Part shown: positions 1 to 64,000 of the stretch, one piece after another
How positions within the stretch are numbered: the first letter of the stretch is position 1
Layout of the letters: every line of letters starts with the position of its first letter
Source: Candidatus Desulfopertinax cowenii
GTDB lineage: Bacteria > Bacillota > Desulfotomaculia > Desulfotomaculales > Desulforudaceae
Assembly (NCBI GenBank): GCA_001899445.1
Contig: MPOA01000006.1
Location: forward strand, 682,001-746,000
Direction: 5' to 3'
DNA length: 64,000 bases
Position numbers and translations under genes: made by a program
Notes under the pieces: model-generated
What the model was told of the DNA's origin: nothing
Databases searched by the model: none
Seen by the model: the letters and a program-made list of their open reading frames with translations, nothing else

Positions 1-879
1 TCCCGCCTCCCGCAGGAGTTCCCCCGTCTCATCGGTCAGTTCGGTGGGAAACGGTCCCTCGCCCACCCTGGTGGTGTACGCCTTGGTCACCCCGACCACG
101 GTGTCAATCACCCGCGGGCCGACCCCCGCGCCGACCGCGGCGCCCCCGGCCGTCGGGTTCGAGGAGGTGACGTAGGGGTAGGTGCCGTGGTCGATGTCCA
201 ACAACGTGCCCTGCGCCCCCTCGAAGAGGATGTTTTTGCCGGCCCGGGCCGCCTCGTGGACCAGGAGCGAGGTGTCCCGCACGTAGGGGCGCAAAAACTC
301 GGCGTAGGCCAGGTAATCCCGGGCCACCTGTTCCGGCTCGGGTCCGTCCACGCCGTGCATCCGCCGCAATACCTCGGCCTTGCGCCACGCCATGCTCTTC
401 AGGGCCGCGGCCGCTCCTTCCTCCAACAGGTCGACCACCCGGAACCCTTCCCGGGCGTACTTGTCGGTGTACACCGGCCCGATGCCCCGGCGCGTGGTCC
501 CGAGGCGCCGCAAACCGTCGGGACAATCCTCTTCCAGTTCGTCACACAACCGGTGATAGGGCATGATCACGTGGGCCCGCTCGCTGATGTAAAGCGCGGC
601 CAGGCGCCGCCCGTCTGCCGTCAGCGATTCCAGTTCCCGGCGCAGAACTTCGGGATCGATCACCACCCCGTTACCGATCACGCAGACTTTCCCGGGATGC
701 AAAATGCCCGAAGGCACCAGGTGCAGTTTGAATTCCCGCCCGCCGGCCACCACGGTATGGCCGGCGTTGTTGCCCCCCTGGTAGCGGACGATCACGTCCG
801 CTTTCTCGGCCAGGTAATCGGTAAGTTTGCCTTTCCCCTCGTCTCCCCACTGGGCACCAACCAAGACTACGGTGGACAA
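1..879 (-). CDS. purA: Adenylosuccinate synthetase, 5' part (runs off the window)
   Basis: PurA joins IMP and aspartate using GTP, the first committed step of AMP synthesis in the cytosol. The N-terminal 293 residues are in the window; the family is about 430 residues. Residues 11-18 read WGDEGKGK, the GTP-binding loop with the catalytic Asp13, and NNAGHT at 37-42 supplies the catalytic His41. A FEGAQGT motif follows near residue 223. The start is TTG at 879: GGGGAGG sits just upstream and an in-frame TGA precedes it, so no earlier start is possible. The FAD dehydrogenase gene upstream on the same strand ends 14 bases before this start, so the two are probably co-transcribed. Identity is secure; the C-terminus lies outside the window. 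Confidence 0.96.
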
Positions 880-893
880 TCAACACGCCTCCC

Positions 894-2279
894 CTACACT
901 CTGCTCAGAATCTCCCGGGCGACAATCACCCCAGAAGCGGAGGCCTGCACCAGGCCCCGCGTAACCCCCGCCCCATCCCCCACTGCGAACAGGTTGGCGA
1001 CCGGGGTTTCCAGCCGTTCGTTTAAGGCCAGGCGGGACGAATAAAACTTGACCTCCACCCCGTACAACAGGGTGTGGCGCGCATAAACGCCGGGAGCAAT
1101 CAGGTCCAGCGCCTTCAGCATCTCCACGATCCCCAAAAGGTGCCGGTAGGGAAACACCAGGCTCAGGTCCCCGGGCGTAGCCTCGGGCAGGGTCGGCGTC
1201 ACGAACCCCCGGGCGACCTTTTTCCGGGTGCTCCGCCGCCCGGCGGAGAGATCCCCGAGCCGCTGGACGATTACCCCTTCCCCGAGGAGGTTGGCCAACC
1301 GGGCGATGTAGCGCCCGTAGGCGATGGGCTCCTTGAAGGGCTCGGTGAAGCTCTTGCTGACCAGGATCGCGAAGTTGGTGTTGTTCGTCTTGTTGTAAGC
1401 GTGGGTATGGCCGTTGACGGTGATCAGTCCGTCGTTATTCTCCAAGACCACCTCGCCGTACGGATTCATGCAGAAGGTCCGCACCTTGTCCTCAAAGGCG
1501 CGGGAGATATAGGTACACTTCAACTCGTAAAAGATCCGGGTCAGGGGCTCCAGCACCACCGCCGGCAGCTCCACGCGCACCCCGATATCCACCGGGTTCG
1601 TGGCGATGGGCAGCCCCAAGCGCTGGGCCTCCCGGGTCAGCCATTCAGCGCCCTCGCGGCCCGGGGCGGCGATGACGTATCGCCCGTGAATCACCTCGCC
1701 GTCGGTAGTTTCCACGCCGACCACCCGGTGATCGGCGATGACCATCTGGTGCACGGTGGTATCGGTCCGAATTTCCACGTTCTTTTCCAGGTGTTGATAC
1801 ATTAACTGCAGCACCTCGCCGCAGCGCCCGGTGCCCAGGTGCCTGATGGACAGCGGCACCAGCCGCAGCTCGGCCCGGGTGGCCTTCTTCTGCAGTTCTT
1901 CGAACTCGTCCTGGTCCTTGGGTCCGTACACCACGTCGGGAGCGCCGTACTCCAGGTACAGGCGGTCCACGTAGGCGATCAGCTCCTCGAGGACATCCCG
2001 CCCCACGTATTCTTCCAGCACCCCGCCGACCTCGGGGGAGAGGGTGAGTTTTCCGTCGCTAAACGCGCCGGCGCCGCCCCAACCGCACAGCGTGGCGCAC
2101 GGGGTACAGTGGCGGCAGGGCCCCCGGCCCTGCCGGGACGGACAGACCCGCTTGTAGATTTCGCGTCCTTTTTCCAGGATGAGAATGCGCAGATCTTTTC
2201 TTTCCCGTACCAGCTCAAGGGCCGCGAAGATTCCCGCCGGCCCCGCGCCGACAATGATTACGTCGTACGTCCGGCTCAA
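894..2279 (-). CDS. FAD-dependent dehydrogenase of the COG2509 type
   Basis: This 461-residue flavoprotein has a classic dinucleotide-binding loop VGAGPAG at residues 10-16 and a C-terminal FAD motif FAVGDGAG. A cysteine cluster (C46, C55, C58, C61, C65, spaced like an iron-sulfur ligand set) precedes GWGGAGAFSDGK, as in the uncharacterised FAD-dependent dehydrogenases of COG2509. Substrate and partner are unknown. The start is taken as TTG at 2279 because GGAGG lies eight bases upstream; a longer reading from 2303 would place that Shine-Dalgarno inside the gene. It lies just upstream of purA on the same strand, which suggests shared transcription but not a shared pathway. No truncation is visible. 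Confidence 0.85.
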   Translation of the reverse strand: MSRTYDVIIVGAGPAGIFAALELVRERKDLRILILEKGREIYKRVCPSRQGRGPCRHCTPCATLCGWGGAGAFSDGKLTLSPEVGGVLEEYVGRDVLEELIAYVDRLYLEYGAPDVVYGPKDQDEFEELQKKATRAELRLVPLSIRHLGTGRCGEVLQLMYQHLEKNVEIRTDTTVHQMVIADHRVVGVETTDGEVIHGRYVIAAPGREGAEWLTREAQRLGLPIATNPVDIGVRVELPAVVLEPLTRIFYELKCTYISRAFEDKVRTFCMNPYGEVVLENNDGLITVNGHTHAYNKTNNTNFAILVSKSFTEPFKEPIAYGRYIARLANLLGEGVIVQRLGDLSAGRRSTRKKVARGFVTPTLPEATPGDLSLVFPYRHLLGIVEMLKALDLIAPGVYARHTLLYGVEVKFYSSRLALNERLETPVANLFAVGDGAGVTRGLVQASASGVIVAREILSRV

Positions 2280-2327
2280 TTCTGATACCTCCGAGCGCTT
2301 CAACTTTAGCAGAACCGGCTACGGGTG

Positions 2328-3665
2328 TCAAACCAAACCTGAATCACGCATCAGATTGACAAAACGCGGGGATTCCCTGAAAAAACCCAGCTCCACGGAG
2401 CCCACTGGGCCGTTCCGCTGTTTGGCCACAATGATTTCGGCGATCCCCTTCCGGTCGGTTTCCGGGTAGTAATACTCCTCCCGGTAAATGAACATGACCA
2501 CGTCGGCGTCCTGCTCCAGGCTGCCGCTTTCCCGCAGGTCGGACATCATCGGCCTCTTTTTCTCCCGCTGCTCAACGGCGCGAGACAACTGGGACAGGGC
2601 CAGCACCGGCACGTTCAGTTCCTTGGCCAGCTCTTTCAATCCGCGGGAGATCTGGGAAATCTCCTGCTGGCGGTTCTCGGCGCGCCGGTTGGGCTGCATC
2701 AACTGCAGGTAGTCGATAATCACCAGGGCCAGGCCGTTTTCGGCGTGCATCCGCTTGGCCCGAGCGCGGATGTCGCGCAGGGAGGCGCCGCCCGTGTCGT
2801 CGATAAAAAGCGGCACGTTCTGGAGCCGAGCCGCGGCCTCGACCAGCCGCTCCCAGTCCTCGTCCCTCAAGTTGCCCGTCCGCAGCCGATACTGGTCCAC
2901 CCGGGCCTCCGCGCACAACAGCCGGTTGACCAGCTGCTCCCGGCTCATCTCCAGGCTGAAGATGGCCACCGGGAGCTGCTCCTTCGCGGCCACGTGGTGG
3001 GCGATGTTCAGGGCCAGGGCGGTTTTCCCCATGCTGGGCCGGGCGGCCAGAATCACCAGATCCGAGTTCTGCAGCCCGGAGCAGAGCCGGTCCAGGTCGG
3101 TGAAGCCGGTGGACACCCCCGCGATCCGACCCTTGTTCCGGTAAATTTCCTCGATCCGCTCCAGGGTCTGTTTCAGAATCTCTCCCAGGGGGACGAAGGC
3201 CGCCGTCCCCCGCCGGGAACCCAGCTCCAGGATCATCTGTTCGGCCTGGTCGACCAGGCGTTCTGCGGCCTCCCGCTGGTCATACCCCATTTCCGAAATC
3301 CGGGAGGCGACCGAAATCAGGGTTCTAAGGAGTGCCTTTTCCTCGATCAGCCGCGCGTAGTGCTCGATGTTGGACGCCGTAGGCACCAGTTCTACCAGGG
3401 AAGCAACGTAGGCAGCGCCCCCGATCTTCTCCAGCACGCCGTCCTTGCGCAGCCGGTCGGTGACCGTCAAAAGATCGACCGGCTCGCCCGACTCCTGTAG
3501 CTCCAGGCAGGCTTCATAAATCAACCGGTGGCCGTGGTGGTAAAAGTCCTCGGGCCGGATAATGTCCAGCACCCGGTAAATGGCCTCCGGTTCCAAAAAC
3601 AAGGCGCCGAGCACGGCCTGCTCGGCGTCGATATTCTGGGGTAAAATCCGCTCAGGCATCGTCAC
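2328..3665 (-). CDS. dnaB: Replicative DNA helicase (DnaB family, DnaC in Bacillus naming)
   Basis: A hexameric 5'-3' helicase that unwinds DNA ahead of the replisome. The 445-residue protein has the N-terminal collar domain (about residues 8-110) and a RecA-type ATPase domain. Walker A, ARPSMGKT, is at about 208-215 and Walker B, VIIDYLQL, near 312. Length is normal for the family. It is the last gene of the yybS-rplI-dnaB series and overlaps the 3' end of rplI by 14 bases, implying coupled translation. The start may be GTG at 3665 or ATG at 3659. The same order rplI-dnaB is known in Bacillus. Confidence 0.97.
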   Translation of the reverse strand: MTMPERILPQNIDAEQAVLGALFLEPEAIYRVLDIIRPEDFYHHGHRLIYEACLELQESGEPVDLLTVTDRLRKDGVLEKIGGAAYVASLVELVPTASNIEHYARLIEEKALLRTLISVASRISEMGYDQREAAERLVDQAEQMILELGSRRGTAAFVPLGEILKQTLERIEEIYRNKGRIAGVSTGFTDLDRLCSGLQNSDLVILAARPSMGKTALALNIAHHVAAKEQLPVAIFSLEMSREQLVNRLLCAEARVDQYRLRTGNLRDEDWERLVEAAARLQNVPLFIDDTGGASLRDIRARAKRMHAENGLALVIIDYLQLMQPNRRAENRQQEISQISRGLKELAKELNVPVLALSQLSRAVEQREKKRPMMSDLRESGSLEQDADVVMFIYREEYYYPETDRKGIAEIIVAKQRNGPVGSVELGFFRESPRFVNLMRDSGLV

Positions 3666-4104
3666 CGACGACCTCTACTTCGAATTCGACCTGGACGCCC
3701 GGGTGCAGGCGGGCCAGTACCGGGAATTTCCCCAGGCTCTTAATGGGTTCCTTCAGCTCCAGTTTCTTGCGCTCGATCTTGAGGTTGTAACGAAACGCCA
3801 GCACCCGGGCGATATCCTTGTTCCCCACCGAGCCGAACAGTTTGCCGCCCTCGCCCGCCCGCGCCGGGACCCGCACCGTGAGCCCCTCCAACTGGGCCGC
3901 CACCCGGTGGGCCTGCGCCGCCAGCCGGTCGGCCTTCCGTTCCCGGGCCCGGTCCCGCCGGGCGATTTCCTTCAACCGGCCTTCGGTAGCCACCTCGGCC
4001 AGGCCCTTCGGAATCAGGTAGTTGCGCGCGTAGCCCTCGGCCACTTTCACCACCTCGCCCCGGGCGCCCAAACCAGAGACGTCCTTCAACAGCACTACTT
4101 TCAC
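3652..4104 (-). CDS. rplI: 50S ribosomal protein L9
   Basis: Ribosomal protein bL9, 150 residues, which binds 23S rRNA at the base of the L1 stalk. The N-terminal rRNA-binding domain begins MKVVLLKDV and contains the conserved NYLIPKGLA segment near residue 28; a long connecting helix and a C-terminal domain follow. The start is GTG at 4104 with GGAGG upstream; an upstream extension to 4140 would add 12 residues absent from the family. It overlaps yybS by 4 bases and dnaB by 14, so the three genes are tightly packed. Confidence 0.97.
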   Translation of the reverse strand: MKVVLLKDVSGLGARGEVVKVAEGYARNYLIPKGLAEVATEGRLKEIARRDRARERKADRLAAQAHRVAAQLEGLTVRVPARAGEGGKLFGSVGNKDIARVLAFRYNLKIERKKLELKEPIKSLGKFPVLARLHPGVQVEFEVEVVGDDA

Positions 4105-5090
4105 GATTGTTCCCTCCTTCGCTCGTAACAGCCCCGACAATCACTCCATGAATCTATGAAGCCGGCCGTTGCCAGGAGCACCAGGGTGACCGGCCAGTTA
4201 ATCACCGCCGCCACCACCAGCAGAACAGCGAGCCACCGGGAAAGCGCCAGTTCCCGGTAAAAGTACACAGCCAGCGTCAGGCCGGCCAGCAGGAAGCCGA
4301 CGCCGGCCACAAACAGCACGTTTCTACCGATCAAGGCCATGGTTTCAAACTCCCAATGGTCGCCGGCCAGGGTCACGGCCAAGCCGGCGATCACCAGCCA
4401 GATCACCGGCCACGGTAGGTGCCACCGGCGAAATTCCAGCGCGGGTCCCGACAGTAGAGACAGCCGGCGCAAGATTCCGGCCGTCACGAAAAACCCGGCC
4501 CAAGCCAGGATTATCACCCAGGCGACCAGGCTCCCGGGGAGAAACACGCTGACGGCCCGGACAGCCTGTTCCACGAGTTCCGGGTGCCCCTCGACCGCCA
4601 GGTTGGCCGCCACCAGTTCGGAGGGGCTCTCCCCCAGCATCCGGAAGAGGATCACTAGATCAAACCCGGCCAGGAACAGGGCCGCGACCAGGCCGGCCGC
4701 CAGGATCTTTTGGGGGGCGACCCGGTTCTTGAAGCCCAGACCATACAAAATGCCGAGGAGGCCGGGTTCCACCAGGATCATCACCGCGTCAAGGATGCCC
4801 ACAACAAAGCCGGTCAGCGCGGCGGCCGCGGCAAGCACCGCCAGGGCGTATACGGAAGTATGACGGCAGGTGGTCACCGCCGCCATCAGAATGACCGCCA
4901 GCCCGCAGGCCGGGAACAGAAGCGGGACCAGCGCACTGACCACAGCCAACACGGCGCAGGCCAGGACCAGCAAAACCCCTTCCTTCAGGGCTCCCGGCGA
5001 AAACAAAGCAACCACCCCGTTTGTCCGTGTGGAAAGCGTTAACATCGTCATTACAGATTCGCCGGAACCATCCGCTTTCCTGCGCCCCAC
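4101..5090 (-). CDS. yybS: YybS-family polytopic membrane protein (DUF2232)
   Basis: An integral membrane protein of 329 residues (316 if it begins at the ATG at 5051). About eight hydrophobic stretches are visible, starting around residue 35. Composition and position between rpsR and rplI match the DUF2232/YybS family, which is related to S-component-like membrane proteins. Its transported substrate, if any, is not known. No strong Shine-Dalgarno decides between the two starts. A terminator-like hairpin separates it from rpsR, so it may be only partly co-transcribed with the ribosomal genes. It overlaps rplI by 4 bases. Confidence 0.8.
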   Translation of the reverse strand: MGRRKADGSGESVMTMLTLSTRTNGVVALFSPGALKEGVLLVLACAVLAVVSALVPLLFPACGLAVILMAAVTTCRHTSVYALAVLAAAAALTGFVVGILDAVMILVEPGLLGILYGLGFKNRVAPQKILAAGLVAALFLAGFDLVILFRMLGESPSELVAANLAVEGHPELVEQAVRAVSVFLPGSLVAWVIILAWAGFFVTAGILRRLSLLSGPALEFRRWHLPWPVIWLVIAGLAVTLAGDHWEFETMALIGRNVLFVAGVGFLLAGLTLAVYFYRELALSRWLAVLLVVAAVINWPVTLVLLATAGFIDSWSDCRGCYERRREQS

Positions 5091-5093
5091 GCA

Positions 5094-5117
5094 AAAAGCG
5101 CCGTCGCCGGCGCTTTT
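5094..5117 (-). terminator. Intrinsic terminator or attenuator between rpsR and yybS
   Basis: On the minus strand a 9-bp perfect stem (AAAAGCGCC with GGCGCTTTT) with a 6-base loop is followed by a short run of T. It lies downstream of rpsR and just before yybS, so it could lower expression of yybS-rplI-dnaB relative to rpsF-ssb-rpsR. Confidence 0.6.
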
Positions 5118-5145
5118 GGTTTCTGCTGCGTATAAACCGGAAACC

Positions 5146-5373
5146 CTATTCGACCGTGTAAGGCAACAAGGCCATGTTCCGGGCGCGCTTGATGGCCACC
5201 GTCAGCATCCGCTGGTGATGGGCACAGTTGCCGGTAATGCGTCGGGGTAGGATTTTGCCGCGCTCCGTGATGTATTTCTTCAGCCGGGGCGCATCTTTGA
5301 AATCAATGACGGCAATTTTGTCGACGCAGAAACTGCAGATTTTCTTCTTGCGCCGACCACGGTCACGTCGCAT
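5146..5373 (-). CDS. rpsR: 30S ribosomal protein S18
   Basis: Ribosomal protein bS18, 75 residues, which forms a heterodimer with S6 on the 30S platform. An N-terminal basic stretch is followed by CSFC and, later, CAHHQR. These are cysteine and histidine positions seen in the zinc-containing form of S18. The core [17 protein letters not shown] is conserved. The second ATG (5373) is chosen because GGAGG lies seven bases before it; the ATG at 5379 is only one base from that Shine-Dalgarno. It follows ssb by 24 bases in the standard rpsF-ssb-rpsR order. Confidence 0.96.
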
Positions 5374-5397
5374 ATTCATGCCTCCTTAACCTCAAGC

Positions 5398-5817
5398 CTA
5401 AAACGGTAGCGGTTCGTCGTCGTCGGAGAAATCAATCTCGTCGCGGTAGGGCTGTCCCTCTTCCTGGGAATTCCGGGCGTCCGGGCCGCCCTGCCCTTTG
5501 GGCCCGTCTAGGAAGCGGACGTTGTCGGCGATGATCTCGGCCGCCTTGCGGCGAACACCCTGGCTGTCATCGTACGAACGGATTTCCAAACGTCCCTCCA
5601 CGGCGGCAAGTCGCCCCTTGCTCAGGTATCGGGCGCACAATTCCCCCAGGTTGCGCCAGGCTACCACATCAATAAAGTCGGTACCCCGGTTCCCCTGTTT
5701 GTCCAGGAATGGCCGGTCGACGGCCAGGGTGAACCTGGTCACCGGCGTGCCGCTGGGCGTGTACCGGAGCTCCGGATCTCGCGTCAGGCGTCCGATCAGA
5801 ATTACCCTGTTCAGCAC
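5398..5817 (-). CDS. ssb: Single-stranded DNA-binding protein
   Basis: SSB coats single-stranded DNA during replication, repair and recombination. The 139-residue protein has an N-terminal OB fold (about residues 1-105) starting MLNRVILIGRLTRDPELR, with the IDVVAWRNLGE segment. A short acidic tail follows and ends DDDEPLPF, the partner-docking tip typical of bacterial SSB. It sits between rpsF and rpsR. GTG start; the Shine-Dalgarno is modest (GGTGGGAAG). Confidence 0.97.
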   Translation of the reverse strand: MLNRVILIGRLTRDPELRYTPSGTPVTRFTLAVDRPFLDKQGNRGTDFIDVVAWRNLGELCARYLSKGRLAAVEGRLEIRSYDDSQGVRRKAAEIIADNVRFLDGPKGQGGPDARNSQEEGQPYRDEIDFSDDDEPLPF

Positions 5818-5836
5818 CTTCCCACCGCCTGTTTAC

Positions 5837-6124
5837 CTATTTGTCTTCCCGGATGATTATATGGCGAAGCACCCCGTCGGTGATTCTAAACACGCGGTCG
5901 AGCTCCCGGGCCACGGTATGTTCCGCCTGGCACTTCAAGACCACGTAATAACCCTCACGGTAATTATCGATTTCGTAGGCCAGACGCTTGATCCCCCACG
6001 GATTAAGCTCGGTAACCTCGCCGCCCCCGTCGGTGATGATTGTGTTGATTCTTTCAACCAGTTGCGTGGTTTGCTCCTCTTCCAGGTCGGGCCTCAGGAT
6101 GTACATTACCTCGTATTGCCGCAC
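5837..6124 (-). CDS. rpsF: 30S ribosomal protein S6
   Basis: Ribosomal protein bS6, 95 residues, partner of S18. It shows the conserved YEVMYILRPDL opening and the IKRLAYEI segment in the middle. The start is GTG at 6124 because GGAGGAG lies about eight bases before it; the GTG at 6133 overlaps that Shine-Dalgarno. It is the first gene of the rpsF-ssb-rpsR operon, with a good promoter about 80 bases upstream. Confidence 0.96.
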   Translation of the reverse strand: MRQYEVMYILRPDLEEEQTTQLVERINTIITDGGGEVTELNPWGIKRLAYEIDNYREGYYVVLKCQAEHTVARELDRVFRITDGVLRHIIIREDK

Positions 6125-6203
6125 CGTGCACACCTCCTCCCTGTGGACTCAAACGGCCCCTTGCGGGGCAGGGCGGAAAAACAGCAGGGGCAAACTCTTC
6201 TAC

Positions 6204-6232
6204 ATCATACTTAATCCTGCAGCCGGCGTCAA
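6204..6232 (-). promoter_or_regulatory. Sigma-A-type promoter for the rpsF operon
   Basis: On the minus strand TTGACG (6232-6227) and TATGAT (6209-6204) are separated by 17 bases. The site lies 80 bases upstream of the rpsF start. The -35 is also part of a short GGCGTC/GACGCC hairpin. Confidence 0.65.
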
Positions 6233-6253
6233 GACGCCGCAATCACTCACTTA

Positions 6254-6715
6254 AAATCTTACCCAAGGGGATCCGGCTCACTCACGACGAAATCTTACCG
6301 AGGGGATGTGTTTTGCGAATGTCGCTAAAGAGTCGCCGGGAATACTTGGGCACTGTGTGCCAGCGTTACCACAAAACTTCTTCGCGCAGGGAAAAATCAC
6401 GAATCATTGACGAGATCGTAAGCGTATTGGGCTACCACCGGAAGTATGCCGTACAAGTTTTAAACGGCCCGATACCGACCCCAAAACCACCTATCAAACG
6501 GCATCGTCCAATTAAATACCTCGAAGCACTCCCTGTAATCCAGTTGGTTTGGGAGGCACTGGACTTCCCCTGCGCCGAACGCCTCCAGCCGGTGCTGCGG
6601 TCTACTGCAACTGTTAGCCACCCATGGGGAACTTACCCTTACACCAGAAATACGCCGGCAACTGTCCCAGATCAGCCGGGCTACGTTGGCCCGCCGACTG
6701 GCTCGACTGTGAAGC
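6254..6715 (+). pseudogene. Remnant of a transposase of the integrase (rve) class with its left-end repeats
   Basis: From ATG 6319 about 95 residues resemble the N-terminal helix-turn-helix part of a large integrase-like transposase family: SRREYLGTVCQRYHKTS, then a GYHRKYAVQVLN segment. Near 6600 the frame is lost. The expected continuation (LLQLLATHGELTLTPEI, then RATLARRLARL) appears in another frame and stops at TGA near 6714. The catalytic DDE part is missing altogether. Just upstream the sequence AAATCTTACC(CA)AGGGGAT occurs twice (about 6254-6275 and 6290-6308), as expected of subterminal repeats at an insertion-sequence end. The element is dead. The exact family name is not certain. 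Confidence 0.6.
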
Positions 6716-6961
6716 CTGCTGTTTGTAGCCCTTTGCAGCTTGGTCCTGACGCTGGGCGGCGCATTCGTTATGCTGTTCATCCTTGCTTACCTCACCCGGC
6801 AGAAACACACGGGAGGCGGCTGCCCCGGCTGTCACAAGATATTTTTCCTCGCCTTTGGCGACACGACCGTGGCGATAGCGGGCCTGAGAGCTTCCCTGAT
6901 CTTGGCAGCGCTCGCTTGCCTTCCTACAGTGGGTTGACACGATCCCAACCGTTGGGCAGCC

Positions 6962-6991
6962 TTGCGGTAGCGGGATGATTACTGGTATACT
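6962..6991 (+). promoter_or_regulatory. Probable promoter of the toxin/DUF2283 pair
   Basis: TTGCGG (6962-6967) and TATACT (6986-6991) are separated by 18 bases and lie just upstream of the toxin-like gene at 7009. Confidence 0.45.
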
Positions 6992-7008
6992 GGAACCAAA
7001 AGGGGTAG

Positions 7009-7341
7009 GTGCATAGCGTATTGGCGGAGCATAGTGCCGGTGCGGTATCTGTTTTCGGTGCTTGGATCCGCTTTCCGGAAGAGCGCTGGCAGCATATACT
7101 CAGGGAGCACCCGGAGTTGGAAAATATGTACGAAGACGTACTAACTACGATTGAAAGCCCGTCGAGGGTTTTGGCAGGAACCGGTGGTGAATTATTGGCC
7201 GCCAGGGAGATATCTCCGGGGAAGTTCTTGGTAGTTGTTTATAAGGAACTCGGTTCAGATGATGGTTTTGTAATCACCGCGTTTCTGACCCGGCGGATCG
7301 GACAGTTAGAGAGGAGGACAACTGTGTGGCCGAGGCAATAA
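7009..7341 (+). CDS. Barnase/RelE-like nuclease toxin candidate
   Basis: A 110-residue protein with the pattern RWQHILREHPELE near residue 27, a middle TIESPSRVLAGTGGELLAAR segment, KFLVVVYKE, then DGFVITAFLTRRI near the end. This pattern resembles small standalone nucleases of the barnase/EndoU/colicin/RelE-like superfamily often found in toxin-antitoxin or phage settings. The function is inferred, and catalytic residues were not verified. The next gene (DUF2283) overlaps it by 16 bases with its own Shine-Dalgarno, as in toxin-antitoxin pairs. GTG start at 7009; the spacing from AGGGG is short, so TTG 7021 is an alternative. Confidence 0.6.
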   Translation: MHSVLAEHSAGAVSVFGAWIRFPEERWQHILREHPELENMYEDVLTTIESPSRVLAGTGGELLAAREISPGKFLVVVYKELGSDDGFVITAFLTRRIGQLERRTTVWPRQ

Positions 7342-7571
7342 GTTATGTCAAGGTGGCGGAAGCGATTTCGCGGGTTGTGATGGACTCAGGTCTGCCTCTG
7401 CTGCGGGTATCCTATGATCCTGCAGGGGATGTGCTCTATATTCACTTTACCGAGGAACCGGTAAAAGCTGATGACAGCGAGTTTACCGAAGACGACGTGG
7501 TTGTTCGCTACCGGGGCGATGAGATAGTCGGGGTAACTATTCTGAACGCAAGCAGACGAAAGCCGGCGTAA
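7326..7571 (+). CDS. DUF2283 protein, probable antitoxin partner
   Basis: An 81-residue protein whose C-terminal half (about residues 25-78) matches DUF2283: a YDPAGDVLYIHF strand, an acidic EFTEDDVVVRY stretch and a closing EIVGVTILNAS. DUF2283 proteins are small beta-rich proteins commonly encoded beside nuclease-like partners. The antitoxin role is inferred from the 16-base overlap with the upstream toxin-like gene. The start is GTG at 7326, eight bases after GGAGG. Both genes are less GC-rich than their neighbours and lie next to transposase debris, suggesting acquisition. Confidence 0.6.
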   Translation: MAEAISYVKVAEAISRVVMDSGLPLLRVSYDPAGDVLYIHFTEEPVKADDSEFTEDDVVVRYRGDEIVGVTILNASRRKPA

Positions 7572-7686
7572 GAATCTCTCTATACCCAGCCAAGCGGTGG
7601 AACCGGCTCTCAGCTACCAGAAGCCCGGCAGCCACCCACCGGAGTACCTGTTTACCACCCGACCACCGCTTCACGTTACGTCCTGT

Positions 7687-8027
7687 CTACCGCACTCCAT
7701 CTAAGGCCGACTCCACAATGTTGGCGGAGGCTAGCTGCGTCGCAAAAGCATTTAGTAAGCCCCCGGCCTGCAAAACGTAAATTGCGGGAACCGGGTTGAG
7801 CCCCATCTGCCCGGCAAGGTGCTGCGCCAGGCGGTAGACTTCCGGAAACTGCCTGTCAGATACGCGGATACCATTCCCTCTGATGCTGCCGATAAACAGA
7901 CCGTGGAGAAGAAAAACAGTAATCACGCCGATTACATAGAAACAACAAGAACAACATAAACCAGAAGGCTAATCACGAGTGATACGGCAAAGTAAACCTT
8001 TTCTTTCGGGTGCACCAAAGACTCCAT
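7687..8027 (-). pseudogene. Frameshifted, truncated M48-family metallopeptidase
   Basis: Read from ATG 8027, preceded by AGGGGGG, the protein begins MESLVHPKEKVYFAVSL followed by a transmembrane helix, then hits TAA near 7930. In another frame the sequence continues YVIGVITVFLLHGLF, then GNGIRVSDRQFPEVY and LQAGGLLNAFATQ, all typical of the N-terminal half of membrane-bound M48 peptidases. The reading ends at 7687 before the zinc-binding HEXXH motif, so the gene carries both a frameshift and a 3' deletion. No functional product is expected. Confidence 0.7.
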
Positions 8028-8079
8028 AGCTGACCCCCCTTGTCTTCTGCTTGCAGCGTTAGCTCAGCTTAACTTCTTT

Positions 8080-8121
8080 CTAGTGGCTGTTATTTCCTGC
8101 CTAGTGGCTGTTATTTCCTGC
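8080..8121. repeat. Perfect 21-bp tandem duplication
   Basis: The 21-base unit beginning CTAGTGGCTG occurs twice head to tail at 8080-8100 and 8101-8121. It lies in a gene-free stretch (8028-8450) in which the only other structure I see is the hairpin at 8315-8341. Confidence 0.9.
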
Positions 8122-8314
8122 TAGATTTCGATAAAATTCTGGCTGTAATCGATTTGCATCCAGCCGCAATTTACACACCCCAATGCCGAGAGAGAAAATC
8201 GGCCGCGCGGGTGCCGGCTCACGCGTCGTCTTCGAACTCTCCCGGGCGCGTCTGGCTGTGGTCTCGTCGATGATATGTCGGCCGAAGTGCCTGCAGGGGG
8301 TTGAAACAGAGCAA

Positions 8315-8341
8315 AACCCCCCGGAAACGGTCCGGAGGGTT
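8315..8341 (-). terminator. Hairpin downstream of the 8451-9119 gene, possible terminator
   Basis: An 11-bp stem with one mismatch (AACCCCCCGGA with TCCGGAGGGTT) and a 5-base loop lies about 110 bases past the stop of the minus-strand membrane-protein gene. On the minus strand it is followed by TTTTGC, a weak T tract. Confidence 0.45.
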
Positions 8342-8450
8342 GTTATGCAAATCAAGGGATACTCCCGGTATTTTCTACATTATCGCCGCCTCCTCCAAGC
8401 AGTCGAGTCTATCAACACCGGCCACAAGCGCGATGCTTGCGGCCAACGCC

Positions 8451-9119
8451 CTACAGGTGGCGGTCGTACACGTCCCGGTGAATGGTGACGCGCCTGCGGA
8501 CGGGCGAAGCCGAGCGCGGATTGCCGATCACCCGTCTTAACAGCCATACGCCGGTAACGGTAATCAACCCGGTAAACAACAGGGCAGTCTGCACCCCGGG
8601 GTTAACCCACTCGCGCATTACAAGCGCGGCGGCCGCCAATATTTCTGCGGCCCAACTCAGGAAATGCACCTGGCTTTCCAGCAAAACCCCCGCGGCAAAG
8701 GCGGCGGTCGCAACCAGTAAAAACCGCGCCAGGCTACCCTTCTTGCGCCGCCAGATTCGCTCCCAGGCCGCCGCCACCGCGCGGGCGGCCCGAATGGCAA
8801 GGCCTTCCCGCTCCGGCAAAGGTTCACGGAAGTCGTCGTGCTCCTCGGCATAATAGCCGTACTCCTTCTCCTCGTATACATCCCACACCGGCTCCTTCAC
8901 CGGTTTCTTCCGCCGCCGGGGCAACTCCAAAGGAGGTCCGGCCGGTGGCCAGCCCTCGCGACCGGGGTCCAGGCTCACACAGGCCCACCTTCTTGCCGGT
9001 TCGACACCCGTGCGCCGGGCAGGCCCCGAAGCCGCGGCAGCCTGGCGCCGGCCGCCTCCAATCCGATACCTTCGGACCCGTTGGTAACCAATATTCTCCG
9101 TTCCGGCCATGCGCTTCAT
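8451..9119 (-). CDS. Hypothetical membrane protein with charged, disordered N-terminus
   Basis: I do not recognise this protein. Its 222 residues begin with about 120 residues rich in Arg, Pro, Glu and Tyr, probably disordered. Two or three hydrophobic segments follow: LARFLLVATAAFAAGVLL, a second around LSWAAEILAAAALV, and a third around ALLFTGLITVTGVWLL. It ends in a basic tail. The start is ATG 9119 with GGGGAGG in front. The gene just upstream (9277-9600) is also a small membrane protein on the same strand, so they may form an operon. GC content resembles the core genome, so recent acquisition is not evident. Confidence 0.6.
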   Translation of the reverse strand: MKRMAGTENIGYQRVRRYRIGGGRRQAAAASGPARRTGVEPARRWACVSLDPGREGWPPAGPPLELPRRRKKPVKEPVWDVYEEKEYGYYAEEHDDFREPLPEREGLAIRAARAVAAAWERIWRRKKGSLARFLLVATAAFAAGVLLESQVHFLSWAAEILAAAALVMREWVNPGVQTALLFTGLITVTGVWLLRRVIGNPRSASPVRRRVTIHRDVYDRHL

Positions 9120-9276
9120 AAATCCTCCCCTCTTCGGGAAGGCCGGGCGGCAGGGTGGTCCGGAACCCGGCCAGGCCCTCCCCAAGATACTTACCGAAAG
9201 CGGGATTCTCCGGTGGGGTACTCTTTTTCATAATAAATTTGGGTCAAATTGGGTCGTGCTGGGCCGTTTCCCCGGC

Positions 9277-9600
9277 CTAGGCACGCAGGCGGAACCATCT
9301 CTTTTTTCTCGGCCGCCCGACCCGTGCCGGCCTGGGCAGTTTTAGTAGATCACGCGCCTTTCGCAATCGGGATGGCAACCGAATAACCAATCCGACCAGG
9401 GCGTAGCCCCCAATTACAGCCGTCCAGGCCAACGGATTAAGCCAATCCGTTCCCGGCGACACCAACGGCGATTCCATCTGCTCGGGAACCAGGTACCCGG
9501 GATGGTGCCCGGAAAACTGGCCAACCACCAGGCAAAGACCAATCACCAGGAAAACCGCCAGGGCTTTAAATCCCCAACTACGGATACGCAACCTGATCAC
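9277..9600 (-). CDS. Hypothetical two-helix membrane protein
   Basis: An unrecognised protein of 107 residues. A basic start is followed by a hydrophobic helix (FKALAVFLVIGLCLVVG), a polar loop of about 30 residues, a second helix (AWTAVIGGYALVGLVI) and a strongly basic C-terminus containing KKRWFRLRA. The topology suggests both ends in the cytoplasm. The start is GTG 9600 with GGGGGTG upstream. It overlaps by four bases the small open frame at 9597-9788. Confidence 0.5.
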   Translation of the reverse strand: MIRLRIRSWGFKALAVFLVIGLCLVVGQFSGHHPGYLVPEQMESPLVSPGTDWLNPLAWTAVIGGYALVGLVIRLPSRLRKARDLLKLPRPARVGRPRKKRWFRLRA

Positions 9601-9788
9601 GAGTTTTCACCCCCGGGCCGCTTGCAGTTTCTCCAGCCGCTACACGGGCAAGGTTTGCTAACCTGGTCTTGGGGCAGGTTCATCGGGATACCTGCCGACC
9701 TCGGGGTACGTTTATGCAGCTGTCCAGGGCGCCTCGCTTGACCCGCCAGCACCTCGAAGGCGATCGGATTCGCGTGTTCATGGTACAT
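9597..9788 (-). CDS. Possible small protein, unrecognised
   Basis: A 63-residue open frame from an ATG preceded by GGGGGGATGA. Its stop overlaps the GTG start of the next gene by four bases (GTGA), an arrangement usual for coupled genes. It contains a CPCSGWRNC cysteine group near residue 47 that could bind metal. No family is recognised, and it may not be translated. Confidence 0.25.
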   Translation of the reverse strand: MYHEHANPIAFEVLAGQARRPGQLHKRTPRSAGIPMNLPQDQVSKPCPCSGWRNCKRPGGENS

Positions 9789-9949
9789 TCATCCCCCCGC
9801 GCCCGGGCCCAGGCACTTTTTCCACATGATACCATATTAGGGCAAGCGTGCCTTGGAGGGATATGGAAAGAATAGCAGGCTCAAGCTTGTCCAGAGCCGT
9901 TATTTCGGTGGCGGGTTCAGTTTTTTATGGGATTTATTTACAGCCTAAG

Positions 9950-9970
9950 TAGATCTTGCTGAAAAAGTCT
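9950..9970. repeat. Solitary end of the MITE-like element (TAGAT..TTGCTGAAAAAGTCT)
   Basis: Twenty-one bases closely match both ends of the palindromic element at 22562-22802 and a further copy at 61885-61905. No partner end is visible nearby. It overlaps the stop codon of ychF (9969-9971), so the stop of that gene is written by this repeat. Confidence 0.65.
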
Positions 9971-11069
9971 AAGTGGTGACGTTAAAGCGGAAGTGGATGA
10001 CGTCGCCGTCCCGGACCAGGTAGTCACGCCCCTCCGTGCGGACCAAGCCCCGCTCCCGGGCGGCGGCGGGATCACCGGCGCTTACCAGTTCGTCAAAGGA
10101 GATCACTTCGGCGCGGATGAACCCGCGGGCAAAGTCGGTGTGGATCTTCCCGGCGGCGGCCAGCGCCGTGATGCCGTCTTTAACCGTCCAGGCGCGCAGT
10201 TCGGGCAAGCGGGTGGTGAAAAAGGTAACCAGGCCCAGGAGACGGTAACCGGTCCGGACCAGGACGTGAAGCGACGGTTCGTCCAGGCCCGCATCCCGGA
10301 GGAACAGTTCCCGGTCTTCCGGTTCCAGGCCGGCCAGTTCGGCCTCAAAAGCAGCGGAAAGGACCACCACCGGAGCGCTTTCGGTCCGGGCGTGCGCCAG
10401 GAGCGCCTCCAGGGCCGGGTCGGCCGGCTGGCCGAGGGCGGTCTCGGCCACGTTGGCCACGTACAGTACCGGGCGGGCGGTCAGCAGGTGCAGTTCCCGG
10501 ATGGCTTCCCGTTCCCGCGGCGCCAGAGACTGCAGGCGCACCGGCACCCCGGCATCCAGCCGTTCCTCGATGCGCCGCAGCACCGCCACCTCGTCCCGGT
10601 AATCCGCGCGGCTCCGAGAGCGGGCTGGTTTCTCGATGCGCTCCAGGCGGCGAGCGACCACTTCCAGGTCCGCCAGGCAGAGTTCGGTGTCCACCATCTG
10701 CACGTCCCGGACCGGGTCAACCCTGCCCTCCACGTGGGCCACCTGCGGGTCAGCGAACAGCCGCACCACGTGCACCACCGCGTCGACCTCCCGGATATGG
10801 CCCAGGAACCGGTTGCCCAGGCCCTCCCCCCGGGAAGCGCCGCCCACCAGGCCGGCGATGTCCACGAATTTCACGGTGGCCGGGGTAACCTTGTCGGGCC
10901 GGATCATCCGGGCCAACACGTCCAGGCGGGCGTCCGGCACCGGCACCACCCCGACGTTGGGCTCGATGGTGCAGAACGGGTAGGGCGCCACCGCCGCGCT
11001 GGCGCCGGTGAGAGCGTTGAACAGGGTCGATTTCCCCGCGTTGGGCAGGCCGATGATTCCTAGCCGGAT
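9969..11069 (-). CDS. ychF: Ribosome-associated ATPase YchF, apparently started at ATC
   Basis: YchF/OLA1 is an Obg-related P-loop protein that prefers ATP and binds ribosomes. With a start at ATC 11069 the protein is 366 residues, the normal length. It begins with RLGIIGLPNAGKSTLFNAL, carrying the P-loop at about residues 8-16. KFVDIAGLVGGASRGEGLGN gives the G3 region, and a C-terminal TGS domain ends in HFRFNV. No ATG, GTG or TTG exists in frame before the P-loop: a TGA lies three codons upstream of the ATC, and GGGGGGAG sits at correct spacing. The first conventional start (GTG 10991) would remove the P-loop. It overlaps the upstream DUF951 gene by 10 bases. Confidence 0.9.
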   Translation of the reverse strand: MRLGIIGLPNAGKSTLFNALTGASAAVAPYPFCTIEPNVGVVPVPDARLDVLARMIRPDKVTPATVKFVDIAGLVGGASRGEGLGNRFLGHIREVDAVVHVVRLFADPQVAHVEGRVDPVRDVQMVDTELCLADLEVVARRLERIEKPARSRSRADYRDEVAVLRRIEERLDAGVPVRLQSLAPREREAIRELHLLTARPVLYVANVAETALGQPADPALEALLAHARTESAPVVVLSAAFEAELAGLEPEDRELFLRDAGLDEPSLHVLVRTGYRLLGLVTFFTTRLPELRAWTVKDGITALAAAGKIHTDFARGFIRAEVISFDELVSAGDPAAARERGLVRTEGRDYLVRDGDVIHFRFNVTT

Positions 11070-11272
11070 GGCTGCTCACTCCCCCCGGCCGCAACGACCT
11101 TACGCTTGACCCTCTTGAGGAACTTGGGGCGGGGCAGCAGCACCACCCGGCCGCACTTCCCGCAGCGCAAGCGGAAGTCCACGCCGGTGCGCAGCACCTC
11201 CCACTCCCGGCTCCCGCAAGGATGCGGTTTGCGCATCTCCACCACGTCGCCTACTTCAAACTTGGGAATCAC
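11060..11272 (-). CDS. DUF951 family protein (YyzM-like)
   Basis: A 70-residue protein with the DUF951 signature: FEVGDVVEMRKPHPCG, then a WEVLRTGVDFRLRCGKCG segment with a CGKCG knuckle, and a basic end. The role is unknown; members are often encoded beside ychF or rpsF-type genes in Firmicutes. The start is GTG 11272 with GGAGG six bases upstream, rather than the ATG at 11305. It overlaps ychF, suggesting coupled translation that would help the unusual ychF start. Confidence 0.8.
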   Translation of the reverse strand: MIPKFEVGDVVEMRKPHPCGSREWEVLRTGVDFRLRCGKCGRVVLLPRPKFLKRVKRKVVAAGGSEQPSG

Positions 11273-11487
11273 CTTGAAACCTCCATTCCTACGGCCCGCA
11301 CGCAACGATCAGGCTGCCCGGGCGCGGTATCCCCGGACAAGCCCCCACACCTTGAGTGCCGGGCAACGACGGCAATGGCCGCCGGCGAAAGTGAGGCCCG
11401 GCACTACCTCCGCCGGGAACGCGACCGGCGGGAATAGATGCCTGTCGGGGGAAAGCCGGCCCCGCCGTTTGCGTCAAGCGGCGGCGT

Positions 11488-12156
11488 TTATCCCGAAAAC
11501 GGCGTCACCAGCGCCCAGACATAGTGCAGGAAGCCGAAGTAGGCGGTCGCCAGCTGGGAACCGTCCAACCCGGCAGATACCAGGTCCGAGCCGAAGATGT
11601 CGCCCGAAAAGTCTAAGAACTTGATCACCATCAGGGCGAGCAGGCCGTACACGAACCCGCGCGCCAGCCCGAAAATAAAACCCCCCGCCCGGTCGATGGG
11701 CCCCAGGATGGGCAGGTGGGGCACCCAGGAAAGCAGCCGATTCCCCAGCCAAGCCGTCAGGATGAAAACGGCCAGGAAACTGACGGCGTTCAAGGCCGCC
11801 GGCGCCAGCGCCCCGGTTACCGCCTGGCCCAGCCCGTCTAGCTGGCCGGCCAGGAACTGGTCCAGGAGCCCGGTAAAACTGTCCAGGTCCCCGCTAATCT
11901 TCGGTATGGATTCATCCCCGGAAACGGCCGCAGGTTCACCGCCGCCCAACCGGGCCGAAATAAAGTTTTCAAGCCTGGCCCCCAGGTCAAACCGGCGGTC
12001 CAGGTACTCGCCCACCAAACGGTAGTACTTGAAGGCCACGAACAGTCCCAGGCCGACGACCACCACGCCCAGCGCGCTCCGGGAAAAACCCTGGACCAGG
12101 CCGCCCCAGGCACTGAGGGCGAGTATCGCCAGCAGCACGTAATCTACCCAGTTCAA
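11488..12156 (-). CDS. cvpA: CvpA family membrane protein
   Basis: A 222-residue membrane protein with four predicted helices. It opens with NWVDYVLLAILALSAWGG and an RSALGVVVVGLGLFVAF helix. A polar insert of about 60 residues follows, then two helices around FLAVFILTAWLGNRLL and AGGFIFGLARGFVYGLLAL. This is the CvpA architecture, named for colicin V production in E. coli; its molecular function is unsettled. Length is slightly above average because of the central insert. It stands alone on the minus strand between DUF951 and the transporter. Confidence 0.8.
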   Translation of the reverse strand: MNWVDYVLLAILALSAWGGLVQGFSRSALGVVVVGLGLFVAFKYYRLVGEYLDRRFDLGARLENFISARLGGGEPAAVSGDESIPKISGDLDSFTGLLDQFLAGQLDGLGQAVTGALAPAALNAVSFLAVFILTAWLGNRLLSWVPHLPILGPIDRAGGFIFGLARGFVYGLLALMVIKFLDFSGDIFGSDLVSAGLDGSQLATAYFGFLHYVWALVTPFSG

Positions 12157-12214
12157 GCGTCCATCGCTCCTGACTTTTCAAGCTAAACTGTGACCGGAAT
12201 TGACCTCATGCCCT

Positions 12215-13282
12215 CTATTTTACAGTTTTCGCTCTCGCGCGCCAAAACCCTGCCGGCGGCCTGACCAGAAGCGCCGCCACCAAAACCAGGCCGAGACAGC
12301 CGAACAGGGGATAGAAAAACCGTACCAGAGTGGCGAAGTCAAAGAAGGCTACCGGGGTCATCACCAAGACCACCCCCAGTCCGGCCAGCCGGTAGCGGCG
12401 GGAGCCGGGCAAAGCCACGCGGCTGGCAAAGCCGTGGGCATGGGCGATACCGGTGGTAAACACGGCCAGCCAGATCACCACCGTGTACAAGTTTCCGATC
12501 CCGGGGTGCACCGCCGAGGCCAGGTAGAGCAGAGGCACCTGGTAGGGCCAGACCTGGGCGTGGTGGGTGGTGATCGCCGCCGCCACTACGCCGGCCGCCA
12601 GCCCCAGCAACACCCCGCCGAGCACCGCGCCCCGGACAGCCTCGGCCGGGGTCAGGTGACGTCCCAGGGTGGACAGTACCGCCAGGGGCACTAGCATATT
12701 GTAAGAAACATACAGCACCGCGGCCCAGACCCAGCTGTCACCCAGGAGACCGGCCGGCGGCGCGTGCGCCGGCGTCGCCGGACTGGGATCCAGGGCGGCA
12801 GTCAGGGCCAGGGCGGCCACCACCAACACCAGGGCTAGCTTGACTGGAACCAACAGGGCGTTGACGGCCACCACCCCGGTCAACCCACCCCAGATGACGG
12901 TCACGATCAGGGCGGCCAGAACCAGAACTCCCGTCGCGGACGCGAGGCCCAGTTTTTCCTGGAAGATTGCCCCGCTGCCCGCCAGCATGATTCCCAGGCC
13001 CACTACCAGCATACCCATGCTCAGGCCGTCCACCAACCGCGCCAGTTGTTCCCCCAGCAGGTGTTCCAGCACCTCCCGGTAGCTGGTGGCCCCGATGCGC
13101 ACCGCGGTTGCCTGGATCGCGGCACCCAGATAAGCAAAAAGGGCGGTGGCCACCGCCACACCCCAAAGACCCCGCGCCCCAAACGAGCCGAAGAACTGCA
13201 GAATTTCCTGGCCCGACGAAAAACCGGCCCCGATCACGGCGCCGACGTAGAGCACCGCTACCTTTAAAACCCCGCTGCGCAA
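12215..13282 (-). CDS. YkvI-type membrane transporter, copy 1
   Basis: A polytopic membrane protein of 355 residues with about ten hydrophobic segments. The opening YVGAVIGAGFSSGQEILQFF is the hallmark of the YkvI-like branch of the amino acid/cation permease fold. A second copy at 46923-48122 shares this signature and the overall layout, so the two are paralogues. The substrate is unknown. It is divergent from yyaC, and its start region lacks a clear operator. Confidence 0.75.
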   Translation of the reverse strand: MRSGVLKVAVLYVGAVIGAGFSSGQEILQFFGSFGARGLWGVAVATALFAYLGAAIQATAVRIGATSYREVLEHLLGEQLARLVDGLSMGMLVVGLGIMLAGSGAIFQEKLGLASATGVLVLAALIVTVIWGGLTGVVAVNALLVPVKLALVLVVAALALTAALDPSPATPAHAPPAGLLGDSWVWAAVLYVSYNMLVPLAVLSTLGRHLTPAEAVRGAVLGGVLLGLAAGVVAAAITTHHAQVWPYQVPLLYLASAVHPGIGNLYTVVIWLAVFTTGIAHAHGFASRVALPGSRRYRLAGLGVVLVMTPVAFFDFATLVRFFYPLFGCLGLVLVAALLVRPPAGFWRARAKTVK

Positions 13283-13416
13283 CGTTTTTCCACCCCATGG
13301 TATCTGTATGCCCGCCGGCGGGGTTTTTGCCCGATTTCGGGATAACCGGTATAAGCTGAGGGTGGAAAGGAAATAAATATATTACCTTAATTATGCAATC
13401 GAAGGGAGAATTGACC

Positions 13417-14052
13417 ATGCCCGATCTTTCCCTGAACAAAGCTGAAACCCGCCCCGCATATACGCGGATTCACATAGATGAGTCGCAGGCCCCGGCCTTG
13501 TTCGCAGCCTGTTTGAAACGTTATCTGCAGCATGTGCCGCCGGACCAGCCGGTGTTGCTGGTGTGTATCGGTTCCGACCGCTCCACCGGCGACAGTCTGG
13601 GACCGTTGATCGGCTCCCGGGTGAAGGATTTGCCGCAGAACCTTTTCCGAGTATACGGTACCCTCGACCAGCCGGTGCACGCCACCAACCTGCAGGAAAC
13701 ACTGGACGCCATCAGACGGGAATACGAAAACCCCTTCATTGTTGCGATCGACGCCTGCCTGGGCCGGGCCGAGAATGTCGGCTGCATCAACATCTGTGAG
13801 GGCGCCCTGAAACCAGGCGCCGGCGTGAAAAAGAATCTGCCGCCGGTCGGTAACATCCACATCACCGGCGTGGTTAACGTCGGCGGTTTCATGGAATTCA
13901 TGATTCTCCAGAATACCCGCCTGAACGTGGTGATGCGAATGGCCGATGTGGTGTGCGCCGGCCTGAAGCTCCTGGTGCACGACCACCGGCGGCCAGTCAC
14001 CCTGGAGCAGGCGGTGCCCAAGGCCAGAGTAAGCGGAACCCAGGCTATGTAA
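13417..14052 (+). CDS. yyaC: Spore protease YyaC (DUF1256)
   Basis: YyaC proteins are relatives of the germination protease GPR and are found only in spore formers. The 211-residue protein contains VCIGSDRSTGDSLGPLIG near residue 55, the key active-site-like segment, followed by a VIAIDACLG-like stretch and TGVVNVGGFMEF. The start is ATG 13417, eight bases after GGGAG. It overlaps the convergent ykuS gene by eight bases. Its presence supports a sporulating host. Confidence 0.88.
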   Translation: MPDLSLNKAETRPAYTRIHIDESQAPALFAACLKRYLQHVPPDQPVLLVCIGSDRSTGDSLGPLIGSRVKDLPQNLFRVYGTLDQPVHATNLQETLDAIRREYENPFIVAIDACLGRAENVGCINICEGALKPGAGVKKNLPPVGNIHITGVVNVGGFMEFMILQNTRLNVVMRMADVVCAGLKLLVHDHRRPVTLEQAVPKARVSGTQAM

Positions 14053-14305
14053 GCCTGGGTTCCTCACCAGCGATCCTGGACACCCTTTCCACCTGCCGGA
14101 AAATCTGCTCCGGCGTTTGCCCCTCGGCATTAACCACCGGTACCTTCAGGGCCCTTTGCTGCACTCCCGTGAAATCCAGCGTTGCCCCAGAAATCACCAG
14201 CGCCACCGAGTTGTCCGCCTCGTCGGGGGGAAGCACCTGGTAGCCCCGCTGGCGGAAGTAATCGTGCAAACCGCTTAAGCCCTCGGCAATGGCCACCTTT
14301 TTCAT
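14045..14305 (-). CDS. UPF0180 (YkuS-like) protein
   Basis: An 86-residue cytosolic protein matching UPF0180: MKKVAIAEGLSGLHDYF at the start, then a VALVISGATLDFTG strand and a VPVVNAEGQTPEQIF segment. The function is unknown. The start is ATG 14305, eight bases after GGAGG. It ends within the last codons of convergent yyaC. Confidence 0.8.
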   Translation of the reverse strand: MKKVAIAEGLSGLHDYFRQRGYQVLPPDEADNSVALVISGATLDFTGVQQRALKVPVVNAEGQTPEQIFRQVERVSRIAGEEPRLT

Positions 14306-14350
14306 CCCTGTCACCTCCGTCCGCCCTTATTATGTGGGCGGCGAAGGGTT

Positions 14351-14995
14351 TTATGCATCGCCCCCGGGACGGAGCAGGTCAATAACCTCCTGGTCGGTGG
14401 TCTGACGAAAGTCCAGGTAGAACTGGCCGACCGCGTAGAAATCCTCGGGACTTTCCAGGCAGATGATCCGGTCGACCTCCGGACTGAGCTGCTCCAGGGT
14501 TTCCAGCGGCGCCACCGGCACGGCCAGCACGATTTTATGCGCCCCGGCCCCCCGCAGGGAACGGAGCGCGGCCAGCACCGTGTACCCGGTGGCGATGCCA
14601 TCGTCCACCAGGACGACGGTCCGGCCGGCCAGATCCGGCGGAACCCGGGAGCCGCGGTAGAGGGTCATCCGGCGCTCGATCTCCCTGATTTCACGTTCCA
14701 CCTGCGGTTCCAGGTCCCCGGGTTCCAGGTGCATTCTTCGGAGCAGAGAATCGTTGTAGATCGCCGTACCGTCCTGGGTCACGGCGCCGACGGCCACTTC
14801 GGGATTCCTGGGCGCACCGATTTTGCGCGGCACGATGATGTCCAGCGGCAGGCCCAGGGCACGGGCGATCGCAGCCGCCACCACCACCCCGCCGCGGGGG
14901 ATGCCCAGCACCAATCCGTTCGGCAGGTCTTCGCCCGCCAGCCGTTCCGCCAAGCGGCGGCCGGCAGCAGCGCGATTTTTAAACAACAAGGGCAT
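14351..14995 (-). CDS. Predicted phosphoribosyltransferase (COG1926 type)
   Basis: A 214-residue type-I phosphoribosyltransferase domain. GIPRGGVVVAAAIARALGLP near residue 30 and the PRPP loop VVLVDDGIATGYT near residue 125 identify the fold. The substrate is unknown; COG1926 members are distinct from the purine and pyrimidine salvage enzymes. AGGAGG is only three bases from ATG 14995, so translation may instead begin at the TTG codons one or two triplets later. It is followed by ykuS on the same strand. Confidence 0.78.
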   Translation of the reverse strand: MPLLFKNRAAAGRRLAERLAGEDLPNGLVLGIPRGGVVVAAAIARALGLPLDIIVPRKIGAPRNPEVAVGAVTQDGTAIYNDSLLRRMHLEPGDLEPQVEREIREIERRMTLYRGSRVPPDLAGRTVVLVDDGIATGYTVLAALRSLRGAGAHKIVLAVPVAPLETLEQLSPEVDRIICLESPEDFYAVGQFYLDFRQTTDQEVIDLLRPGGDA

Positions 14996-15087
14996 ACACC
15001 TCCTGCACACCGTTTTCCCACTCGTTTAGTTTTACCCGAAAACCCCGGTGGCAGGCCCGTGAGTTCGTTTCTCGGATACCGCCGGCA

Positions 15088-15615
15088 CTACGGGGAAGAC
15101 TGACGCCGGGCGCTCAGTACCTGGTCCAAAACCTCCTGTTCCTCGGCGCTCAGGGCGTAATCCGACTGCCCCCGCTGCACGGGCTTTCCGTAAGAATACG
15201 AGCAGCTCGGGGAGTAGAGGCTGGTGAGGATCACCCCGTCACCTCTGCCGTCCAGGAACGCGCACGAATAGCTCTGGTCGCCGCCCACGCCTTCGAAGGC
15301 GCGGTAGCGTACCAGCACGGGTGTGCGGGCGCATTCGGCCAGGATCTCGTCCGTTCTCCGCTGCCAGGCCAAAATGTCGTCCAGCCGGCGGCGGAGGTTC
15401 TCGATGTCCGCCTGGGAGGCCTTGATGAATACGTCAAGGCTGTCGTGGTCGGTCACCTGGAGCAGCCGCACCAGGTACCGCACCCGGCCCGTCATCCGGC
15501 ACAGGGCGATCAGCTGCCCGAGGTTAAGAAGCAATAAAAGTCCCACAATGCCGACCAGGATTTCCAACGAGTTAGCGGGCAGTATAATTTTTATCTCTCC
15601 TTTCCAAACCACCAA
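15088..15615 (-). CDS. DUF4446 membrane-anchored protein
   Basis: About 165-175 residues with one N-terminal transmembrane helix (LEILVGIVGLLLLLNLGQ), a coiled stretch, then the DUF4446 domain: VRYRAFEGVGGDQSYSCAFL, followed by GDGVILTSLYS. In Firmicutes it is often found in the parA-parB neighbourhood; its function is unknown. The start is unclear: the best Shine-Dalgarno (AGGAG) points to an ATT codon about 30 bases inside the frame, while the outer TTG/GTG codons lack one. Confidence 0.78.
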   Translation of the reverse strand: MVVWKGEIKIILPANSLEILVGIVGLLLLLNLGQLIALCRMTGRVRYLVRLLQVTDHDSLDVFIKASQADIENLRRRLDDILAWQRRTDEILAECARTPVLVRYRAFEGVGGDQSYSCAFLDGRGDGVILTSLYSPSCSYSYGKPVQRGQSDYALSAEEQEVLDQVLSARRQSSP

Positions 15616-15623
15616 CGGCTAAG

Positions 15624-15653
15624 TTGACACGCCCCCCCGGCCTGCTCTACACT
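15624..15653 (+). promoter_or_regulatory. Probable promoter of larE
   Basis: TTGACA at 15624-15629 and TACACT at 15648-15653, spaced by 18 bases, lie 22 bases before the larE start. Confidence 0.5.
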
Positions 15654-15675
15654 GCAACCGGGAGGTCGGATTGCC

Positions 15676-16476
15676 ATGTTTGTCAATGACGGGGAACAGG
15701 TCCGCGCCATGCTCCGGAAACTGTCTGGGGCGGTGGTGGCTTTCTCGGGTGGCGTCGACTCGGCGGTCGTACTCCGGCTGGCGTGGGAGGAACTGGGGGA
15801 CCGCGTGGTCGCCGTCACGGCCACCGGTGAGATCTACGCCCACGCCGATCTCGAGCGCGCCCGGGCGCTGGCCACCAGCCTCGGGGTGCGCCACTACGAG
15901 CTGCCGGCCGGCCAACTCTCGGACCCGCGCTTTGCGGCCAACACCCCGGAGCGCTGTTACCACTGCAAATCCCGATTATTCGGATACTTGCGCGCGCTAG
16001 CCGCGGCGAAAGGCCTCAGCGCTATTATCGACGGAACCAACGCCGGGGATGCGCGGGAATATCGCCCCGGGCTGCGCGCCGCCGCGGAGGCCGGGGTGGT
16101 CAGCCCGCTACTGCAAGCCGGCCTGTCCAAGCCGCAGGTCCGGGCCCTGGCCCGGAGCTTGGGACTCGATGGCTGGGACCGCCCGTCCGAAAGCTGCCTG
16201 GCCACCCGGATTCCCTACGGCGTGCCTATCACCACCGCCCGGCTGAAGCAGGTACGCGCCGGCGAGGAATTCCTGCGGGGCCTCGGCTATACCACCGTTC
16301 GTCTGCGCCACCACGGCCCGCTGGCCCGGATCGAGGTAGCCCCGTCCGAGCTGCCCCGGCTGGTGACCCCGCCCCACCGGGAGCTGGTCCTGGAAAAACT
16401 GCGGACCCTCGGTTTTCGTTTTGTCACCTCCGATATCGCTGGCTACCGGACCGGGAGCTTCGACGACGGGTTATGA
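15676..16476 (+). CDS. larE: ATP-dependent sacrificial sulfur transferase LarE
   Basis: LarE adenylates the pyridinium dicarboxylate precursor and donates sulfur from its own cysteine to build the nickel-pincer cofactor of lactate racemase. The 266-residue protein has the PP-loop FSGGVDSAVVLRL at about residues 23-35. A CYHCKSRLFGYL segment is present near 95, and PSESCLATRIPYG near 175 carries the sacrificial cysteine. It is followed by larC. larB, which makes the precursor, is not in the window, nor is larA, so the cofactor's target enzyme is unknown here. Confidence 0.9.
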   Translation: MFVNDGEQVRAMLRKLSGAVVAFSGGVDSAVVLRLAWEELGDRVVAVTATGEIYAHADLERARALATSLGVRHYELPAGQLSDPRFAANTPERCYHCKSRLFGYLRALAAAKGLSAIIDGTNAGDAREYRPGLRAAAEAGVVSPLLQAGLSKPQVRALARSLGLDGWDRPSESCLATRIPYGVPITTARLKQVRAGEEFLRGLGYTTVRLRHHGPLARIEVAPSELPRLVTPPHRELVLEKLRTLGFRFVTSDIAGYRTGSFDDGL

Positions 16477-16527
16477 CGAAAATAACCCGTGTTTCCTGCA
16501 ACCTCTATTATAGTGGGAGCGAACACC

Positions 16528-16614
16528 ATGAACAAGAAAAAACTGGTCACGCTGTTGCGGAACAGGGCCGCCCTGGCCAGCACCATCCTGCACGCGGGGG
16601 AGGGGGAAACTTAA
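16528..16614 (+). CDS. 28-residue open frame directly abutting larC
   Basis: An ATG eight bases after GGGAG opens a 28-codon frame (MNKKKLVTLLRNRA...) whose TAA touches the larC ATG with no spacer. The protein is basic at its start and has a mild hydrophobic helix. It could be a leader peptide that couples translation into larC, or a gene remnant. No family is recognised. Confidence 0.35.
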   Translation: MNKKKLVTLLRNRAALASTILHAGEGET

Positions 16615-17787
16615 ATGCGCGTTCTGTACTGGGATTGCTTCGCCGGGATCAGTGGCGACATGGCCCTGGGGTCCCTGATCGACGCCGGGGCCAACCCGGA
16701 AGAGCTCCGGACCATCCTCGCCCGGCTACCCCTGGAAGGATGGACGCTGGAAATCCGGGACGAAAAACGGTGCGGCCTGCGGGGCACCAAGGCCGAGGTC
16801 CGGGTAACCGGTGACCAACCGCACCGCCGCCTGTCCGACATCCTGGATCTGCTGCATGCCGCCGATCTGCCGGACCCGGTAACCGAGACCACGGCCCGGG
16901 TGTTTACCCGCCTGGCCGCGGCCGAGGCGAGAGTCCACGGCATTGCTCCGGACCGGGTACATTTTCACGAGGTGGGCGCCGTGGACGCCATCGTTGAAAT
17001 CGTGGGCAGCGTCGTTGCCCTGCGGCTCCTGGGCGTGGAACGGGTCGAGGTCTCACCCCTGCCCCTCGGACGGAGTTTCGTACGCTGCGCGCACGGCGTC
17101 CTGCCGGTACCGACGCCCGCGGTGTTGGAGCTGATCCGCGGTTTCCCTACCAGGCCGACCGACGTCGAGGGTGAACTGGTCACCCCCACCGGGGCCGCCC
17201 TAGCCGTCACCCTGGCTGCCGCCGCCGGGCCGATCCCGGAGCTGGTGATCGACCGGGTCGGCTACGGCGCGGGAACAACGACCTTTCCCTTTCCAAATCT
17301 CCTGCGGGCGATCGTCGGCCAGGCCGCGGTCACGGCCCCGGAAGCGCGTGAAGGTGTGGTGATCCTGGAAACCGTCCTAGACGACGTCAACCCCGAACAC
17401 TACCCCTTTTTCCTGGAACGCCTCCGCAACGCCGGGGCCCTGGACGCCTACCTGACCCCGCTGATCATGAAAAAGGGCCGCCCGGGCATAAAACTTACTG
17501 TTTTGTCCGGCCCGGACGTATGGAAATCACTGCTCAGGGAAATAATAAGGGAAACTGGAACACTGGGGGTGCGTTTGCGCCACGAGGACCGGGTCACGCT
17601 GGAACGGAAGGTGTTTCAGGTAAACACGGAGTACGGTCCGGTGCGGGTGAAGGTCGCCCTGTTGGACGAAACGGTAGTGCGGATCAAACCGGAGTATGAG
17701 GACTGCCGGACACTAGCGCTCAAATATGGGGTGCCAGTGCGCACGGTGACCTCCGCGGCGGAGCGGGCCGCTCAAGAAAGGTTGTAA
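16615..17787 (+). CDS. larC: Nickel insertion enzyme LarC (pyridinium-3,5-bisthiocarboxylate nickel chelatase)
   Basis: LarC inserts nickel, using CTP, into the dithiocarboxylate made by LarE. The 390-residue single frame contains the conserved opening YWDCFAGISGDMALGSLIDAG, the HFHEVGAVDAIVEIVG segment near residue 118, and TVLDDVNPEHYPFFLERL near residue 260. In some species larC needs a programmed frameshift; here it is one uninterrupted frame. Its 3' end overlaps a convergent LAGLIDADG-type gene by 16 bases. Confidence 0.9.
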   Translation: MRVLYWDCFAGISGDMALGSLIDAGANPEELRTILARLPLEGWTLEIRDEKRCGLRGTKAEVRVTGDQPHRRLSDILDLLHAADLPDPVTETTARVFTRLAAAEARVHGIAPDRVHFHEVGAVDAIVEIVGSVVALRLLGVERVEVSPLPLGRSFVRCAHGVLPVPTPAVLELIRGFPTRPTDVEGELVTPTGAALAVTLAAAAGPIPELVIDRVGYGAGTTTFPFPNLLRAIVGQAAVTAPEAREGVVILETVLDDVNPEHYPFFLERLRNAGALDAYLTPLIMKKGRPGIKLTVLSGPDVWKSLLREIIRETGTLGVRLRHEDRVTLERKVFQVNTEYGPVRVKVALLDETVVRIKPEYEDCRTLALKYGVPVRTVTSAAERAAQERL

Positions 17788-18092
17788 TCGCGCTTCATCT
17801 TCCGGTAGCGTTCGTAGGTGGGGGGGTTGACCTCCTCCAGGGGTAGCTGGTCAAGGACCGGCAGGAGCCCCCGAAGCGCCGCTCCGCGGACCATCCACTG
17901 GCAATAATCACGCCCGCCGTGCTGGTAAGGCCCGTAGAGACGGGAACCGGGAATCGTCTGCAGCAGCCACTCAAACAGCGCCCGGTGGCGGGAATGCATC
18001 CGCACCGTGATGTGCGGCTGTCGTCCGTCGCCCCCGAAATGACCTTCACCAATCAGAATGCCGAGGAGCAATCCCCTTTCGAAGTCCCGCAT
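17772..18092 (-). CDS. Small single-motif LAGLIDADG-type protein
   Basis: A 106-residue protein with LLLGILIGEGHF at about residues 8-19, matching the LAGLIDADG helix with Glu as the acidic metal ligand, then a THV-type strand pattern (ITVRMHSRHRALFEWL). One motif implies it would act as a homodimer if it is a DNA endonuclease. No intron or intein host is visible. It could also be a domesticated DNA-binding protein. The start is ATG 18092 with AGGGTGAT upstream. It lies just downstream of parB on the same strand. Confidence 0.6.
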   Translation of the reverse strand: MRDFERGLLLGILIGEGHFGGDGRQPHITVRMHSRHRALFEWLLQTIPGSRLYGPYQHGGRDYCQWMVRGAALRGLLPVLDQLPLEEVNPPTYERYRKMKRDYNLS

Positions 18093-18107
18093 TAACCATC
18101 ACCCTGT

Positions 18108-18136
18108 TGTTTCACCGTCAGGTAACACGTGAAACA
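18108..18136. promoter_or_regulatory. Inverted pair of parS half-sites
   Basis: TGTTTCAC (18108-18115) and GTGAAACA (18129-18136) are perfect inverse complements, and each equals one half of the consensus parS site. They are 13 bases apart instead of abutting. The site is next to the parB 3' end and upstream of the LAGLIDADG-type gene. It may be a degenerate ParB site or simply a hairpin. Confidence 0.35.
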
Positions 18137-18143
18137 TTAAAAA

Positions 18144-19034
18144 TTATTTTCTTTCTCTTTTGTCTTGCGCCCCCAACCGGGCCAGCCAGTCCAGCACCAG
18201 CCAGAACTCGCCCTCGTTCCGGTAGTGAATTTCCAGGCGCCCCTTTTGGCGGTTGCCCCGAACGGCTACCCGGTCCCCGAACGCTCCGGCCCGTTCGCGC
18301 ACTAGCAATTCCAACTCCGGGTCCCGACCCCGCCGTTTCCGCTCCGGTCCGGCTCGTGCAGCCGGCGCCGGCCGGACGGCCTGCCGCACCTCATCCTCCA
18401 GGGCCCGGACCGATAGGCCTTCGGCCGCCGCTCGCCGCGCTAGTTCCACTTGGCGCGCCGGATCGTTCACCGCTACCAGCGTCCGAGCGTGGCCGGCCGT
18501 CAGCGCCCCGGAACTCACGATTTCTTGGACCTGGAGGGGAAGGGAAAGCAACCGCAGGCTGTTGGTGACATGCACCCGGCTCTTGCCCACCCGGCGCGCA
18601 ACCTCTTCCTGGGTCAAATTAAACTCTTCCACCAGGCTGCGGTAAGCCAACGCCTCTTCCAGCGGGTTCAGGTTTTCCCGCTGAATGTTCTCGATCAGCG
18701 CGGCTGCCGCGGCCTCGGCCTCCGCCATCTCCCGTACCACGGCCGGAATGCGCTCTCGGCCCAGCGCCTGGAAAGCGCGCAACCGGCGTTCGCCCGAAAT
18801 CAATTCATAACCGTCCCGGGTTTGCCGCACCACGATCGGCTGTACCAGGCCGACTTCCTCGATGGAAGTCGCCAGTTCGGCCAGTTTTTCCTGGTCAAAC
18901 ATCTGCCGCGTTTGCCGGGGGTTGGTTCGAATTTCATTGACCGGTATCTCCCGCAACGCCTCGCCAGTTACCGCCACTTCGCCCCCGGGGAACAGGGCGT
19001 CTAAGCCCCGGCCCAGGGCCCTTTTCTTAGCCAC
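18144..19034 (-). CDS. parB: Chromosome-partitioning protein ParB (Spo0J)
   Basis: ParB binds parS sites near the origin, spreads as a CTP-dependent clamp and works with ParA in segregation. The 296-residue protein begins KKRALGRGLDALFPGG. It has the CTP-binding N-terminal domain with the GERRLRAFQALG motif near residue 80, a central helix-turn-helix (TQEEVARRVGKSRVHVTNSLR) and a C-terminal dimerisation domain. It overlaps parA by eight bases. This is the usual parA-parB pair downstream of rsmG. Confidence 0.96.
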   Translation of the reverse strand: MAKKRALGRGLDALFPGGEVAVTGEALREIPVNEIRTNPRQTRQMFDQEKLAELATSIEEVGLVQPIVVRQTRDGYELISGERRLRAFQALGRERIPAVVREMAEAEAAAAALIENIQRENLNPLEEALAYRSLVEEFNLTQEEVARRVGKSRVHVTNSLRLLSLPLQVQEIVSSGALTAGHARTLVAVNDPARQVELARRAAAEGLSVRALEDEVRQAVRPAPAARAGPERKRRGRDPELELLVRERAGAFGDRVAVRGNRQKGRLEIHYRNEGEFWLVLDWLARLGAQDKRERK

Positions 19035-19791
19035 TGCCCATCACTTCCTTCGCCAGTTCCTGGTACACTCCGGCCCCGCGGCATTTCGGGTCGTACACCA
19101 CCACCGGCCTGCCGAAGCTGGGGGCTTCACTCAACCGGATGTTACGGGGGATAATGGTCCGGTAAACCTTTTGCCGAAAATACTTCTTGACTTCCTCGAC
19201 CACCTGGATGGACAGGTTGGTCCGACCGTCAAACATGGTCAGTAGCACCCCTTCAATGCCCAGCCTGGTATTCAGCCGGCGCTGCACCCGTTGAATCGTG
19301 CCCATCAGGTGGCCCAGTCCCTCCAGGGCGAAATACTCGCACTGGATGGGAATCAGCACTGAATCCGCCGCGCCCAGGGCGTTTAGAGTTAGCAAACCCA
19401 GGGAAGGGGGACAGTCGATGAACAAGTAATCGTAGTCGTCCCGCACCTTCATGAGCGCTTGTTTTAGAACCAGCTCCCGGTCCTTTAGATTCACCATTTC
19501 AATTTCGGCGGCCGCGAGCCGCAGGGTGGCCGGCACGACGTCCAGCCCCCGGACCACCCGGCAGGGCTGGATTACCGAGCGGAGCGCATCCCCCTCAATC
19601 AGCACGTTGTAAATGCACCGCTTCAGGCTGTCGCGCTCCACCCCCAGGCCGCTGGTCGCATTGCCCTGCGGATCGATGTCCACCACCAGCACCCGCTTGT
19701 CCTTCAACGCTAGGGCCGACCCCAAATTAACGCAGGTGGTGGTCTTAGCCACGCCGCCCTTCTGATTGGTTACCGCGATTACCCTGCCCAA
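19027..19791 (-). CDS. parA: Chromosome-partitioning ATPase ParA (Soj)
   Basis: A 254-residue ParA/MinD-type ATPase. The deviant Walker A is KGGVAKTTT at residues 11-19, with Ala where Gly is more common but both signature lysines present. VLVVDIDPQGNATSGLG gives the A' region and FIDCPPSLGLLTLNAL the Walker B region. It regulates DnaA and moves ParB-parS complexes. It overlaps parB; the gene before it is rsmG after a 140-base gap. Confidence 0.96.
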   Translation of the reverse strand: MGRVIAVTNQKGGVAKTTTCVNLGSALALKDKRVLVVDIDPQGNATSGLGVERDSLKRCIYNVLIEGDALRSVIQPCRVVRGLDVVPATLRLAAAEIEMVNLKDRELVLKQALMKVRDDYDYLFIDCPPSLGLLTLNALGAADSVLIPIQCEYFALEGLGHLMGTIQRVQRRLNTRLGIEGVLLTMFDGRTNLSIQVVEEVKKYFRQKVYRTIIPRNIRLSEAPSFGRPVVVYDPKCRGAGVYQELAKEVMGSG

Positions 19792-19933
19792 GCAAAGCCC
19801 CCCTGAGCGCCATTCGGCGGTAGAGTAAGTCAGGCTGTTTGCTTATTCCACTAAAGTGACAAAAAATCCTTCCAAAAGACGGGCAATCCAGCCAACAAGA
19901 ATCGCGCCCAAGGCCAAGGAAAGATCGTAGGAA

Positions 19934-20659
19934 CTACGAGAGGGGACGCTTGGTGGGGATTCCCGGGCGCCGCGGGAAACGTTCCGGCGTGGAGCCGGTT
20001 TTCTTGATCACCACCAGGGAGCGCCGCGCCTTCTCCCCGGGAAGCTCGAACTCCAGCACTTCGCGTACACTTCCGCCCAACGTTCGGAGCGCGCCGTCCG
20101 CCCGCCCCAGTTCCTCCCGCACGCCGGGGCCCTTGTAGGCCAGGAAAAGACCGCCGGGGCGGAGAAAGGGGAGACAATACTCGGCCAGCACCCGGATCTC
20201 GGCCACAGCCCGCGCCACAGCGTAGTGGTAGCCAGCGCGGTGATCCGGATCCCGCCCGGCGTCTTCGGCCCGGGCGGCCAGCACCCGGATCCCTTCCAGG
20301 CCCAGCGCGGACACGGTCCGCCGCAGAAAGGCGGCCTTCTTCCGGTTACTCTCCAGCAGGGTCACAGCCAAGCCGGGCCGGGCGATTTTCAGCGGCAGGC
20401 CCGGGAAGCCGGCGCCACTGCCGACGTCGATCAGCCGCTGCCCGGCCGCCGCCCCCACCAGTCGCGCTCCGGCCAGGGAATCTAGAAAATGTTTGTGCAC
20501 GATCTCCCGCGGTTCCCGGATCGCCGTCAGGTTGACCCGGGCCGCGTCCGCGGTTAGACAATCCAGAAGCCGGGAGAAGAGGGCGAGTTGACCACTATCC
20601 AGCGCCACTCCCCAACCCGCCGCTTCCTCCCGGAGCGCCCGAGCCGTTTCCGGGTCCAT
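19934..20659 (-). CDS. rsmG: 16S rRNA 7-methylguanosine methyltransferase RsmG (GidB)
   Basis: RsmG methylates G527 of 16S rRNA using S-adenosylmethionine. The 241-residue protein has [22 protein letters not shown], the SAM-binding loop [16 protein letters not shown] near residue 80 and a Rossmann fold. The start is ATG 20659 with GGGGGAGG upstream, which places its first 65 bases inside the end of mnmG. The last codons fold into a small hairpin (TCGTAG/CTACGA) at the stop. Confidence 0.94.
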
Positions 20660-22544
20660 GGGACACCTCCCCCATGCGCCGCCGCTTTTCCAGATGCACC
20701 AGAAGAACGGCGATGTCAGCCGGACTAACCCCCGAAATGCGCCCGGCCTGGCCTACCGAAACCGGCTTGACCGCCGCCAGTTTCTCGGCGGCCTCGTTAG
20801 AAAGGCCGCGCACCTCGCGGTAGTCGAGGTCAGGCGGAATCCGCCGCGCCTCCATCTTCTCGAACCGGGATATTTGCGCCGACTGCTTTTCAAGGTAACC
20901 AGCGTACTTAACCTGGTTTTCGATCTCGGCCGCCACGTCGGCCGGCAGTTCCGGGTTTTCCAGCCCCAGGGCGGCGAGATCGCGATACCGAATCTCGGGA
21001 CGCCGCAGCACCTCCGCCAGGCGACTGGGCCTGGACAGCGGGGCCGAACCCCGCGACGCGAGCCAGTCCTGCACCCGCGCCGACACCGGCACGACCGTCC
21101 GCTCCAACCGCTCCAATTCCGCCTGCACCTGTTCCCGCTTGCGGACGAAACGCTCGTACCGCTCCCCGCTTACCAGGCCGATTTGGTGGGCCCGCTCGGT
21201 CAGCCGCAGGTCGGCGTTGTCCTGCCGCAGCGCCAGCCGGTACTCGGCCCGCGACGTGAAGATGCGGTACGGCTCCCGGGTACCCTTGGTGACCAAGTCA
21301 TCGATCAGCACGCCGATGTACCCCTCGGACCGGCTGATCACCAGCGGCTCCCGCTCTCGGACGAACTGGGCGGCGTTAATCCCAGCCACAATGCCCTGCG
21401 CGCCCGCTTCCTCGTACCCGGAAGTGCCGTTGATTTGTCCGGCCAGGAACAGGCCGGCGACGGCCTTGGTCTCCAGGCTGGGCTTCAGCTGCGTGGGCAC
21501 TACGTAGTCGTACTCGATGGCGTACCCGTAACGGACGATCTCCACCTTTTCCAGCCCCGGCAGGCTCCGCAGCATGGCCAGCTGCACGTCCTCCGGCAGG
21601 CTGGTGGACATCCCCTGGACGTAAAGCTCGTTGGTGCGCAAGCCTTCCGGCTCCACGAACACCTGGTGACGTTCTCGGTCGGCAAACCGGACTACCTTGT
21701 CCTCGATGGACGGGCAGTACCGCGGGCCGGTACCCTCGATGATCCCGGCGTACAGTGGGGACCGGTCCAGGTTCTCGCGGATGATCTCGTGGGTGCGGGG
21801 GGAGGTGTAGGTCAGCCAGCAGGGCACCTGCACCTGTTTCCGGACCCCGGACATGAAGGAAAAGCACGGCACGTCCACGTCCCCGTGCTGCGGGCTCATC
21901 CGCGAAAAATCCACCGTCCGCCGGTCCACGCGCGGCGGGGTGCCGGTTTTGAACCGCCCCACTTCGAAACCGGCCTCCCGCAGGCTTGCCGCCAGGCTGA
22001 CCGCCGGGAACTGGCCGTTCGGCGCCCCGTCGTAGCTGGTCTCGCCCACCAGGATCCGCGACCGGAGGTAGGTGCCGGTGGTTATCACCACGGCCGGGGC
22101 ATAGAGGCGCGCCCCCGTACGGGTCACCACGCCGCGTACGGCGTCGCCTTCAATCAACAGCCTTTCCACCATGGCCTGCTTCAGGTCCAAGAGCGGCTCG
22201 CTTTCCACCACCCGGCGCATGCTTTCCTGGTACAAACGCTTGTCGGTCTGCGCGCGGAGCGCCCGCACGGCCGGACCCTTGCGGGTGTTGAGTACGCGCA
22301 CCTGAATCGCCGCCCGGTCGGTGTTCAGGCCCATCTCGCCCCCCAGGGCGTCGATCTCCCGCACCAGGTGGCCCTTGCCGGGTCCGCCCACCGCGGGGTT
22401 GCAGGGCATCAGCGCCACAAAATCTATGTTCAACGTCAGCATCAGGGTGCGGCAGCCCAGACGCGCGGCCGCCAGCGCGGCCTCGCAGCCGGCGTGCCCA
22501 CCCCCGACCACGATCACGTCGTACTTTCCGGCCGTGTATTCCAT
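20595..22544 (-). CDS. mnmG: tRNA uridine-5-carboxymethylaminomethyl modification enzyme MnmG (GidA)
   Basis: MnmG, with MnmE, installs the carboxymethylaminomethyl group on wobble U34 of several tRNAs using FAD, tetrahydrofolate and glycine or ammonium. The protein is 649 residues from ATG 22544 (AGGTG upstream; GTG 22553 is the longer option). [17 protein letters not shown] near residue 14 is the FAD loop; [14 protein letters not shown] and the [11 protein letters not shown] segment are conserved. The C-terminus runs about 25 residues beyond the usual end as a Gly/Ser-rich tail written over the start of rsmG. mnmE lies upstream on the same strand, separated by two repeat elements. Confidence 0.95.
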
Positions 22545-22561
22545 GTTTTTCACCTACTATC

Positions 22562-22802
22562 TAGACCTTGCTAAAAAAGTCTATTTCCACACCGTTTGCT
22601 GTGCTGAGGCATTATCTTCGGTCACTGTGTCCGCGCTAAGGAATGAACTCGCTCGCCTCGGGCGGCGCCGAAACTCGCCCGCTTCGCGGTCTCAAACAGT
22701 CGGTCGCCGCTATTCCTCGGCCTCGCTCGTTCTTTGAACAAGCTCCCAATGTGACCTCCGATAATCCTCAGCACAACAGACTGACTTTTTCAGCGGAATC
22801 TA
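22562..22802. mobile_element. MITE-like 241-bp palindromic element
   Basis: The ends TAGACCTTGCTAAAAAAGTC (22562-22581) and its near inverse complement (22782-22802) bound an element with no coding frame. A further inner inverted pair, TGTGCTGAGG..ATTATC..CGGTCAC at 22600-22625 and its complement at 22751-22775, and weaker pairing to the centre make nearly the whole element an imperfect hairpin. The same end sequence occurs alone at 9950 and 61885. It sits 18 bases beyond mnmG on its upstream side. It looks like a non-autonomous element mobilised by a transposase elsewhere. Confidence 0.7.
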
Positions 22803-22823
22803 TCTACACCTAAATTCTGTTTG

Positions 22824-23151
22824 CAGGGCAGACCCCCCGTGCCGCCTTAGTAGGCGGCACCAACGAAGGATGAAAATCGTTCGTTGCAGTGTTTCCGGCC
22901 GCGGCCATTGCGTAGCGCCGGTAACGGCCAGCCGGCGCAAGTGAGGTTGGCGCTGCCGCCGACGAGGACGCGAGGGTCGATTTGGCAAAGGTAGATTTTG
23001 CCGGCAACTATGCAGCACGGCAACGACAAGCGGCAAAGCGCACCATCTCGCAATCCGCAGGAGGCGGGGCAGCGCCCCGAACGAACCGTGCTGCCGTCGG
23101 CGCGGAGCACCGGCCGCGAAGGAAACACGACGACGAACGACTATTTTCAAG
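22824..23151 (-). repeat. Gene-end repeat, copy A (after mnmE)
   Basis: On the minus strand this 328-base segment starts CTTGAAAATAGT a few bases after the mnmE stop and ends GGTCTGCCCTG. It aligns along its length with 60940-61274, which follows tatD in the same relative orientation, and its inner part with 36993-37060 after gyrA. Best-conserved blocks are GGCAGCACGG.T.GTTCGGG, the CCTCACTTGCGCCGGCTGGC block, and a terminal hairpin (GTGCCGCC with GGCGGCAC). Short frames inside are broken by indels between copies, so coding is unlikely. Confidence 0.75.
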
Positions 23152-23158
23152 ACAGAAT

Positions 23159-24553
23159 CTACTTCCCGATGCAAAAATCGGCGAAGATCCGGTCCAGCAG
23201 GTCGTCGCCGACGGTGGCGCCGGTGATCTCGCCGAGTGCGTCCAGGGCGTTCCGGACGTCGATCGCCGCCATCTCCAGCGGCAGCCCGCCGGTCAGCGCC
23301 GCCCGCGCCTCGTTCGTGTAGCGGCGCGCCCGCTCCAGGGCGTTTTTGTGCCGGACGTTCGAAATCAGGATGGGGTCGCGGCCAGCAACCTGTCCCCCCA
23401 GGACCAGGTCGGCGATGACCTCTTCGAGTTTGTCCAGGCCCCGCCCTTCGCGCACCGCTACCCGTAGCACCGGCCCCGCCACCAGGCGGCGGATTTCGTC
23501 CGGGTCGATCCCGGCGGGGGCCAGGTCGATTTTGTTGATCAACACCACCAGGGGTTTCCCGGCCGCCAGGGCCAGAACCTCCCGGTCCTCGGCCTCCAGC
23601 CCGGAGGCGGCGTCCAGCACCGCCAGTACCAGGTCGGCCGCAGCTACTACGTTCCGGGTCCGGGCCACGCCGATCCGTTCCACCGCGTCCTCCGTCTCGC
23701 GCAGACCCGCCGTGTCCAGGAGCCGCAGCGGAATGCCCCGCAGGTTCACCGTTTCCTCGATGACGTCCCGGGTGGTACCGGGAATGTCTGTAACGATTGC
23801 CCGTGCCTCCCGCAGCAGGGCGTTTAAGAGCGACGACTTGCCCACGTTCGGTTTACCCACAATGACCACGCCCAGGCCTTCCCGGTACACCCGGCCGGCA
23901 TCGGCCCCGGCCAATAGTTCGGCGCATTCGTCCGCGATCCCGGTCAGCCGGCGGGCCAGTTCCGCCAATTCGGTTTCCGGAACGTCTTCCTCATCGGGAA
24001 AGTCAATGCTGGCCTCCATTTCGGCCAGCACCCGTAACAGCGCTTCTCGCAGCGCCTCGATTCGTTCCGACAGTTCTCCGCGCAGCTGCCCCAGGGCGAC
24101 CTTCAGGCTCTCGCCGGTCCGGGCGCGGATCACGTCCAGGATTGCTTCCGCCTGGGCCAAATCCAGCCGCCCATTTAAAAAGGCCCGCCTGGTAAATTCG
24201 CCAGGCTCGGCAAGCCTGGCCCCAGAATCAAGCACTAACTGTAAAATCCGCCGCAGCGGCACAATCCCACCGTGGCCGTTGATTTCTACCACGTCCTCCC
24301 GGGTGTAACTGCGGGGAGCACGCATCAGCGCCAGTAGGACCTCGTCGACCGTCTCGCCACTGGCGGGATCCACCACATAACCGTAGTACAACCGGTAACC
24401 CGGCCCGGACCTCCAATCGCGAGCGCCGGCTGGCCGAAATATCCGGCCGGCGATCTCAACGGCCGCCGGACCGCTGATCCGAACAATTCCGATCCCGCCC
24501 TCTCCCGGGGGCGTGGCGATGGCTGCAATCGTGTCGTGCAGCAACCCCCACAC
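23159..24553 (-). CDS. mnmE: tRNA modification GTPase MnmE (TrmE)
   Basis: The GTPase partner of MnmG. The protein of up to 464 residues has the N-terminal folate-binding domain ([19 protein letters not shown]), a helical domain and a G domain inserted near residue 220. That G domain has G1 [13 protein letters not shown]2 [12 protein letters not shown]3 [10 protein letters not shown] and NKID. It ends in CIGK, the conserved C-terminus. The start is either GTG 24553, touching the jag stop, or the TTG three codons later. Its 3' end is followed directly by repeat copy A. Confidence 0.95.
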
Positions 24554-25174
24554 CTACTTTCGGGGGGCGATGATGATCTTGCGAAAAGGATCTTCCCCTT
24601 CACTGAAGGTGTAAATGTCGTCCCGGCCGCGCAGCGTGGTGTGGATGATCCTTCTTTCCTGCGGGTTCATGGGCTCTAGGACCACGCTCCGGCCGCGCCG
24701 CTTAGCTTTTTCGGCTAGCTTGTTGGCCAGGCTAACCAGTGTGTCCTCGCGCTTTTTCCGGTATCCCTCCACGTCCAAGAAGATCCTTTTTCTTTCTTTC
24801 TGGTTCTTGTTCACCGCCACGTTAACCAGGTATTGCAAAGCGTTGAGCGTTTCACCCCGTCTCCCGATCAGAATCCCGAGGTTTTGGCCCTCGAGGCCGA
24901 TATTGAGGTCGTGTTCGTTCTCTTTGATGGCGATCTGCGCCTCGACCCCCATCGCCCTCACGATTCTCTCCAGGAAATCACGGGCCCGGTCTGCGGCCGT
25001 TTCTTTCACCGCCACCCGCACCCGGGCTGGGCGGCCGCCCAAAATTCCAAAAAGACCCCGGGACGGTTCCTCAAGCACTTCAATCTCCACGCGGTCGCGC
25101 GACACCCCCAGTACCCTCAGGACCTCCTCAACCGCCTCTTCTACGCTTCTTCCGCTTCCTTCGACCACTTTCAC
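24554..25174 (-). CDS. jag: RNA-binding protein Jag (KhpB/EloR)
   Basis: A 206-residue cytosolic RNA-binding protein linked to cell elongation and division in Gram-positives. The Jag-N domain occupies about residues 1-50 (VEGSGRSVEEAVEEVLRVLG), with the conserved GLFGILG near 40. A KH domain follows with GRRGETLNALQYLVN near 105, then an R3H domain (ERRIIHTTLRGRDDIYTFSEG). Its start lies 47 bases inside yidC, so translation is probably coupled. The order rpmH-rnpA-yidD-yidC-jag-mnmE is the standard one. Confidence 0.95.
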   Translation of the reverse strand: MKVVEGSGRSVEEAVEEVLRVLGVSRDRVEIEVLEEPSRGLFGILGGRPARVRVAVKETAADRARDFLERIVRAMGVEAQIAIKENEHDLNIGLEGQNLGILIGRRGETLNALQYLVNVAVNKNQKERKRIFLDVEGYRKKREDTLVSLANKLAEKAKRRGRSVVLEPMNPQERRIIHTTLRGRDDIYTFSEGEDPFRKIIIAPRK

Positions 25175-26006
25175 CCTGCGCTACCTCCTCCTTGCCGGGC
25201 TGGCCGCGCTTGCCCTTTGCGGAAGATTTTTTCGCCGGGGCGGGCTTCACGGCCGCCGGCGCCTCCTCGGTTTTTCCCTTGGCTTTAGTTTCCCGGCCAG
25301 CTTTCTCTTCATCCCCGGCTTTCCTCTGCTGCGCGGCCCTATCCCCTAATAGCTGCTTGTTGATAAACACCTGCTGCACGCTACCTACCACGTTGAAGGT
25401 TACCCAATACACCGAAAGGCCAGCCGGCAGGGTGGCGCTGATCCAGCCGATGAACAGCGGCATCATGATTAACATCATCTTCTGTATCGACTCCTGGCTC
25501 GGGTTGCCGCTGCCCGCACTCAGAGCCATGCTCAGTTTAGCCTGGATGTAGGTGGTCACCGCCGCCAGCACCGGCAGAATAAACAGCGGATCCCGCACGC
25601 TCAGGCTATCCATCCACAAGAACCCGGCATGGGCGGGGTTTACGTACGGGAATTTCCACAGCGCCTGGTACAGCGCGATCAGGATTGGTAACTGGAGCAA
25701 CAGCAAGAGGCAGCCGGACATAGGGTTGACCTTGCGTTCCTTGTACAGCTCCATTATTTTCTGCTGCATCTTTTGCTTATCTTTGCCGTAGACATCCTGA
25801 ATCTTCTTGATCTCAGGCTGCAGCTGGCTCATCTGGGCCATCGAGCGCATCTGGGTCCGCGTTATCGGGTGCAAAACAAGCTTGATCAAGATGGTCACCA
25901 GGATAATCGCCAGGCCGTAGCTGGGTACCCCGGCGGCAACGGTGAATTCGTACAACCAGTTAATCAGCGCGGTCATCCCGCTGCCAAGTGCTTCAAACAC
26001 AAACAC
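25128..26006 (-). CDS. yidC: Membrane protein insertase YidC (SpoIIIJ family)
   Basis: YidC inserts membrane proteins alone or with SecYEG. This is the short Gram-positive form, 292 residues, with five hydrophobic helices. The conserved ILIKLVLHPITRTQMRSM segment with a positively charged groove residue lies near residue 45, and the PMSGCLLLLLQLPILIALY helix follows. There is no lipobox, so it is not a lipoprotein as in Bacillus SpoIIIJ. A Lys/Arg-rich tail of about 70 residues follows the last helix and probably contacts ribosomes; its coding sequence overlaps jag. Confidence 0.94.
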   Translation of the reverse strand: MFVFEALGSGMTALINWLYEFTVAAGVPSYGLAIILVTILIKLVLHPITRTQMRSMAQMSQLQPEIKKIQDVYGKDKQKMQQKIMELYKERKVNPMSGCLLLLLQLPILIALYQALWKFPYVNPAHAGFLWMDSLSVRDPLFILPVLAAVTTYIQAKLSMALSAGSGNPSQESIQKMMLIMMPLFIGWISATLPAGLSVYWVTFNVVGSVQQVFINKQLLGDRAAQQRKAGDEEKAGRETKAKGKTEEAPAAVKPAPAKKSSAKGKRGQPGKEEVAQGESGRRKRKKRRRGG

Positions 26007-26030
26007 TGCTTATTACCCCCAAAAAATAGG

Positions 26031-26246
26031 TTAAACCGGGTCATACCCGCCCGGGGAAAAAGGGTGGCACCGCAGCACCCGCCGGCAGGCTTTCACCCCA
26101 CCGTGCCACAGACCGTACTTTCCGATCGCCTGCACGGCGTATTCGGAACACGAAGGATAAAAACGGCAGGTAGACGGCAAAAACGGCGAAATACCCACCT
26201 GGTACGCCTTGATCAGGGCAATTGCAAGTTTACGGCACCAGATCAT
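26031..26246 (-). CDS. yidD: Membrane protein insertion efficiency factor YidD
   Basis: YidD is a small amphipathic inner-membrane-associated protein that helps YidC. At 71 residues it shows ALIKAYQVGISPFLP, then CRFYPSCSEYA near residue 28 and a CHPFSPGGYDPV ending; three conserved cysteines are present. It overlaps the 3' end of rnpA by 17 bases. Its upstream translation-initiation region lies inside the 46-base segment duplicated from dnaA. Confidence 0.94.
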   Translation of the reverse strand: MIWCRKLAIALIKAYQVGISPFLPSTCRFYPSCSEYAVQAIGKYGLWHGGVKACRRVLRCHPFSPGGYDPV

Positions 26247-26610
26247 CGAAGGAAATCCCCACCCTGGAGGAGCGGCTGCGCTCGCGGTTCGACAAGTTCC
26301 CGGCCAGCTTCAGCAAACTGTTTTCTAACCCCTGATAATCCACCTGGGCAGCCATCGGCCGGGCGACCACCACGTAATCGTAGCCCGGCACGAATCGCTC
26401 TTGGTGCCGCCGGCAAATTTCCTTCAGCCGCCGCCGCACCCGGTTTCTCACTACCGCGCCGCCAAGTTTCCTGCTGACCGTAAACCCAAACCGGCACTCG
26501 TCGGTTCCGTTGGCCAGCCGGTACACCACGAGCAGCTTGTCAGCCCTGGATCTTCCGTTGGCAAAAACCCTTCGGAAGGCCCGGTTTTTCTTAATGGTTA
26601 TTATTGCCAT
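26230..26610 (-). CDS. rnpA: Ribonuclease P protein component
   Basis: RnpA binds the catalytic RNase P RNA and helps process tRNA 5' ends. The 126-residue protein has the opening KKNRAFRRVFANGRS, a FTVSRKLGGAVVRNRVRRRLKE segment (the RNR motif) near residue 43, and a YDYVVVARP strand. The last 23 or so residues are not family-like: they are encoded by a 46-base stretch identical to part of dnaA read in antisense. The core enzyme appears complete, with the tail as an add-on. Confidence 0.94.
   Translation of the reverse strand: MAIITIKKNRAFRRVFANGRSRADKLLVVYRLANGTDECRFGFTVSRKLGGAVVRNRVRRRLKEICRRHQERFVPGYDYVVVARPMAAQVDYQGLENSLLKLAGNLSNRERSRSSRVGISFDDLVP
26247..26292. repeat. 46-bp perfect copy of dnaA sequence inside rnpA
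   Basis: Plus-strand bases 26247-26292 are identical to 27883-27928 within dnaA, in the same orientation; identity stops abruptly on both sides. In dnaA the segment encodes KEIPTLEERLRSRF, a conserved part of the AAA+ domain, so dnaA is the likely donor. In rnpA it is read antisense and supplies the C-terminal tail and the region before yidD. Confidence 0.95.
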
Positions 26611-26668
26611 AAAAAGAGCCGCCCATTCATAACACGCCTTTCCCCAAACAAAAAGGCCTCAAGCGGCC

Positions 26669-26803
26669 TTACGCTGTGAGCACCTTTCTTCCTTTTGCCC
26701 GCCTCCGCTTAATCACGTTCCGTCCGGATCTGGTCCGCATGCGGCGAAGAAATCCATGTAGGCGCTTTCTCCTTCTTTTTTTTGGCTGGTACGTTCTTTT
26801 CAT
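26669..26803 (-). CDS. rpmH: 50S ribosomal protein L34
   Basis: Ribosomal protein bL34, 44 residues: [19 protein letters not shown], then [18 protein letters not shown], extremely basic and canonical. The start is ATG 26803 with GGAGG ten bases upstream. It is the first gene of the leftward rpmH-rnpA-yidD-yidC-jag-mnmE series, divergent from dnaA across the origin region. A short hairpin with GGCC arms lies between it and rnpA, which may adjust the ratio of L34 to RnpA. Confidence 0.96.
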
Positions 26804-26854
26804 AACGATTACACCTCCGGGCAATTCCTGGAAACTGAACAGGGATCACAGTTC

Positions 26855-26884
26855 ATTATAAAGTATGCGGCCAGCGCCAGTCAA
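26855..26884 (-). promoter_or_regulatory. Promoter of rpmH
   Basis: On the minus strand TTGACT (26884-26879) and TATAAT (26860-26855) are separated by 18 bases and lie about 50 bases upstream of rpmH. Confidence 0.7.
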
Positions 26885-27137
26885 GGCGTTGCCTGCGGTG
26901 CGCGAGGCATTTGCGTTGTTTTGTACATTGCCTTACGAGGGCAAAATACTTGTCCCCCGTTGTGTAAAGTTACTGTAGGAGTTTCGCTGACGGCCTTAAT
27001 CTTGTTGATAACTTCTTGAAAATCTGCTATTGTTTAAATGACTTAACAATCCCTAAAACACGGGCTGATTCACAGCCTGTGAATAACGTTGTGAATAAAT
27101 TGTTCATGATTGAAAATTTTTCTTTTAGGAGGACGCC
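26885..27137. other. Origin of replication region (oriC) between rpmH and dnaA
   Basis: An AT-richer, gene-free stretch where gene orientation switches from minus to plus. Two DnaA-box-like TGTGAATAA sequences (27078-27086, 27090-27098) are spaced 12 bases apart; each differs from the inverse consensus box TGTGGATAA by one base. The first forms a palindrome with ATTCACA at 27068. An AT-rich tract (about 27095-27127) next to them could be the unwinding element. No perfect TTATCCACA is seen here; one occurs at 33733. Origin assignment is by position and these motifs. Confidence 0.65.
27005..27033 (+). promoter_or_regulatory. Probable dnaA promoter
   Basis: TTGATA (27005-27010) and TATTGT (27028-27033) with 17-base spacing lie about 100 bases before dnaA. 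The DnaA-like boxes are downstream of it, so DnaA binding could repress its own gene. Confidence 0.5.
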
Positions 27138-28481
27138 ATGGTTCCACCGGAAATACTGGCCATCTGGTATCAGGTTTTAGAAGGTTTGGAGCGGAAAGTG
27201 AACCGGCAGTCCTATGATCATTGGCTCAAGCCCTTAAGACCAATTGCCTACCATAATAACACGATCCTGATCGAGGTACCGAACCATTTCTCGCGCGACT
27301 GGCTGCACGAACGCTACGCACCGCAAATCAAACAATCTTTTGAAGACCTTGCCGGCCACGAGATCGCCTTGAAATTCTTGCTTTCGGGCGAGGTGCCAGA
27401 AGTCAAAAAGCATCTGTCCAAGACACTGGTGGACAAGATGCAATCCGACCTTTCCACCCTAAATCCCAAGTACACCTTCGATTCCTTCGTGATCGGCAAC
27501 AGCAACCATTTCGCGCACGCCGCCGCCTTCGCGGTGGCCGATACACCAGCTAAAGCGTACAATCCCCTGTTTATCTACGGCGGGGTGGGCCTGGGGAAAA
27601 CCCACCTGATGCACGCCATCGGGCACCACATCCGGCAGCACCACGCGCACCGGTACCGGGTCGCCTACGTAACCTCGGAACGGTTCACCAACGAACTGAT
27701 TAACGCGATCAAGGACGACCGGATGCCCCAGTTCCGCAGTAAGTACCGCAGCATCGACATTCTCCTGATCGACGACATTCAATTCCTGGCCGGTAAGGAG
27801 CGGACCCAGGAGGAGTTTTTCCACACCTTCAACAGCCTTTATGAAAATCATAAACAGATCGTGATCTCCAGCGACCGGCCCCCGAAGGAAATCCCCACCC
27901 TGGAGGAGCGGCTGCGCTCGCGGTTCGAATGGGGACTGATCGCCGACATCCAGCCGCCGGACCTGGAGACCCGCATCGCCATCCTGCGCAAAAAAGCCCA
28001 GGCGGCGGACAACAACCTGGTTTCCGACGATACCATCGCCTGGATCGCGAACCGCATCCAGTCCAACATCCGGGAGTTGGAGGGCGCTTTTGTCCGGGTT
28101 TCGGCTTACGCCTCGCTGACCGGATCCGAGGTCACCCCGGACAAGGCGGCCGAAATCCTGAAGGATATTCTGCCGCCGCACAAGCCGCGCCAGATCACCT
28201 GTGCGCTGATCCAGGAGATCGTGGCCAATTATTTCAAGCTCCGCCCGGAAGAGTTAAAGGCCAAAAAACGGACCCGGGCGGTGGCTTACCCGCGGCAAAT
28301 CGCCATGTACCTGACCCGGGAACTCACCGATCTGTCACTACCCAAAATCGGAGACGAATTCGGCGGCCGGGACCACACTACCGTGATCCACGCTTGTGAA
28401 AAAATAAGCCAGGAAATGCAGGAGGATCCAAGCCTGCAGGAAATGATCAACGAGATTGTCCGCCGGATCCAAAAACAATAG
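27138..28481 (+). CDS. dnaA: Chromosomal replication initiator protein DnaA
   Basis: DnaA opens the origin and loads the helicase. The 447-residue protein has the N-terminal partner-binding domain, a short linker, the AAA+ domain with Walker A GGVGLGKTHL near residue 150 and Walker B LLIDDIQFL near 212. Domain IV follows with the signature GGRDHTTVIHACEKI near residue 413 that reads the DnaA box. The start is ATG 27138 with AGGAGG. Bases 27883-27928 are duplicated in rnpA. Confidence 0.98.
   Translation: MVPPEILAIWYQVLEGLERKVNRQSYDHWLKPLRPIAYHNNTILIEVPNHFSRDWLHERYAPQIKQSFEDLAGHEIALKFLLSGEVPEVKKHLSKTLVDKMQSDLSTLNPKYTFDSFVIGNSNHFAHAAAFAVADTPAKAYNPLFIYGGVGLGKTHLMHAIGHHIRQHHAHRYRVAYVTSERFTNELINAIKDDRMPQFRSKYRSIDILLIDDIQFLAGKERTQEEFFHTFNSLYENHKQIVISSDRPPKEIPTLEERLRSRFEWGLIADIQPPDLETRIAILRKKAQAADNNLVSDDTIAWIANRIQSNIRELEGAFVRVSAYASLTGSEVTPDKAAEILKDILPPHKPRQITCALIQEIVANYFKLRPEELKAKKRTRAVAYPRQIAMYLTRELTDLSLPKIGDEFGGRDHTTVIHACEKISQEMQEDPSLQEMINEIVRRIQKQ
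27883..27928. repeat. dnaA segment duplicated at 26247-26292
   Basis: The donor copy of the 46-base identical pair. It encodes the KEIPTLEERLRSRF part of the DnaA AAA+ domain, which is conserved in the family. Confidence 0.95.
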
Positions 28482-28643
28482 ACATCCTTATGCCCAGCGC
28501 CGGACGTTTAGGCGGCCCGTCCCGGACGTGATTTGCACATATCACCAGGCTTTACTATTAGAACTACTTCTATAAAAATGCATGTACATGACCACTACTG
28601 CTGGTACAGCCCGTTGTTCAGTTGGGAGGGAATATTAACAGCC

Positions 28644-29759
28644 ATGCGTTTCCAGACCACCCCGGAAAACTTGCTTGCCGGTATTACCACCGTACAGCGG
28701 GCGGTTGCCCACAAAAGTCCCCTGGACGTACTGTCAGGGATCCTGTTCGAGATTGGAGAACAAACGGTGACGCTCACCGGAAGTAACATGGACCTGACCA
28801 TCAGCCGCACCATCCCGGCGTCCGGAACGGTTCCCGGAAAAACCGTTCTTCCGGCCAAGCAACTTTCGGAAATCGTGCGCCGGCTACCTGACCTGCCGGT
28901 TAATCTTTCCGCCGACCCGAAAGAACACGTAGCCAAATTTAGCTACGGCCGGGCCAAGGCCCGCTTACACGGTTACGACCCCGCCGATTTTCCTCGGCCA
29001 GCCGAACCGGGAAGCCTAGATGTGGAATTCACGGGCTCCCGGAAAGCTTTCCACGATCTTTTTAAGCGGGTGATCTACGCCGTAAGCCAGGACGACCTGC
29101 GGCCGATCTTTACCGGAGTGCTGCTGGAAATTGACGGCCGAGAAGTTAGGGCGGTGGCCACCGATACCTACCGCCTGGCGCTCAGCCGGATAGAATTCAC
29201 CGGCACCGAAGGGCAGGAAACCAGGGCGATCATTTCCGGCCGGGCCTTGGCCGAGCTGGTGCGCATTCTGGGCCAGGCGGAAGACGAGGAATTCGGGTTC
29301 GCCCTGGCCGAAAACTACGCCTCTTTCACCGTCGGACCAACGAGAATTTTAAGCCGCCTGATCGTGGGCGACTACCCGGATTACCGCCGGGTGATTCCGG
29401 CTACGCACCAAACCAGGGTCCAGGGTCTCGACGCCCCGCTACTGCTTCAGACGGTGGAACGGGCGGCCACCCTGGCTCAAGACGGTTCACCGGTAGTTAA
29501 TTTTTGTTTGGAGGAGGAGCTATTGCTCGTCACCGCGCGATCGGAAATGGGCTTCGTCCGGGAAGAGATTCCGATCCGGCTGGAGGGCGCGCCGCTGGAG
29601 GTCAGTTTCAACGCCCGGTATCTGGAAGACGCCCTGCGGTGGTGCGAGGCGTCCGAACTGACCTTGGAGTTCAACGGACCTGTGGGTCCGGCGGTCTTTC
29701 GCCCGGTCCGCGCTAACGACGATTACCTGGCCCTGGTGCTTCCGATCCGCCTTTTCTAG
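28644..29759 (+). CDS. dnaN: DNA polymerase III beta subunit (sliding clamp)
   Basis: The ring-shaped processivity clamp. The 371 residues from ATG 28644 fit the family length and open MRFQTTPENLLAGITTVQRA; three clamp repeats follow, with ATDTYRLALSR near residue 172 and the closing LALVLPIRLF. An upstream open frame from 28533 is rejected because it lacks family similarity. The 162-base gap after dnaA contains no clear DnaA box. Confidence 0.97.
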   Translation: MRFQTTPENLLAGITTVQRAVAHKSPLDVLSGILFEIGEQTVTLTGSNMDLTISRTIPASGTVPGKTVLPAKQLSEIVRRLPDLPVNLSADPKEHVAKFSYGRAKARLHGYDPADFPRPAEPGSLDVEFTGSRKAFHDLFKRVIYAVSQDDLRPIFTGVLLEIDGREVRAVATDTYRLALSRIEFTGTEGQETRAIISGRALAELVRILGQAEDEEFGFALAENYASFTVGPTRILSRLIVGDYPDYRRVIPATHQTRVQGLDAPLLLQTVERAATLAQDGSPVVNFCLEEELLLVTARSEMGFVREEIPIRLEGAPLEVSFNARYLEDALRWCEASELTLEFNGPVGPAVFRPVRANDDYLALVLPIRLF

Positions 29760-29767
29760 GAGGAGTC

Positions 29768-30859
29768 TTGGGCTTGCGCGTAATTAATATCAAAGCCCGC
29801 AACTTCCGGAATTACGCCGACCTGGAGGTTAAACCGGGCCGGGGCCTGAACGTTATCCGGGGGAAAAATGCCCAAGGCAAGACCAATTTCATCGAATGCC
29901 TGTTTTTCGCCCTGCGTGGTTATTCTTTTCGGACGGCGCGGGAGAGCGAGGTTTTACACTGGGGCCGCGATTGCGGTTTCATCGAGGCCAGGCTTTCGCG
30001 GGGCGGGTGTGAACTGCCGGTCCGGATAAACCTGGCCCCGGAGGGCAAGACGATCCTGTTGGCCGGCCGGCCGGTGGGCCGGACCGAACTCGGCCGGCGG
30101 GCGGGCGTGGTGCTGTTCACCCCGGACGACCTGCGGCTGGTGAAAGGTCCGCCCAGAGACCGGCGCCGGTTCCTGGACCTGGAACTCGGCTGTTTTTTGC
30201 CCGGATACCTGGAGGACCTGAAGTCTTACCAGCGGGCGCTGGAACAGCGCAATCACCTGCTACGCTCTAGGCGCGGAAGGGATGAAGGTGAAACCCTGGA
30301 CCTGTGGACCGAGCAGCTCTGTTGGCACGGCGCCGGCGTGCTGCTGGGGCGCCTGCAGATGCTCAGAGAGTTTGCGCCGTTGGTCTGCCGGCTTTTCGGC
30401 GCCTGGGGCGGCGAAGAACTGGCGATTAGGTACCGTAGTTCGGTCACCCTGGGGAACAGCGACCGGGAGCAGGCGGCCGGTCGCCTGCGGGAGGCACTGT
30501 CCGCCGTGCGCCGGGAAGAATTGCGCCTCGGCCGCACCCAGGTCGGCCCGCACCTGGACGACCTGGCTTTCATCGTGAACGGCCGGGAATTGCGTTCCTT
30601 CGCTTCCCAGGGGCAGCAGCGTTCGGTAGTGCTGGCGCTGAAGCTGGCGCAGGTTGCGCTCTGGAAGCGTTACACCGGCGAAGTGCCGGTGGTGCTCCTG
30701 GACGACGTTCTGTTTGAATTCGACCGGGAGCGCCGCGTTCGGGTGCTGGAGACCCTTCGCGCGAACGCCCAGGTTTTTTTGACGGTGGGAGACCGGGTTT
30801 TTGCGGGGGACCGGGTTTTTTGGGTGGAATCAGGAAAAATTGGAGAGGAGAGTGGATAA
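29768..30859 (+). CDS. recF: DNA replication and repair protein RecF
   Basis: RecF is an ABC-type ATPase that binds gapped DNA and helps RecA loading with RecO and RecR. The 363 residues start at TTG 29768 after AGGAGGAG. The first domain has NFRNYADLEVKPGRGLNVI and Walker A GKNAQGKTNFIE near residue 33. An FASQGQQRSVVLALKLA signature and LLDDVLFEFDRERR (Walker B) lie in the C-terminal half. recR is at 52207. Confidence 0.97.
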   Translation: MGLRVINIKARNFRNYADLEVKPGRGLNVIRGKNAQGKTNFIECLFFALRGYSFRTARESEVLHWGRDCGFIEARLSRGGCELPVRINLAPEGKTILLAGRPVGRTELGRRAGVVLFTPDDLRLVKGPPRDRRRFLDLELGCFLPGYLEDLKSYQRALEQRNHLLRSRRGRDEGETLDLWTEQLCWHGAGVLLGRLQMLREFAPLVCRLFGAWGGEELAIRYRSSVTLGNSDREQAAGRLREALSAVRREELRLGRTQVGPHLDDLAFIVNGRELRSFASQGQQRSVVLALKLAQVALWKRYTGEVPVVLLDDVLFEFDRERRVRVLETLRANAQVFLTVGDRVFAGDRVFWVESGKIGEESG

Positions 30860-30860
30860 G

Positions 30861-31121
30861 GTGTTTTTACACCTCGGCGCCGACGTAACGGTGCTCAAAA
30901 AAGACATTGTGGCCATTCTTGACGTGCAGACCGGGTTGGTGAACACCACGCGCGATTACCTAAACATGGCCCGCAATCAGGGGATATTGAAAACGATCAT
31001 TGAACCCGAAAAGGCGCGTTCGTACGTGGTAACCACCAAAAAGGTGTATCTGTCCCCCATATCCTGCAGCACGCTCAAGAAAAGGGCTGCCCTTTCCGAA
31101 CCGGGGCGGTACCAGCCGTAG
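30861..31121 (+). CDS. remB: Extracellular matrix regulator RemB (DUF370)
   Basis: An 86-residue DUF370 protein like B. subtilis RemB (YaaB), found at the same place between recF and gyrB. It opens VFLHLGADVTVLKKDIVAILD and ends LSPISCSTLKKRA, both family hallmarks. RemB acts with RemA in biofilm regulation in Bacillus; its role in this organism is unknown. The GTG start is one base after the recF stop, with AGGAG about ten bases upstream. Confidence 0.9.
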   Translation: MFLHLGADVTVLKKDIVAILDVQTGLVNTTRDYLNMARNQGILKTIIEPEKARSYVVTTKKVYLSPISCSTLKKRAALSEPGRYQP

Positions 31122-31229
31122 TTCGTTAAGTGGGAATAAGATTAACTCGGGTTGATATTCCCGGCCGGTTTATCTCCGCTCCGTATTTATGGTAAAGTTA
31201 ATAACTAGATGTTGTAAGCGGGGAGTTGA

Positions 31230-33699
<2,470 letters not shown>

Positions 33700-33732
33700 C
33701 CGACCTTAGCGAAGTTTTAACGGATCACCCGG

Positions 33733-33741
33733 TTATCCACA
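33733..33741 (+). promoter_or_regulatory. Perfect DnaA box outside oriC
   Basis: TTATCCACA, the consensus DnaA box, lies about 6.6 kb from dnaA in the pyrE-gyrA gap, followed by AGTTATCC and GATCCACAAG partial matches. It could titrate DnaA or regulate nearby genes. Confidence 0.5.
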
Positions 33742-33744
33742 GAG

Positions 33745-33945
33745 TTATCCTCCTGATCCACAAGACCACGGGCCCAGGCTCTTATCTACGGCGGAGCGAG
33801 TCGTAACCGTTTTGATTTCGCCTCGCTCGAACGCATCGAGACGGTCTTCTGCCTCTTGAGCCCACAATTCATTCACCCTCTGGCGGGATGGAGAGTCGGT
33901 ACTGAATTTAAATTGGCCCCGGCTCAGCCGCATCTTTCCTATCAA
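33745..33945 (-). pseudogene. Remnant of an addiction-module antitoxin (PF09720-like)
   Basis: A 66-residue frame whose middle, VNELWAQEAEDRLDAFERGE, matches the C-terminal half of the short 'putative addiction module component' antitoxins. The usual N-terminal half is replaced by an unrelated stretch, no toxin gene is adjacent, and no convincing Shine-Dalgarno is present. It is probably decayed. The rest of the 33700-34100 gap holds DnaA-box-like sequence and nothing else I can support. Confidence 0.4.
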
Positions 33946-34125
33946 CCAGGAGGTGGTGCAGAGTAGATTTTATTATTTTTTCAGAAACCGCAAAGAACAA
34001 CCGGAAATACGATCAGTAACCAGCTATTCCACCGTAAAGGCCAGGTTTTCCGTCCTGGGGAGGCTATCTACAATTTGCCATAATATGGTAATATTTAACC
34101 AGAATGGCTGGAGGTGGACGATGCG

Positions 34126-34395
34126 GTGGTGGAAATAAGTCGGCGGCGGTTGCTGGTCTTCGTTGTTCTGGCCTTTGTGGGTGGGGTGGTGGTGGAGCGC
34201 TGGCTGTTGCTTACGGAGCCGGTGGTCCGGGTTGTGGCTCCGGTTACGGCAGCGGTCGGCGGCCCGCTGTTGTGGCTGGCGGTGGGCGTGCTGGCCGGTG
34301 CCGGAGGGATGATGTTTTTCCGCCGGATGCGGGAAACAAGCAGCCTGGATAAGGTACGAACCCCGCGGTTCAAGCGTGATCCAGAGCGTTTTTGA
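34126..34395 (+). CDS. Small two-helix membrane protein, unrecognised
   Basis: Eighty-nine residues: a basic start, helix LLVFVVLAFVGGVVVERWLL, a polar turn, a second helix (PLLWLAVGVLAGAGGMMFF), then a basic tail. The start is GTG 34126, eleven bases after GGAGG; the GTG at 34114 overlaps that site. It precedes gyrA on the same strand but with its own intervening promoter. No function can be assigned. Confidence 0.5.
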   Translation: MVEISRRRLLVFVVLAFVGGVVVERWLLLTEPVVRVVAPVTAAVGGPLLWLAVGVLAGAGGMMFFRRMRETSSLDKVRTPRFKRDPERF

Positions 34396-34417
34396 ACCCC
34401 GGACACGCGTCTTGGGT

Positions 34418-34445
34418 TTGGGAACGGGTCGGTTTCTGGTATAAT
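34418..34445 (+). promoter_or_regulatory. Promoter of gyrA
   Basis: TTGGGA (34418-34423) and a perfect TATAAT (34440-34445) with a 16-base spacer. Transcription from it would produce a leader of about 100 bases. Confidence 0.65.
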
Positions 34446-34528
34446 ACTGGACAGATTGCCCAATTTCTTAAAGTGGCCGGTCTCTCTGGCGACGCTCAGG
34501 CTGGACAATACTGGGCGGGTTGCCCAAT
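34443..34528 (+). repeat. Two 22-bp direct repeats in the gyrA leader
   Basis: AATACTGG.C.G.TTGCCCAAT occurs at 34443-34464 and 34507-34528 (19 of 22 identical), 64 bases apart. The first overlaps the -10 element and the likely transcription start; the second lies just before the ribosome-binding site of gyrA. Confidence 0.75.
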
Positions 34529-34552
34529 CCTTTTGGACGGGAGTGAAAGCAC

Positions 34553-36976
34553 TTGGCTGCCGACCCGGGAAAAGTTGTACCCATAGACATTAATGAGGAG
34601 CTGAAACACTCCTACCTGGATTACGCGATGAGCGTCATCGTCGGGAGGGCGCTGCCCGACGTGCGGGACGGTCTTAAGCCGGTGCATCGGCGGATTCTGT
34701 ACGCCATGCACAACCTGGGACTGACGGCGGACAAACCCCACCGCAAATCGGCCTACGTGGTCGGCGAGGTGCTCTCCAAGTACCACCCGCACGGGGATGC
34801 GGCGGTTTATGATACCCTGGTCCGGCTGGCCCAGGACTTCGCCTGTCGCTACCCCCTGGTAGACGGCCATGGGAACTTCGGCTCCATTGATGGCGACGCG
34901 GCAGCGGCCATGCGTTATACCGAGGTTCGGATGGCCCGAATCACCGCCCAGATGCTGGCGGACATCGACAAGGATACCGTTGACTTTGTCCCCAATTACG
35001 ACGGCACCGGGGAGGAGCCAGTGGTGCTCCCGTCCCGGATCCCCAACCTGCTGGTGAACGGCTCGGCCGGGATCGCGGTGGGCATGGCGACCAACATTCC
35101 GCCCCACAACCTGAAGGAGGTCATCAACGGCCTGGTGTACCTGGTGGATCACCCGGAAGCCGAACTGGAGGACCTCATGCGTTTCATCCCCGGGCCCGAC
35201 TTTCCCACGGGAGGCCGGATCATGGGCCAGGAGGGGATTCTGGAGGCGTACCGTACCGGACGGGGCAGCATCAAAATCCGGGGCGTGGCCGAGATCGAGA
35301 AGCGGGGTAGCAAGCAGCGGATCATCATCAGCGAGTTGCCCTATCAGGTCAACAAGGCCCGTCTGGTGGAGAAGATCGCCGCCCTAGTGCGGGAGAAAAA
35401 GATCGACGGGATCGCCGACCTGCGGGACGAGTCGGATCGCCGGGGAATGCGGATCGTGATCGAGCTCCGGCGGGAGGCCAAGCCCCAGGTGGTGTTAAAC
35501 CTCTTATACAAGCACACCCAGCTCCAGGAAAGCTTCGGCGTGAACATGCTGGCGCTGGTTAATGGTCAGCCGGAGGTATTGAACCTGAAGGAAGTGCTGG
35601 AGCACTACCTCGGGCACCAGAAGGAGGTCATTACCCGGCGGTCCCGCTATCTCCTGGAGCAGGCGCGCGCCCGGCTGCACATCGTCGAGGGGCTGCGAAT
35701 TGCCCTGGCCTACCTGGACGACGTGATCCGAACCATCCGGCGGAGCCGGGACGTTGCCGAGGCGCGCCAGGCGTTGATGGACAATTTTAACCTGAGCGAA
35801 AAACAGGCCCAGGCCATCCTGGATATGCGGCTGCAGCGGCTAACTGCCCTGGAACGGGATAAGCTGGAGGGCGAATACGACAACCTGGTGGCCCGGATCG
35901 CCTACCTGGAGAGCGTACTGGCGGACGAGCGGAAAATCCTCGGGATCGTGAAGGAAGAATTGCTTAAGGTGCGGGACGAGTTCGCCGATCCCCGGCGCAC
36001 CGTGATCACCAACGAGGATGTCACGTTTAATCCCGAGGACCTGATTCCCCAGGAGGATGTGGTGGTCATCTTGACCAACGAAGGGTACATCAAACGGATG
36101 TCCCTGTCGGTGTATCGCAGCCAGAAGCGGGGAGGCCGGGGCGTCACCGGCGTGGAACCCAGAGTTCAGGACTTTGTGCGCCACCTTTTCGTGTGCAAAA
36201 CGCACGATTATCTCCTGTTCTTTACCAGGCGCGGCAAGGTGTACCGGGTTAAGGTTTACGAGATTCCGGAAGCGGGCCGCCACGCCCGGGGTACGGCGGT
36301 AGTGAACCTGATCCAGATCGCGAACGGAGAACACATCACCGCGGTGATCCCGGTGAGCGAATACACCAGAAACGCTTACCTGTTCATGGGGACCCGATAC
36401 GGCACCGTGAAAAGGACGCCGCTGGCTGAGTTCAGTTTCGCCCGCCGGGACGGCCTGATCGCCATCTCCCTGGATGAGGGCGATGAGCTGGTCGGGGTCA
36501 GAATCACGGACGGGGAATCGGAAGTGATCCTGGGCACCAGGAACGGTCTGGCCATCCGCTTCAAGGAAGCCGAGGTGCGCGCGATGGGCCGTACCGCCCG
36601 GGGGGTCCGGGGTATTTCCCTGGACAAGGGCGACGCGGTAGTCGGAATGGGCATCGTTGATCCGAACGGACAGTTGCTGGTGGTGAACGAGAAAGGGTAC
36701 GGCAAGGTGACTCCCGTGCGGGGGTTCCGGCTACAGGGCCGGGGCGGTCGGGGGCTGATCGCTACCCGGGTCAGCAACCGCAACGGCGCGGTAGTGTCCG
36801 TTGCCCTGCTGGGCCGGAACGAAGAGGTGCTGATTGTGAGCCGGAGCGGTATCCTGATCCGGCTGAAGGCCCGGGATATTCCCCAGTTCGGGCGGCTGGC
36901 CCAGGGCGTGCGCCTGATGCGCCTGGGGCCGGGGGACGCGGTGGTGGCCGTGGCCCGGGTGCACCCGGACGAATAG
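34553..36976 (+). CDS. gyrA: DNA gyrase subunit A
   Basis: The cleavage subunit of gyrase, 807 residues. The winged-helix domain has [20 protein letters not shown] and the catalytic tyrosine in [10 protein letters not shown] (near residue 122). A coiled-coil domain follows, then the beta-pinwheel C-terminal domain carrying a GyrA box-like QKRGGRGV near residue 525. That box distinguishes it from topoisomerase IV. The start is TTG 34553 with GGGAGTG. It is separated from gyrB by pyrE and a small membrane protein and has its own promoter. Repeat copy C begins 16 bases after its stop. Confidence 0.96.
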
Positions 36977-36992
36977 AATAGATAAAAGTGTA

Positions 36993-37060
36993 CCTGCGCC
37001 GGCTGCCGTTACCGTCGCTGCGCAATGGCCGCTACCGGGGACACCCCCGTAGGCGGGGGC
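36993..37060 (+). repeat. Gene-end repeat, partial copy C (after gyrA)
   Basis: About 50 bases, beginning CCTGCGCCGGCTGCCGTTAC and reading through GCAATGGCCGC to a GGGGACACC block, match the inner part of copies A and B. A short hairpin (CCCCCG with CGGGGG) follows, in the place where copies A and B have their terminal hairpin. Orientation relative to the upstream gene is the same as for the other two. Confidence 0.6.
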
Positions 37061-37093
37061 GCGGTGGCGTGCGTTTTCCAGGTACTTCAGGGA

Positions 37094-38359
37094 TCAGTAC
37101 ATGGTGCCGCTGAAATCGCGCTGGAACCAGTTCCACAGCCGTACCTCGCCCAGGGCGGGGGAATGGACGGCCTCCAGTTCCCGCAGCTTCAACAGTTCTT
37201 TGGTGGGGCCGGTCACCACCGCCCCGTAGACGCGGACGCCGTTTTCCTGCAGGTATTGGTGCCGCTCGGCCAAATGTAGGTCCTGGGGATCACCCCGGTA
37301 GATTCGTTCCGCCAGCGGCGCATTCGCAACCAAGAACCGCATGGATTCCAGGAAGTACTCCTCGCTCCGCGCAGCGTCGTCCGGGCGGCTGCCGTTCGCG
37401 CGGAACATGCCGTGGGAACGGTCCGGGAAGCCCCAGGCCCCGGCGAACGCCGCCAGCGGTGCCCGACGGTTTTCTCCGCGGCGCGTTTCCCCCTCCAAGC
37501 CGGTGACGGCGGCATACCAGGTGAGGTCCAGGTCGTAACCGGAGAGCATGGTCCGGACCTCTTCGGTGGTGTGGGTGTCCCGGAAGGAAACGGCCAGTTC
37601 GGCCACCGTGCCCTCGGGCAGGACCTCCAGGGCGTGCCACGTTTCCGCGGCGTTTGCGTCCCGGTACTCCGCCTCCCCGTCCTCGGCCGAGTCCGCCGGC
37701 TGCTCGGGGGGGAAAAAGCGGAGGTAGTGGTTGTGCGCGCCGTCCCGCCAGTTCCATTCGGTATTCACCGCCGAAAAGAAGTGGTTGACGTTCAGGTGCC
37801 CGATAACGTATTCGTCCTTGCCGACGCGCTTGGACAGGGCGTAGCTTCCCCGGGCGGCGAAGTAGGGCTTGATCTCCAGGCTGCTGTGGCCCCAGCTGGC
37901 CCCGGTGAGCATCAGGGGCAAGGGGCGCGGGCTGATGGCCATGGTCACGTTGGGGAAAGTGAGTTCCGTCAGGACCGCCGCCGTTCGCTGCGCCTTGTAC
38001 AGCCGCGCTTCTTCCCCGCCCGCGTTGAAAAAGTAGCCCGAGGCCAACGTGCCGGCCACCTGCAGCGCGACGAAGAGCACGAGCAGGAAAAGGGCGATGC
38101 TGAACCGGTTTTTGTATTTGGCCCAGCGGAGTATCCGCCGCTGCTTTTCCTCGCTCAGCCCGGGCGGATGCGCGGCGGCGGACGCCGGTCCTCCCCCGGG
38201 GCCGGGCGGCCTCGTTTCGGTGTCCTGCAGCCGGGCGTCCAGCTTTTGCTGGCACGCGGCGCAGCTTTCCAGGTGGGCCTCCACGGCCCGGGCCGCGGCC
38301 GGGTCGGCCGCGCCCCGGAGATATTTGTTCAGCAACCGTTCAACTTCACGGCATTCCAC
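37094..38359 (-). CDS. Membrane anti-sigma factor with zf-HC2 and sigma-regulator domains
   Basis: The 421-residue protein begins with a zf-HC2 domain (CREVERLLNKYL, then HLESCAACQQKLD, a zinc site that holds sigma factors). A Pro/Gly linker and one transmembrane helix (FSIALFLLVLFVALQVAGTLA, near residue 90) follow, then a large extracytoplasmic region resembling the sigma-factor regulator N- and C-terminal domains of Bacillus YhdL-type proteins. It overlaps the upstream ECF sigma gene by 14 bases, so it is almost certainly its cognate inhibitor. The inducing signal is unknown. Confidence 0.82.
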   Translation of the reverse strand: MECREVERLLNKYLRGAADPAAARAVEAHLESCAACQQKLDARLQDTETRPPGPGGGPASAAAHPPGLSEEKQRRILRWAKYKNRFSIALFLLVLFVALQVAGTLASGYFFNAGGEEARLYKAQRTAAVLTELTFPNVTMAISPRPLPLMLTGASWGHSSLEIKPYFAARGSYALSKRVGKDEYVIGHLNVNHFFSAVNTEWNWRDGAHNHYLRFFPPEQPADSAEDGEAEYRDANAAETWHALEVLPEGTVAELAVSFRDTHTTEEVRTMLSGYDLDLTWYAAVTGLEGETRRGENRRAPLAAFAGAWGFPDRSHGMFRANGSRPDDAARSEEYFLESMRFLVANAPLAERIYRGDPQDLHLAERHQYLQENGVRVYGAVVTGPTKELLKLRELEAVHSPALGEVRLWNWFQRDFSGTMY

Positions 38360-38849
38360 TGCGCAGCACCTCTCTTATCTTCTGGCGGGCTCGAAACAGG
38401 GTCACCTTGACGTTGGTCAGGCTGAGCCCGAGCACCTGGGCGATTTCCTCGTACGTGAAACCGTGATACTCCCGCAACAGGACGGCCTGGCGGCTTTTCT
38501 CCGGCAAGAGGCTCACCGCCCTGAACCAGTTCCGCAGTTCTTCCCGCCGCAGGTACTCCTCCTCGGCGCCCGGGGCCGCGCCGCCGGTGAGACCGGCGAA
38601 CCGCCCGGGATCGGTCTGCACCTGCCGCCGCTCCCGGCGGTACCAATCGATGTAGGCGTTGCGGGCCACGCGGAACAGCCAGGGGCGCACCTTCTCGCCC
38701 CGGTAGCTCTCCAGATGTTCGTAAGCCTTCACGAAGGTGTCCTGCACCAGGTCTTCCGCCGTTTGGGGGTGGTCGGAAAGCAGGAGCAGATACCGGTACA
38801 GGTCGTTCATGTGGTATCGATAGACCGCCTCCAGGGATTGGGCTTTCAC
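38346..38849 (-). CDS. ECF-type RNA polymerase sigma factor
   Basis: A 167-residue sigma-70 family protein with regions 2 and 4 only. LYRYLLLLSDHPQTAEDLVQ and DTFVKAYEHL give region 2, RPWLFRVARNAYIDWYRRE region 2.4, and YHGFTYEEIAQVLGLSLTNV the region-4 helix-turn-helix. It resembles the SigM/SigV stress group. The start is GTG 38849. A TGTAAC/CGTT pair with about 16-base spacing upstream (about 38873-38899) is a weak ECF-type promoter, hinting at autoregulation. Confidence 0.87.
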   Translation of the reverse strand: MKAQSLEAVYRYHMNDLYRYLLLLSDHPQTAEDLVQDTFVKAYEHLESYRGEKVRPWLFRVARNAYIDWYRRERRQVQTDPGRFAGLTGGAAPGAEEEYLRREELRNWFRAVSLLPEKSRQAVLLREYHGFTYEEIAQVLGLSLTNVKVTLFRARQKIREVLRSGMP

Positions 38850-39022
38850 TACCACCCCCCCTTCACTGAGACAACGTCGGGACGGAAGAAAAAGTTACAC
38901 CCCATTTTATCATTTCGCGGCCGCCCGGAGCGGGAAAGTGCGCCGCCGCTACGAACCGCTTGTTTTTCGGCATACGGTGTTGTAAGATTAGAGGCGAGAA
39001 ATGGCAGGCGGAGGCGCAAAAC

Positions 39023-39907
39023 ATGGTTGAAAAAGGTACATGGACGGTTAAGAAGGGCTTGGCCGAGATGCTCAAGGGCGGCGTGATCATGGACGTGACC
39101 ACCCCAGAGCAGGCCAGGATCGCCGAGGCCGCCGGGGCGTGCGCCGTCATGGCCTTGGAGCGGGTGCCGGCCGATATCCGGGCGGCCGGCGGGATCGCGC
39201 GAATGGCCGATCCCACCGTGATCCAGCGGATCATGGACGCGGTTACCATCCCGGTTATGGCCAAGGTCCGGATCGGTCACTTCGTGGAAGCGCAAATCCT
39301 CGAGGCGCTGGGCGTGGACTATATCGACGAGAGCGAGGTGCTTACCCCGGCGGACGAGCAGTACCACATCAACAAGCACCTCTTCAAGGTGCCCTTCGTG
39401 TGCGGGGCCCGGAACCTGGGCGAAGCCCTGCGGCGGATCGCCGAAGGCGCGGCTATGATCCGCACCAAGGGCGAGCCGGGGACCGGCAACGTGGTGGAAG
39501 CGGTCCGGCACATGCGGATGGTGAACGAGGGAATCCGCCGGGTACAAGCGGCGCCGCGCGAGGAGCTGGTTGCCCTGGCCAGGGAAATGGGCGCACCTTA
39601 CGAGCTGGTGCTGCAGGTGGCCGAGCTGGGCCGGCTGCCGGTGGTGAACTTCGCGGCCGGCGGGATCGCCACCCCGGCGGACGCGGCGCTGATGATGCAG
39701 CTGGGCTGCGACGGAATTTTTGTCGGATCCGGCATTTTCAAGTCGAAGAACCCCGAGGCCCGGGCCAAGGCCATCGTGACCGCTACTACCCACTATAACG
39801 ACCCCCAGATCCTGGCTGAGATTTCCTGCGATCTGGGCGAGGCCATGCGGGGCCTGGAAATCAGCACTATTCCCGACCACGAGCGGATGCAGGAGCGCGG
39901 TTGGTAG
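39023..39907 (+). CDS. pdxS: Pyridoxal 5'-phosphate synthase subunit PdxS
   Basis: PdxS builds PLP from ribose 5-phosphate, glyceraldehyde 3-phosphate and ammonia. The 294 residues form a TIM barrel: [20 protein letters not shown] near residue 19, the catalytic lysine region [14 protein letters not shown] near 77, [16 protein letters not shown] near 150, and [14 protein letters not shown] near 230. The start is ATG 39023 with GGAGG eight bases upstream. It overlaps pdxT by seven bases. The PLP made would serve the aminotransferase and decarboxylase encoded nearby. Confidence 0.96.
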
Positions 39908-40479
39908 TGGTTACCGTCGGGATTCTGGCGCTCCAGGGTGCCTTCCTGGAACACGCGCGGTCGGTCGCGGCTTGCGGTGGCCGCCCGGTCGAGATCCGCA
40001 AGCCCGAGCAGCTGGACGACTGCCGGGCGCTGATCATCCCCGGTGGGGAGTCCACTGCCATCGGGAAACTGATGGACCAGTTCGGGTTGTTTGATGCGGT
40101 ACGCCGGTTTGGGGCCGACGGGCGGCCGATATTCGGCACCTGCGCCGGTATGGTCCTGCTGGCCAGGGAGATTGAGGGTTTACAGCAGCCCCGCCTGGGG
40201 CTCATGAACATCGCGGTAAAGCGCAACGCCTTCGGCCGCCAGGTGGACAGTTTCGAGGCCGACATCTACGTTCCGGTGCTGGGGGAGGCGCCGGTACGGG
40301 GCGTGTTTATCCGGGCGCCGTACGTGACGGCGGTGGGCCGGGGGGTGGAAACGCTGGCCAGTTTTGACGGTAAAGTGGTGTTGGTTCGCCAGGGCAGGCT
40401 TCTGGCCGGGGCTTTTCATCCCGAACTGACCGCGGATACCCGGTTGCACCGGTACTTCCTGAGTTTCCTGGACGAGTAA
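39901..40479 (+). CDS. pdxT: Pyridoxal 5'-phosphate synthase glutaminase PdxT
   Basis: PdxT hydrolyses glutamine and channels ammonia to PdxS. The 192-residue class-I glutaminase shows [28 protein letters not shown] near residue 45, the nucleophile in [11 protein letters not shown] near 79, and the His/Glu pair in FHPELT near 172. The start may be TTG 39901 or GTG 39907. It forms an operon with pdxS. Confidence 0.95.
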
Positions 40480-40584
40480 AGCAAAGGTTTTAACAATAAA
40501 CAGAAGTTGCTGTAAAATATCTTTCGGCAAAATCCATCAACTTCCATGGAGAAGGAGCCGGGGCAAATAAAGTAGAATCTTTGC

Positions 40585-40613
40585 TTGCCTTCAATCGGCC
40601 TTTGTATTAGAAT
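40585..40613 (+). promoter_or_regulatory. Promoter of the serine operon T-box leader
   Basis: TTGCCT (40585-40590) and TAGAAT (40608-40613) with exactly 17 bases between lie just upstream of the T-box leader. Confidence 0.55.
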
Positions 40614-40635
40614 GTTGGGCATCAATAGCGCCGAA

Positions 40636-40925
40636 AAACCGCGCTAAGTCGTTCCGTACCAGTGAAAACCCGATGCCGGGGAATAGTAGCCGTGGATCCG
40701 AAGGCAGAGAGCCGGTGGGTGGTGCGAACCGGCCGGGCAAGCGGTGAATTCCCCCCCGTAGGGGTCCCGCCGAGAACGTAGGCGGGAACGGTGTGCGCCG
40801 TTAACCGCATTCGAGTGGGCCGCGTCCCGGTGGCGCCGGCCAAAAAGGGTGGCAACGCGGGAGCAAACCTCTCGTCCCTTGTGGTGGGGGGCGGGGGGTT
40901 TCCCAATTTTAAAAGAAAAGGAGAG
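40636..40925 (+). ncRNA. T-box riboswitch leader, predicted to sense tRNA-Ser
   Basis: Stem I features are present: a GGGAATAGTAG loop near 40678, AGAGAGCCGGTGGGTGGTG near 40706, and a specifier loop in which TCC (serine) can be read at 40765-40767. The antiterminator core AGGGTGGCAACGCGG is at 40846-40860, followed by an alternative stem ending CTCTCGTCCC. The TGGC bulge of the core complements GCCA, the 3' end of the serine tRNAs here (discriminator G). A tRNA-Ser(GGA) lies at 49971. Uncharged tRNA-Ser would favour read-through into the aminotransferase-serA genes. The specifier assignment is by motif only. Confidence 0.85.
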
Positions 40926-40936
40926 AAAGGGTCTCA

Positions 40937-42088
40937 ATGTCGAGAAAACTGCGCTTGATGATTCCGGGGCCCACGCCGCTCCCGCCCCAGGTGAGCGAAG
41001 CGCTGGCTCGTCCGATGGTTGGCCACCGCAGCAAGGGCTTCGCGGAGCTGACCGCCCGGCTGCACGGGAAGCTGCAGCAGGTCATGCAGACCAATAACGA
41101 AGTGATCATCCTCACCAGCTCTGGTACCGGCGGGCTGGAAGCGGCCGTCGCCAATACGGTCAACCCCGGCGACAAGGTGCTGGCGCTGGTGGCCGGCAAG
41201 TTCGGCGAGCGTTTCCGGGACCTGGCCCGGGTGTACGGGGCCGAGGTGGTGGAGCTGCACTTCCCCTGGGGGCGGCCGGTGGACCTGGACGCCGTGGAGA
41301 GTGAGCTGCGCCGGCACCCGGATCTCAAGGTGATCCTGGCTACCCATAACGAGACCTCGACCGGCGTGGTGCACGACATCCGGGGCCTGGGTGCCCTGGC
41401 CGCCAAGCACGGGGCGCTCCTGGCGGTGGACGCCGTCAGCGGCCTGGGCGGCATCGACCTGCCCGCCGACGCCTGGGGGGTGGACATCCTGGTCACTGCC
41501 TCCCAAAAGGCGCTGATGACTCCGCCCGGCCTGGCTATGATCAGCCTGAGCGAGAAGGCCTGGGCCCAGGCCAACAAGTGCCGCGCACCCCGTTACTACT
41601 TCAGCCTGCCGGCGGCCAAAAAGGCGCTGGCCAAGTGGAATACCGCTTATACACCCGCCGTCTCCCTCTTCTTCGGACTGGAGGCGGCGCTGGACCTGAT
41701 GCTGGAGGAAGGACTGGCCAAGGTGTTTGCCCGGCACCGGCTGCTGGCCCGGGCAACCCGGGAGGGGATCAAGGCGCTGGGGCTGGAACTGTTGCCGCCG
41801 GAAGACGTGGCCTCCCCGGTGGTGACCGCCGTGAAGAGTCCGGCGGGTATCCCGGCCGAGAGCTTGCGCAAAATCCTGGCGGACAAGTACGGTGTGTTAT
41901 TTGCGGGCGGCCAGGCCGAGCTGAAAGGGAAGATCTTCCGCATCGCCCACATGGGCTACGTGGATCAGCTGGACGTGATCACTGCCCTTGGAGCCCTGGA
42001 GTTGGCCCTAAACGAAATCGGGCACCGAGTTGACTTCGGGGGCGGCGTGGCCGCGGCCCAACGGGTGTTTCAGGGAGGTGCTGAATAG
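40937..42088 (+). CDS. Class V aminotransferase (serine-glyoxylate / alanine-glyoxylate type)
   Basis: A PLP-dependent aminotransferase of 383 residues. It opens LRLMIPGPTPLPPQVSEALA; a LTSSGTGGLEAAV segment near residue 58 and the PLP lysine in TASQKALMTPPGLA near 193 are clear. It is followed by serA with a 1-base overlap and preceded by a serine T-box, so it probably serves as the phosphohydroxypyruvate aminotransferase in serine synthesis in place of SerC. Glyoxylate or pyruvate as amino acceptor cannot be excluded. Confidence 0.88.
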   Translation: MSRKLRLMIPGPTPLPPQVSEALARPMVGHRSKGFAELTARLHGKLQQVMQTNNEVIILTSSGTGGLEAAVANTVNPGDKVLALVAGKFGERFRDLARVYGAEVVELHFPWGRPVDLDAVESELRRHPDLKVILATHNETSTGVVHDIRGLGALAAKHGALLAVDAVSGLGGIDLPADAWGVDILVTASQKALMTPPGLAMISLSEKAWAQANKCRAPRYYFSLPAAKKALAKWNTAYTPAVSLFFGLEAALDLMLEEGLAKVFARHRLLARATREGIKALGLELLPPEDVASPVVTAVKSPAGIPAESLRKILADKYGVLFAGGQAELKGKIFRIAHMGYVDQLDVITALGALELALNEIGHRVDFGGGVAAAQRVFQGGAE

Positions 42089-43668
42089 TGAAGGTACTGG
42101 TGATGGACAACGTGGCGCAAGAGGGAGTGGATGTCCTCCGGCAGGCGCAGGTGGAGGCCGAGGTCCGGAGCAAGCTGACCGAGGACGAACTCCTGGAGAT
42201 TATTCCGCAGTTTGACGGGATCATCGTCCGAAGCGCCACCAAAGTGACCGCGAAGGTGATCGAACGGGGTACCAACCTGAAGGTGATCGGCCGCGCCGGG
42301 GTGGGGGTGGACAACATCGACGTCCCGGCAGCTACCGCGAAGGGGATCATCGTGGTGAACGCTCCGGACGGAAACACCATCGCCGCCACCGAGCATACCA
42401 TGGCCCTGATGCTGTCGCTGGCCCGGAACGTGCCCCAGGCCGACGCCCGCCTGAAGTCCGGGGTGTGGGACAAGAAGGCCTTCGTGGGCGTAGAGCTGCG
42501 CAACAAGTGCCTGGGCGTTCTCGGCCTGGGGCGGATTGGCAGCGGCGTGGCCCGCCGGGCTTACGCCATGGAGATGGACGTGGTGGCCTACGATCCGTAT
42601 ATTAGCGAGGGCCGGGCCCGGGAACTGGGCGTTACCCTGCTGCCGCTGGAGGAAGTCTTCCGGCGGGCGGATTTCCTGACCATTCATATGCCGCTGACCA
42701 AGGAAACCCGCCACCTGCTGGACGAACGGGCATTTTCCTTGATGAAGAATGGCGTCCGGATTATCAACTGCGCCCGGGGCGGGATCGTGGACGAGGAGGC
42801 GCTGTACCGCGCCTTGACCTCCGGCAAGGTGGCCGGCGCGGCCCTGGACGTGTTCGAGGTAGAACCCCAGACCGAAAGCCCGCTTTTCAAGTTGCCCAAC
42901 TTCATTGCCACACCCCATTTGGGAGCGTCTACCCGGGAGGCCCAGGTCAGCGTGGCCGTGGACGTGGCGGAGGAGGTCATCGCCGTCCTTAAGGACAAGC
43001 TGGTGAAGAACGCGGTGAACATTCCTTCGATCAAGCCCGACGTGCTCAAGGACATCGGGCCGTACCTGGGTTTGGCCGAGAAGCTCGGTCGGTTTCACGC
43101 CCAGCTTCTGCTGGGGCGGCTGAACCAGATCGAGATCACTTACAGCGGCGAATTGGCCGCCTTCAAACAGGTGGAGCCCCTGACCACGGCGCTGGTGAAG
43201 GGCATCCTCGATAACATCCTGCAGGAGCGTGTAAACTACGTTAACGCGCTGCTGATTGCCAAGAACCGAGGCATCGAAATCAGCCAGACCAAGTCCGGTC
43301 GGGCTGAGGACTATACCGGCCTGATGACCGTCAAGGTGATCTCCAGCGAGGGCGAGCACGAGCTGGCCGGTACCCTGTTCCGGGGTGATAACCCCCGGGT
43401 GGTGTTCATCGACGGCTACCGGGTAGATGCCGTCCCCGAGGGGCACATGCTGATTATCCCGCACATCGACAAGCCGCGGATCATCGGGGCGGTGGGCACC
43501 CTGATCGGGCAGCACAACGTGAACATCGCGGCCATGCAGGTGGGGCGCAAGGTGATCGGGGGCCGGGCGGTGATGGTGTTGATGGTGGACAGCCCGGTGC
43601 CGCCAGAAACCCTCGAAGAGATTGCCAAGGTGGACGGCGTGCTGGGGGTCCGGATGGTCAGCCTGTAA
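42088..43668 (+). CDS. serA: D-3-phosphoglycerate dehydrogenase
   Basis: SerA oxidises 3-phosphoglycerate to phosphohydroxypyruvate with NAD, the first step of serine synthesis. The 526-residue long form has the catalytic and NAD domains (GRAGVGVDNIDVPAAT near residue 72, LGLGRIGSGVARRA near 145, CARGGIVDEEAL near 230, and PHLGASTREAQ with the catalytic His near 280). An intervening domain and a C-terminal ACT domain (LIIPHIDKPRIIGAVG) follow, which usually allows serine feedback. The GTG start overlaps the previous stop by one base. Confidence 0.95.
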   Translation: MKVLVMDNVAQEGVDVLRQAQVEAEVRSKLTEDELLEIIPQFDGIIVRSATKVTAKVIERGTNLKVIGRAGVGVDNIDVPAATAKGIIVVNAPDGNTIAATEHTMALMLSLARNVPQADARLKSGVWDKKAFVGVELRNKCLGVLGLGRIGSGVARRAYAMEMDVVAYDPYISEGRARELGVTLLPLEEVFRRADFLTIHMPLTKETRHLLDERAFSLMKNGVRIINCARGGIVDEEALYRALTSGKVAGAALDVFEVEPQTESPLFKLPNFIATPHLGASTREAQVSVAVDVAEEVIAVLKDKLVKNAVNIPSIKPDVLKDIGPYLGLAEKLGRFHAQLLLGRLNQIEITYSGELAAFKQVEPLTTALVKGILDNILQERVNYVNALLIAKNRGIEISQTKSGRAEDYTGLMTVKVISSEGEHELAGTLFRGDNPRVVFIDGYRVDAVPEGHMLIIPHIDKPRIIGAVGTLIGQHNVNIAAMQVGRKVIGGRAVMVLMVDSPVPPETLEEIAKVDGVLGVRMVSL

Positions 43669-43691
43669 AATCCAAGATTCCCGGGGTGTGA

Positions 43692-44972
<1,281 letters not shown>

Positions 44973-44991
44973 CTTTATCCGCGGCTGTCCA

Positions 44992-45020
44992 TTGACTGTT
45001 TTGTTTTTATGGTATACATT
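44992..45020 (+). promoter_or_regulatory. Probable promoter of the AbrB-type antitoxin/VapC pair
   Basis: TTGACT (44992-44997) and TACATT (45015-45020) are 17 bases apart, in an AT-rich stretch just upstream of the antitoxin gene. Confidence 0.5.
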
Positions 45021-45061
45021 TATATTAACGATAGCGTTTTAGTAAAAGGAGGCCGGATTAG

Positions 45062-45271
45062 ATGGCAGAAGTGGTTGTCTCCAGTAAGTACCAAATAGTC
45101 CTCCCGGTTGAGATACGTAAGTCATTGGGGATCAAGAAGGGACAACGGCTGCACCTTCTGGTGGAAAACGGGAGCATCAGGTTGATTCCGAGCCGCCCTC
45201 TTCCTGAAATGCGGGGTTACTTGCGTGGGATGGATACAAATATAGAGCGAGATGAGGAGGAAAGGTTTTGA
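45062..45271 (+). CDS. vapB: AbrB/MazE-fold antitoxin (VapB type)
   Basis: A 69-residue protein with a SpoVT-AbrB swapped-hairpin DNA-binding domain (VVVSSKYQIVLPVEIRKSLG, then KKGQRLHLLVENGSIRLIP) and a short acidic C-terminal region for toxin binding. It overlaps the PIN toxin gene by four bases. Expected to neutralise the toxin and repress the operon. AGGAGG precedes ATG 45062. The pair is distinctly AT-richer than its surroundings, a sign of acquisition. Confidence 0.82.
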   Translation: MAEVVVSSKYQIVLPVEIRKSLGIKKGQRLHLLVENGSIRLIPSRPLPEMRGYLRGMDTNIERDEEERF

Positions 45272-45645
45272 TTCTGGTAGACTCATGCGGGTGGCTTGAA
45301 TTTCTCGCCGACGGTCCGCTTGCAGAAGAGTACGCCCCTTATTTTAATAAACCGGAGGAGATAATTACACCGGCTATTGTAATTTATGAAGTGACAAAAA
45401 AGATTTGGCGAGAACAAGGTAAAGAAAAGGCCTTTCTTATTGCAGCCCAAATGCAGCAGACAAAATTGGTTCCTTTTGATACCCGCCTAGCACTGGCTGC
45501 TGCTGATGTTTCTCTACGCTGGAACTTACCTATGGCCGATGCCATTATTTTTGCTACTGGCGCGGAATGTGGCGGCAAGGTGGTTACCAGCGATCACCAC
45601 TTTAAAGAGTTGCCAGGAGTGATCTTTATAGAAACCCGCTCCTGA
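45268..45645 (+). CDS. vapC: PIN-domain ribonuclease toxin (VapC type)
   Basis: A 125-residue PIN domain. The acidic residues are visible: Asp in LVDSCGWLEFL (residue 5), Glu in TPAIVIYEVTKKI near 42, Asp in MADAIIFA near 91, and a SDHHF segment near 110. It cleaves RNA by family knowledge; the target is unknown. TTG start overlapping the antitoxin gene by four bases. A GC-rich hairpin follows. Confidence 0.83.
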   Translation: MILVDSCGWLEFLADGPLAEEYAPYFNKPEEIITPAIVIYEVTKKIWREQGKEKAFLIAAQMQQTKLVPFDTRLALAAADVSLRWNLPMADAIIFATGAECGGKVVTSDHHFKELPGVIFIETRS

Positions 45646-45648
45646 AAA

Positions 45649-45670
45649 CCCACCCCCTTGCGGGGGTGGG
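45649..45670 (+). terminator. Hairpin after vapC, possible terminator
   Basis: A perfect 9-bp stem (CCCACCCCC with GGGGGTGGG) and a 4-base loop immediately after the vapC stop. There is no T tract, only AATT. Confidence 0.4.
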
Positions 45671-45682
45671 AATTGCGGCGGA

Positions 45683-45711
45683 TTGACACTGTTAACCCGA
45701 TATGCTATAGT
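45683..45711 (+). promoter_or_regulatory. Promoter of the tRNA cluster
   Basis: TTGACA (45683-45688), 17 bases, TATAGT (45706-45711); the first tRNA starts 24 bases later. Confidence 0.75.
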
Positions 45712-45734
45712 GATATGTGCCTGTGGAGAGCCCC

Positions 45735-45825
45735 GGAGGGGTGTCCGAGTGGTTTAAGGAGGCGGTCTTGAAAACCGTTGAACCCGAGAGTGGTTCCGTG
45801 GGTTCGAATCCCACCCCCTCCGCCA
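45735..45825 (+). tRNA. tRNA-Ser(TGA)
   Basis: Acceptor stem GGAGGGG pairs with CCCCTCC, followed by G and encoded CCA. The anticodon loop CTTGAAA gives TGA for UCA codons. A long variable arm, typical of serine tRNA, and a GGTTCGAATCC T-loop are present. Confidence 0.95.
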
Positions 45826-45920
45826 TGAAACGGAGGCCGGGGGGTATTGCGGCCGGAAGTCAGACCGGCGGTCGTAGAGGGCCGGGACGCGTTCCCGGGA
45901 AGAGACCGGTGCCTGAATGC

Positions 45921-46015
45921 GGAGAGATGGCCGAGCAGGTCGAAGGCGCTCGCCTGCTAAGCGAGTAGATGGGTGAATGCCTGTCTCGAGGGTTCGAATC
46001 CCTCTCTCTCCGCCA
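45921..46015 (+). tRNA. tRNA-Ser(GCT)
   Basis: Acceptor GGAGAGA with TCTCTCC, discriminator G and encoded CCA. The anticodon loop CTGCTAA gives GCT for AGC/AGU codons. Long variable arm present. Confidence 0.95.
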
Positions 46016-46034
46016 TAAATTCACTAAAGGACGT

Positions 46035-46110
46035 GCGCCCGTAGCTCAACGGATAGAGCGCCAGACTACGGATCTGTAGGTTGGGGGTTCGAATCCCTCC
46101 GGGCGCACCA
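46035..46110 (+). tRNA. tRNA-Arg(ACG)
   Basis: Acceptor GCGCCCG with CGGGCGC, discriminator A, encoded CCA. The anticodon loop CTACGGA gives ACG, whose A34 is the substrate of TadA, encoded about 200 bases downstream. Confidence 0.95.
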
Positions 46111-46185
46111 TTAAATTAAATCAGTCGTCGGATTGTTGAAGGAATGCACGCGCGGCATTCCGATTAGTTTATGATGGGTTAGCAT

Positions 46186-46262
46186 GCGCCCGTAGCTCAG
46201 GAGGATAGAGCGGCGGTTTCCTAAACCGCGTGCCGGGGGTTCGAGTCCCTCCGGGCGCACCA
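46186..46262 (+). tRNA. tRNA-Arg(CCT)
   Basis: The same acceptor stem as the preceding Arg tRNA (GCGCCCG), discriminator A and encoded CCA. The anticodon loop TTCCTAA gives CCT for AGG codons. Confidence 0.94.
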
Positions 46263-46308
46263 TGAATTGTGATCCCATTACGATTTCCGGGCAGGGTTTG
46301 ATCGACGG

Positions 46309-46779
46309 GTGAGCTATGTGCCAGACCTGGCGGTGCACGCTGGGTACATGCGCGAAGCGCTGCAGGAGGCCGAAAGGGCCTATCAACTGGGCGAAGTGCC
46401 GGTTGGAGCGGTGGTCGTGATTGATGGACGGGTGGTTGCGCGCGGCCACAACCGGCGGGAAACCCTAAAGGACGCCGCGGCCCACGCCGAACTCCTGGCG
46501 ATGCGGGAGGCGGCCCGGGCTCTTGGCGACTGGCGGTTAAGTGAGGCCACGGTCTACGTCACAATGGAACCCTGCCCGATGTGTGCGGGGGCCATGGTAC
46601 AGTTCCGGGTGAAACGGGTGGTTTACGGGGCGGCCGATCCCAAGGCGGGCGCGGCCGGCTCGGTGGTCGACCTCCTGCGGGAGGCGCGGTTCAACCACCA
46701 GGTGGAGGTCATTCCCGGGGTCCTGGAGAAGGAATGCCGGGGGATCGTCCAGCGGCTTTTCCGGGAACTGCGAAAATAG
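46309..46779 (+). CDS. tadA: tRNA adenosine(34) deaminase TadA
   Basis: TadA converts A34 to inosine in tRNA-Arg(ACG), letting it read CGU, CGC and CGA. The 156-residue cytidine-deaminase-fold protein has the catalytic HAELLAMREA (His and proton-shuttle Glu near residue 64) and PCPMCAGAM (two zinc cysteines near 95). It begins at GTG 46309 or a later GTG. It is embedded in the tRNA cluster: two Arg tRNAs lie upstream, and a Ser tRNA begins one base past its stop. Confidence 0.95.
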   Translation: MSYVPDLAVHAGYMREALQEAERAYQLGEVPVGAVVVIDGRVVARGHNRRETLKDAAAHAELLAMREAARALGDWRLSEATVYVTMEPCPMCAGAMVQFRVKRVVYGAADPKAGAAGSVVDLLREARFNHQVEVIPGVLEKECRGIVQRLFRELRK

Positions 46780-46780
46780 C

Positions 46781-46877
46781 GGAGAGATGGCTGAGTCTGG
46801 TTGAAGGCGCTCGACTCGAAATCGAGTAGGCAGGCCAAAAACCTGCCTCGTGGGTTCGAATCCCACTCTCTCCGCCA
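46781..46877 (+). tRNA. tRNA-Ser(CGA)
   Basis: Acceptor GGAGAGA with TCTCTCC, discriminator G, encoded CCA; the anticodon loop CTCGAAA gives CGA for UCG codons. It begins one base after the tadA stop, so it is likely cut from a tadA-containing transcript. Confidence 0.95.
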
Positions 46878-46922
46878 AACAAAAAATAAAACCCAAAAAA
46901 GGTCAGTCGACGAACGGGCTGG

Positions 46923-48122
46923 CTACTCTTCTTTTTCTCGTTCCCCTTGGGGGAGGCCTTTTTTTCCTGCCAGTTCTTCAGAAACCTCAAAGGCCATCGC
47001 GGGGCTGGGCTGCCTGGGAAGGCGGACTCCCGGGGCCTGCGCCGGCTCCTTAACAAGCCTTTTCCTTGTAAAAGAGTGGATCAGAGACCCTAAGAGAAGT
47101 AGACCGGCAAATCCTACAGCCGGGAAGAGCGTGCCTACCAGGTCGGAGAAACCAAACTGGGCTAGCCCAAAGGCCCCTATACTGGCCCCGATGGTGTACC
47201 ATTTGTATTTTGGCGTCCCCTGTTTGCTCAATCGGGCCACAAAGCCGTAAAGGCTGCCTACCGCGGTTGTATAAATCTCAGCCAGAAGCACGATGGTGTA
47301 ACCTATGCCGACCACAGGCGCAATGGTTCCGGCCACGAAAACCATTGGAATCTCGAATCCTGTGGCCCTGTCTATCTGGGTTAGTATTGCCAGGTTTATA
47401 GCCGCAGCTCCTGCGCCCAGGCCGATTCCGCCCAGAATTGCGCCCTTTTTCAGTTTTTCAGGACTCGACATGGCCCCCAGGGGTGCCAGTACAGCCACAG
47501 CCAGTACCAGGTTGTATGACGCATATAGTACTGCGGTTAAGGGCCAGAACGGCACCGGCGCTCCTCCCGGGTTGTAGTAACCGCGAAGGGACGACAATAA
47601 AGCGGTAAAGTCGCTGGCTACGACATATATCGCGACCCCAAATGCTGTTGTTAGAAGGAGCGGTACCACGAAGCTGATCGATTTCACCACTCCGCTTATT
47701 CCCAAGAGAACCGTGCCCAGGGAAGCTCCGATCATAATAGCGCTGCCCCAGAAAAAAGAGAAACCCAACTGCTGGGCAAAAACAGCCCCGGCGCCGGCAC
47801 CCATAGTCACCAGGCCGCCGAACAAGAAGGAGGTAATAACCCAGTCAATAGCTGGACCCACCCATTTACCACCTGCATAACGGATGACAGGCAGATGCGA
47901 ATCAGCTTTAAGCCTCCTTCCCAACTCCAGAATCATGTACCCGAAAACGGCCAGAAGTACCGTCGTTCCTGCCAGACCTATAATTCCCGGCAGGCCGAAA
48001 AAGCCAAAAAACTGCAGCACTTCTTGGCCCGACGCAAAACCTGCTCCTACTACTGTTCCAATATATGTTGCTGCTATGGTAAAAACTGAAAGCTGTTTTT
48101 GGTTTACCTTTTTACTTGACAT
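46923..48122 (-). CDS. YkvI-type membrane transporter, copy 2
   Basis: A 399-residue membrane protein with about ten helices, beginning after a short basic leader with YIGTVVGAGFASGQEVLQFF, nearly the same motif as the protein at 12215-13282. It is 44 residues longer than that copy, mostly as a charged C-terminal tail. The substrate is unknown; the family is related to amino acid permeases. No Shine-Dalgarno precedes the ATG; a TATAAT lies only three bases upstream, so the true start or transcript start is uncertain. Confidence 0.75.
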   Translation of the reverse strand: MSSKKVNQKQLSVFTIAATYIGTVVGAGFASGQEVLQFFGFFGLPGIIGLAGTTVLLAVFGYMILELGRRLKADSHLPVIRYAGGKWVGPAIDWVITSFLFGGLVTMGAGAGAVFAQQLGFSFFWGSAIMIGASLGTVLLGISGVVKSISFVVPLLLTTAFGVAIYVVASDFTALLSSLRGYYNPGGAPVPFWPLTAVLYASYNLVLAVAVLAPLGAMSSPEKLKKGAILGGIGLGAGAAAINLAILTQIDRATGFEIPMVFVAGTIAPVVGIGYTIVLLAEIYTTAVGSLYGFVARLSKQGTPKYKWYTIGASIGAFGLAQFGFSDLVGTLFPAVGFAGLLLLGSLIHSFTRKRLVKEPAQAPGVRLPRQPSPAMAFEVSEELAGKKGLPQGEREKEE

Positions 48123-48190
48123 AATTATACAGCTGGATTCTTATTAATGTCTGCTGCCGGCACGTTTTAATCGGCAAAGACGGCTGCAAG

Positions 48191-48412
48191 TTACACTTGC
48201 TCAGGTTTATCCTTGTGCTCCGGCTTCAGGCCGGTTTTGGAGGACATGTCCAGTTTGACGTCCTTTTGGGTGCCGTGACGGTGTTCGCTTTCCAGCTGCG
48301 CCTTTTGCGATTTAACTTCCCGCGGCTGGGGCGAACCGGGCGGCCGATGCCGGTCGAAGATCAGTTCCGGTCTTTCCTGACGCCTGCCCCGGCGGAATTC
48401 TTCCCTGTGCAT
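48191..48412 (-). CDS. Small highly charged protein, unrecognised
   Basis: Seventy-three residues, almost without hydrophobic residues and rich in Arg, Lys, Glu, Gln and His, so probably disordered. The start is ATG 48412, eight bases after GGAGGG, a convincing ribosome site. No family recognised; composition recalls small spore or nucleic-acid-associated proteins, but that is only a resemblance. Confidence 0.4.
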   Translation of the reverse strand: MHREEFRRGRRQERPELIFDRHRPPGSPQPREVKSQKAQLESEHRHGTQKDVKLDMSSKTGLKPEHKDKPEQV

Positions 48413-48811
48413 GGGGCATACCCTCCTTTGGGCCTAGTATGCCCGCGAAAGAATACTTAACACCGTCGATCTCCGGTGGTCTGACGGGAATAGCATGCTT
48501 CCGCCGATTGTTTTGCCCTGGGTTTGGCGTTTGATGTGCAGGCACGGCCGACCCGAAGATCATTCGCGCGGCAGAAAAGCTCGGTGTTGAGGTGCTCTGG
48601 CCTGGTTCCCGGAGCGCAAAATAGGCGGTAGCCCGGAAGCCGGAGCGGTCCGCAGAACACTGGGGAACAACGACCGAGAAGCTTTCAACCTGCTTTTTGG
48701 AAGCTTTGAAGAAAGAGGCGAAAGATCCTTCGCAGCGCGAAAGGTTGGGTGTTTTTCAAATTTTCCTCATCCAGCCCGGCATCCCCGGTCGCCCGCTTTA
48801 CAGGCAGCACG
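48413..48811. other. Gene-poor stretch with possible decayed coding fragments
   Basis: No intact gene is seen. On the plus strand, 48541-48623 translates to a short protein-like piece (ADPKIIRAAEKLGVEVLW) that begins after a stop and ends at TAG. It looks like the tail of a lost gene. Another short frame near 48665-48770 is also protein-like but incomplete. Confidence 0.3.
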
Positions 48812-49237
48812 TCACGGCGCCTCCACCTGCACCAGCTCTACACCACACTGCAGAGCGGCTTGATGAAGCCCTAGATCCCGCGTCGCCAGTGGCGTCCCTT
48901 CCCGCATCGCCAGCTCGAGATACGCGGCGTCATAAGCCGACAAACCATACTGTCTGCCGATAGACAAAACCTCATGAAAAACGAAATCCGGCGTCTCCTG
49001 ATCGATAATGATCGGCAAACCCCGGAGCAGTTTGATAAAGCGTATTGTACCGGCTTTCGTTAATCGCCGTTTCCTTTCGGCAACCAGCAGAACATTGGCC
49101 ACCTCCAATGTCCATATCGACGGCACGACCGCCTCGGCATCGGCGAGCAGGAATAAGACGGAATCGGCGTACGCGTCCGCCTCATCCTCAAAACACCAGG
49201 ACATGACCACCGAACAGTCCAGCACAAAGCGCCTCAA
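48812..49237 (-). CDS. vapC: PIN-domain ribonuclease toxin (VapC type), second module
   Basis: A 141-residue PIN protein. LDCSVVMSWCFEDE carries the first Asp (residue 7), TLEVANVLL the Glu near 45, and SAYDAAYLELAM the Asp pair near 102. PLATRDLGLHQAA closes the domain. It overlaps the upstream antitoxin gene by four bases. It is not closely similar to the PIN protein at 45268, so this is an independent module. Confidence 0.88.
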   Translation of the reverse strand: MRRFVLDCSVVMSWCFEDEADAYADSVLFLLADAEAVVPSIWTLEVANVLLVAERKRRLTKAGTIRFIKLLRGLPIIIDQETPDFVFHEVLSIGRQYGLSAYDAAYLELAMREGTPLATRDLGLHQAALQCGVELVQVEAP

Positions 49238-49476
49238 TGCTTTCTCCCCTCTTCGATCATCTCCCGGAGGCTCATTTCTCCAAGTGTACGTCCTTTGCGA
49301 AACTCCAGCAGTTCCCGAATCACCGTCTGCACCTCAGCTTGACCGCGCGCGCCGACTGGCACAAGCATCGCCACCGGCGTGCCGTGCTTCATGATGGTAA
49401 TCCGCTCACCCCTGGCAACCCGCTTCAACAGCGCGGGCAAATGGGTCTTGGCTTCATAAGAACCCACCTTGCGCAT
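49234..49476 (-). CDS. Phd/YefM-type antitoxin
   Basis: An 80-residue protein with the Phd-fold N-terminus: VGSYEAKTHLPALLKRVARG, then ERITIMKHGTPVAMLVP. A helical C-terminus (REMIEEGRKH) would wrap the toxin. Expected to repress its own promoter, which contains a perfect palindrome 27 bases upstream. It overlaps the toxin gene by four bases. Confidence 0.88.
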   Translation of the reverse strand: MRKVGSYEAKTHLPALLKRVARGERITIMKHGTPVAMLVPVGARGQAEVQTVIRELLEFRKGRTLGEMSLREMIEEGRKH

Positions 49477-49502
49477 ACCATACCCCCGTTTAGACTATAC
49501 TT

Positions 49503-49537
49503 TGGTCTATTTTAGACCAGAATTGGACCCCTGTCAA
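49503..49537 (-). promoter_or_regulatory. Promoter with overlapping palindromic operator of the Phd-VapC module
   Basis: On the minus strand TTGACA (49537-49532), 17 bases, TAAAAT (49514-49509). A perfect palindrome TGGTCTA-TTT-TAGACCA (49503-49519) covers the -10 region, as expected for antitoxin autorepression. Confidence 0.75.
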
Positions 49538-49900
49538 ATCCAAGAGCCCTCCCGAAAAGCCGGAGAGAAGAGCTCCATTTTTCCGATCTCGTCGATGAGT
49601 TTTGCGGGTTACTTGAAAGAGGCGGCCCGGGCCATTGAAAGCCGCTTGGACTTACTGTCCGACATTCGTTTCAAAACCAGCGCCGCGCAGGTACTAAAAA
49701 CTCTATCTGCTAAGACTGAACCAGCATTCCAGGTGCATCTACCGATCTTGGATCACGGGAGAACGACGTCCAGAGGGTGTTCGATTATGCTTCGCAAGTT
49801 ATCTCACCCAAGACCGGCCCTAACATAAAAAGCAGCTTGCTACTTCGGGTGGGCGGCAATCGACCCGAATTATCTTGACAGTCACCACGATCGGACCGGC
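49538..49900. other. Gene-poor stretch with protein-like fragments
   Basis: No intact gene. A fragment near 49595-49730 (SFAGYLKEAARAIESRLDLL) and another near 49745-49880 (ENDVQRVFDYASQV, then GPNIKSSLLLRVGG) lie in different frames on the plus strand. Together they suggest a frameshifted remnant whose family I cannot name. Confidence 0.3.
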
Positions 49901-49929
49901 TTGCAGTTTAGGTACAAAAACTGTATAAT
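49901..49929 (+). promoter_or_regulatory. Promoter of tRNA-Ser(GGA)
   Basis: TTGCAG (49901-49906), 17 bases, TATAAT (49924-49929); the tRNA begins 42 bases on. It may also serve the SRP RNA downstream. Confidence 0.7.
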
Positions 49930-49970
49930 GGTATAAGTCTCGGGGAACCGGGACTTGTATTATCATCCGC

Positions 49971-50060
49971 GGAGAGATGGCCGAGTGGATGAAGGCGCAC
50001 GCCTGGAGAGCGTGTGGGCGGGTAACCGCCTCGTGGGTTCGAATCCCACTCTCTCCGCCA
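49971..50060 (+). tRNA. tRNA-Ser(GGA)
   Basis: Acceptor GGAGAGA with TCTCTCC, discriminator G and encoded CCA. The anticodon loop CTGGAGA gives GGA for UCC/UCU codons. This isoacceptor matches the TCC specifier and GCCA-pairing bulge predicted in the T-box at 40636-40925. Confidence 0.95.
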
Positions 50061-50078
50061 TAACAAGTTAACAGTATT

Positions 50079-50349
50079 GGCCGTGCTAGACGGGGAGGTA
50101 GCGGTGCCCTGTAACCCGCAATCCGCTGTAGCGGGGTTGAATTCCTGTCCGAGGGCTTGGCTTGTGGGGTCCGGCCGCCGTAAGGGGTGAAGACGGTTGG
50201 GTCTTGCGCGACGGAGCTTTCCGAACCGTGTCAGGTCCTGGCGGAAGCAGCACTAAGGAAAACCCTCCGGGTGCCGCGAGGGCGCCTGACCCGAGCTACC
50301 TGCGGCGGTATCGCCCGGAAGTTATTGTTCGGAGACAGGTGCACGGCCG
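50079..50349 (+). ncRNA. ffs: Signal recognition particle RNA, large Alu-containing form
   Basis: About 271 bases closed by GGCCGTGC (50079) pairing with GCACGGCC (50341-50348). The Alu part has the conserved GGGGAGGTAGCGGTGCCCTG and TAACCCGCAATCCGCT blocks. The S-domain has GTGTCAGGTCC, a tetraloop, then GGAAGCAGCACTAAG near 50229-50257. The tetraloop is TGGC instead of the usual GGAA. The large size is as in Bacillus and other sporulating Firmicutes. It lies between tRNA-Ser(GGA) and dnaX. Confidence 0.9.
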
Positions 50350-50363
50350 GTTATTGGATAAAG

Positions 50364-50388
50364 AGAGGTGGGAAAACCACCTCTTTTT
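50364..50388 (+). terminator. Terminator of the SRP RNA gene
   Basis: An 8-bp stem AGAGGTGG / CCACCTCT with a 5-base loop, followed by a run of T, 15 bases after the SRP RNA. Confidence 0.8.
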
Positions 50389-50485
50389 GATTACATTTGA
50401 AACAGTGGAAATGGCATGTCGAAAGTGATAAAGTTGGGTTATGCAGAATGGGTGCAAATGGTAGATTAAGGGTGGGGGTGGAAAC

Positions 50486-51841
50486 TTGCCTTACCGGACG
50501 CTGTACCGAAGTGAGCGGCCGCAGCGGTTTGCGGAGGTTGTCGGCCAGGCGCACGTGGTTCGTACACTGCAAAACGCCGTTTCTGCGGGCCGGGTGGCCC
50601 ACGCCTACCTGTTTTGCGGTCCGCGGGGCACGGGCAAGACGACCACCGCAAAGATCCTGGCCAAGGCGGTGAACTGCCCCCGGCGGGAAGGGGCCGAACC
50701 GTGCGGCGGTTGTGCCTCCTGCGCCGCCATCACCGCGGGCACCGCGCTGGATGTGCTGGAAATCGACGCGGCTTCCAACCGGGGCGTGGATGAGGTGCGG
50801 GAACTCCGGGAAAAGGTGAAGTTTCGTCCGGCGGCCGGCACTTTCAAGGTGTACATCGTGGACGAGGTCCACATGCTGACCAACGAGGCTTTCAACGCTC
50901 TGCTGAAGACGCTGGAGGAGCCGCCGGAACACGTGATCTTCGTGCTGGCGACCACAGAGCCCCACAAGTTGCCCCTGACCATTGTTTCCCGCTGTCAGCG
51001 CTTCGATTTCCGGCGCATCACCAAGCCGGATCTGACGGCCCGCCTGGAAGAGGTGGCCGCCCGGGCCGGGCTGGCGGTCGAGTCCGGGGTTTTCGAGCTG
51101 ATCGCGCGGGTGGCCGACGGCAGCCTACGCGACGCCCTCGGCATCCTGGACCAGGCGGCGGCCCTGGGCGGTAACCGGGTCACGCTGGCCGACCTGCACA
51201 GCATCCTGGGCACCGTGACCGAGGAGGTCCTGGAAAGGCTGGTCGGGCACCTCGCGCTCGGGGAAACTGGGGCGGCGCTCGTACTGCTGCAGGAGGTCGA
51301 GGCCGGGGGCAAGGAGCTCCGGATTTTCGCCCGCGAACTTACCGATTACCTGCGCGGCCTGCTCCACCGCGCCTTTGGTACGGACCAGCCGTCACCGGGG
51401 GGGGTGGGCCTGGACCGGGAGCGGTTGATCGAACTTCTGAGCCTGTTTGCGCGCGCCGAGCAGGAGATGCGTTTTGCCACCCGCCAGATTCTGCCGCTGG
51501 AGCTGGCGGTGGTGGCGGCCGCCCGGGCACGGTGGCCGGGGGCGGGAGCGGACGGCGCCCCGCAAGCCGAATCCGGCACCGCGCCCGACCTCTGGCGGGC
51601 CTGGAGCGAGGTGGTGGCCGAGTTCCGGCGGCGGAATCCACCGGTGGGTCCCTGGTTGGCGCGCTCGGAACCGATGCTCGCCGGCTCCCGTAAACTGGTG
51701 TTAAAATTCCGGGATGAATTGGCGAAGGAAAAGGTGGCCCTGCCGGAGAACAAGGATATACTGGAGAAGACCCTGAGCCGTTTTTTCCCGGGCCGCTGGC
51801 AAATCACATGTGTGACGGATACTGATTCAGGGGAACCTTAG
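50486..51841 (+). CDS. dnaX: DNA polymerase III subunit gamma/tau
   Basis: The clamp-loader motor subunit. The 451 residues have RPQRFAEVVGQAHVVRTLQ, Walker A GPRGTGKTTTAKIL near residue 47, the zinc group PCGGCASC near 76, and the VDEVHMLTNEAFNALLK Walker B region near 130. The sensor segment LRDALGILDQA follows. The C-terminal tau-like part is short, so only limited polymerase-binding sequence is present. Start TTG 50486. First of the dnaX-ybaB-recR-bofA series. Confidence 0.95.
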   Translation: MPYRTLYRSERPQRFAEVVGQAHVVRTLQNAVSAGRVAHAYLFCGPRGTGKTTTAKILAKAVNCPRREGAEPCGGCASCAAITAGTALDVLEIDAASNRGVDEVRELREKVKFRPAAGTFKVYIVDEVHMLTNEAFNALLKTLEEPPEHVIFVLATTEPHKLPLTIVSRCQRFDFRRITKPDLTARLEEVAARAGLAVESGVFELIARVADGSLRDALGILDQAAALGGNRVTLADLHSILGTVTEEVLERLVGHLALGETGAALVLLQEVEAGGKELRIFARELTDYLRGLLHRAFGTDQPSPGGVGLDRERLIELLSLFARAEQEMRFATRQILPLELAVVAAARARWPGAGADGAPQAESGTAPDLWRAWSEVVAEFRRRNPPVGPWLARSEPMLAGSRKLVLKFRDELAKEKVALPENKDILEKTLSRFFPGRWQITCVTDTDSGEP

Positions 51842-51869
51842 ACTACGCAAGCTGGGGAGGTAATGCGTC

Positions 51870-52178
51870 TTGGGGATTAACAAGATGATGAAGCAGGTTC
51901 AGAAAATCCAGGCCGAAATGATGCGGCTGCAGGAAGAACTGGGCGAGCGCACCGTGGAGGCTACCGTGGGCGGGGGCGCGGTTACGGCCGTAGCCAACGG
52001 CAAACAGGAGATCCTCAGCATCCGGATCCAGCCGGAGGCCATCGATCCGGACGACGTGGAAATGCTCCAGGACCTGGTACTGACCGCGGTGAACGAGGCG
52101 CTGCGGCAGGCGCGGGAAATGGTGGCCCAGGAGATGGGCAAGCTGACCGGGGGGCTCAACATCCCCGGGGTATTCTAA
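51870..52178 (+). CDS. Nucleoid-associated protein YbaB/EbfC
   Basis: A 102-residue DNA-binding protein of the YbaB/EbfC family: KMMKQVQKIQAEMMRLQEEL forms the first helix, ATVGGGAVTAVANGKQEI the strands, and a second long helix closes the dimer. The position between dnaX and recR is conserved in many bacteria. TTG start with GGGGAGG upstream. Confidence 0.93.
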   Translation: MGINKMMKQVQKIQAEMMRLQEELGERTVEATVGGGAVTAVANGKQEILSIRIQPEAIDPDDVEMLQDLVLTAVNEALRQAREMVAQEMGKLTGGLNIPGVF

Positions 52179-52206
52179 GCGCCGATACTGACGAGGGGCG
52201 AGGATT

Positions 52207-52803
52207 TTGCAGTATTCCCGTTCGGTGGCCCGCCTGATCGAGGAGTTGGCCAGGCTGCCGGGTATCGGGCCCAAGACGGCGCAGCGGCTGGCCTTTTACC
52301 TGGTCACGGCGCCGCGGGAGGTGGCACAAAGCTTAAGCCAGGCCATCCTGGAGGCCCGTGAGAAATTGGTGTTCTGCGAGGTCTGCGCCAACATCGCCGA
52401 CGAAAGCCCGTGCGGCATCTGCCGCGACCAGAACCGGACCCGCGACCTGGTCTGCGTGGTGGAACAGCCCCGCGACATCCTGGCCATCGAAAAGGCGCAC
52501 GGGTACCGGGGACTGTACCACGTTCTAAACGGCAGCCTCTCGCCCATGCAGGGGGTGGGTCCCGAGGACCTAAACATCGACCGCCTGGTGGCACGGGTAC
52601 AGGAGGGCACGGTCCGGGAGGTGATCGTGGCCACCAACGCCACCGTGGAGGGTGAGGCTACGGCGCTTTACCTAGCCCGGCTGCTCCGGCCCCTAAACGT
52701 CCGGGTCACCCGGTTGGCCTTCGGATTGCCGGTGGGTTCCGACCTGGAATATGCCGACGGGCGCACCCTGGCCCGGGCGATAGAAGGGCGCAGAGAGGTA
52801 TAA
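52207..52803 (+). CDS. recR: Recombination protein RecR
   Basis: RecR works with RecF and RecO in loading RecA at gaps. The 198 residues contain the helix-hairpin-helix LARLPGIGPKTAQRLAFYL, the zinc finger CEVCANIADESPCGIC near residue 57, and the TOPRIM domain with VVEQPRDILAIEKA near 85. TTG start at 52207 with GAGGGG a few bases upstream. It follows ybaB by 28 bases. Confidence 0.96.
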   Translation: MQYSRSVARLIEELARLPGIGPKTAQRLAFYLVTAPREVAQSLSQAILEAREKLVFCEVCANIADESPCGICRDQNRTRDLVCVVEQPRDILAIEKAHGYRGLYHVLNGSLSPMQGVGPEDLNIDRLVARVQEGTVREVIVATNATVEGEATALYLARLLRPLNVRVTRLAFGLPVGSDLEYADGRTLARAIEGRREV

Positions 52804-52866
52804 TTTACCTTCCGGGTTTCATATTCATTGGGTAAACAGTGCATACCCGGGAGGTGAACGCAAGCG

Positions 52867-53127
52867 GTGGAATGGAAACTGATTCTATTGGGTTTGCTAG
52901 GGTTGGCCGGACTGTACCTGCTCGGTTCTTTCGTGGTGACGCCTTTGAAGTACCTTTTCCGCTTGTTCGCGTACGTGGTGGTGGGCGCGTTGCTGCTGGC
53001 CGTGGTGAACTTCGGTGGTTCCTTTTTTGGGTTTCACGTGGCCATCAACCCGGTCACTATCCTGACTGCCGGATTGCTCCAGGTGCCGGGGGTGGTTCTC
53101 CTGATCGTGCTCACGCTGATGATCTGA
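52867..53127 (+). CDS. bofA: Pro-sigma-K processing inhibitor BofA family
   Basis: An 86-residue membrane protein with two to three helices: KLILLGLLGLAGLYLLGSF, then RLFAYVVVGALLLAVVNFGG, ending INPVTILTAGLLQVPGVVLL. The last part matches BofA, which in Bacillus holds the SpoIVFB protease inactive until engulfment is complete. Position after recR is as in Bacillus. GTG start. It supports a sporulating host. Confidence 0.88.
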   Translation: MEWKLILLGLLGLAGLYLLGSFVVTPLKYLFRLFAYVVVGALLLAVVNFGGSFFGFHVAINPVTILTAGLLQVPGVVLLIVLTLMI

Positions 53128-53170
53128 GTGGGTAACGCCACAGCTGACCTTCTGATAGCAGCCACCCGCT

Positions 53171-53296
53171 CAGTCTGCCAGAAAAGGGGACAGGCTACTT
53201 TTCTGGCAGACTGCCCTTTAGAGTGCTAAAAAAGTAGCCTGTCCCCTTTTCTGGCACTCCAAGTGGAGGTCTGCTAAAAAGTGGCCTGTCCCTTTT
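53171..53296. repeat. REP/BIME-like hairpin cluster
   Basis: Three units share GGGACAGGC(T/C)ACTTTT or its complement. The first is a 16-bp perfect stem CAGTCTGCCAGAAAAG/CTTTTCTGGCAGACTG (53171-53213). The second (53221-53258) has GAGTGC/GCACTC arms and an inverted loop. The third (about 53276-53296) is a half unit. They fill the gap between bofA and the decarboxylase gene and may also terminate transcription. They resemble the repeats associated with REP-type Y1 transposases, an inference only. Confidence 0.75.
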
Positions 53297-53312
53297 GAGG
53301 GAGGGGATTTCG

Positions 53313-54749
53313 GTGAACCAGCGGCAGGCGCCGTTGTTCGGGGCTTTGAAGCGCTACTTGGCGCGGGGCCATGCCGGGTTTCACTTCCCGGGGCACGGTG
53401 GGGGACGGGGCCTGCCGCGGAATCTGGTGGACGACCTGGTGCGCCTCGATCTGACCGAACTCCCCGGGCTGGATGACCTGCACGCGCCCGCCGGCCCGAT
53501 CGCCCGCGCCCAGGAACTGGCGGCTGCGCTGTACGGCGCCGACCGGACCTTTTTCCTGGTCAACGGCAGCACGGCGGGGATTCAGGCCCTGCTACTGGCC
53601 GCCACCGCTCCGGGGGACAAGGTGCTCCTGCCCCGCAACATTCATCGGTCGGTGATCGGCGGTTTGATCCTCTCGGGGGCTGATCCGGTATACGTGACGC
53701 CCTCCTTTTCCCCCGACTTCGGCATTTACCTGCCGCCACGGCCGGCGGACGTCCGGGCGGCGTTGCGGGCGCACCGGGATCTGGCGGCAGTGCTGTGGAC
53801 TCACCCGGACTATCATGGTCTGGCAACGCTTACTCCGGAGGTCGCCACGGCGTTACGGGAGGCCGGGTTGCCCCTCCTGGTGGATGAAGCCCACGGCGCC
53901 CACCTGCCCTTCCACCCCGCCATGCCGGCCCCGGCGCTTGCGCTGGGCGCGGCGGCCGCGGTGCAGAGCGCGCACAAACTGGGGGGCGCCCTGACCCAGG
54001 GTTCTTGGCTGCATCTCCGGGGGCCGGCGCTTGCTCCCCAACGAGTGGCCCGGGCGCTGGCGCTCCTGCAGACCGCGAGCCCCTCCTACCTGCTGTTGGC
54101 CTCCCTGGACCTGGCCCGCCGGCAGCTTGCTCTTTCCGGACCGCGGCTGGTGGGGCGGGCCGTGGAGCTGGCCGGGCGCTTGCGCCGGGGGCTGGCGGCC
54201 TTGGAAGGGGTGGCGGTCCTGGAAGCCGGCGCCGGGCAGGCCGATCCAACCAAGGTGGTGGCGTCCACCCGCGGTCTTGGTTTGAGCGGCTACCGGGCCG
54301 CTACCCTTCTGCGCCGGGAATACGGGGTGCAGGTGGAGCTGGCCGGGTTCGGGCACCTGCTGTTTGTGGTCGGGCTGGGCACGCGCGCCCCGGACGTCGC
54401 CCGGGCCCTCCGGGCCTTCCGGTCCCTGGTCCGGAAGTACGGCCGCCCGTCCTGCCGGTCCGACCTCCGACCCCCAGCCCCAGACTTCTATTTCCCGCCG
54501 CCGGCCGAAAAGGTGCTGACTCCCCGGGAGAGCTGGCTCACACCCGCCCGGGCGGTAGCGTTGGAGGCGGCCGCCGGCCTGGTGGCGGCCGAAACAGTCA
54601 ATCTTTGCCCTCCGGGGATCCCGATTGTATTCCCTGGTGAAAAACTAACCCCGGAGGTGTTACAATATATTTTGGAAATTAAGGCCCGCGGGTTTACGGT
54701 ACAGGCCACGGATCCGGGTCTCGCCTCAATAATGGTGCATTGCGAGTGA
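53313..54749 (+). CDS. Orn/Lys/Arg decarboxylase family protein (aminotransferase fold I, PLP)
   Basis: A PLP enzyme of 478 residues related to the short Gram-positive arginine/lysine decarboxylases. HFPGHGGGRGLP near residue 28, LPGLDDLHAPAGPI near 57 and TFFLVNGSTAGIQALLLA near 84 are conserved. VDEAHGAHLPF near 196 and the PLP lysine in VQSAHKLGGALTQGS near 222 complete the active site. It has the C-terminal decarboxylase domain (GIPIVFPGEKLTPEVLQYI). The substrate is not determined by sequence. The start is GTG 53313 after GGGAGGGG. The gene before tmk is often of this family in Firmicutes. Confidence 0.86.
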   Translation: MNQRQAPLFGALKRYLARGHAGFHFPGHGGGRGLPRNLVDDLVRLDLTELPGLDDLHAPAGPIARAQELAAALYGADRTFFLVNGSTAGIQALLLAATAPGDKVLLPRNIHRSVIGGLILSGADPVYVTPSFSPDFGIYLPPRPADVRAALRAHRDLAAVLWTHPDYHGLATLTPEVATALREAGLPLLVDEAHGAHLPFHPAMPAPALALGAAAAVQSAHKLGGALTQGSWLHLRGPALAPQRVARALALLQTASPSYLLLASLDLARRQLALSGPRLVGRAVELAGRLRRGLAALEGVAVLEAGAGQADPTKVVASTRGLGLSGYRAATLLRREYGVQVELAGFGHLLFVVGLGTRAPDVARALRAFRSLVRKYGRPSCRSDLRPPAPDFYFPPPAEKVLTPRESWLTPARAVALEAAAGLVAAETVNLCPPGIPIVFPGEKLTPEVLQYILEIKARGFTVQATDPGLASIMVHCE

Positions 54750-55378
54750 TGCGGGTGAGAGGAGTTTTCATTGTTTTCGAAGGGATCGACGGCGCAGGTA
54801 AGACCACGCAATTGTTTACGCTCTACCACGAACTCCGGGGCCGGGGTTACAAAGTAGTGCTGACGCGGGAACCTGGGGGCACCCGGGTGGGTGAGGCCAT
54901 CCGCCGGATGCTGCTGGACGCCGATAACCGGGAGATGACCCGGGAAACGGAAGCGCTGCTCTACGCGGCCGCCAGGGCCCAGTTCGTGGCCCAAGTGGTA
55001 CGACCGGCGTTACAGCGCGGGGAGATTGTGCTCAGCGACCGCTTCGCGGATTCGTTCCTGGCCTACCAGGGTTACGGCCGGGGGTTGGAGCTTTCCACGT
55101 TGATGCGGATCAACGCCCTGGCCACCGGGGGGTTGTGCCCCGACCTAACGGTACTGCTGGACATGCCGGTGGCGCGAGCCTTGGCCCGGTTGGACGCAAA
55201 ACGGCAGGACCGCATGGAGAGGCAAAGCGTTGATTTCTACGAGCGGGTACGCCGGGGATACCGGGAAGTGGCGGCCGCTCAGCACCAGCGCTACCTGGTA
55301 TTGGACGCCGACCGGGAGGTCGAGATGCTAGCCGCAGCCGTCCTGGAGCGGGTCGAGGTGGTTCTCGGTCTTGTTTGA
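54749..55378 (+). CDS. tmk: Thymidylate kinase
   Basis: Tmk phosphorylates dTMP to dTDP. From ATG 54749 the protein is 209 residues: FIVFEGIDGAGKTTQ (P-loop near residue 12), REPGGTRVGEAIRRML near 42, and the DRFADSFLAYQGYGRG segment with the DR motif near 95. The ATG overlaps the previous stop as TGATG, and the stop overlaps holB by eight bases. Confidence 0.94.
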   Translation: MRVRGVFIVFEGIDGAGKTTQLFTLYHELRGRGYKVVLTREPGGTRVGEAIRRMLLDADNREMTRETEALLYAAARAQFVAQVVRPALQRGEIVLSDRFADSFLAYQGYGRGLELSTLMRINALATGGLCPDLTVLLDMPVARALARLDAKRQDRMERQSVDFYERVRRGYREVAAAQHQRYLVLDADREVEMLAAAVLERVEVVLGLV

Positions 55379-56402
55379 AGGACTTATCGGGCAGGAACTG
55401 GCCAAGGGGTACCTGGCCCGGGCGATCACCGGGGACCGGCTGGCGCACGCCTATCTTTTTCATGGTCCTGCGGGGGTGGGCAAGAAAACGCTGGCCCGGA
55501 TGCTCGCGCGGAGCCTGGCTTGTGCTGCTCCTAGAGTGGATCGAGTAAAAACATTTTGCGGCCGCTGTCCGTCCTGCCGGATGTTTGAGGCCGGCACCCA
55601 TCCGGACCTGTTTGTGCTGGACGGTGCCACCACCCCGATCGGGATCGCCCAGGTGCGACAATTGCAGCAGGGGCTGCGTTACCGGCCCTACGGCACCCGG
55701 CACCTGCGCCTGATCCAGGACGCCGAGGGACTCACCGCCGAGGCGGCTAACTCCCTGTTGAAAACCCTGGAGGAGCCCCAGGGCCCCGCGTTATTCGTTT
55801 TGACCAGTTCCCGGCCGGAACGCCTTCCGCCCACGGTGGTTTCCCGCTGCCTGAAAATTCCCTTTCGGCCGCTGACCAGGGCTGAAATTGTATCCGGCTT
55901 GGAAAAAATGGGTTTCAAAGGGATTGCGCTGCCGGTGGTGGCCGCGCTGTCCGGGGGCAGCCTGGGACGCGCCATTGAGGCGGCCGCGGGCCGGGGAGAA
56001 TGCGCCCTTGAGCGAGAAAAGGCGATCTCCCTGGCGGGGGAACTCGCCTCCGGGATGGGGATGGCCCAGTTGTTCGCGCGGGCCCGAGAGCTGGGGGAAC
56101 GCGCCCAATTCCTGGCCCGGACCGAATACCTGCTGTTGTGGTATCGGGACCTGCTGTTGTGGCGCGAAACCGGCAAGCGGGAGATCTTGGTGAACGCGGA
56201 CCGACTGGACCAGATCCGGGCCCAGGCTGGGTGCATCACCGCGCCGGCGCTGATGCACAATATCAGCGTGATCGAGGATATCAGAAGGAAACTGTCGGCC
56301 AATGCGAACGTCCGCCTGGCGGCCGAGGTGCTCTGTCTGCGGCTGGCGGGACTGGTTAAGGAGGACGGGCATGACGAAGCAAGTGGTTGGGATCCAGTTT
56401 AA
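55371..56402 (+). CDS. holB: DNA polymerase III delta' subunit
   Basis: The clamp-loader wrench subunit. The 343 residues have the AAA+ domain with FHGPAGVGKKTLARMLA near residue 30 (a P-loop like that of DnaX, with Lys-Lys-Thr), a zinc group CGRCPSC near 62, the AEAANSLLKTLEEP segment near 123 and the SRC sensor 1 in TTVVSRCLKIPF. TTG start overlapping tmk. Its 3' end overlaps ricT by 32 bases. Confidence 0.92.
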   Translation: MFEGLIGQELAKGYLARAITGDRLAHAYLFHGPAGVGKKTLARMLARSLACAAPRVDRVKTFCGRCPSCRMFEAGTHPDLFVLDGATTPIGIAQVRQLQQGLRYRPYGTRHLRLIQDAEGLTAEAANSLLKTLEEPQGPALFVLTSSRPERLPPTVVSRCLKIPFRPLTRAEIVSGLEKMGFKGIALPVVAALSGGSLGRAIEAAAGRGECALEREKAISLAGELASGMGMAQLFARARELGERAQFLARTEYLLLWYRDLLLWRETGKREILVNADRLDQIRAQAGCITAPALMHNISVIEDIRRKLSANANVRLAAEVLCLRLAGLVKEDGHDEASGWDPV

Positions 56403-57189
56403 GAATACGGGCAAGACCTACTTTTTTGATCCCGGGGCCCTGGAACTGAAAGCCGGGGACGGCGTGATCGTGGAGACGGCGCGCGGGCTGGAGTACGGCA
56501 CCGTGGTGATCGAACCCCGCCCCCGCAAGCCGGAGGGCCAGGACCAGCTCTTAAAACCCGTGGTCCGGAAGGCGACGGAAGAGGACCTGGCCCGGCTGGC
56601 CGAACTCCAGGAAAAGGGAGAACGTGCCTTCCGTATCGGAGTGGACAAGATCAATGCCCACGGCCTGCCCATGAAGCTGGTCGGCGTGAACTACACCTTT
56701 GACGCCAGCAAGATTATCTTTTACTTCACGGCCGAGGGCCGGGTGGATTTCCGGGAACTGGTGCGCGACCTGGCTTCGGTGTTTCGGACCCGGATCGAAC
56801 TGCGGCAGATCGGCGTGCGGGACGAGGCGAAGATGATGGGGGGCTTAGGCGGCTGCGGCCGGGAACTGTGCTGCACCTCCTGGCTGCGGGAGTTTTCCCC
56901 GGTCTCGATCCGGATGGCGAAAGAACAGAACCTGTCTCTCAACCCGGCCAAGATCTCCGGGGTTTGCGGGCGGTTGATGTGCTGCCTGAAGTACGAGAGC
57001 GAGGTGTACGAGTGGGCCAGGGGTGTCTATCCGGACGTGGGCACCCGGGTGGAAACGCCAGCGGGGGAGGGCAAGGTTACCGGGGTAAACATCTTTAAGA
57101 ACACGGTCACCGTCGAGCTGAAGGATTCCAAACACCTGCAGTATTTCCCGCTGAAAGAAGTGAAGCAAATCGGCGGCGGCAAGCGGTAG
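56371..57189 (+). CDS. ricT: RicT (YaaT), PSP1-domain protein
   Basis: RicT is part of the RicAFT (Y-) complex, which carries iron-sulfur clusters and controls RNase Y activity, competence and sporulation in Bacillus. The 272-residue protein has the PSP1 domain and cysteine-rich GGCGRELCCTSWL near residue 165 and GVCGRLMCCLKYE near 200, the cluster ligands. The start is ATG 56371 with AAGGAGG; an upstream frame from 56302 is rejected. The order holB-ricT-rsmI is as in Bacillus. Confidence 0.92.
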   Translation: MTKQVVGIQFKNTGKTYFFDPGALELKAGDGVIVETARGLEYGTVVIEPRPRKPEGQDQLLKPVVRKATEEDLARLAELQEKGERAFRIGVDKINAHGLPMKLVGVNYTFDASKIIFYFTAEGRVDFRELVRDLASVFRTRIELRQIGVRDEAKMMGGLGGCGRELCCTSWLREFSPVSIRMAKEQNLSLNPAKISGVCGRLMCCLKYESEVYEWARGVYPDVGTRVETPAGEGKVTGVNIFKNTVTVELKDSKHLQYFPLKEVKQIGGGKR

Positions 57190-57193
57190 GCGT

Positions 57194-58060
57194 ATGACTA
57201 CGAGAACACTGGGAACACTGTACCTTTGCGGCACCCCGATCGGCAACCTGGAGGACGTTACCCTCCGGGTGCTGCGTTTGCTGGCCGAGGTGGACCTGGT
57301 GGCCGCCGAGGACACCCGGCAGACCAGAAAGCTCCTGAGCCACTACGGGATCCGGACGCCGCTGACCAGTTTTCACGCTTACAACCGGAAAAAGAAGGCG
57401 GAGGAAATCCTGGCGCGGCTGCGGCGGGGCGCGTCGGTCGCCCTTGTTTCCGACGCCGGCACGCCGGGGATTTCGGACCCGGGTGCCGATCTCGTGGCCC
57501 TGGCCGTACGGGAGGGAATCCGCGTGGTTCCGGTGCCGGGCCCCAGCGCGGTGCTGGCCGCCCTGGTGGTGTCCGGTTTCCGAACAGACCGGTTTGTTTT
57601 CGAGGGGTTTCTGCCCCGGAAGGGGCGGAAGCGGGTGCTGGAGGCGCTGCGGGACGAGCGGCGCACCGTGGTGCTGTTCGAGTCGCCGCGGCGGCTGGTG
57701 GCGACTCTAGAGGACATCCTGGACGTGTTGGGCGACCGGGAGGTGGCCGTAGCCCGGGAACTGACCAAACAGCACGAGGAGATTTTCCGCGGCACCGTAA
57801 CCGCGGCCCGGGCGCGTTTCGCGGCGCAGCCGCCCCGGGGGGAGATCACCCTGGTGCTGGCGGGCGCCGCTCATAAAGAGTTTGCGACCCGGAACCCGGA
57901 CCGCGAGACCCTGGCGGCCGAAGTGGCCGAGCTTCAGGCTAGAGGCCGAACCCGGCCGGAGGCCCTGCGGGAGGTGGCCCGGCGCTACGGCGTGCGCCGC
58001 CGGGAACTGTATGGATTGTTGCTGAACGCCCCAAACGGGGACCCGCCGCAGGAGGAGTGA
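57194..58060 (+). CDS. rsmI: 16S rRNA 2'-O-ribose C1402 methyltransferase RsmI
   Basis: RsmI methylates the ribose of C1402. The 288-residue tetrapyrrole-methylase-fold protein has TLYLCGTPIGNLEDVTLR near residue 8, AAEDTRQTRKLLSHYGI near 37, LVSDAGTPGISDPG near 83 and VPGPSAVLAALVVSG near 117. ATG start, four bases after ricT. A strong hairpin follows the stop. Confidence 0.95.
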   Translation: MTTRTLGTLYLCGTPIGNLEDVTLRVLRLLAEVDLVAAEDTRQTRKLLSHYGIRTPLTSFHAYNRKKKAEEILARLRRGASVALVSDAGTPGISDPGADLVALAVREGIRVVPVPGPSAVLAALVVSGFRTDRFVFEGFLPRKGRKRVLEALRDERRTVVLFESPRRLVATLEDILDVLGDREVAVARELTKQHEEIFRGTVTAARARFAAQPPRGEITLVLAGAAHKEFATRNPDRETLAAEVAELQARGRTRPEALREVARRYGVRRRELYGLLLNAPNGDPPQEE

Positions 58061-58093
58061 GCGGCTTACGCCCCGAGGGGTGGGGAGGGAGCT

Positions 58094-58135
58094 AAAGCGG
58101 CGGGAGGCTTATTGCGCGCCTAAGCCTCCCGCTTT
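58094..58135 (+). terminator. Bidirectional terminator between rsmI and abrB
   Basis: A long hairpin with AAAGC..CGGGAGGCTTA (58094-58111) and TAAGCCTCCCGCTTT (58121-58135), two unpaired bases and a 9-base loop, lies between two convergent genes. A-rich flanks suit both directions. Confidence 0.75.
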
Positions 58136-58163
58136 GGAAAAATAATATTTAGTTTTAAAGCCA

Positions 58164-58418
58164 TTATATGGCCTGGGCTTTTTGAAACATCTCTTCGGCA
58201 CACTGGCGGCAGACCAGTTTCCCGCGGTAGTGCTGCACATCCCCAGCATTGCCGCAAAAGACACACGCTGGCTCATACTTTTTCAGAATGATCTTCTCGT
58301 TATCTACGTAAATCTCCAGCGCGTCCTTCTCTTCGATCCCAAGCGTTCTCCGGAGTTCGATCGGGATAACCACTCTCCCAAGCTCATCTACCTTGCGCAC
58401 GATGCCTGTCGATTTCAA
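58164..58418 (-). CDS. abrB: AbrB-family transition-state regulator
   Basis: An 84-residue regulator. The N-terminal AbrB DNA-binding domain is textbook: GIVRKVDELGRVVIPIELRR, then KDALEIYVDNEKIILKKY. The C-terminus carries CVFCG and CRQC, a four-cysteine zinc-like site that B. subtilis AbrB lacks in full form. It is divergent from metG, the same place as abrB in Bacillus (abrB-metS-tatD). It probably binds the inverted repeat in its own promoter. Confidence 0.88.
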   Translation of the reverse strand: MKSTGIVRKVDELGRVVIPIELRRTLGIEEKDALEIYVDNEKIILKKYEPACVFCGNAGDVQHYRGKLVCRQCAEEMFQKAQAI

Positions 58419-58476
58419 AACTTTCCCTCCCCCCTACAGTATGGTTTCGACAGAAACAAGCAAAATAGCGCAAGTA

Positions 58477-58506
58477 AATGGTACCAAGCATACCATTAAA
58501 AGTCAA
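58477..58506 (-). promoter_or_regulatory. abrB promoter with overlapping inverted repeat
   Basis: On the minus strand TTGACT (58506-58501), 17 bases, TACCAT (58483-58478). The inverted repeat AATGGTA-N7-TACCATT (58477-58497) covers the -10 and spacer, so it is a likely operator. Confidence 0.6.
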
Positions 58507-58565
58507 CAGGTTTTTCAAATTAAAGATACAAAAATTTGTGTGCTTCTGCACAAGACTAGGAAAAC

Positions 58566-58595
58566 TTGACAACTACCCGAACCTAAGGATAGAAT
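58566..58595 (+). promoter_or_regulatory. metG promoter
   Basis: TTGACA (58566-58571), 18 bases, TAGAAT (58590-58595), 39 bases before the metG start. Confidence 0.6.
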
Positions 58596-58633
58596 TTTCG
58601 GTATGATTTGGGGAAAAGGGAAGTGACCCGGAA

Positions 58634-60178
58634 TTGGCTAAACCGACTTTTTACATCACCACGCCGATTTACTATCCAAGCGACAATCTGCACATCGGGC
58701 ACGCCTACACGACGGTGGCCGCTGATACCGTCGCCCGTTTCAAAAAGCTTACGGGACACGACGTTTACTTCCTCACCGGTTCGGACGAACACGGCCAGAA
58801 GATCGAGCACACGGCGGCGGCCCGGGGCAAAAAACCCCGGGAATACGTCGACGAAATTGTGGCCGGTTTCAAGTACCTGTGGTCCCGGCTTCACGTCGAC
58901 TATTCGGATTTCATCCGCACCACGGAGGAACGGCACAAACGGGTGGTAACCGAGATTTTCCAGCAGCTGTACAACCAGGGAGATATTTACAAGTCGACCT
59001 ACGAGGGACTGTACTGCACGCCCTGCGAAGCCTTCTGGACCGAGCGCCAGGTGGAGGAGGGGAACTGTCCGGACTGCGGGCGCCCGGTGGAACTGGTGGC
59101 GGAGGAGAGTTACTTTTTCCGCATGTCCCGCTATGCGGACCGCCTGCTGGCGCACATCGAGCAGCACCCCGATTTCATCCAGCCCGTTTCGCGGCGCAAC
59201 GAAGTGGTGAGCTTCATCAAGATGGGCCTGGAAGATCTTTGCGTTTCCCGGACCACTTTCGACTGGGGTATCCCGGTGCCGTTCGACCCGAAACACGTGA
59301 TCTACGTCTGGGTGGACGCCCTGACGAATTACGTGTCCGCCTTGAATTACGGGGCGGAGGACGACGCGCTTTACCGGCGCTATTGGCCCGCCGACGTGCA
59401 CCTGGTGGGCAAGGACATCGTCCGCTTCCACTGCATCATCTGGCCGATCATCCTGATGGCCGCGGGCCTGCCGCTGCCGAAACGGGTAGTGGGGCACGGG
59501 TGGCTGCTGCTGGAAAGCGGAAAGATGTCCAAGTCGAAAGGAAACGTGATCGACCCGCTGGTGCTGATCGACAAGTACGGGGTCGACGCCATCCGCTATT
59601 ACTTGCTCCGGGAACTCCCCTTCGGCGCGGACGGGTATTACTCCGAAGATAACCTGGTCCTGCGGATCAACGTGGACCTGGCCAACGACCTCGGCAACCT
59701 CCTGAGCCGGACCACGGCGATGATTAACAAGTACCTAGGCGGCGAAATCCAGGCCCCCCGGCCGTCCGCTGACCCGCTGGACCGGGAATTAATCGATCTG
59801 GCCCTGATGACTCCGGGTGAGGTGGCCGGACTGGTGGATCAGCTGGACCTGGCCTCGGCCCTGGCGGTGGTGATGAAACTGGTGGGACGGGCCAACAAGT
59901 ACATTGAGGAAACGGCGCCCTGGGCGCTAGCGAAGGATCCGGAGCAGCGCGAGCGCCTGGCCACCGTGCTTTACAACCTGGCCGAGTCCTACCGGTTTGC
60001 CACGGTGCTCCTTTCCCCGTTCATGCCCGGCTTCCCGGCCCGGGTCTGGGCGCAGCTGGGCCTAGCCAACCGGCCGGACCTGCACACCTGGGAATCGCTG
60101 ACCTGGGGACGCCTGCCGGCCGGGACGCGGATCGCGCGCGGAGCCCCGCTCTTTCCGCGCCTGGAGGTCGCCAAGTAG
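58634..60178 (+). CDS. metG: Methionyl-tRNA synthetase
   Basis: Charges initiator and elongator tRNA-Met. The 514 residues have the class I HIGH motif in NLHIGHAYTTVAADT near residue 20, a single CxxC pair set (CTPCEAFW and CPDCG near 127-150), VDALTNYVSAL near 223, and KMSKS in SGKMSKSKGNVID near 299. The C-terminal tRNA-binding (EMAP-like) domain found in the longer forms is absent. TTG start at 58634. One base separates it from tatD. Confidence 0.96.
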   Translation: MAKPTFYITTPIYYPSDNLHIGHAYTTVAADTVARFKKLTGHDVYFLTGSDEHGQKIEHTAAARGKKPREYVDEIVAGFKYLWSRLHVDYSDFIRTTEERHKRVVTEIFQQLYNQGDIYKSTYEGLYCTPCEAFWTERQVEEGNCPDCGRPVELVAEESYFFRMSRYADRLLAHIEQHPDFIQPVSRRNEVVSFIKMGLEDLCVSRTTFDWGIPVPFDPKHVIYVWVDALTNYVSALNYGAEDDALYRRYWPADVHLVGKDIVRFHCIIWPIILMAAGLPLPKRVVGHGWLLLESGKMSKSKGNVIDPLVLIDKYGVDAIRYYLLRELPFGADGYYSEDNLVLRINVDLANDLGNLLSRTTAMINKYLGGEIQAPRPSADPLDRELIDLALMTPGEVAGLVDQLDLASALAVVMKLVGRANKYIEETAPWALAKDPEQRERLATVLYNLAESYRFATVLLSPFMPGFPARVWAQLGLANRPDLHTWESLTWGRLPAGTRIARGAPLFPRLEVAK

Positions 60179-60179
60179 C

Positions 60180-60944
60180 ATGTTCCTCGTGGACGCTCAC
60201 GCCCATCTGGACCATGATCGCTTTGCCGGGGACCTGGACGCCGTTTTGGACCGGGCGGGAGAGGCGGGGGTAGGCCTGATTGTGACCGTGGCCAGCGATC
60301 TCGCGTCCGCCCGGGCGGCCGTGAACCTGGCCGAAAGGCACGGTGCGGTCTTCGCGGCCGTGGGGGTGCACCCGCACGACGCCGCCAGCGCCGCGCCGGG
60401 GTACCGGGACAAACTACGCCGCCTGGCCGCAAACCCGCGCGTAGTGGCCATCGGTGAGACCGGCCTGGATTACCATTACGACTTTTCACCGCGCCCGGTG
60501 CAGCGGGAGGTATTCGCCGCCCAGCTGGACCTAGCCGGGGAACTCGGTCTGCCGGTGATCGTGCACAGCCGGGAGGCGGCCGAGGACACCTATCGGCTTT
60601 TGCGCGCCGGCCTGCGGACGCGGGCGGTGATGCACTGCTTCGGGGGCGACTGGGAGACCGCCCATAGGTTGTTGAACTTAGGCTGCTACATTTCCTTGGC
60701 CGGGGTGGTTACGTTCAAGGGGGCGGCGGCCCTGGGTGAGGTGGCGCGGAAAGTACCGGACGACCGTCTGCTCCTAGAGACTGACGCGCCCTATCTGGCG
60801 CCGAGGCCGCGGCGGGGCCGGCGCAACGAGCCGGCCTACCTGCGCTATACCGTTGCGTTCGTGGCCGAACTGCGCCGCACCACCCCCGAGCGGCTGGCCG
60901 AGATCACCACGGCCAACGCCCGTGCGTTTTTCGGCCTGCCTTGA
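60180..60944 (+). CDS. tatD: TatD-family metal-dependent hydrolase/DNase
   Basis: A 254-residue TIM-barrel metal-dependent hydrolase. FLVDAHAHLDHDRF near residue 2 gives the first His pair, VVAIGETGLDYHYDF near 88 the Glu ligand, PVIVHSREAAEDTYRLL near 122 and LLLETDAPYLAPRP near 198 the other metal ligands. TatD proteins act as 3'-5' exonucleases and possibly on D-aminoacyl-tRNA. ATG start one base after metG. The stop codon lies inside the first bases of repeat copy B. Confidence 0.93.
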   Translation: MFLVDAHAHLDHDRFAGDLDAVLDRAGEAGVGLIVTVASDLASARAAVNLAERHGAVFAAVGVHPHDAASAAPGYRDKLRRLAANPRVVAIGETGLDYHYDFSPRPVQREVFAAQLDLAGELGLPVIVHSREAAEDTYRLLRAGLRTRAVMHCFGGDWETAHRLLNLGCYISLAGVVTFKGAAALGEVARKVPDDRLLLETDAPYLAPRPRRGRRNEPAYLRYTVAFVAELRRTTPERLAEITTANARAFFGLP

Positions 60945-61274
60945 AAATAGTTGTCAGTCGTGGTGTCCCCTTCGCGGCTTGGTGCTCCGCTCATGAACGG
61001 CAGCACGGCTTGTTCGGGGCGCTGCTTCGCCTCCTGTGGATTGCGGCTGGTCGCCTGCTACAACTTACAGTTGTGAAGGTCTTTGAATCGGCCTTCGACC
61101 ATGCTTTTGGGCTAATCCGGCCGCGTCCTGGAACGAGCGGCAGCGCCGACCTCACTTGCGCCGGCTGGCCGTTACCGGTGCTGCGCTCTTAACCCGCGGC
61201 CGGGGACACCACTCCGACGCCATTTTCGTTCTTTGCTGGTGCCGTCCGTCAGGGCGGCATGGGGGTCTGCCCTG
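60940..61274 (+). repeat. Gene-end repeat, copy B (after tatD)
   Basis: Starts CTTGAAAATAGT, overlapping the tatD stop, and ends GGTCTGCCCTG. It aligns along its length with copy A (22824-23151) with scattered substitutions and a divergent middle of about 80 bases. A terminal hairpin-like GGTGCCGTCC..GGGCGGCA is kept. A frame of 83 codons (60941-61192) exists, but its equivalent in copy A is frameshifted. Confidence 0.75.
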
Positions 61275-61319
61275 AAATGGTAATAGTATAAGTGGTCAGA
61301 CCCTGTTAAGGGGGAGGGT

Positions 61320-61883
61320 ATGGACTTGACCGGGGGAAAGGGTCTGGTGCTGGTGTTCACCGGAGACGGCAAGGGCAAGACGACCGCCGCTTTAGGCCTC
61401 GCCCTGCGCGCCTGGGGCCATGGGATGCGGGTGCTGGTGCTGCAGTTTGTAAAAGGGGCCTGGGAAACCGGTGAGCTGAAGGCGGCGGCGCAACTGGACG
61501 GCCTGGAGATCCGCCCCCTGGGCGCCGGTTTCGTGCACCTGGAAAATCCGGTTGCCAGGCGATCCGCTTCGGAAGATCCGGCGCCGCTGGACCGGCACCG
61601 GGAGACCGCCGCTGAGGCCCTGTCCGCGGCCCGGTCGGCCCTGGTGGCGGGCGAGTACGAAGTGGTGATCCTGGATGAGATCTTCTGCGCCCTGGGTCTG
61701 GGACTGCTGGCGGTTGAGGACCTGCTGGCGCTTATATCCCCGAAACCGGCGGTGCACCTGGTGCTGACCGGCCGGGGCGCGCCGCCCGAGATTATGGCCC
61801 GGGCGGACCTGGTCACCGAGATGCGCGAAATCAAGCATCCTTACCGGGTTGGGATCGGTGCCCAGAAAGGAGTAGAGTTTTAA
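61320..61883 (+). CDS. cobO: Cob(I)alamin adenosyltransferase, CobA/BtuR type
   Basis: Transfers the adenosyl group of ATP to reduced corrinoid. The 187-residue P-loop protein has VLVFTGDGKGKTTAALGLALRAWGHG (split by the P-loop near residue 15), LQFVKGAWETGE near 42 and VVILDEIFCALGLGLL near 117. GGGGGAGG precedes ATG 61320. No other corrinoid gene is in the window. Its stop is followed at once by a solitary copy of the MITE-like end and then a terminator. Confidence 0.9.
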   Translation: MDLTGGKGLVLVFTGDGKGKTTAALGLALRAWGHGMRVLVLQFVKGAWETGELKAAAQLDGLEIRPLGAGFVHLENPVARRSASEDPAPLDRHRETAAEALSAARSALVAGEYEVVILDEIFCALGLGLLAVEDLLALISPKPAVHLVLTGRGAPPEIMARADLVTEMREIKHPYRVGIGAQKGVEF

Positions 61884-61884
61884 T

Positions 61885-61905
61885 TAGATTCTGCTGAAAA
61901 AAGCA
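61885..61905. repeat. Solitary MITE-like end after cobO
   Basis: TAGATTCTGCTGAAAAAAGC matches the ends of the element at 22562-22802 and the copy at 9950, directly after the cobO stop codon. No second end is visible. Confidence 0.55.
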
Positions 61906-61906
61906 A

Positions 61907-61932
61907 GAACCCCGGCCGAAAAACCGGGGTTC
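61907..61932. terminator. Bidirectional terminator between cobO and the betaine transporter genes
   Basis: A 9-bp perfect stem GAACCCCGG / CCGGGGTTC with an A-rich 8-base loop, between convergent genes. The flanks are poor in T, so strength is uncertain. The rest of the gap to 62097 shows nothing else I recognise. Confidence 0.55.
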
Positions 61933-62097
61933 CGTCACGAAAAGCTTCCGCGCGCGCCTCCCTTATGGTGCCGCAACGGCGGCGGTATAAACATCTGCCC
62001 CTCCGCATTCTCTGCCCAATACTCACCCGGAGTGCTGGGTGGTTAAGCGCCCTCCCCAATTTGCGATTTGCAATTGCGGCGGCGCTTGCGGCACCGC

Positions 62098-62970
62098 CTA
62101 CGGGAGCCAGGTGTCCACCAGGCTGCGGTTCTCGGCGATCCACTGCTCGGCCGCCTCGTCTGGACTCAAGCCGTCTTCGATCAGTCCCATGACCGCACCA
62201 ATATCGGCGGCGGTCCAGGAGAAATTGTCCAGCAGAGAGTACACTTCCGGCTTTTCTGCTTGCAACCCCTGGCGCACAATGGTGGCGATATGCTCTTCGC
62301 CGCCAAAATAGACCTCCGGATCTTCGAGGTATTTCAGGTCGAATTTCGCAAACTTCCAGTGCGGAGTCCAGCCGGTTACAACAATCCACTCTTCCTGGTC
62401 GATGGCCGCCTTCAACGCCGCCGCCATGGCGAAGCTGGAGCTATCCTGCAGCTCGAACTCCAGGCCGTAGCCCTCGATAGCCTGCTCGGTGGCCTTCATG
62501 ATTCCGGCCCCAGGCTCGATGCCGACGATTTTGCCGTCGAACTTATCCTTGTACTCATTCATCTCGGCAATGGAATCGATAGTTACATAGCTTGGAACAA
62601 CCAAGCCGATCCGGGCCCCCTCCAGGTTCGCCCCCAGGTTTTCAACTTTGTCCTGTACCGCCGCATAATAGTCGGCGTGGGTGTGTGGCAGCCAGGCCGT
62701 TACCAGGCCGTCGAACTGGCCCTCACCGATGCCCTGCCACATAATCCCGGCGTCCAGAGAATTCAAGGTCACCTCGTAACCCATTTCTTCCAACACGTTT
62801 TTCACTACGTAGGTGCTGGCAATAGCGCAGTCCCATTCCACGTAGCCCAGGGACGCTTCTTTGGCCTGTTCGTTAGCAGGCGGCTGGTCCCCGCAACCGA
62901 CAACCGCCGCCGACATCAGGGTCAAAGCAGTAAGCAGCGCAACCACTTTCCAACTCCGTTTCTGTTTCAC
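62098..62970 (-). CDS. opuAC: Glycine betaine ABC transporter, substrate-binding lipoprotein
   Basis: A 290-residue type II binding protein. A basic start and hydrophobic stretch end in the lipobox AVVGC (Cys near residue 26), so it is anchored to the membrane outside the cell. LGYVEWDCAIASTYVVKNVL near 41, VTAWLPHTHADYY near 88 and VTGWTPHWKFAKFDL near 198 supply aromatic residues of the kind that cage quaternary ammonium ligands. Betaine, choline or proline betaine are possible. GTG start with AGGAGGGAG. It is the last gene of the leftward operon. Confidence 0.88.
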   Translation of the reverse strand: MKQKRSWKVVALLTALTLMSAAVVGCGDQPPANEQAKEASLGYVEWDCAIASTYVVKNVLEEMGYEVTLNSLDAGIMWQGIGEGQFDGLVTAWLPHTHADYYAAVQDKVENLGANLEGARIGLVVPSYVTIDSIAEMNEYKDKFDGKIVGIEPGAGIMKATEQAIEGYGLEFELQDSSSFAMAAALKAAIDQEEWIVVTGWTPHWKFAKFDLKYLEDPEVYFGGEEHIATIVRQGLQAEKPEVYSLLDNFSWTAADIGAVMGLIEDGLSPDEAAEQWIAENRSLVDTWLP

Positions 62971-63000
62971 CTGACATCTCCCTCCTAAATCATCTTAAAT

Positions 63001-63849
63001 TCAGTGCGCGGCGCGAGTCCTTTTCCCCTTACCTAAATTCTGAGTAACCCGGTCGAGGATGATGGCGATAATCACGATGGCCAAGCCGCCCTCAAAACCC
63101 GTGGGAATATCCAAACGCTGCAAGCCCCGGAGCACCTCGCCTCCCAGCCCCCCGGCACCGATCATGGCCGCGATCACCACCATGGACAAGGATAACATAA
63201 TGCACTGGTTGATGCCGGCCATGATGGTCGGAAGCGCTAAGGGGAGCTGAATCTTGACCAGCTTCTGAATCTTGGTCGACCCAAAGGCTTCGGCCGCCTC
63301 CAGGAGCTCCCCGGGTACCTGGCGGATGCCCAGACCGGTCAACCTGATCACCGGCGGCATCGCAAACACCACGGTGGCGATCAGCGCCGGAACAACCCCG
63401 ATTTTAAACAGAATCACGGCCGGAACCAGATAGACGAAGGGCGGCATGGTCTGCATAAGATCCAGCACTGGCATGGTACACTTGTGTGCTGCCTCGCTCC
63501 AGGCCGTCAAGATGCCGAACGGTATCCCGAACAGGAGGGCCAGAAAAGTGGCCGTAAGCACCAAAGACAGGGTATTCATAGAGGCCTCCCAGAGGCCGAG
63601 GTTGAGCAGCAAAAACAACCCCAGCCCGGCACCAAGCGCGATCCGGCGGTTGGTGATCAAGAAAACCAGCACCATCGTGAAGGCAATGAACAACACCGGC
63701 GGCAGAAAAAGTATGCCGTCCCGCAGCCCCTCGACCAACGCCTCGATTACCGTCCGGACAACCCCAAAAAACCCGGCGAAGTTGCTTTGGACGAAGATGA
63801 TTAACTCGTTGACCCAATCACCTATGGGAATTTTGGGGATATTCTCCAA
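63001..63849 (-). CDS. opuAB: Glycine betaine ABC transporter, permease
   Basis: A 282-residue permease of the OpuAB/ProW type with about six helices. The cytoplasmic EAA loop reads EAAEAFGSTKIQKLVKIQLP near residue 185. An N-terminal FVQSNFAGFFGVVRTVIEALV segment and a VMSLSMVVIAAMIGAGGLG-like helix are typical. TTG start at 63849, three bases after the stop of the upstream ATPase gene. GGGGATTAGG acts as its ribosome site. Confidence 0.88.
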   Translation of the reverse strand: MENIPKIPIGDWVNELIIFVQSNFAGFFGVVRTVIEALVEGLRDGILFLPPVLFIAFTMVLVFLITNRRIALGAGLGLFLLLNLGLWEASMNTLSLVLTATFLALLFGIPFGILTAWSEAAHKCTMPVLDLMQTMPPFVYLVPAVILFKIGVVPALIATVVFAMPPVIRLTGLGIRQVPGELLEAAEAFGSTKIQKLVKIQLPLALPTIMAGINQCIMLSLSMVVIAAMIGAGGLGGEVLRGLQRLDIPTGFEGGLAIVIIAIILDRVTQNLGKGKRTRAAH

Positions 63850-63852
63850 GGC

Positions 63853-64000
63853 CTAATCCCCTCTCCTAGTCAGCCCGGCCAAAAGGGCCCCGCGCACAAT
63901 AACCCCCGCCAGGCGACCATCCTGATTCACAACGGCGACCGGATACTTGGAGTCGGCGAGCACCGGGATCAGGTCGCTGATCGGGGTATCCAACAGGGTG
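63853..64000 (-). CDS. opuAA: Glycine betaine ABC transporter ATPase, C-terminal end (runs off the window)
   Basis: Only the last 48 or so residues are in the window: TLLDTPISDLIPVLADSKYP, then VAVVNQDGRLAGVIVRGALL. That is the end of a CBS domain, as found at the C-terminus of OpuAA/ProV ATPases, where CBS pairs sense ionic strength. The position directly upstream of the permease gene completes an ATPase-permease-binding protein operon. The ATPase core lies outside. Confidence 0.82.
   Translation of the reverse strand, partial: TLLDTPISDLIPVLADSKYPVAVVNQDGRLAGVIVRGALLAGLTRRGD

Follow-up and report, generated by a model that had tools for sequence, protein, structure and literature searches.

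The window, a 64,000-nt stretch of a Candidatus Desulfopertinax cowenii contig (coordinates below are those of the window), carries on its forward strand a T-box leader at 40664-40882, followed by a class V aminotransferase gene (40937-42088; PF00266, 104.6 bits against a cut-off of 21.5), serA for phosphoglycerate dehydrogenase with an ACT domain (42088-43668; TIGR01327, 704 bits, and PF01842), and serS for seryl-tRNA synthetase (43695-44972; TIGR00414, 570.6 bits). The domain and equivalog matches thus bear out the gene order proposed by an earlier sequence-only reading, and place two serine equivalogs, serA and serS, downstream of the leader. The GTG start of serA overlaps the stop codon of the aminotransferase gene by one base. 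Because serA and serS are separated by only 26 nt, and a simple scan listed no terminator in this gap, co-regulation of serS with the two upstream genes is plausible, presumably by co-transcription; no T-box core of its own was found for serS in any of the 88 serA-serS gaps examined.

The first gene of the operon is proposed to encode a phosphoserine aminotransferase, which would act on phosphohydroxypyruvate in place of SerC. Its product scores 24.0 bits against the canonical SerC model TIGR01364, far below the cut-off of 443.6, and a search of the genome with the SerC model returned this protein as the sole match (22.6 bits), a situation that the proposed replacement fits. Among NCBIfam equivalogs, BhcA scores highest (342.5 bits, under its cut-off of 650), and the nearest solved chains found are labelled pyridoxamine/aspartate, serine-glyoxylate, and alanine-glyoxylate aminotransferases. 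In Methanocaldococcus, a class V phosphoserine aminotransferase of the alanine/serine-glyoxylate type has been proposed in place of SerC, and the window gene, likened to it by type alone, is a candidate substitute of the same kind. Judged from gene neighborhoods, a class V aminotransferase beside serA is nothing exceptional in this group: of the 113 class genomes, 98 have a homologue (E <= 1e-60), and 97 of these 98 copies adjoin serA.

The leader matches the T-box covariance model RF00230 over its whole length, from stem I to the antiterminator, with 105.9 bits against a gathering score of 93 (E = 2.3e-22). The AGAGAG motif lies at 40706-40711, stem III at approximately 40817-40841 in the model alignment, and the T-box core reads AGGGTGGCAACGCGG, so that the leader recognized earlier from its AGAGAG and core motifs also stands up to the Rfam search that had been suggested as a check. 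Position 40636, at which the earlier reading set its start, corresponds to no natural boundary; a likely promoter, TTGCCT-17-TAGAAT (9/12 consensus matches), is found at 40585-40613. The consensus scan gave five sites in the region compared with 1.8 in shuffles, and a loose TTGNNN-N16-18-TANNNT pattern is equally placed in all nine UCC leaders inspected. Plain single-strand folding of 40664-40775 did not yield the T-box stem I and was no better than shuffles (z 0.21); support for this stem comes from the covariance model and from relatives.

Relatives are informative in this respect. A T-box core precedes the aminotransferase homologue in 86 of the 98 homologous loci of the class, as counted with a relaxed core pattern (70 with a stricter one requiring A before GGGTGG), and in 12 of the 16 loci examined outside it. 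Across the 86 class leaders, the helices flanking the specifier loop pair, and their varying columns exceed the shuffled-partner mean at every position; the lower helix, GGGG at 40678-40681 with CCCC at 40754-40757, is paired in 85 or 86 of the 86 leaders at each of its four positions. The loop thus bounded has AAUAGUA (40682-40688) on its 5' side and GAAUUCCC (40746-40753) on its 3' side, and within the latter lies the specifier codon UCC (40750-40752), a serine codon matching tRNA-Ser(GGA). The covarying helices keep UCC, the triplet named in the sequence-only reading, inside the loop; a covariance fold favoring some other codon would have spoken against it.

Downstream, the antiterminator (40845-40881) folds at -13.1 kcal/mol, in agreement with the RF00230 structure, around a 7-nt bulge, UGGCAAC, whose UGGC (40850-40853) is complementary to GCCA. 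As had been claimed, GCCA is the 3' end of the serine tRNAs encoded nearby: all four on the forward strand of the window, tRNA-Ser(TGA) (45735-45825), tRNA-Ser(GCT) (45921-46015), tRNA-Ser(CGA) (46781-46877), and tRNA-Ser(GGA) (49971-50060), the last being the predicted ligand, have G73 and end in this sequence. All parts of the model are matched, a departure from RF00230 T-boxes in general being the 3' part of the bulge, AAC rather than the ACC of the usual UGGNACC; UGGCAAC recurs in every one of the 27 UCC leaders within the class and in 4 of the 12 leaders outside it. By free energy alone, the antiterminator is unexceptional (z -0.97, with many shuffles as good). It is formed from sequence that overlaps a terminator hairpin at 40866-40900 (15 pairs, -23.4 kcal/mol, z -3.04), which makes the two structures mutually exclusive.

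It might be argued that the T-box is partly decayed, attenuating weakly and leaving control mainly to another level, such as translation. The terminator tail, UUUCCCAAUUUU, is indeed a poor U run, the hairpin is absent from the list of the simple terminator scan, and T-box loss does happen in this group, given that 12 of the 98 class copies have no core, eight of them in family f2 and one (L060) in the family of the window. However, the hairpin itself is strong, and the leader, with every part present, exceeds the Rfam gathering score, which renders decay improbable. Far less credible still is a phenylalanine specifier, UUC, one base upstream of UCC: although GAA-UUC is also readable in the window, U precedes UCC in 17 of the 27 UCC leaders, and an automatic decode gave TTC where the lower helix is GGGGA/TCCCC, UCC is constant in relatives while the preceding base varies (A in five, G in two, and none in three, where UCC directly follows GAA), tRNA-Phe has A73 and would require UGGU, the genes downstream are serine genes, and nearest-neighbor pairing sums, which ignore terminal and tertiary effects, prefer tRNA-Ser(GGA) at -14.5 over tRNA-Phe on UUC at -8.7 kcal/mol.

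The register itself was set by the triplet that is conserved in a constant position beside the lower helix, with four loops placed by hand (L071, L102, L145, and L151); the registers TTC, TGG, AGG, and CGG were rejected as one-base shifts of the automatic decode, which misplaced the loop in some leaders. The same register gives codons with fitting bulges in other T-boxes of the relatives (Leu CUC/UGGU, Ile AUC/UGGU, Thr ACC/UGGA, and Met AUG/UGGU, as well as, read by eye, Asn AAC/UGGC) and in a threonine T-box of the window's own genome (ACC/UGGA). These controls comprise decodable cores only, many others having resisted decoding, and glyQ is the sole downstream gene identified among them; one low-scoring decode, L277 (GAAGGGG with UGGU), would break the correspondence of codon and bulge. 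Counting against the main reading are the base 3' of the window specifier, a C, where a purine is usual, its role being treated in PMC7583486, and also the AAC of the bulge, the poor U run of a terminator missed by the simple scan, and the failure of the isolated stem I strand to fold as expected.

Serine specificity is thus supported by three independent points, namely, the UCC register, the fit of UGGC to G73 but not A73, and the serine genes downstream. Taken together, these features suggest, with a probability of about 0.9, that the leader is a transcription-attenuating T-box sensing tRNA-Ser(GGA) ahead of the aminotransferase gene, serA, and probably serS. When tRNA-Ser(GGA) is uncharged, it would make two paired contacts with the leader, one between its anticodon and the stem I specifier UCC, the other between its GCCA end and the bulge UGGC, stabilizing the antiterminator against the terminator and allowing RNA polymerase to read into the operon. 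The end of charged tRNA-Ser could not pair at the bulge, and transcription would consequently stop. Empty serine tRNA should in this way switch on the serine-making genes.

In this respect, the element is an ordinary serine RNA switch, and comparable systems are known. In Paenibacillus polymyxa WLY78, serA is preceded by a serine-responsive T-box, for which specifier mutation, lacZ fusions, and qRT-PCR showed antitermination (PMC8002221). The window likewise has a serine-specifier T-box before serA, with a response predicted from sequence, but differs in codon and bulge (UCC and UGGC, compared with AGC and UGGU in P. polymyxa) and in gene order, a class V aminotransferase heading the operon with serA and serS, whereas serC is a separate gene in P. 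polymyxa, as reported there. Nor is the UCC specifier new, since it has been predicted in Clostridium acetobutylicum and C. tetani, as cited in PMC8002221. What the window offers, a serine T-box with good support and with its operon and tRNA-Ser genes nearby in a Desulforudis-like bacterium, is little more than a tidy annotation; the leaders of its relatives are of greater interest.

The specifiers of the 86 class leaders are UCC in 27, AGC in 13, and GGC, a glycine codon, in 46; outside the class, GAA-UCC is found in all 12 leaders. The specifier begins with a purine in each of the 59 AGC/GGC leaders, A in 13 and G in 46, and the bulge fits G73 in 58. The GGC leaders carry UGGC (40), UGGU (5), or UGGA (1), so that 45 of 46 have a bulge fitting serine G73, the lone UGGA, in L067, fitting glycine U73. 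U73 is present in all 49 complete tRNA-Gly(GCC) genes read, and UGGA in each of the 27 T-box cores that these genomes show near glyQ. A G73 tRNA with anticodon GCC was considered as a ligand and rejected, as the only GCC sequence among the 49 tRNA places of G094, all of which were read, ends in TCCA; elsewhere, the search was confined to genes resembling the query, and of the 46 genomes with GGC leaders, 8 gave no tRNA-Gly(GCC) reading (G014, G032, G075, G078, G084, G085, G097, and G102).

What the GGC leaders sense can be read in several ways. They stand not far from an even chance of being plain serine T-boxes, read by tRNA-Ser(GCU) through a G.U pair with the first base of the codon and without any role for glycine. 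The restriction of the first base to A or G and the prevalence of bulges fitting G73 accord with this, as do the pairing sums, which give tRNA-Ser(GCU) -14.3 with either base, better than the -12.1 of tRNA-Gly(GCC) on GGC with UGGC; yet G is commoner than A, though A makes the Watson-Crick pair, and L067, combining GGC with UGGA, has the full glycine form.

We tentatively propose, at somewhat less than even odds, that the GGC leaders are hybrids sensing both tRNA-Ser(GCU) and tRNA-Gly(GCC), with GGC pairing perfectly with the glycine tRNA and the UGGC or UGGU bulge fitting the serine tRNA. A single A-to-G change in AGC would leave binding of tRNA-Ser(GCU) nearly the same through G.U while adding tRNA-Gly(GCC), and the operon would thereby answer to serine or glycine shortage; the window would retain the older, single-tRNA UCC form. 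No report of such a Ser/Gly hybrid emerged from a literature search, the T-box surveys Vitreschak 2008 and Gutierrez-Preciado 2009 lying outside its scope. That the GGC leaders are simply glycine T-boxes, with the bulge mismatch to U73 immaterial, is unlikely: glycine is usually made from serine and the codon pairs perfectly with tRNA-Gly(GCC), but the glyQ cores uniformly carry UGGA, whereas nearly all GGC leaders have a C or U unable to pair with U73.

The 86 leaders, which have kept a serine-like tRNA-end site as their specifier moved among UCC, AGC, and GGC, amount to a natural experiment on tRNA choice by T-boxes. If the GGC leaders answer both tRNAs, anticodon and acceptor contacts would be tunable to different tRNAs, and serine supply would be tied directly to glycine shortage. 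A precedent for one T-box with two tRNAs is the lysK T-box of Bacillus cereus, which is induced by uncharged tRNA-Lys and also by tRNA-Asn (PMC2916919); the tRNAs differ from those considered here, and in the GGC leaders, the proposed split is between a glycine specifier and a serine bulge.

The leader upstream of the class V aminotransferase (40937-42088), serA (42088-43668), and serS (43695-44972) matches the Rfam T-box model over its whole length (40664-40882, forward strand; 105.9 bits, gathering score 93), which bears out the T-box proposed in the sequence-only reading. The AGAGAG motif (40706-40711, forward strand) and the core AGGGTGGCAACGCGG named there are likewise found within the element, as are a specifier loop and stem III when the sequence is read. 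Stem I does not take on a T-box shape when folded by itself, so its structure rests on the covariance model and on relatives, that is, homologous aminotransferase loci of the class Desulfotomaculia. The antiterminator is foldable (-13.1 kcal/mol, z -0.97), as is the terminator hairpin that overlaps it (40866-40900; -23.4 kcal/mol, z -3.04); the latter has a poor U run and is absent from the list of a simple terminator scan. A consensus scan places a promoter-like TTGCCT-17-TAGAAT at 40585-40613, with a loosely matching counterpart at the same place in 9/9 UCC leaders inspected.

The specifier loop, GAA-U-UCC-C, also contains an overlapping UUC. Across the 27 UCC-type leaders of the class, UCC (40750-40752 in the window) is kept and UUC is not, the base 5' of UCC being U in 17, A in 5, and G in 2, with GAA joining UCC directly in 3; UUC is thus rejected and the specifier UCC claimed earlier stands, as does the match of the TGGC bulge (40850-40853) to the tRNA-Ser end. 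tRNA-Ser carries discriminator base G73 in all four window genes and tRNA-Phe carries A73, and therefore UGGC fits serine. UGGN is described as usually matching the discriminator base, with a Trp wobble as the exception (TBDB, PMC7778990); another T-box of the same genome has ACC with UGGA, and tRNA-Thr there has U73. The 3' part of the bulge is normally ACC, which is described as stabilising the discriminator structure (PMC7583486). In the window it is instead AAC (40854-40856), as in 27/27 UCC leaders of the class (UGGC-AAC) and 4/12 outside it; AGC leaders (UGGC-ACC in 13/13) and GGC leaders have ACC. At the specifier loop, each of four lower-helix positions is paired in 85 or 86 of 86 leaders and five upper-helix positions in 63 to 86 (shuffled means 33 to 69), a check favoured by helix positions picked partly by pairing; at upper position 1, the 71 paired leaders do not exceed what shuffling can reach (maximum 72).

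The window element is an ordinary serine T-box that looks intact, and it belongs to an already known kind. Serine T-boxes 5' of serA are known: that of P. polymyxa, tested by mutation, reads AGC, in contrast to UCC in the window, and UCC predictions in two clostridia are cited in the same paper (PMC8002221). Among the NCBIfam matches listed, the aminotransferase is above no equivalog cut-off (best BhcA, 342.5 of 650 bits); SerC models score 24-52 bits on it, and the SerC model TIGR01364 has no other match in the genome. The 6 kb 3' of serS contain four tRNA-Ser genes.

Homologues of the aminotransferase occur in 98/113 genomes of the class (E <= 1e-60). The 98 copies examined represent 97 of them; genome G083, a partial match at a contig edge, and locus L010, a duplicate of G044, were excluded. 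serA adjoins the gene in 97/98 copies and serS in 88/98, several copies without one or the other being truncated by contig ends; a tRNA-Ser gene also lies within 69/97 fetched loci. tRNA-Ser genes in these loci end in GCCA in 167 of 168 cases, the remaining one having been called without CCA. Across the phylum, sampled evenly, 150/398 genomes have a homologue (E <= 1e-100), and a T-box core is present in 12 of the 16 loci examined outside the class. Because all 12 cores read GAA-UCC (bulge UGGC in 11, UGGU in 1), UCC is probably the older specifier state.

The change of specifier in relatives is the part that merits specialist attention. A core is present in 86/98 copies of the class and absent by the search pattern in 12; the 86 leaders read UCC (27), AGC (13), or GGC (46), the loops of L071 and L102 having been set by hand. 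GGC leaders are spread over six family-level groups (f4, f5, f12, f15, f16, and f18). A quick maximum-likelihood tree was built for 97 aminotransferases (excluding L152, whose frame is broken). On it, the minimum label changes are 7 for GGC, 5 for UCC, and 3 for AGC, of which starred branches force 4, 4, and 2, respectively; one same-genus pair, L070 and L078, differs as AGC versus GGC. Six of the 12 core-less copies (L077, L079, L091, L118, L124, and L125) retain, upstream of the aminotransferase, a hairpin resembling a terminator (CGTCCC/GGG plus a T run), as would be left by a deletion that took the T-box but spared its terminator.

GGC is a glycine codon. Complete tRNA-Gly(GCC) genes were read in 42 genomes of the class, including 38 of the 46 with a GGC leader, and 49/49 end in TCCA (U73), 23 retrieved with a query itself ending in TCCA and 26 with a second not so ending; in genome G094, where all 49 tRNA places were read, the sole GCC anticodon belongs to tRNA-Gly with U73. 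Cores near glyQ carry UGGA in 27/27 (7 of 15 loci, then 20 of 30; one, L407, about 1.2 kb upstream), and therefore the same genomes use UGGA where glycine is meant. GGC leaders of the serine operon have UGGC (40), UGGU (5), or UGGA (1, L067), so that 45/46 keep C or U, pairing with G73 of tRNA-Ser, not U73.

On AGC, tRNA-Ser(GCU) pairs entirely by Watson-Crick pairs, and on GGC with one G.U pair; tRNA-Gly(GCC) pairs perfectly with the GGC codon but lacks the pairing at the discriminator base. Nearest-neighbour sums over specifier and bulge, a crude scale that ignores modifications and loop geometry, give Ser(GCU) and Gly(GCC) -14.3 and -8.8 kcal/mol on AGC/UGGC, -14.3 and -12.1 on GGC/UGGC, and -10.9 and -14.5 on GGC/UGGA. 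By these crude sums, replacing A with G in the specifier leaves the serine value unchanged and narrows the gap to glycine to about 2 kcal/mol, which suits a dual Ser/Gly sensor. Plain serine T-boxes are equally allowed, because serine alone still scores best on GGC/UGGC. A precedent for a two-tRNA T-box, as proposed for GGC leaders, is B. cereus lysK, described as induced by two tRNAs (PMC2916919); no report of a Ser/Gly hybrid was found in the literature searched, which excluded the two main T-box surveys. The serA-serS gap is at least 75 nt at each of the 53 AGC/GGC loci for which it was measured, and at most 60 nt in 8/26 UCC loci, and these long gaps suggest that serS of the AGC/GGC group may have separate control.

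Several minor features accompany these loci. The window's own genome (G000) has, in two places (C6:422279-422658 and 94596-94967; L005, L006, L008, and L009), a full T-box followed some 50-110 bases on by a second antiterminator-like core. In G094, ARAGORN assigns a weak tRNA match (L328, C1:1450227-1450300; 33.2 bits) to tRNA-Trp(CCA); its 5' half is disturbed, and it may be a degenerate copy. At 45063-45645 of the window, downstream of serS and ahead of the tRNA-Ser genes, lies a PIN-domain toxin-like gene (PF01850), preceded by a small gene that resembles an AbrB-type antitoxin in sequence; a strong promoter-like TTGACA-17-TATAGT (45683-45711), its second hexamer preceded by TG, stands just 5' of tRNA-Ser(TGA). 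Among tRNA-Arg(ACG) genes near serS (loci L056-L152), 52 have discriminator G and 4 have A; the window gene carries A. The aminotransferase uses PLP as its cofactor; pdxT (PF01174) and pdxS (by its sequence) lie just 5' of the T-box at 38960-40479, and pdxT ends are likewise present upstream in many relatives.
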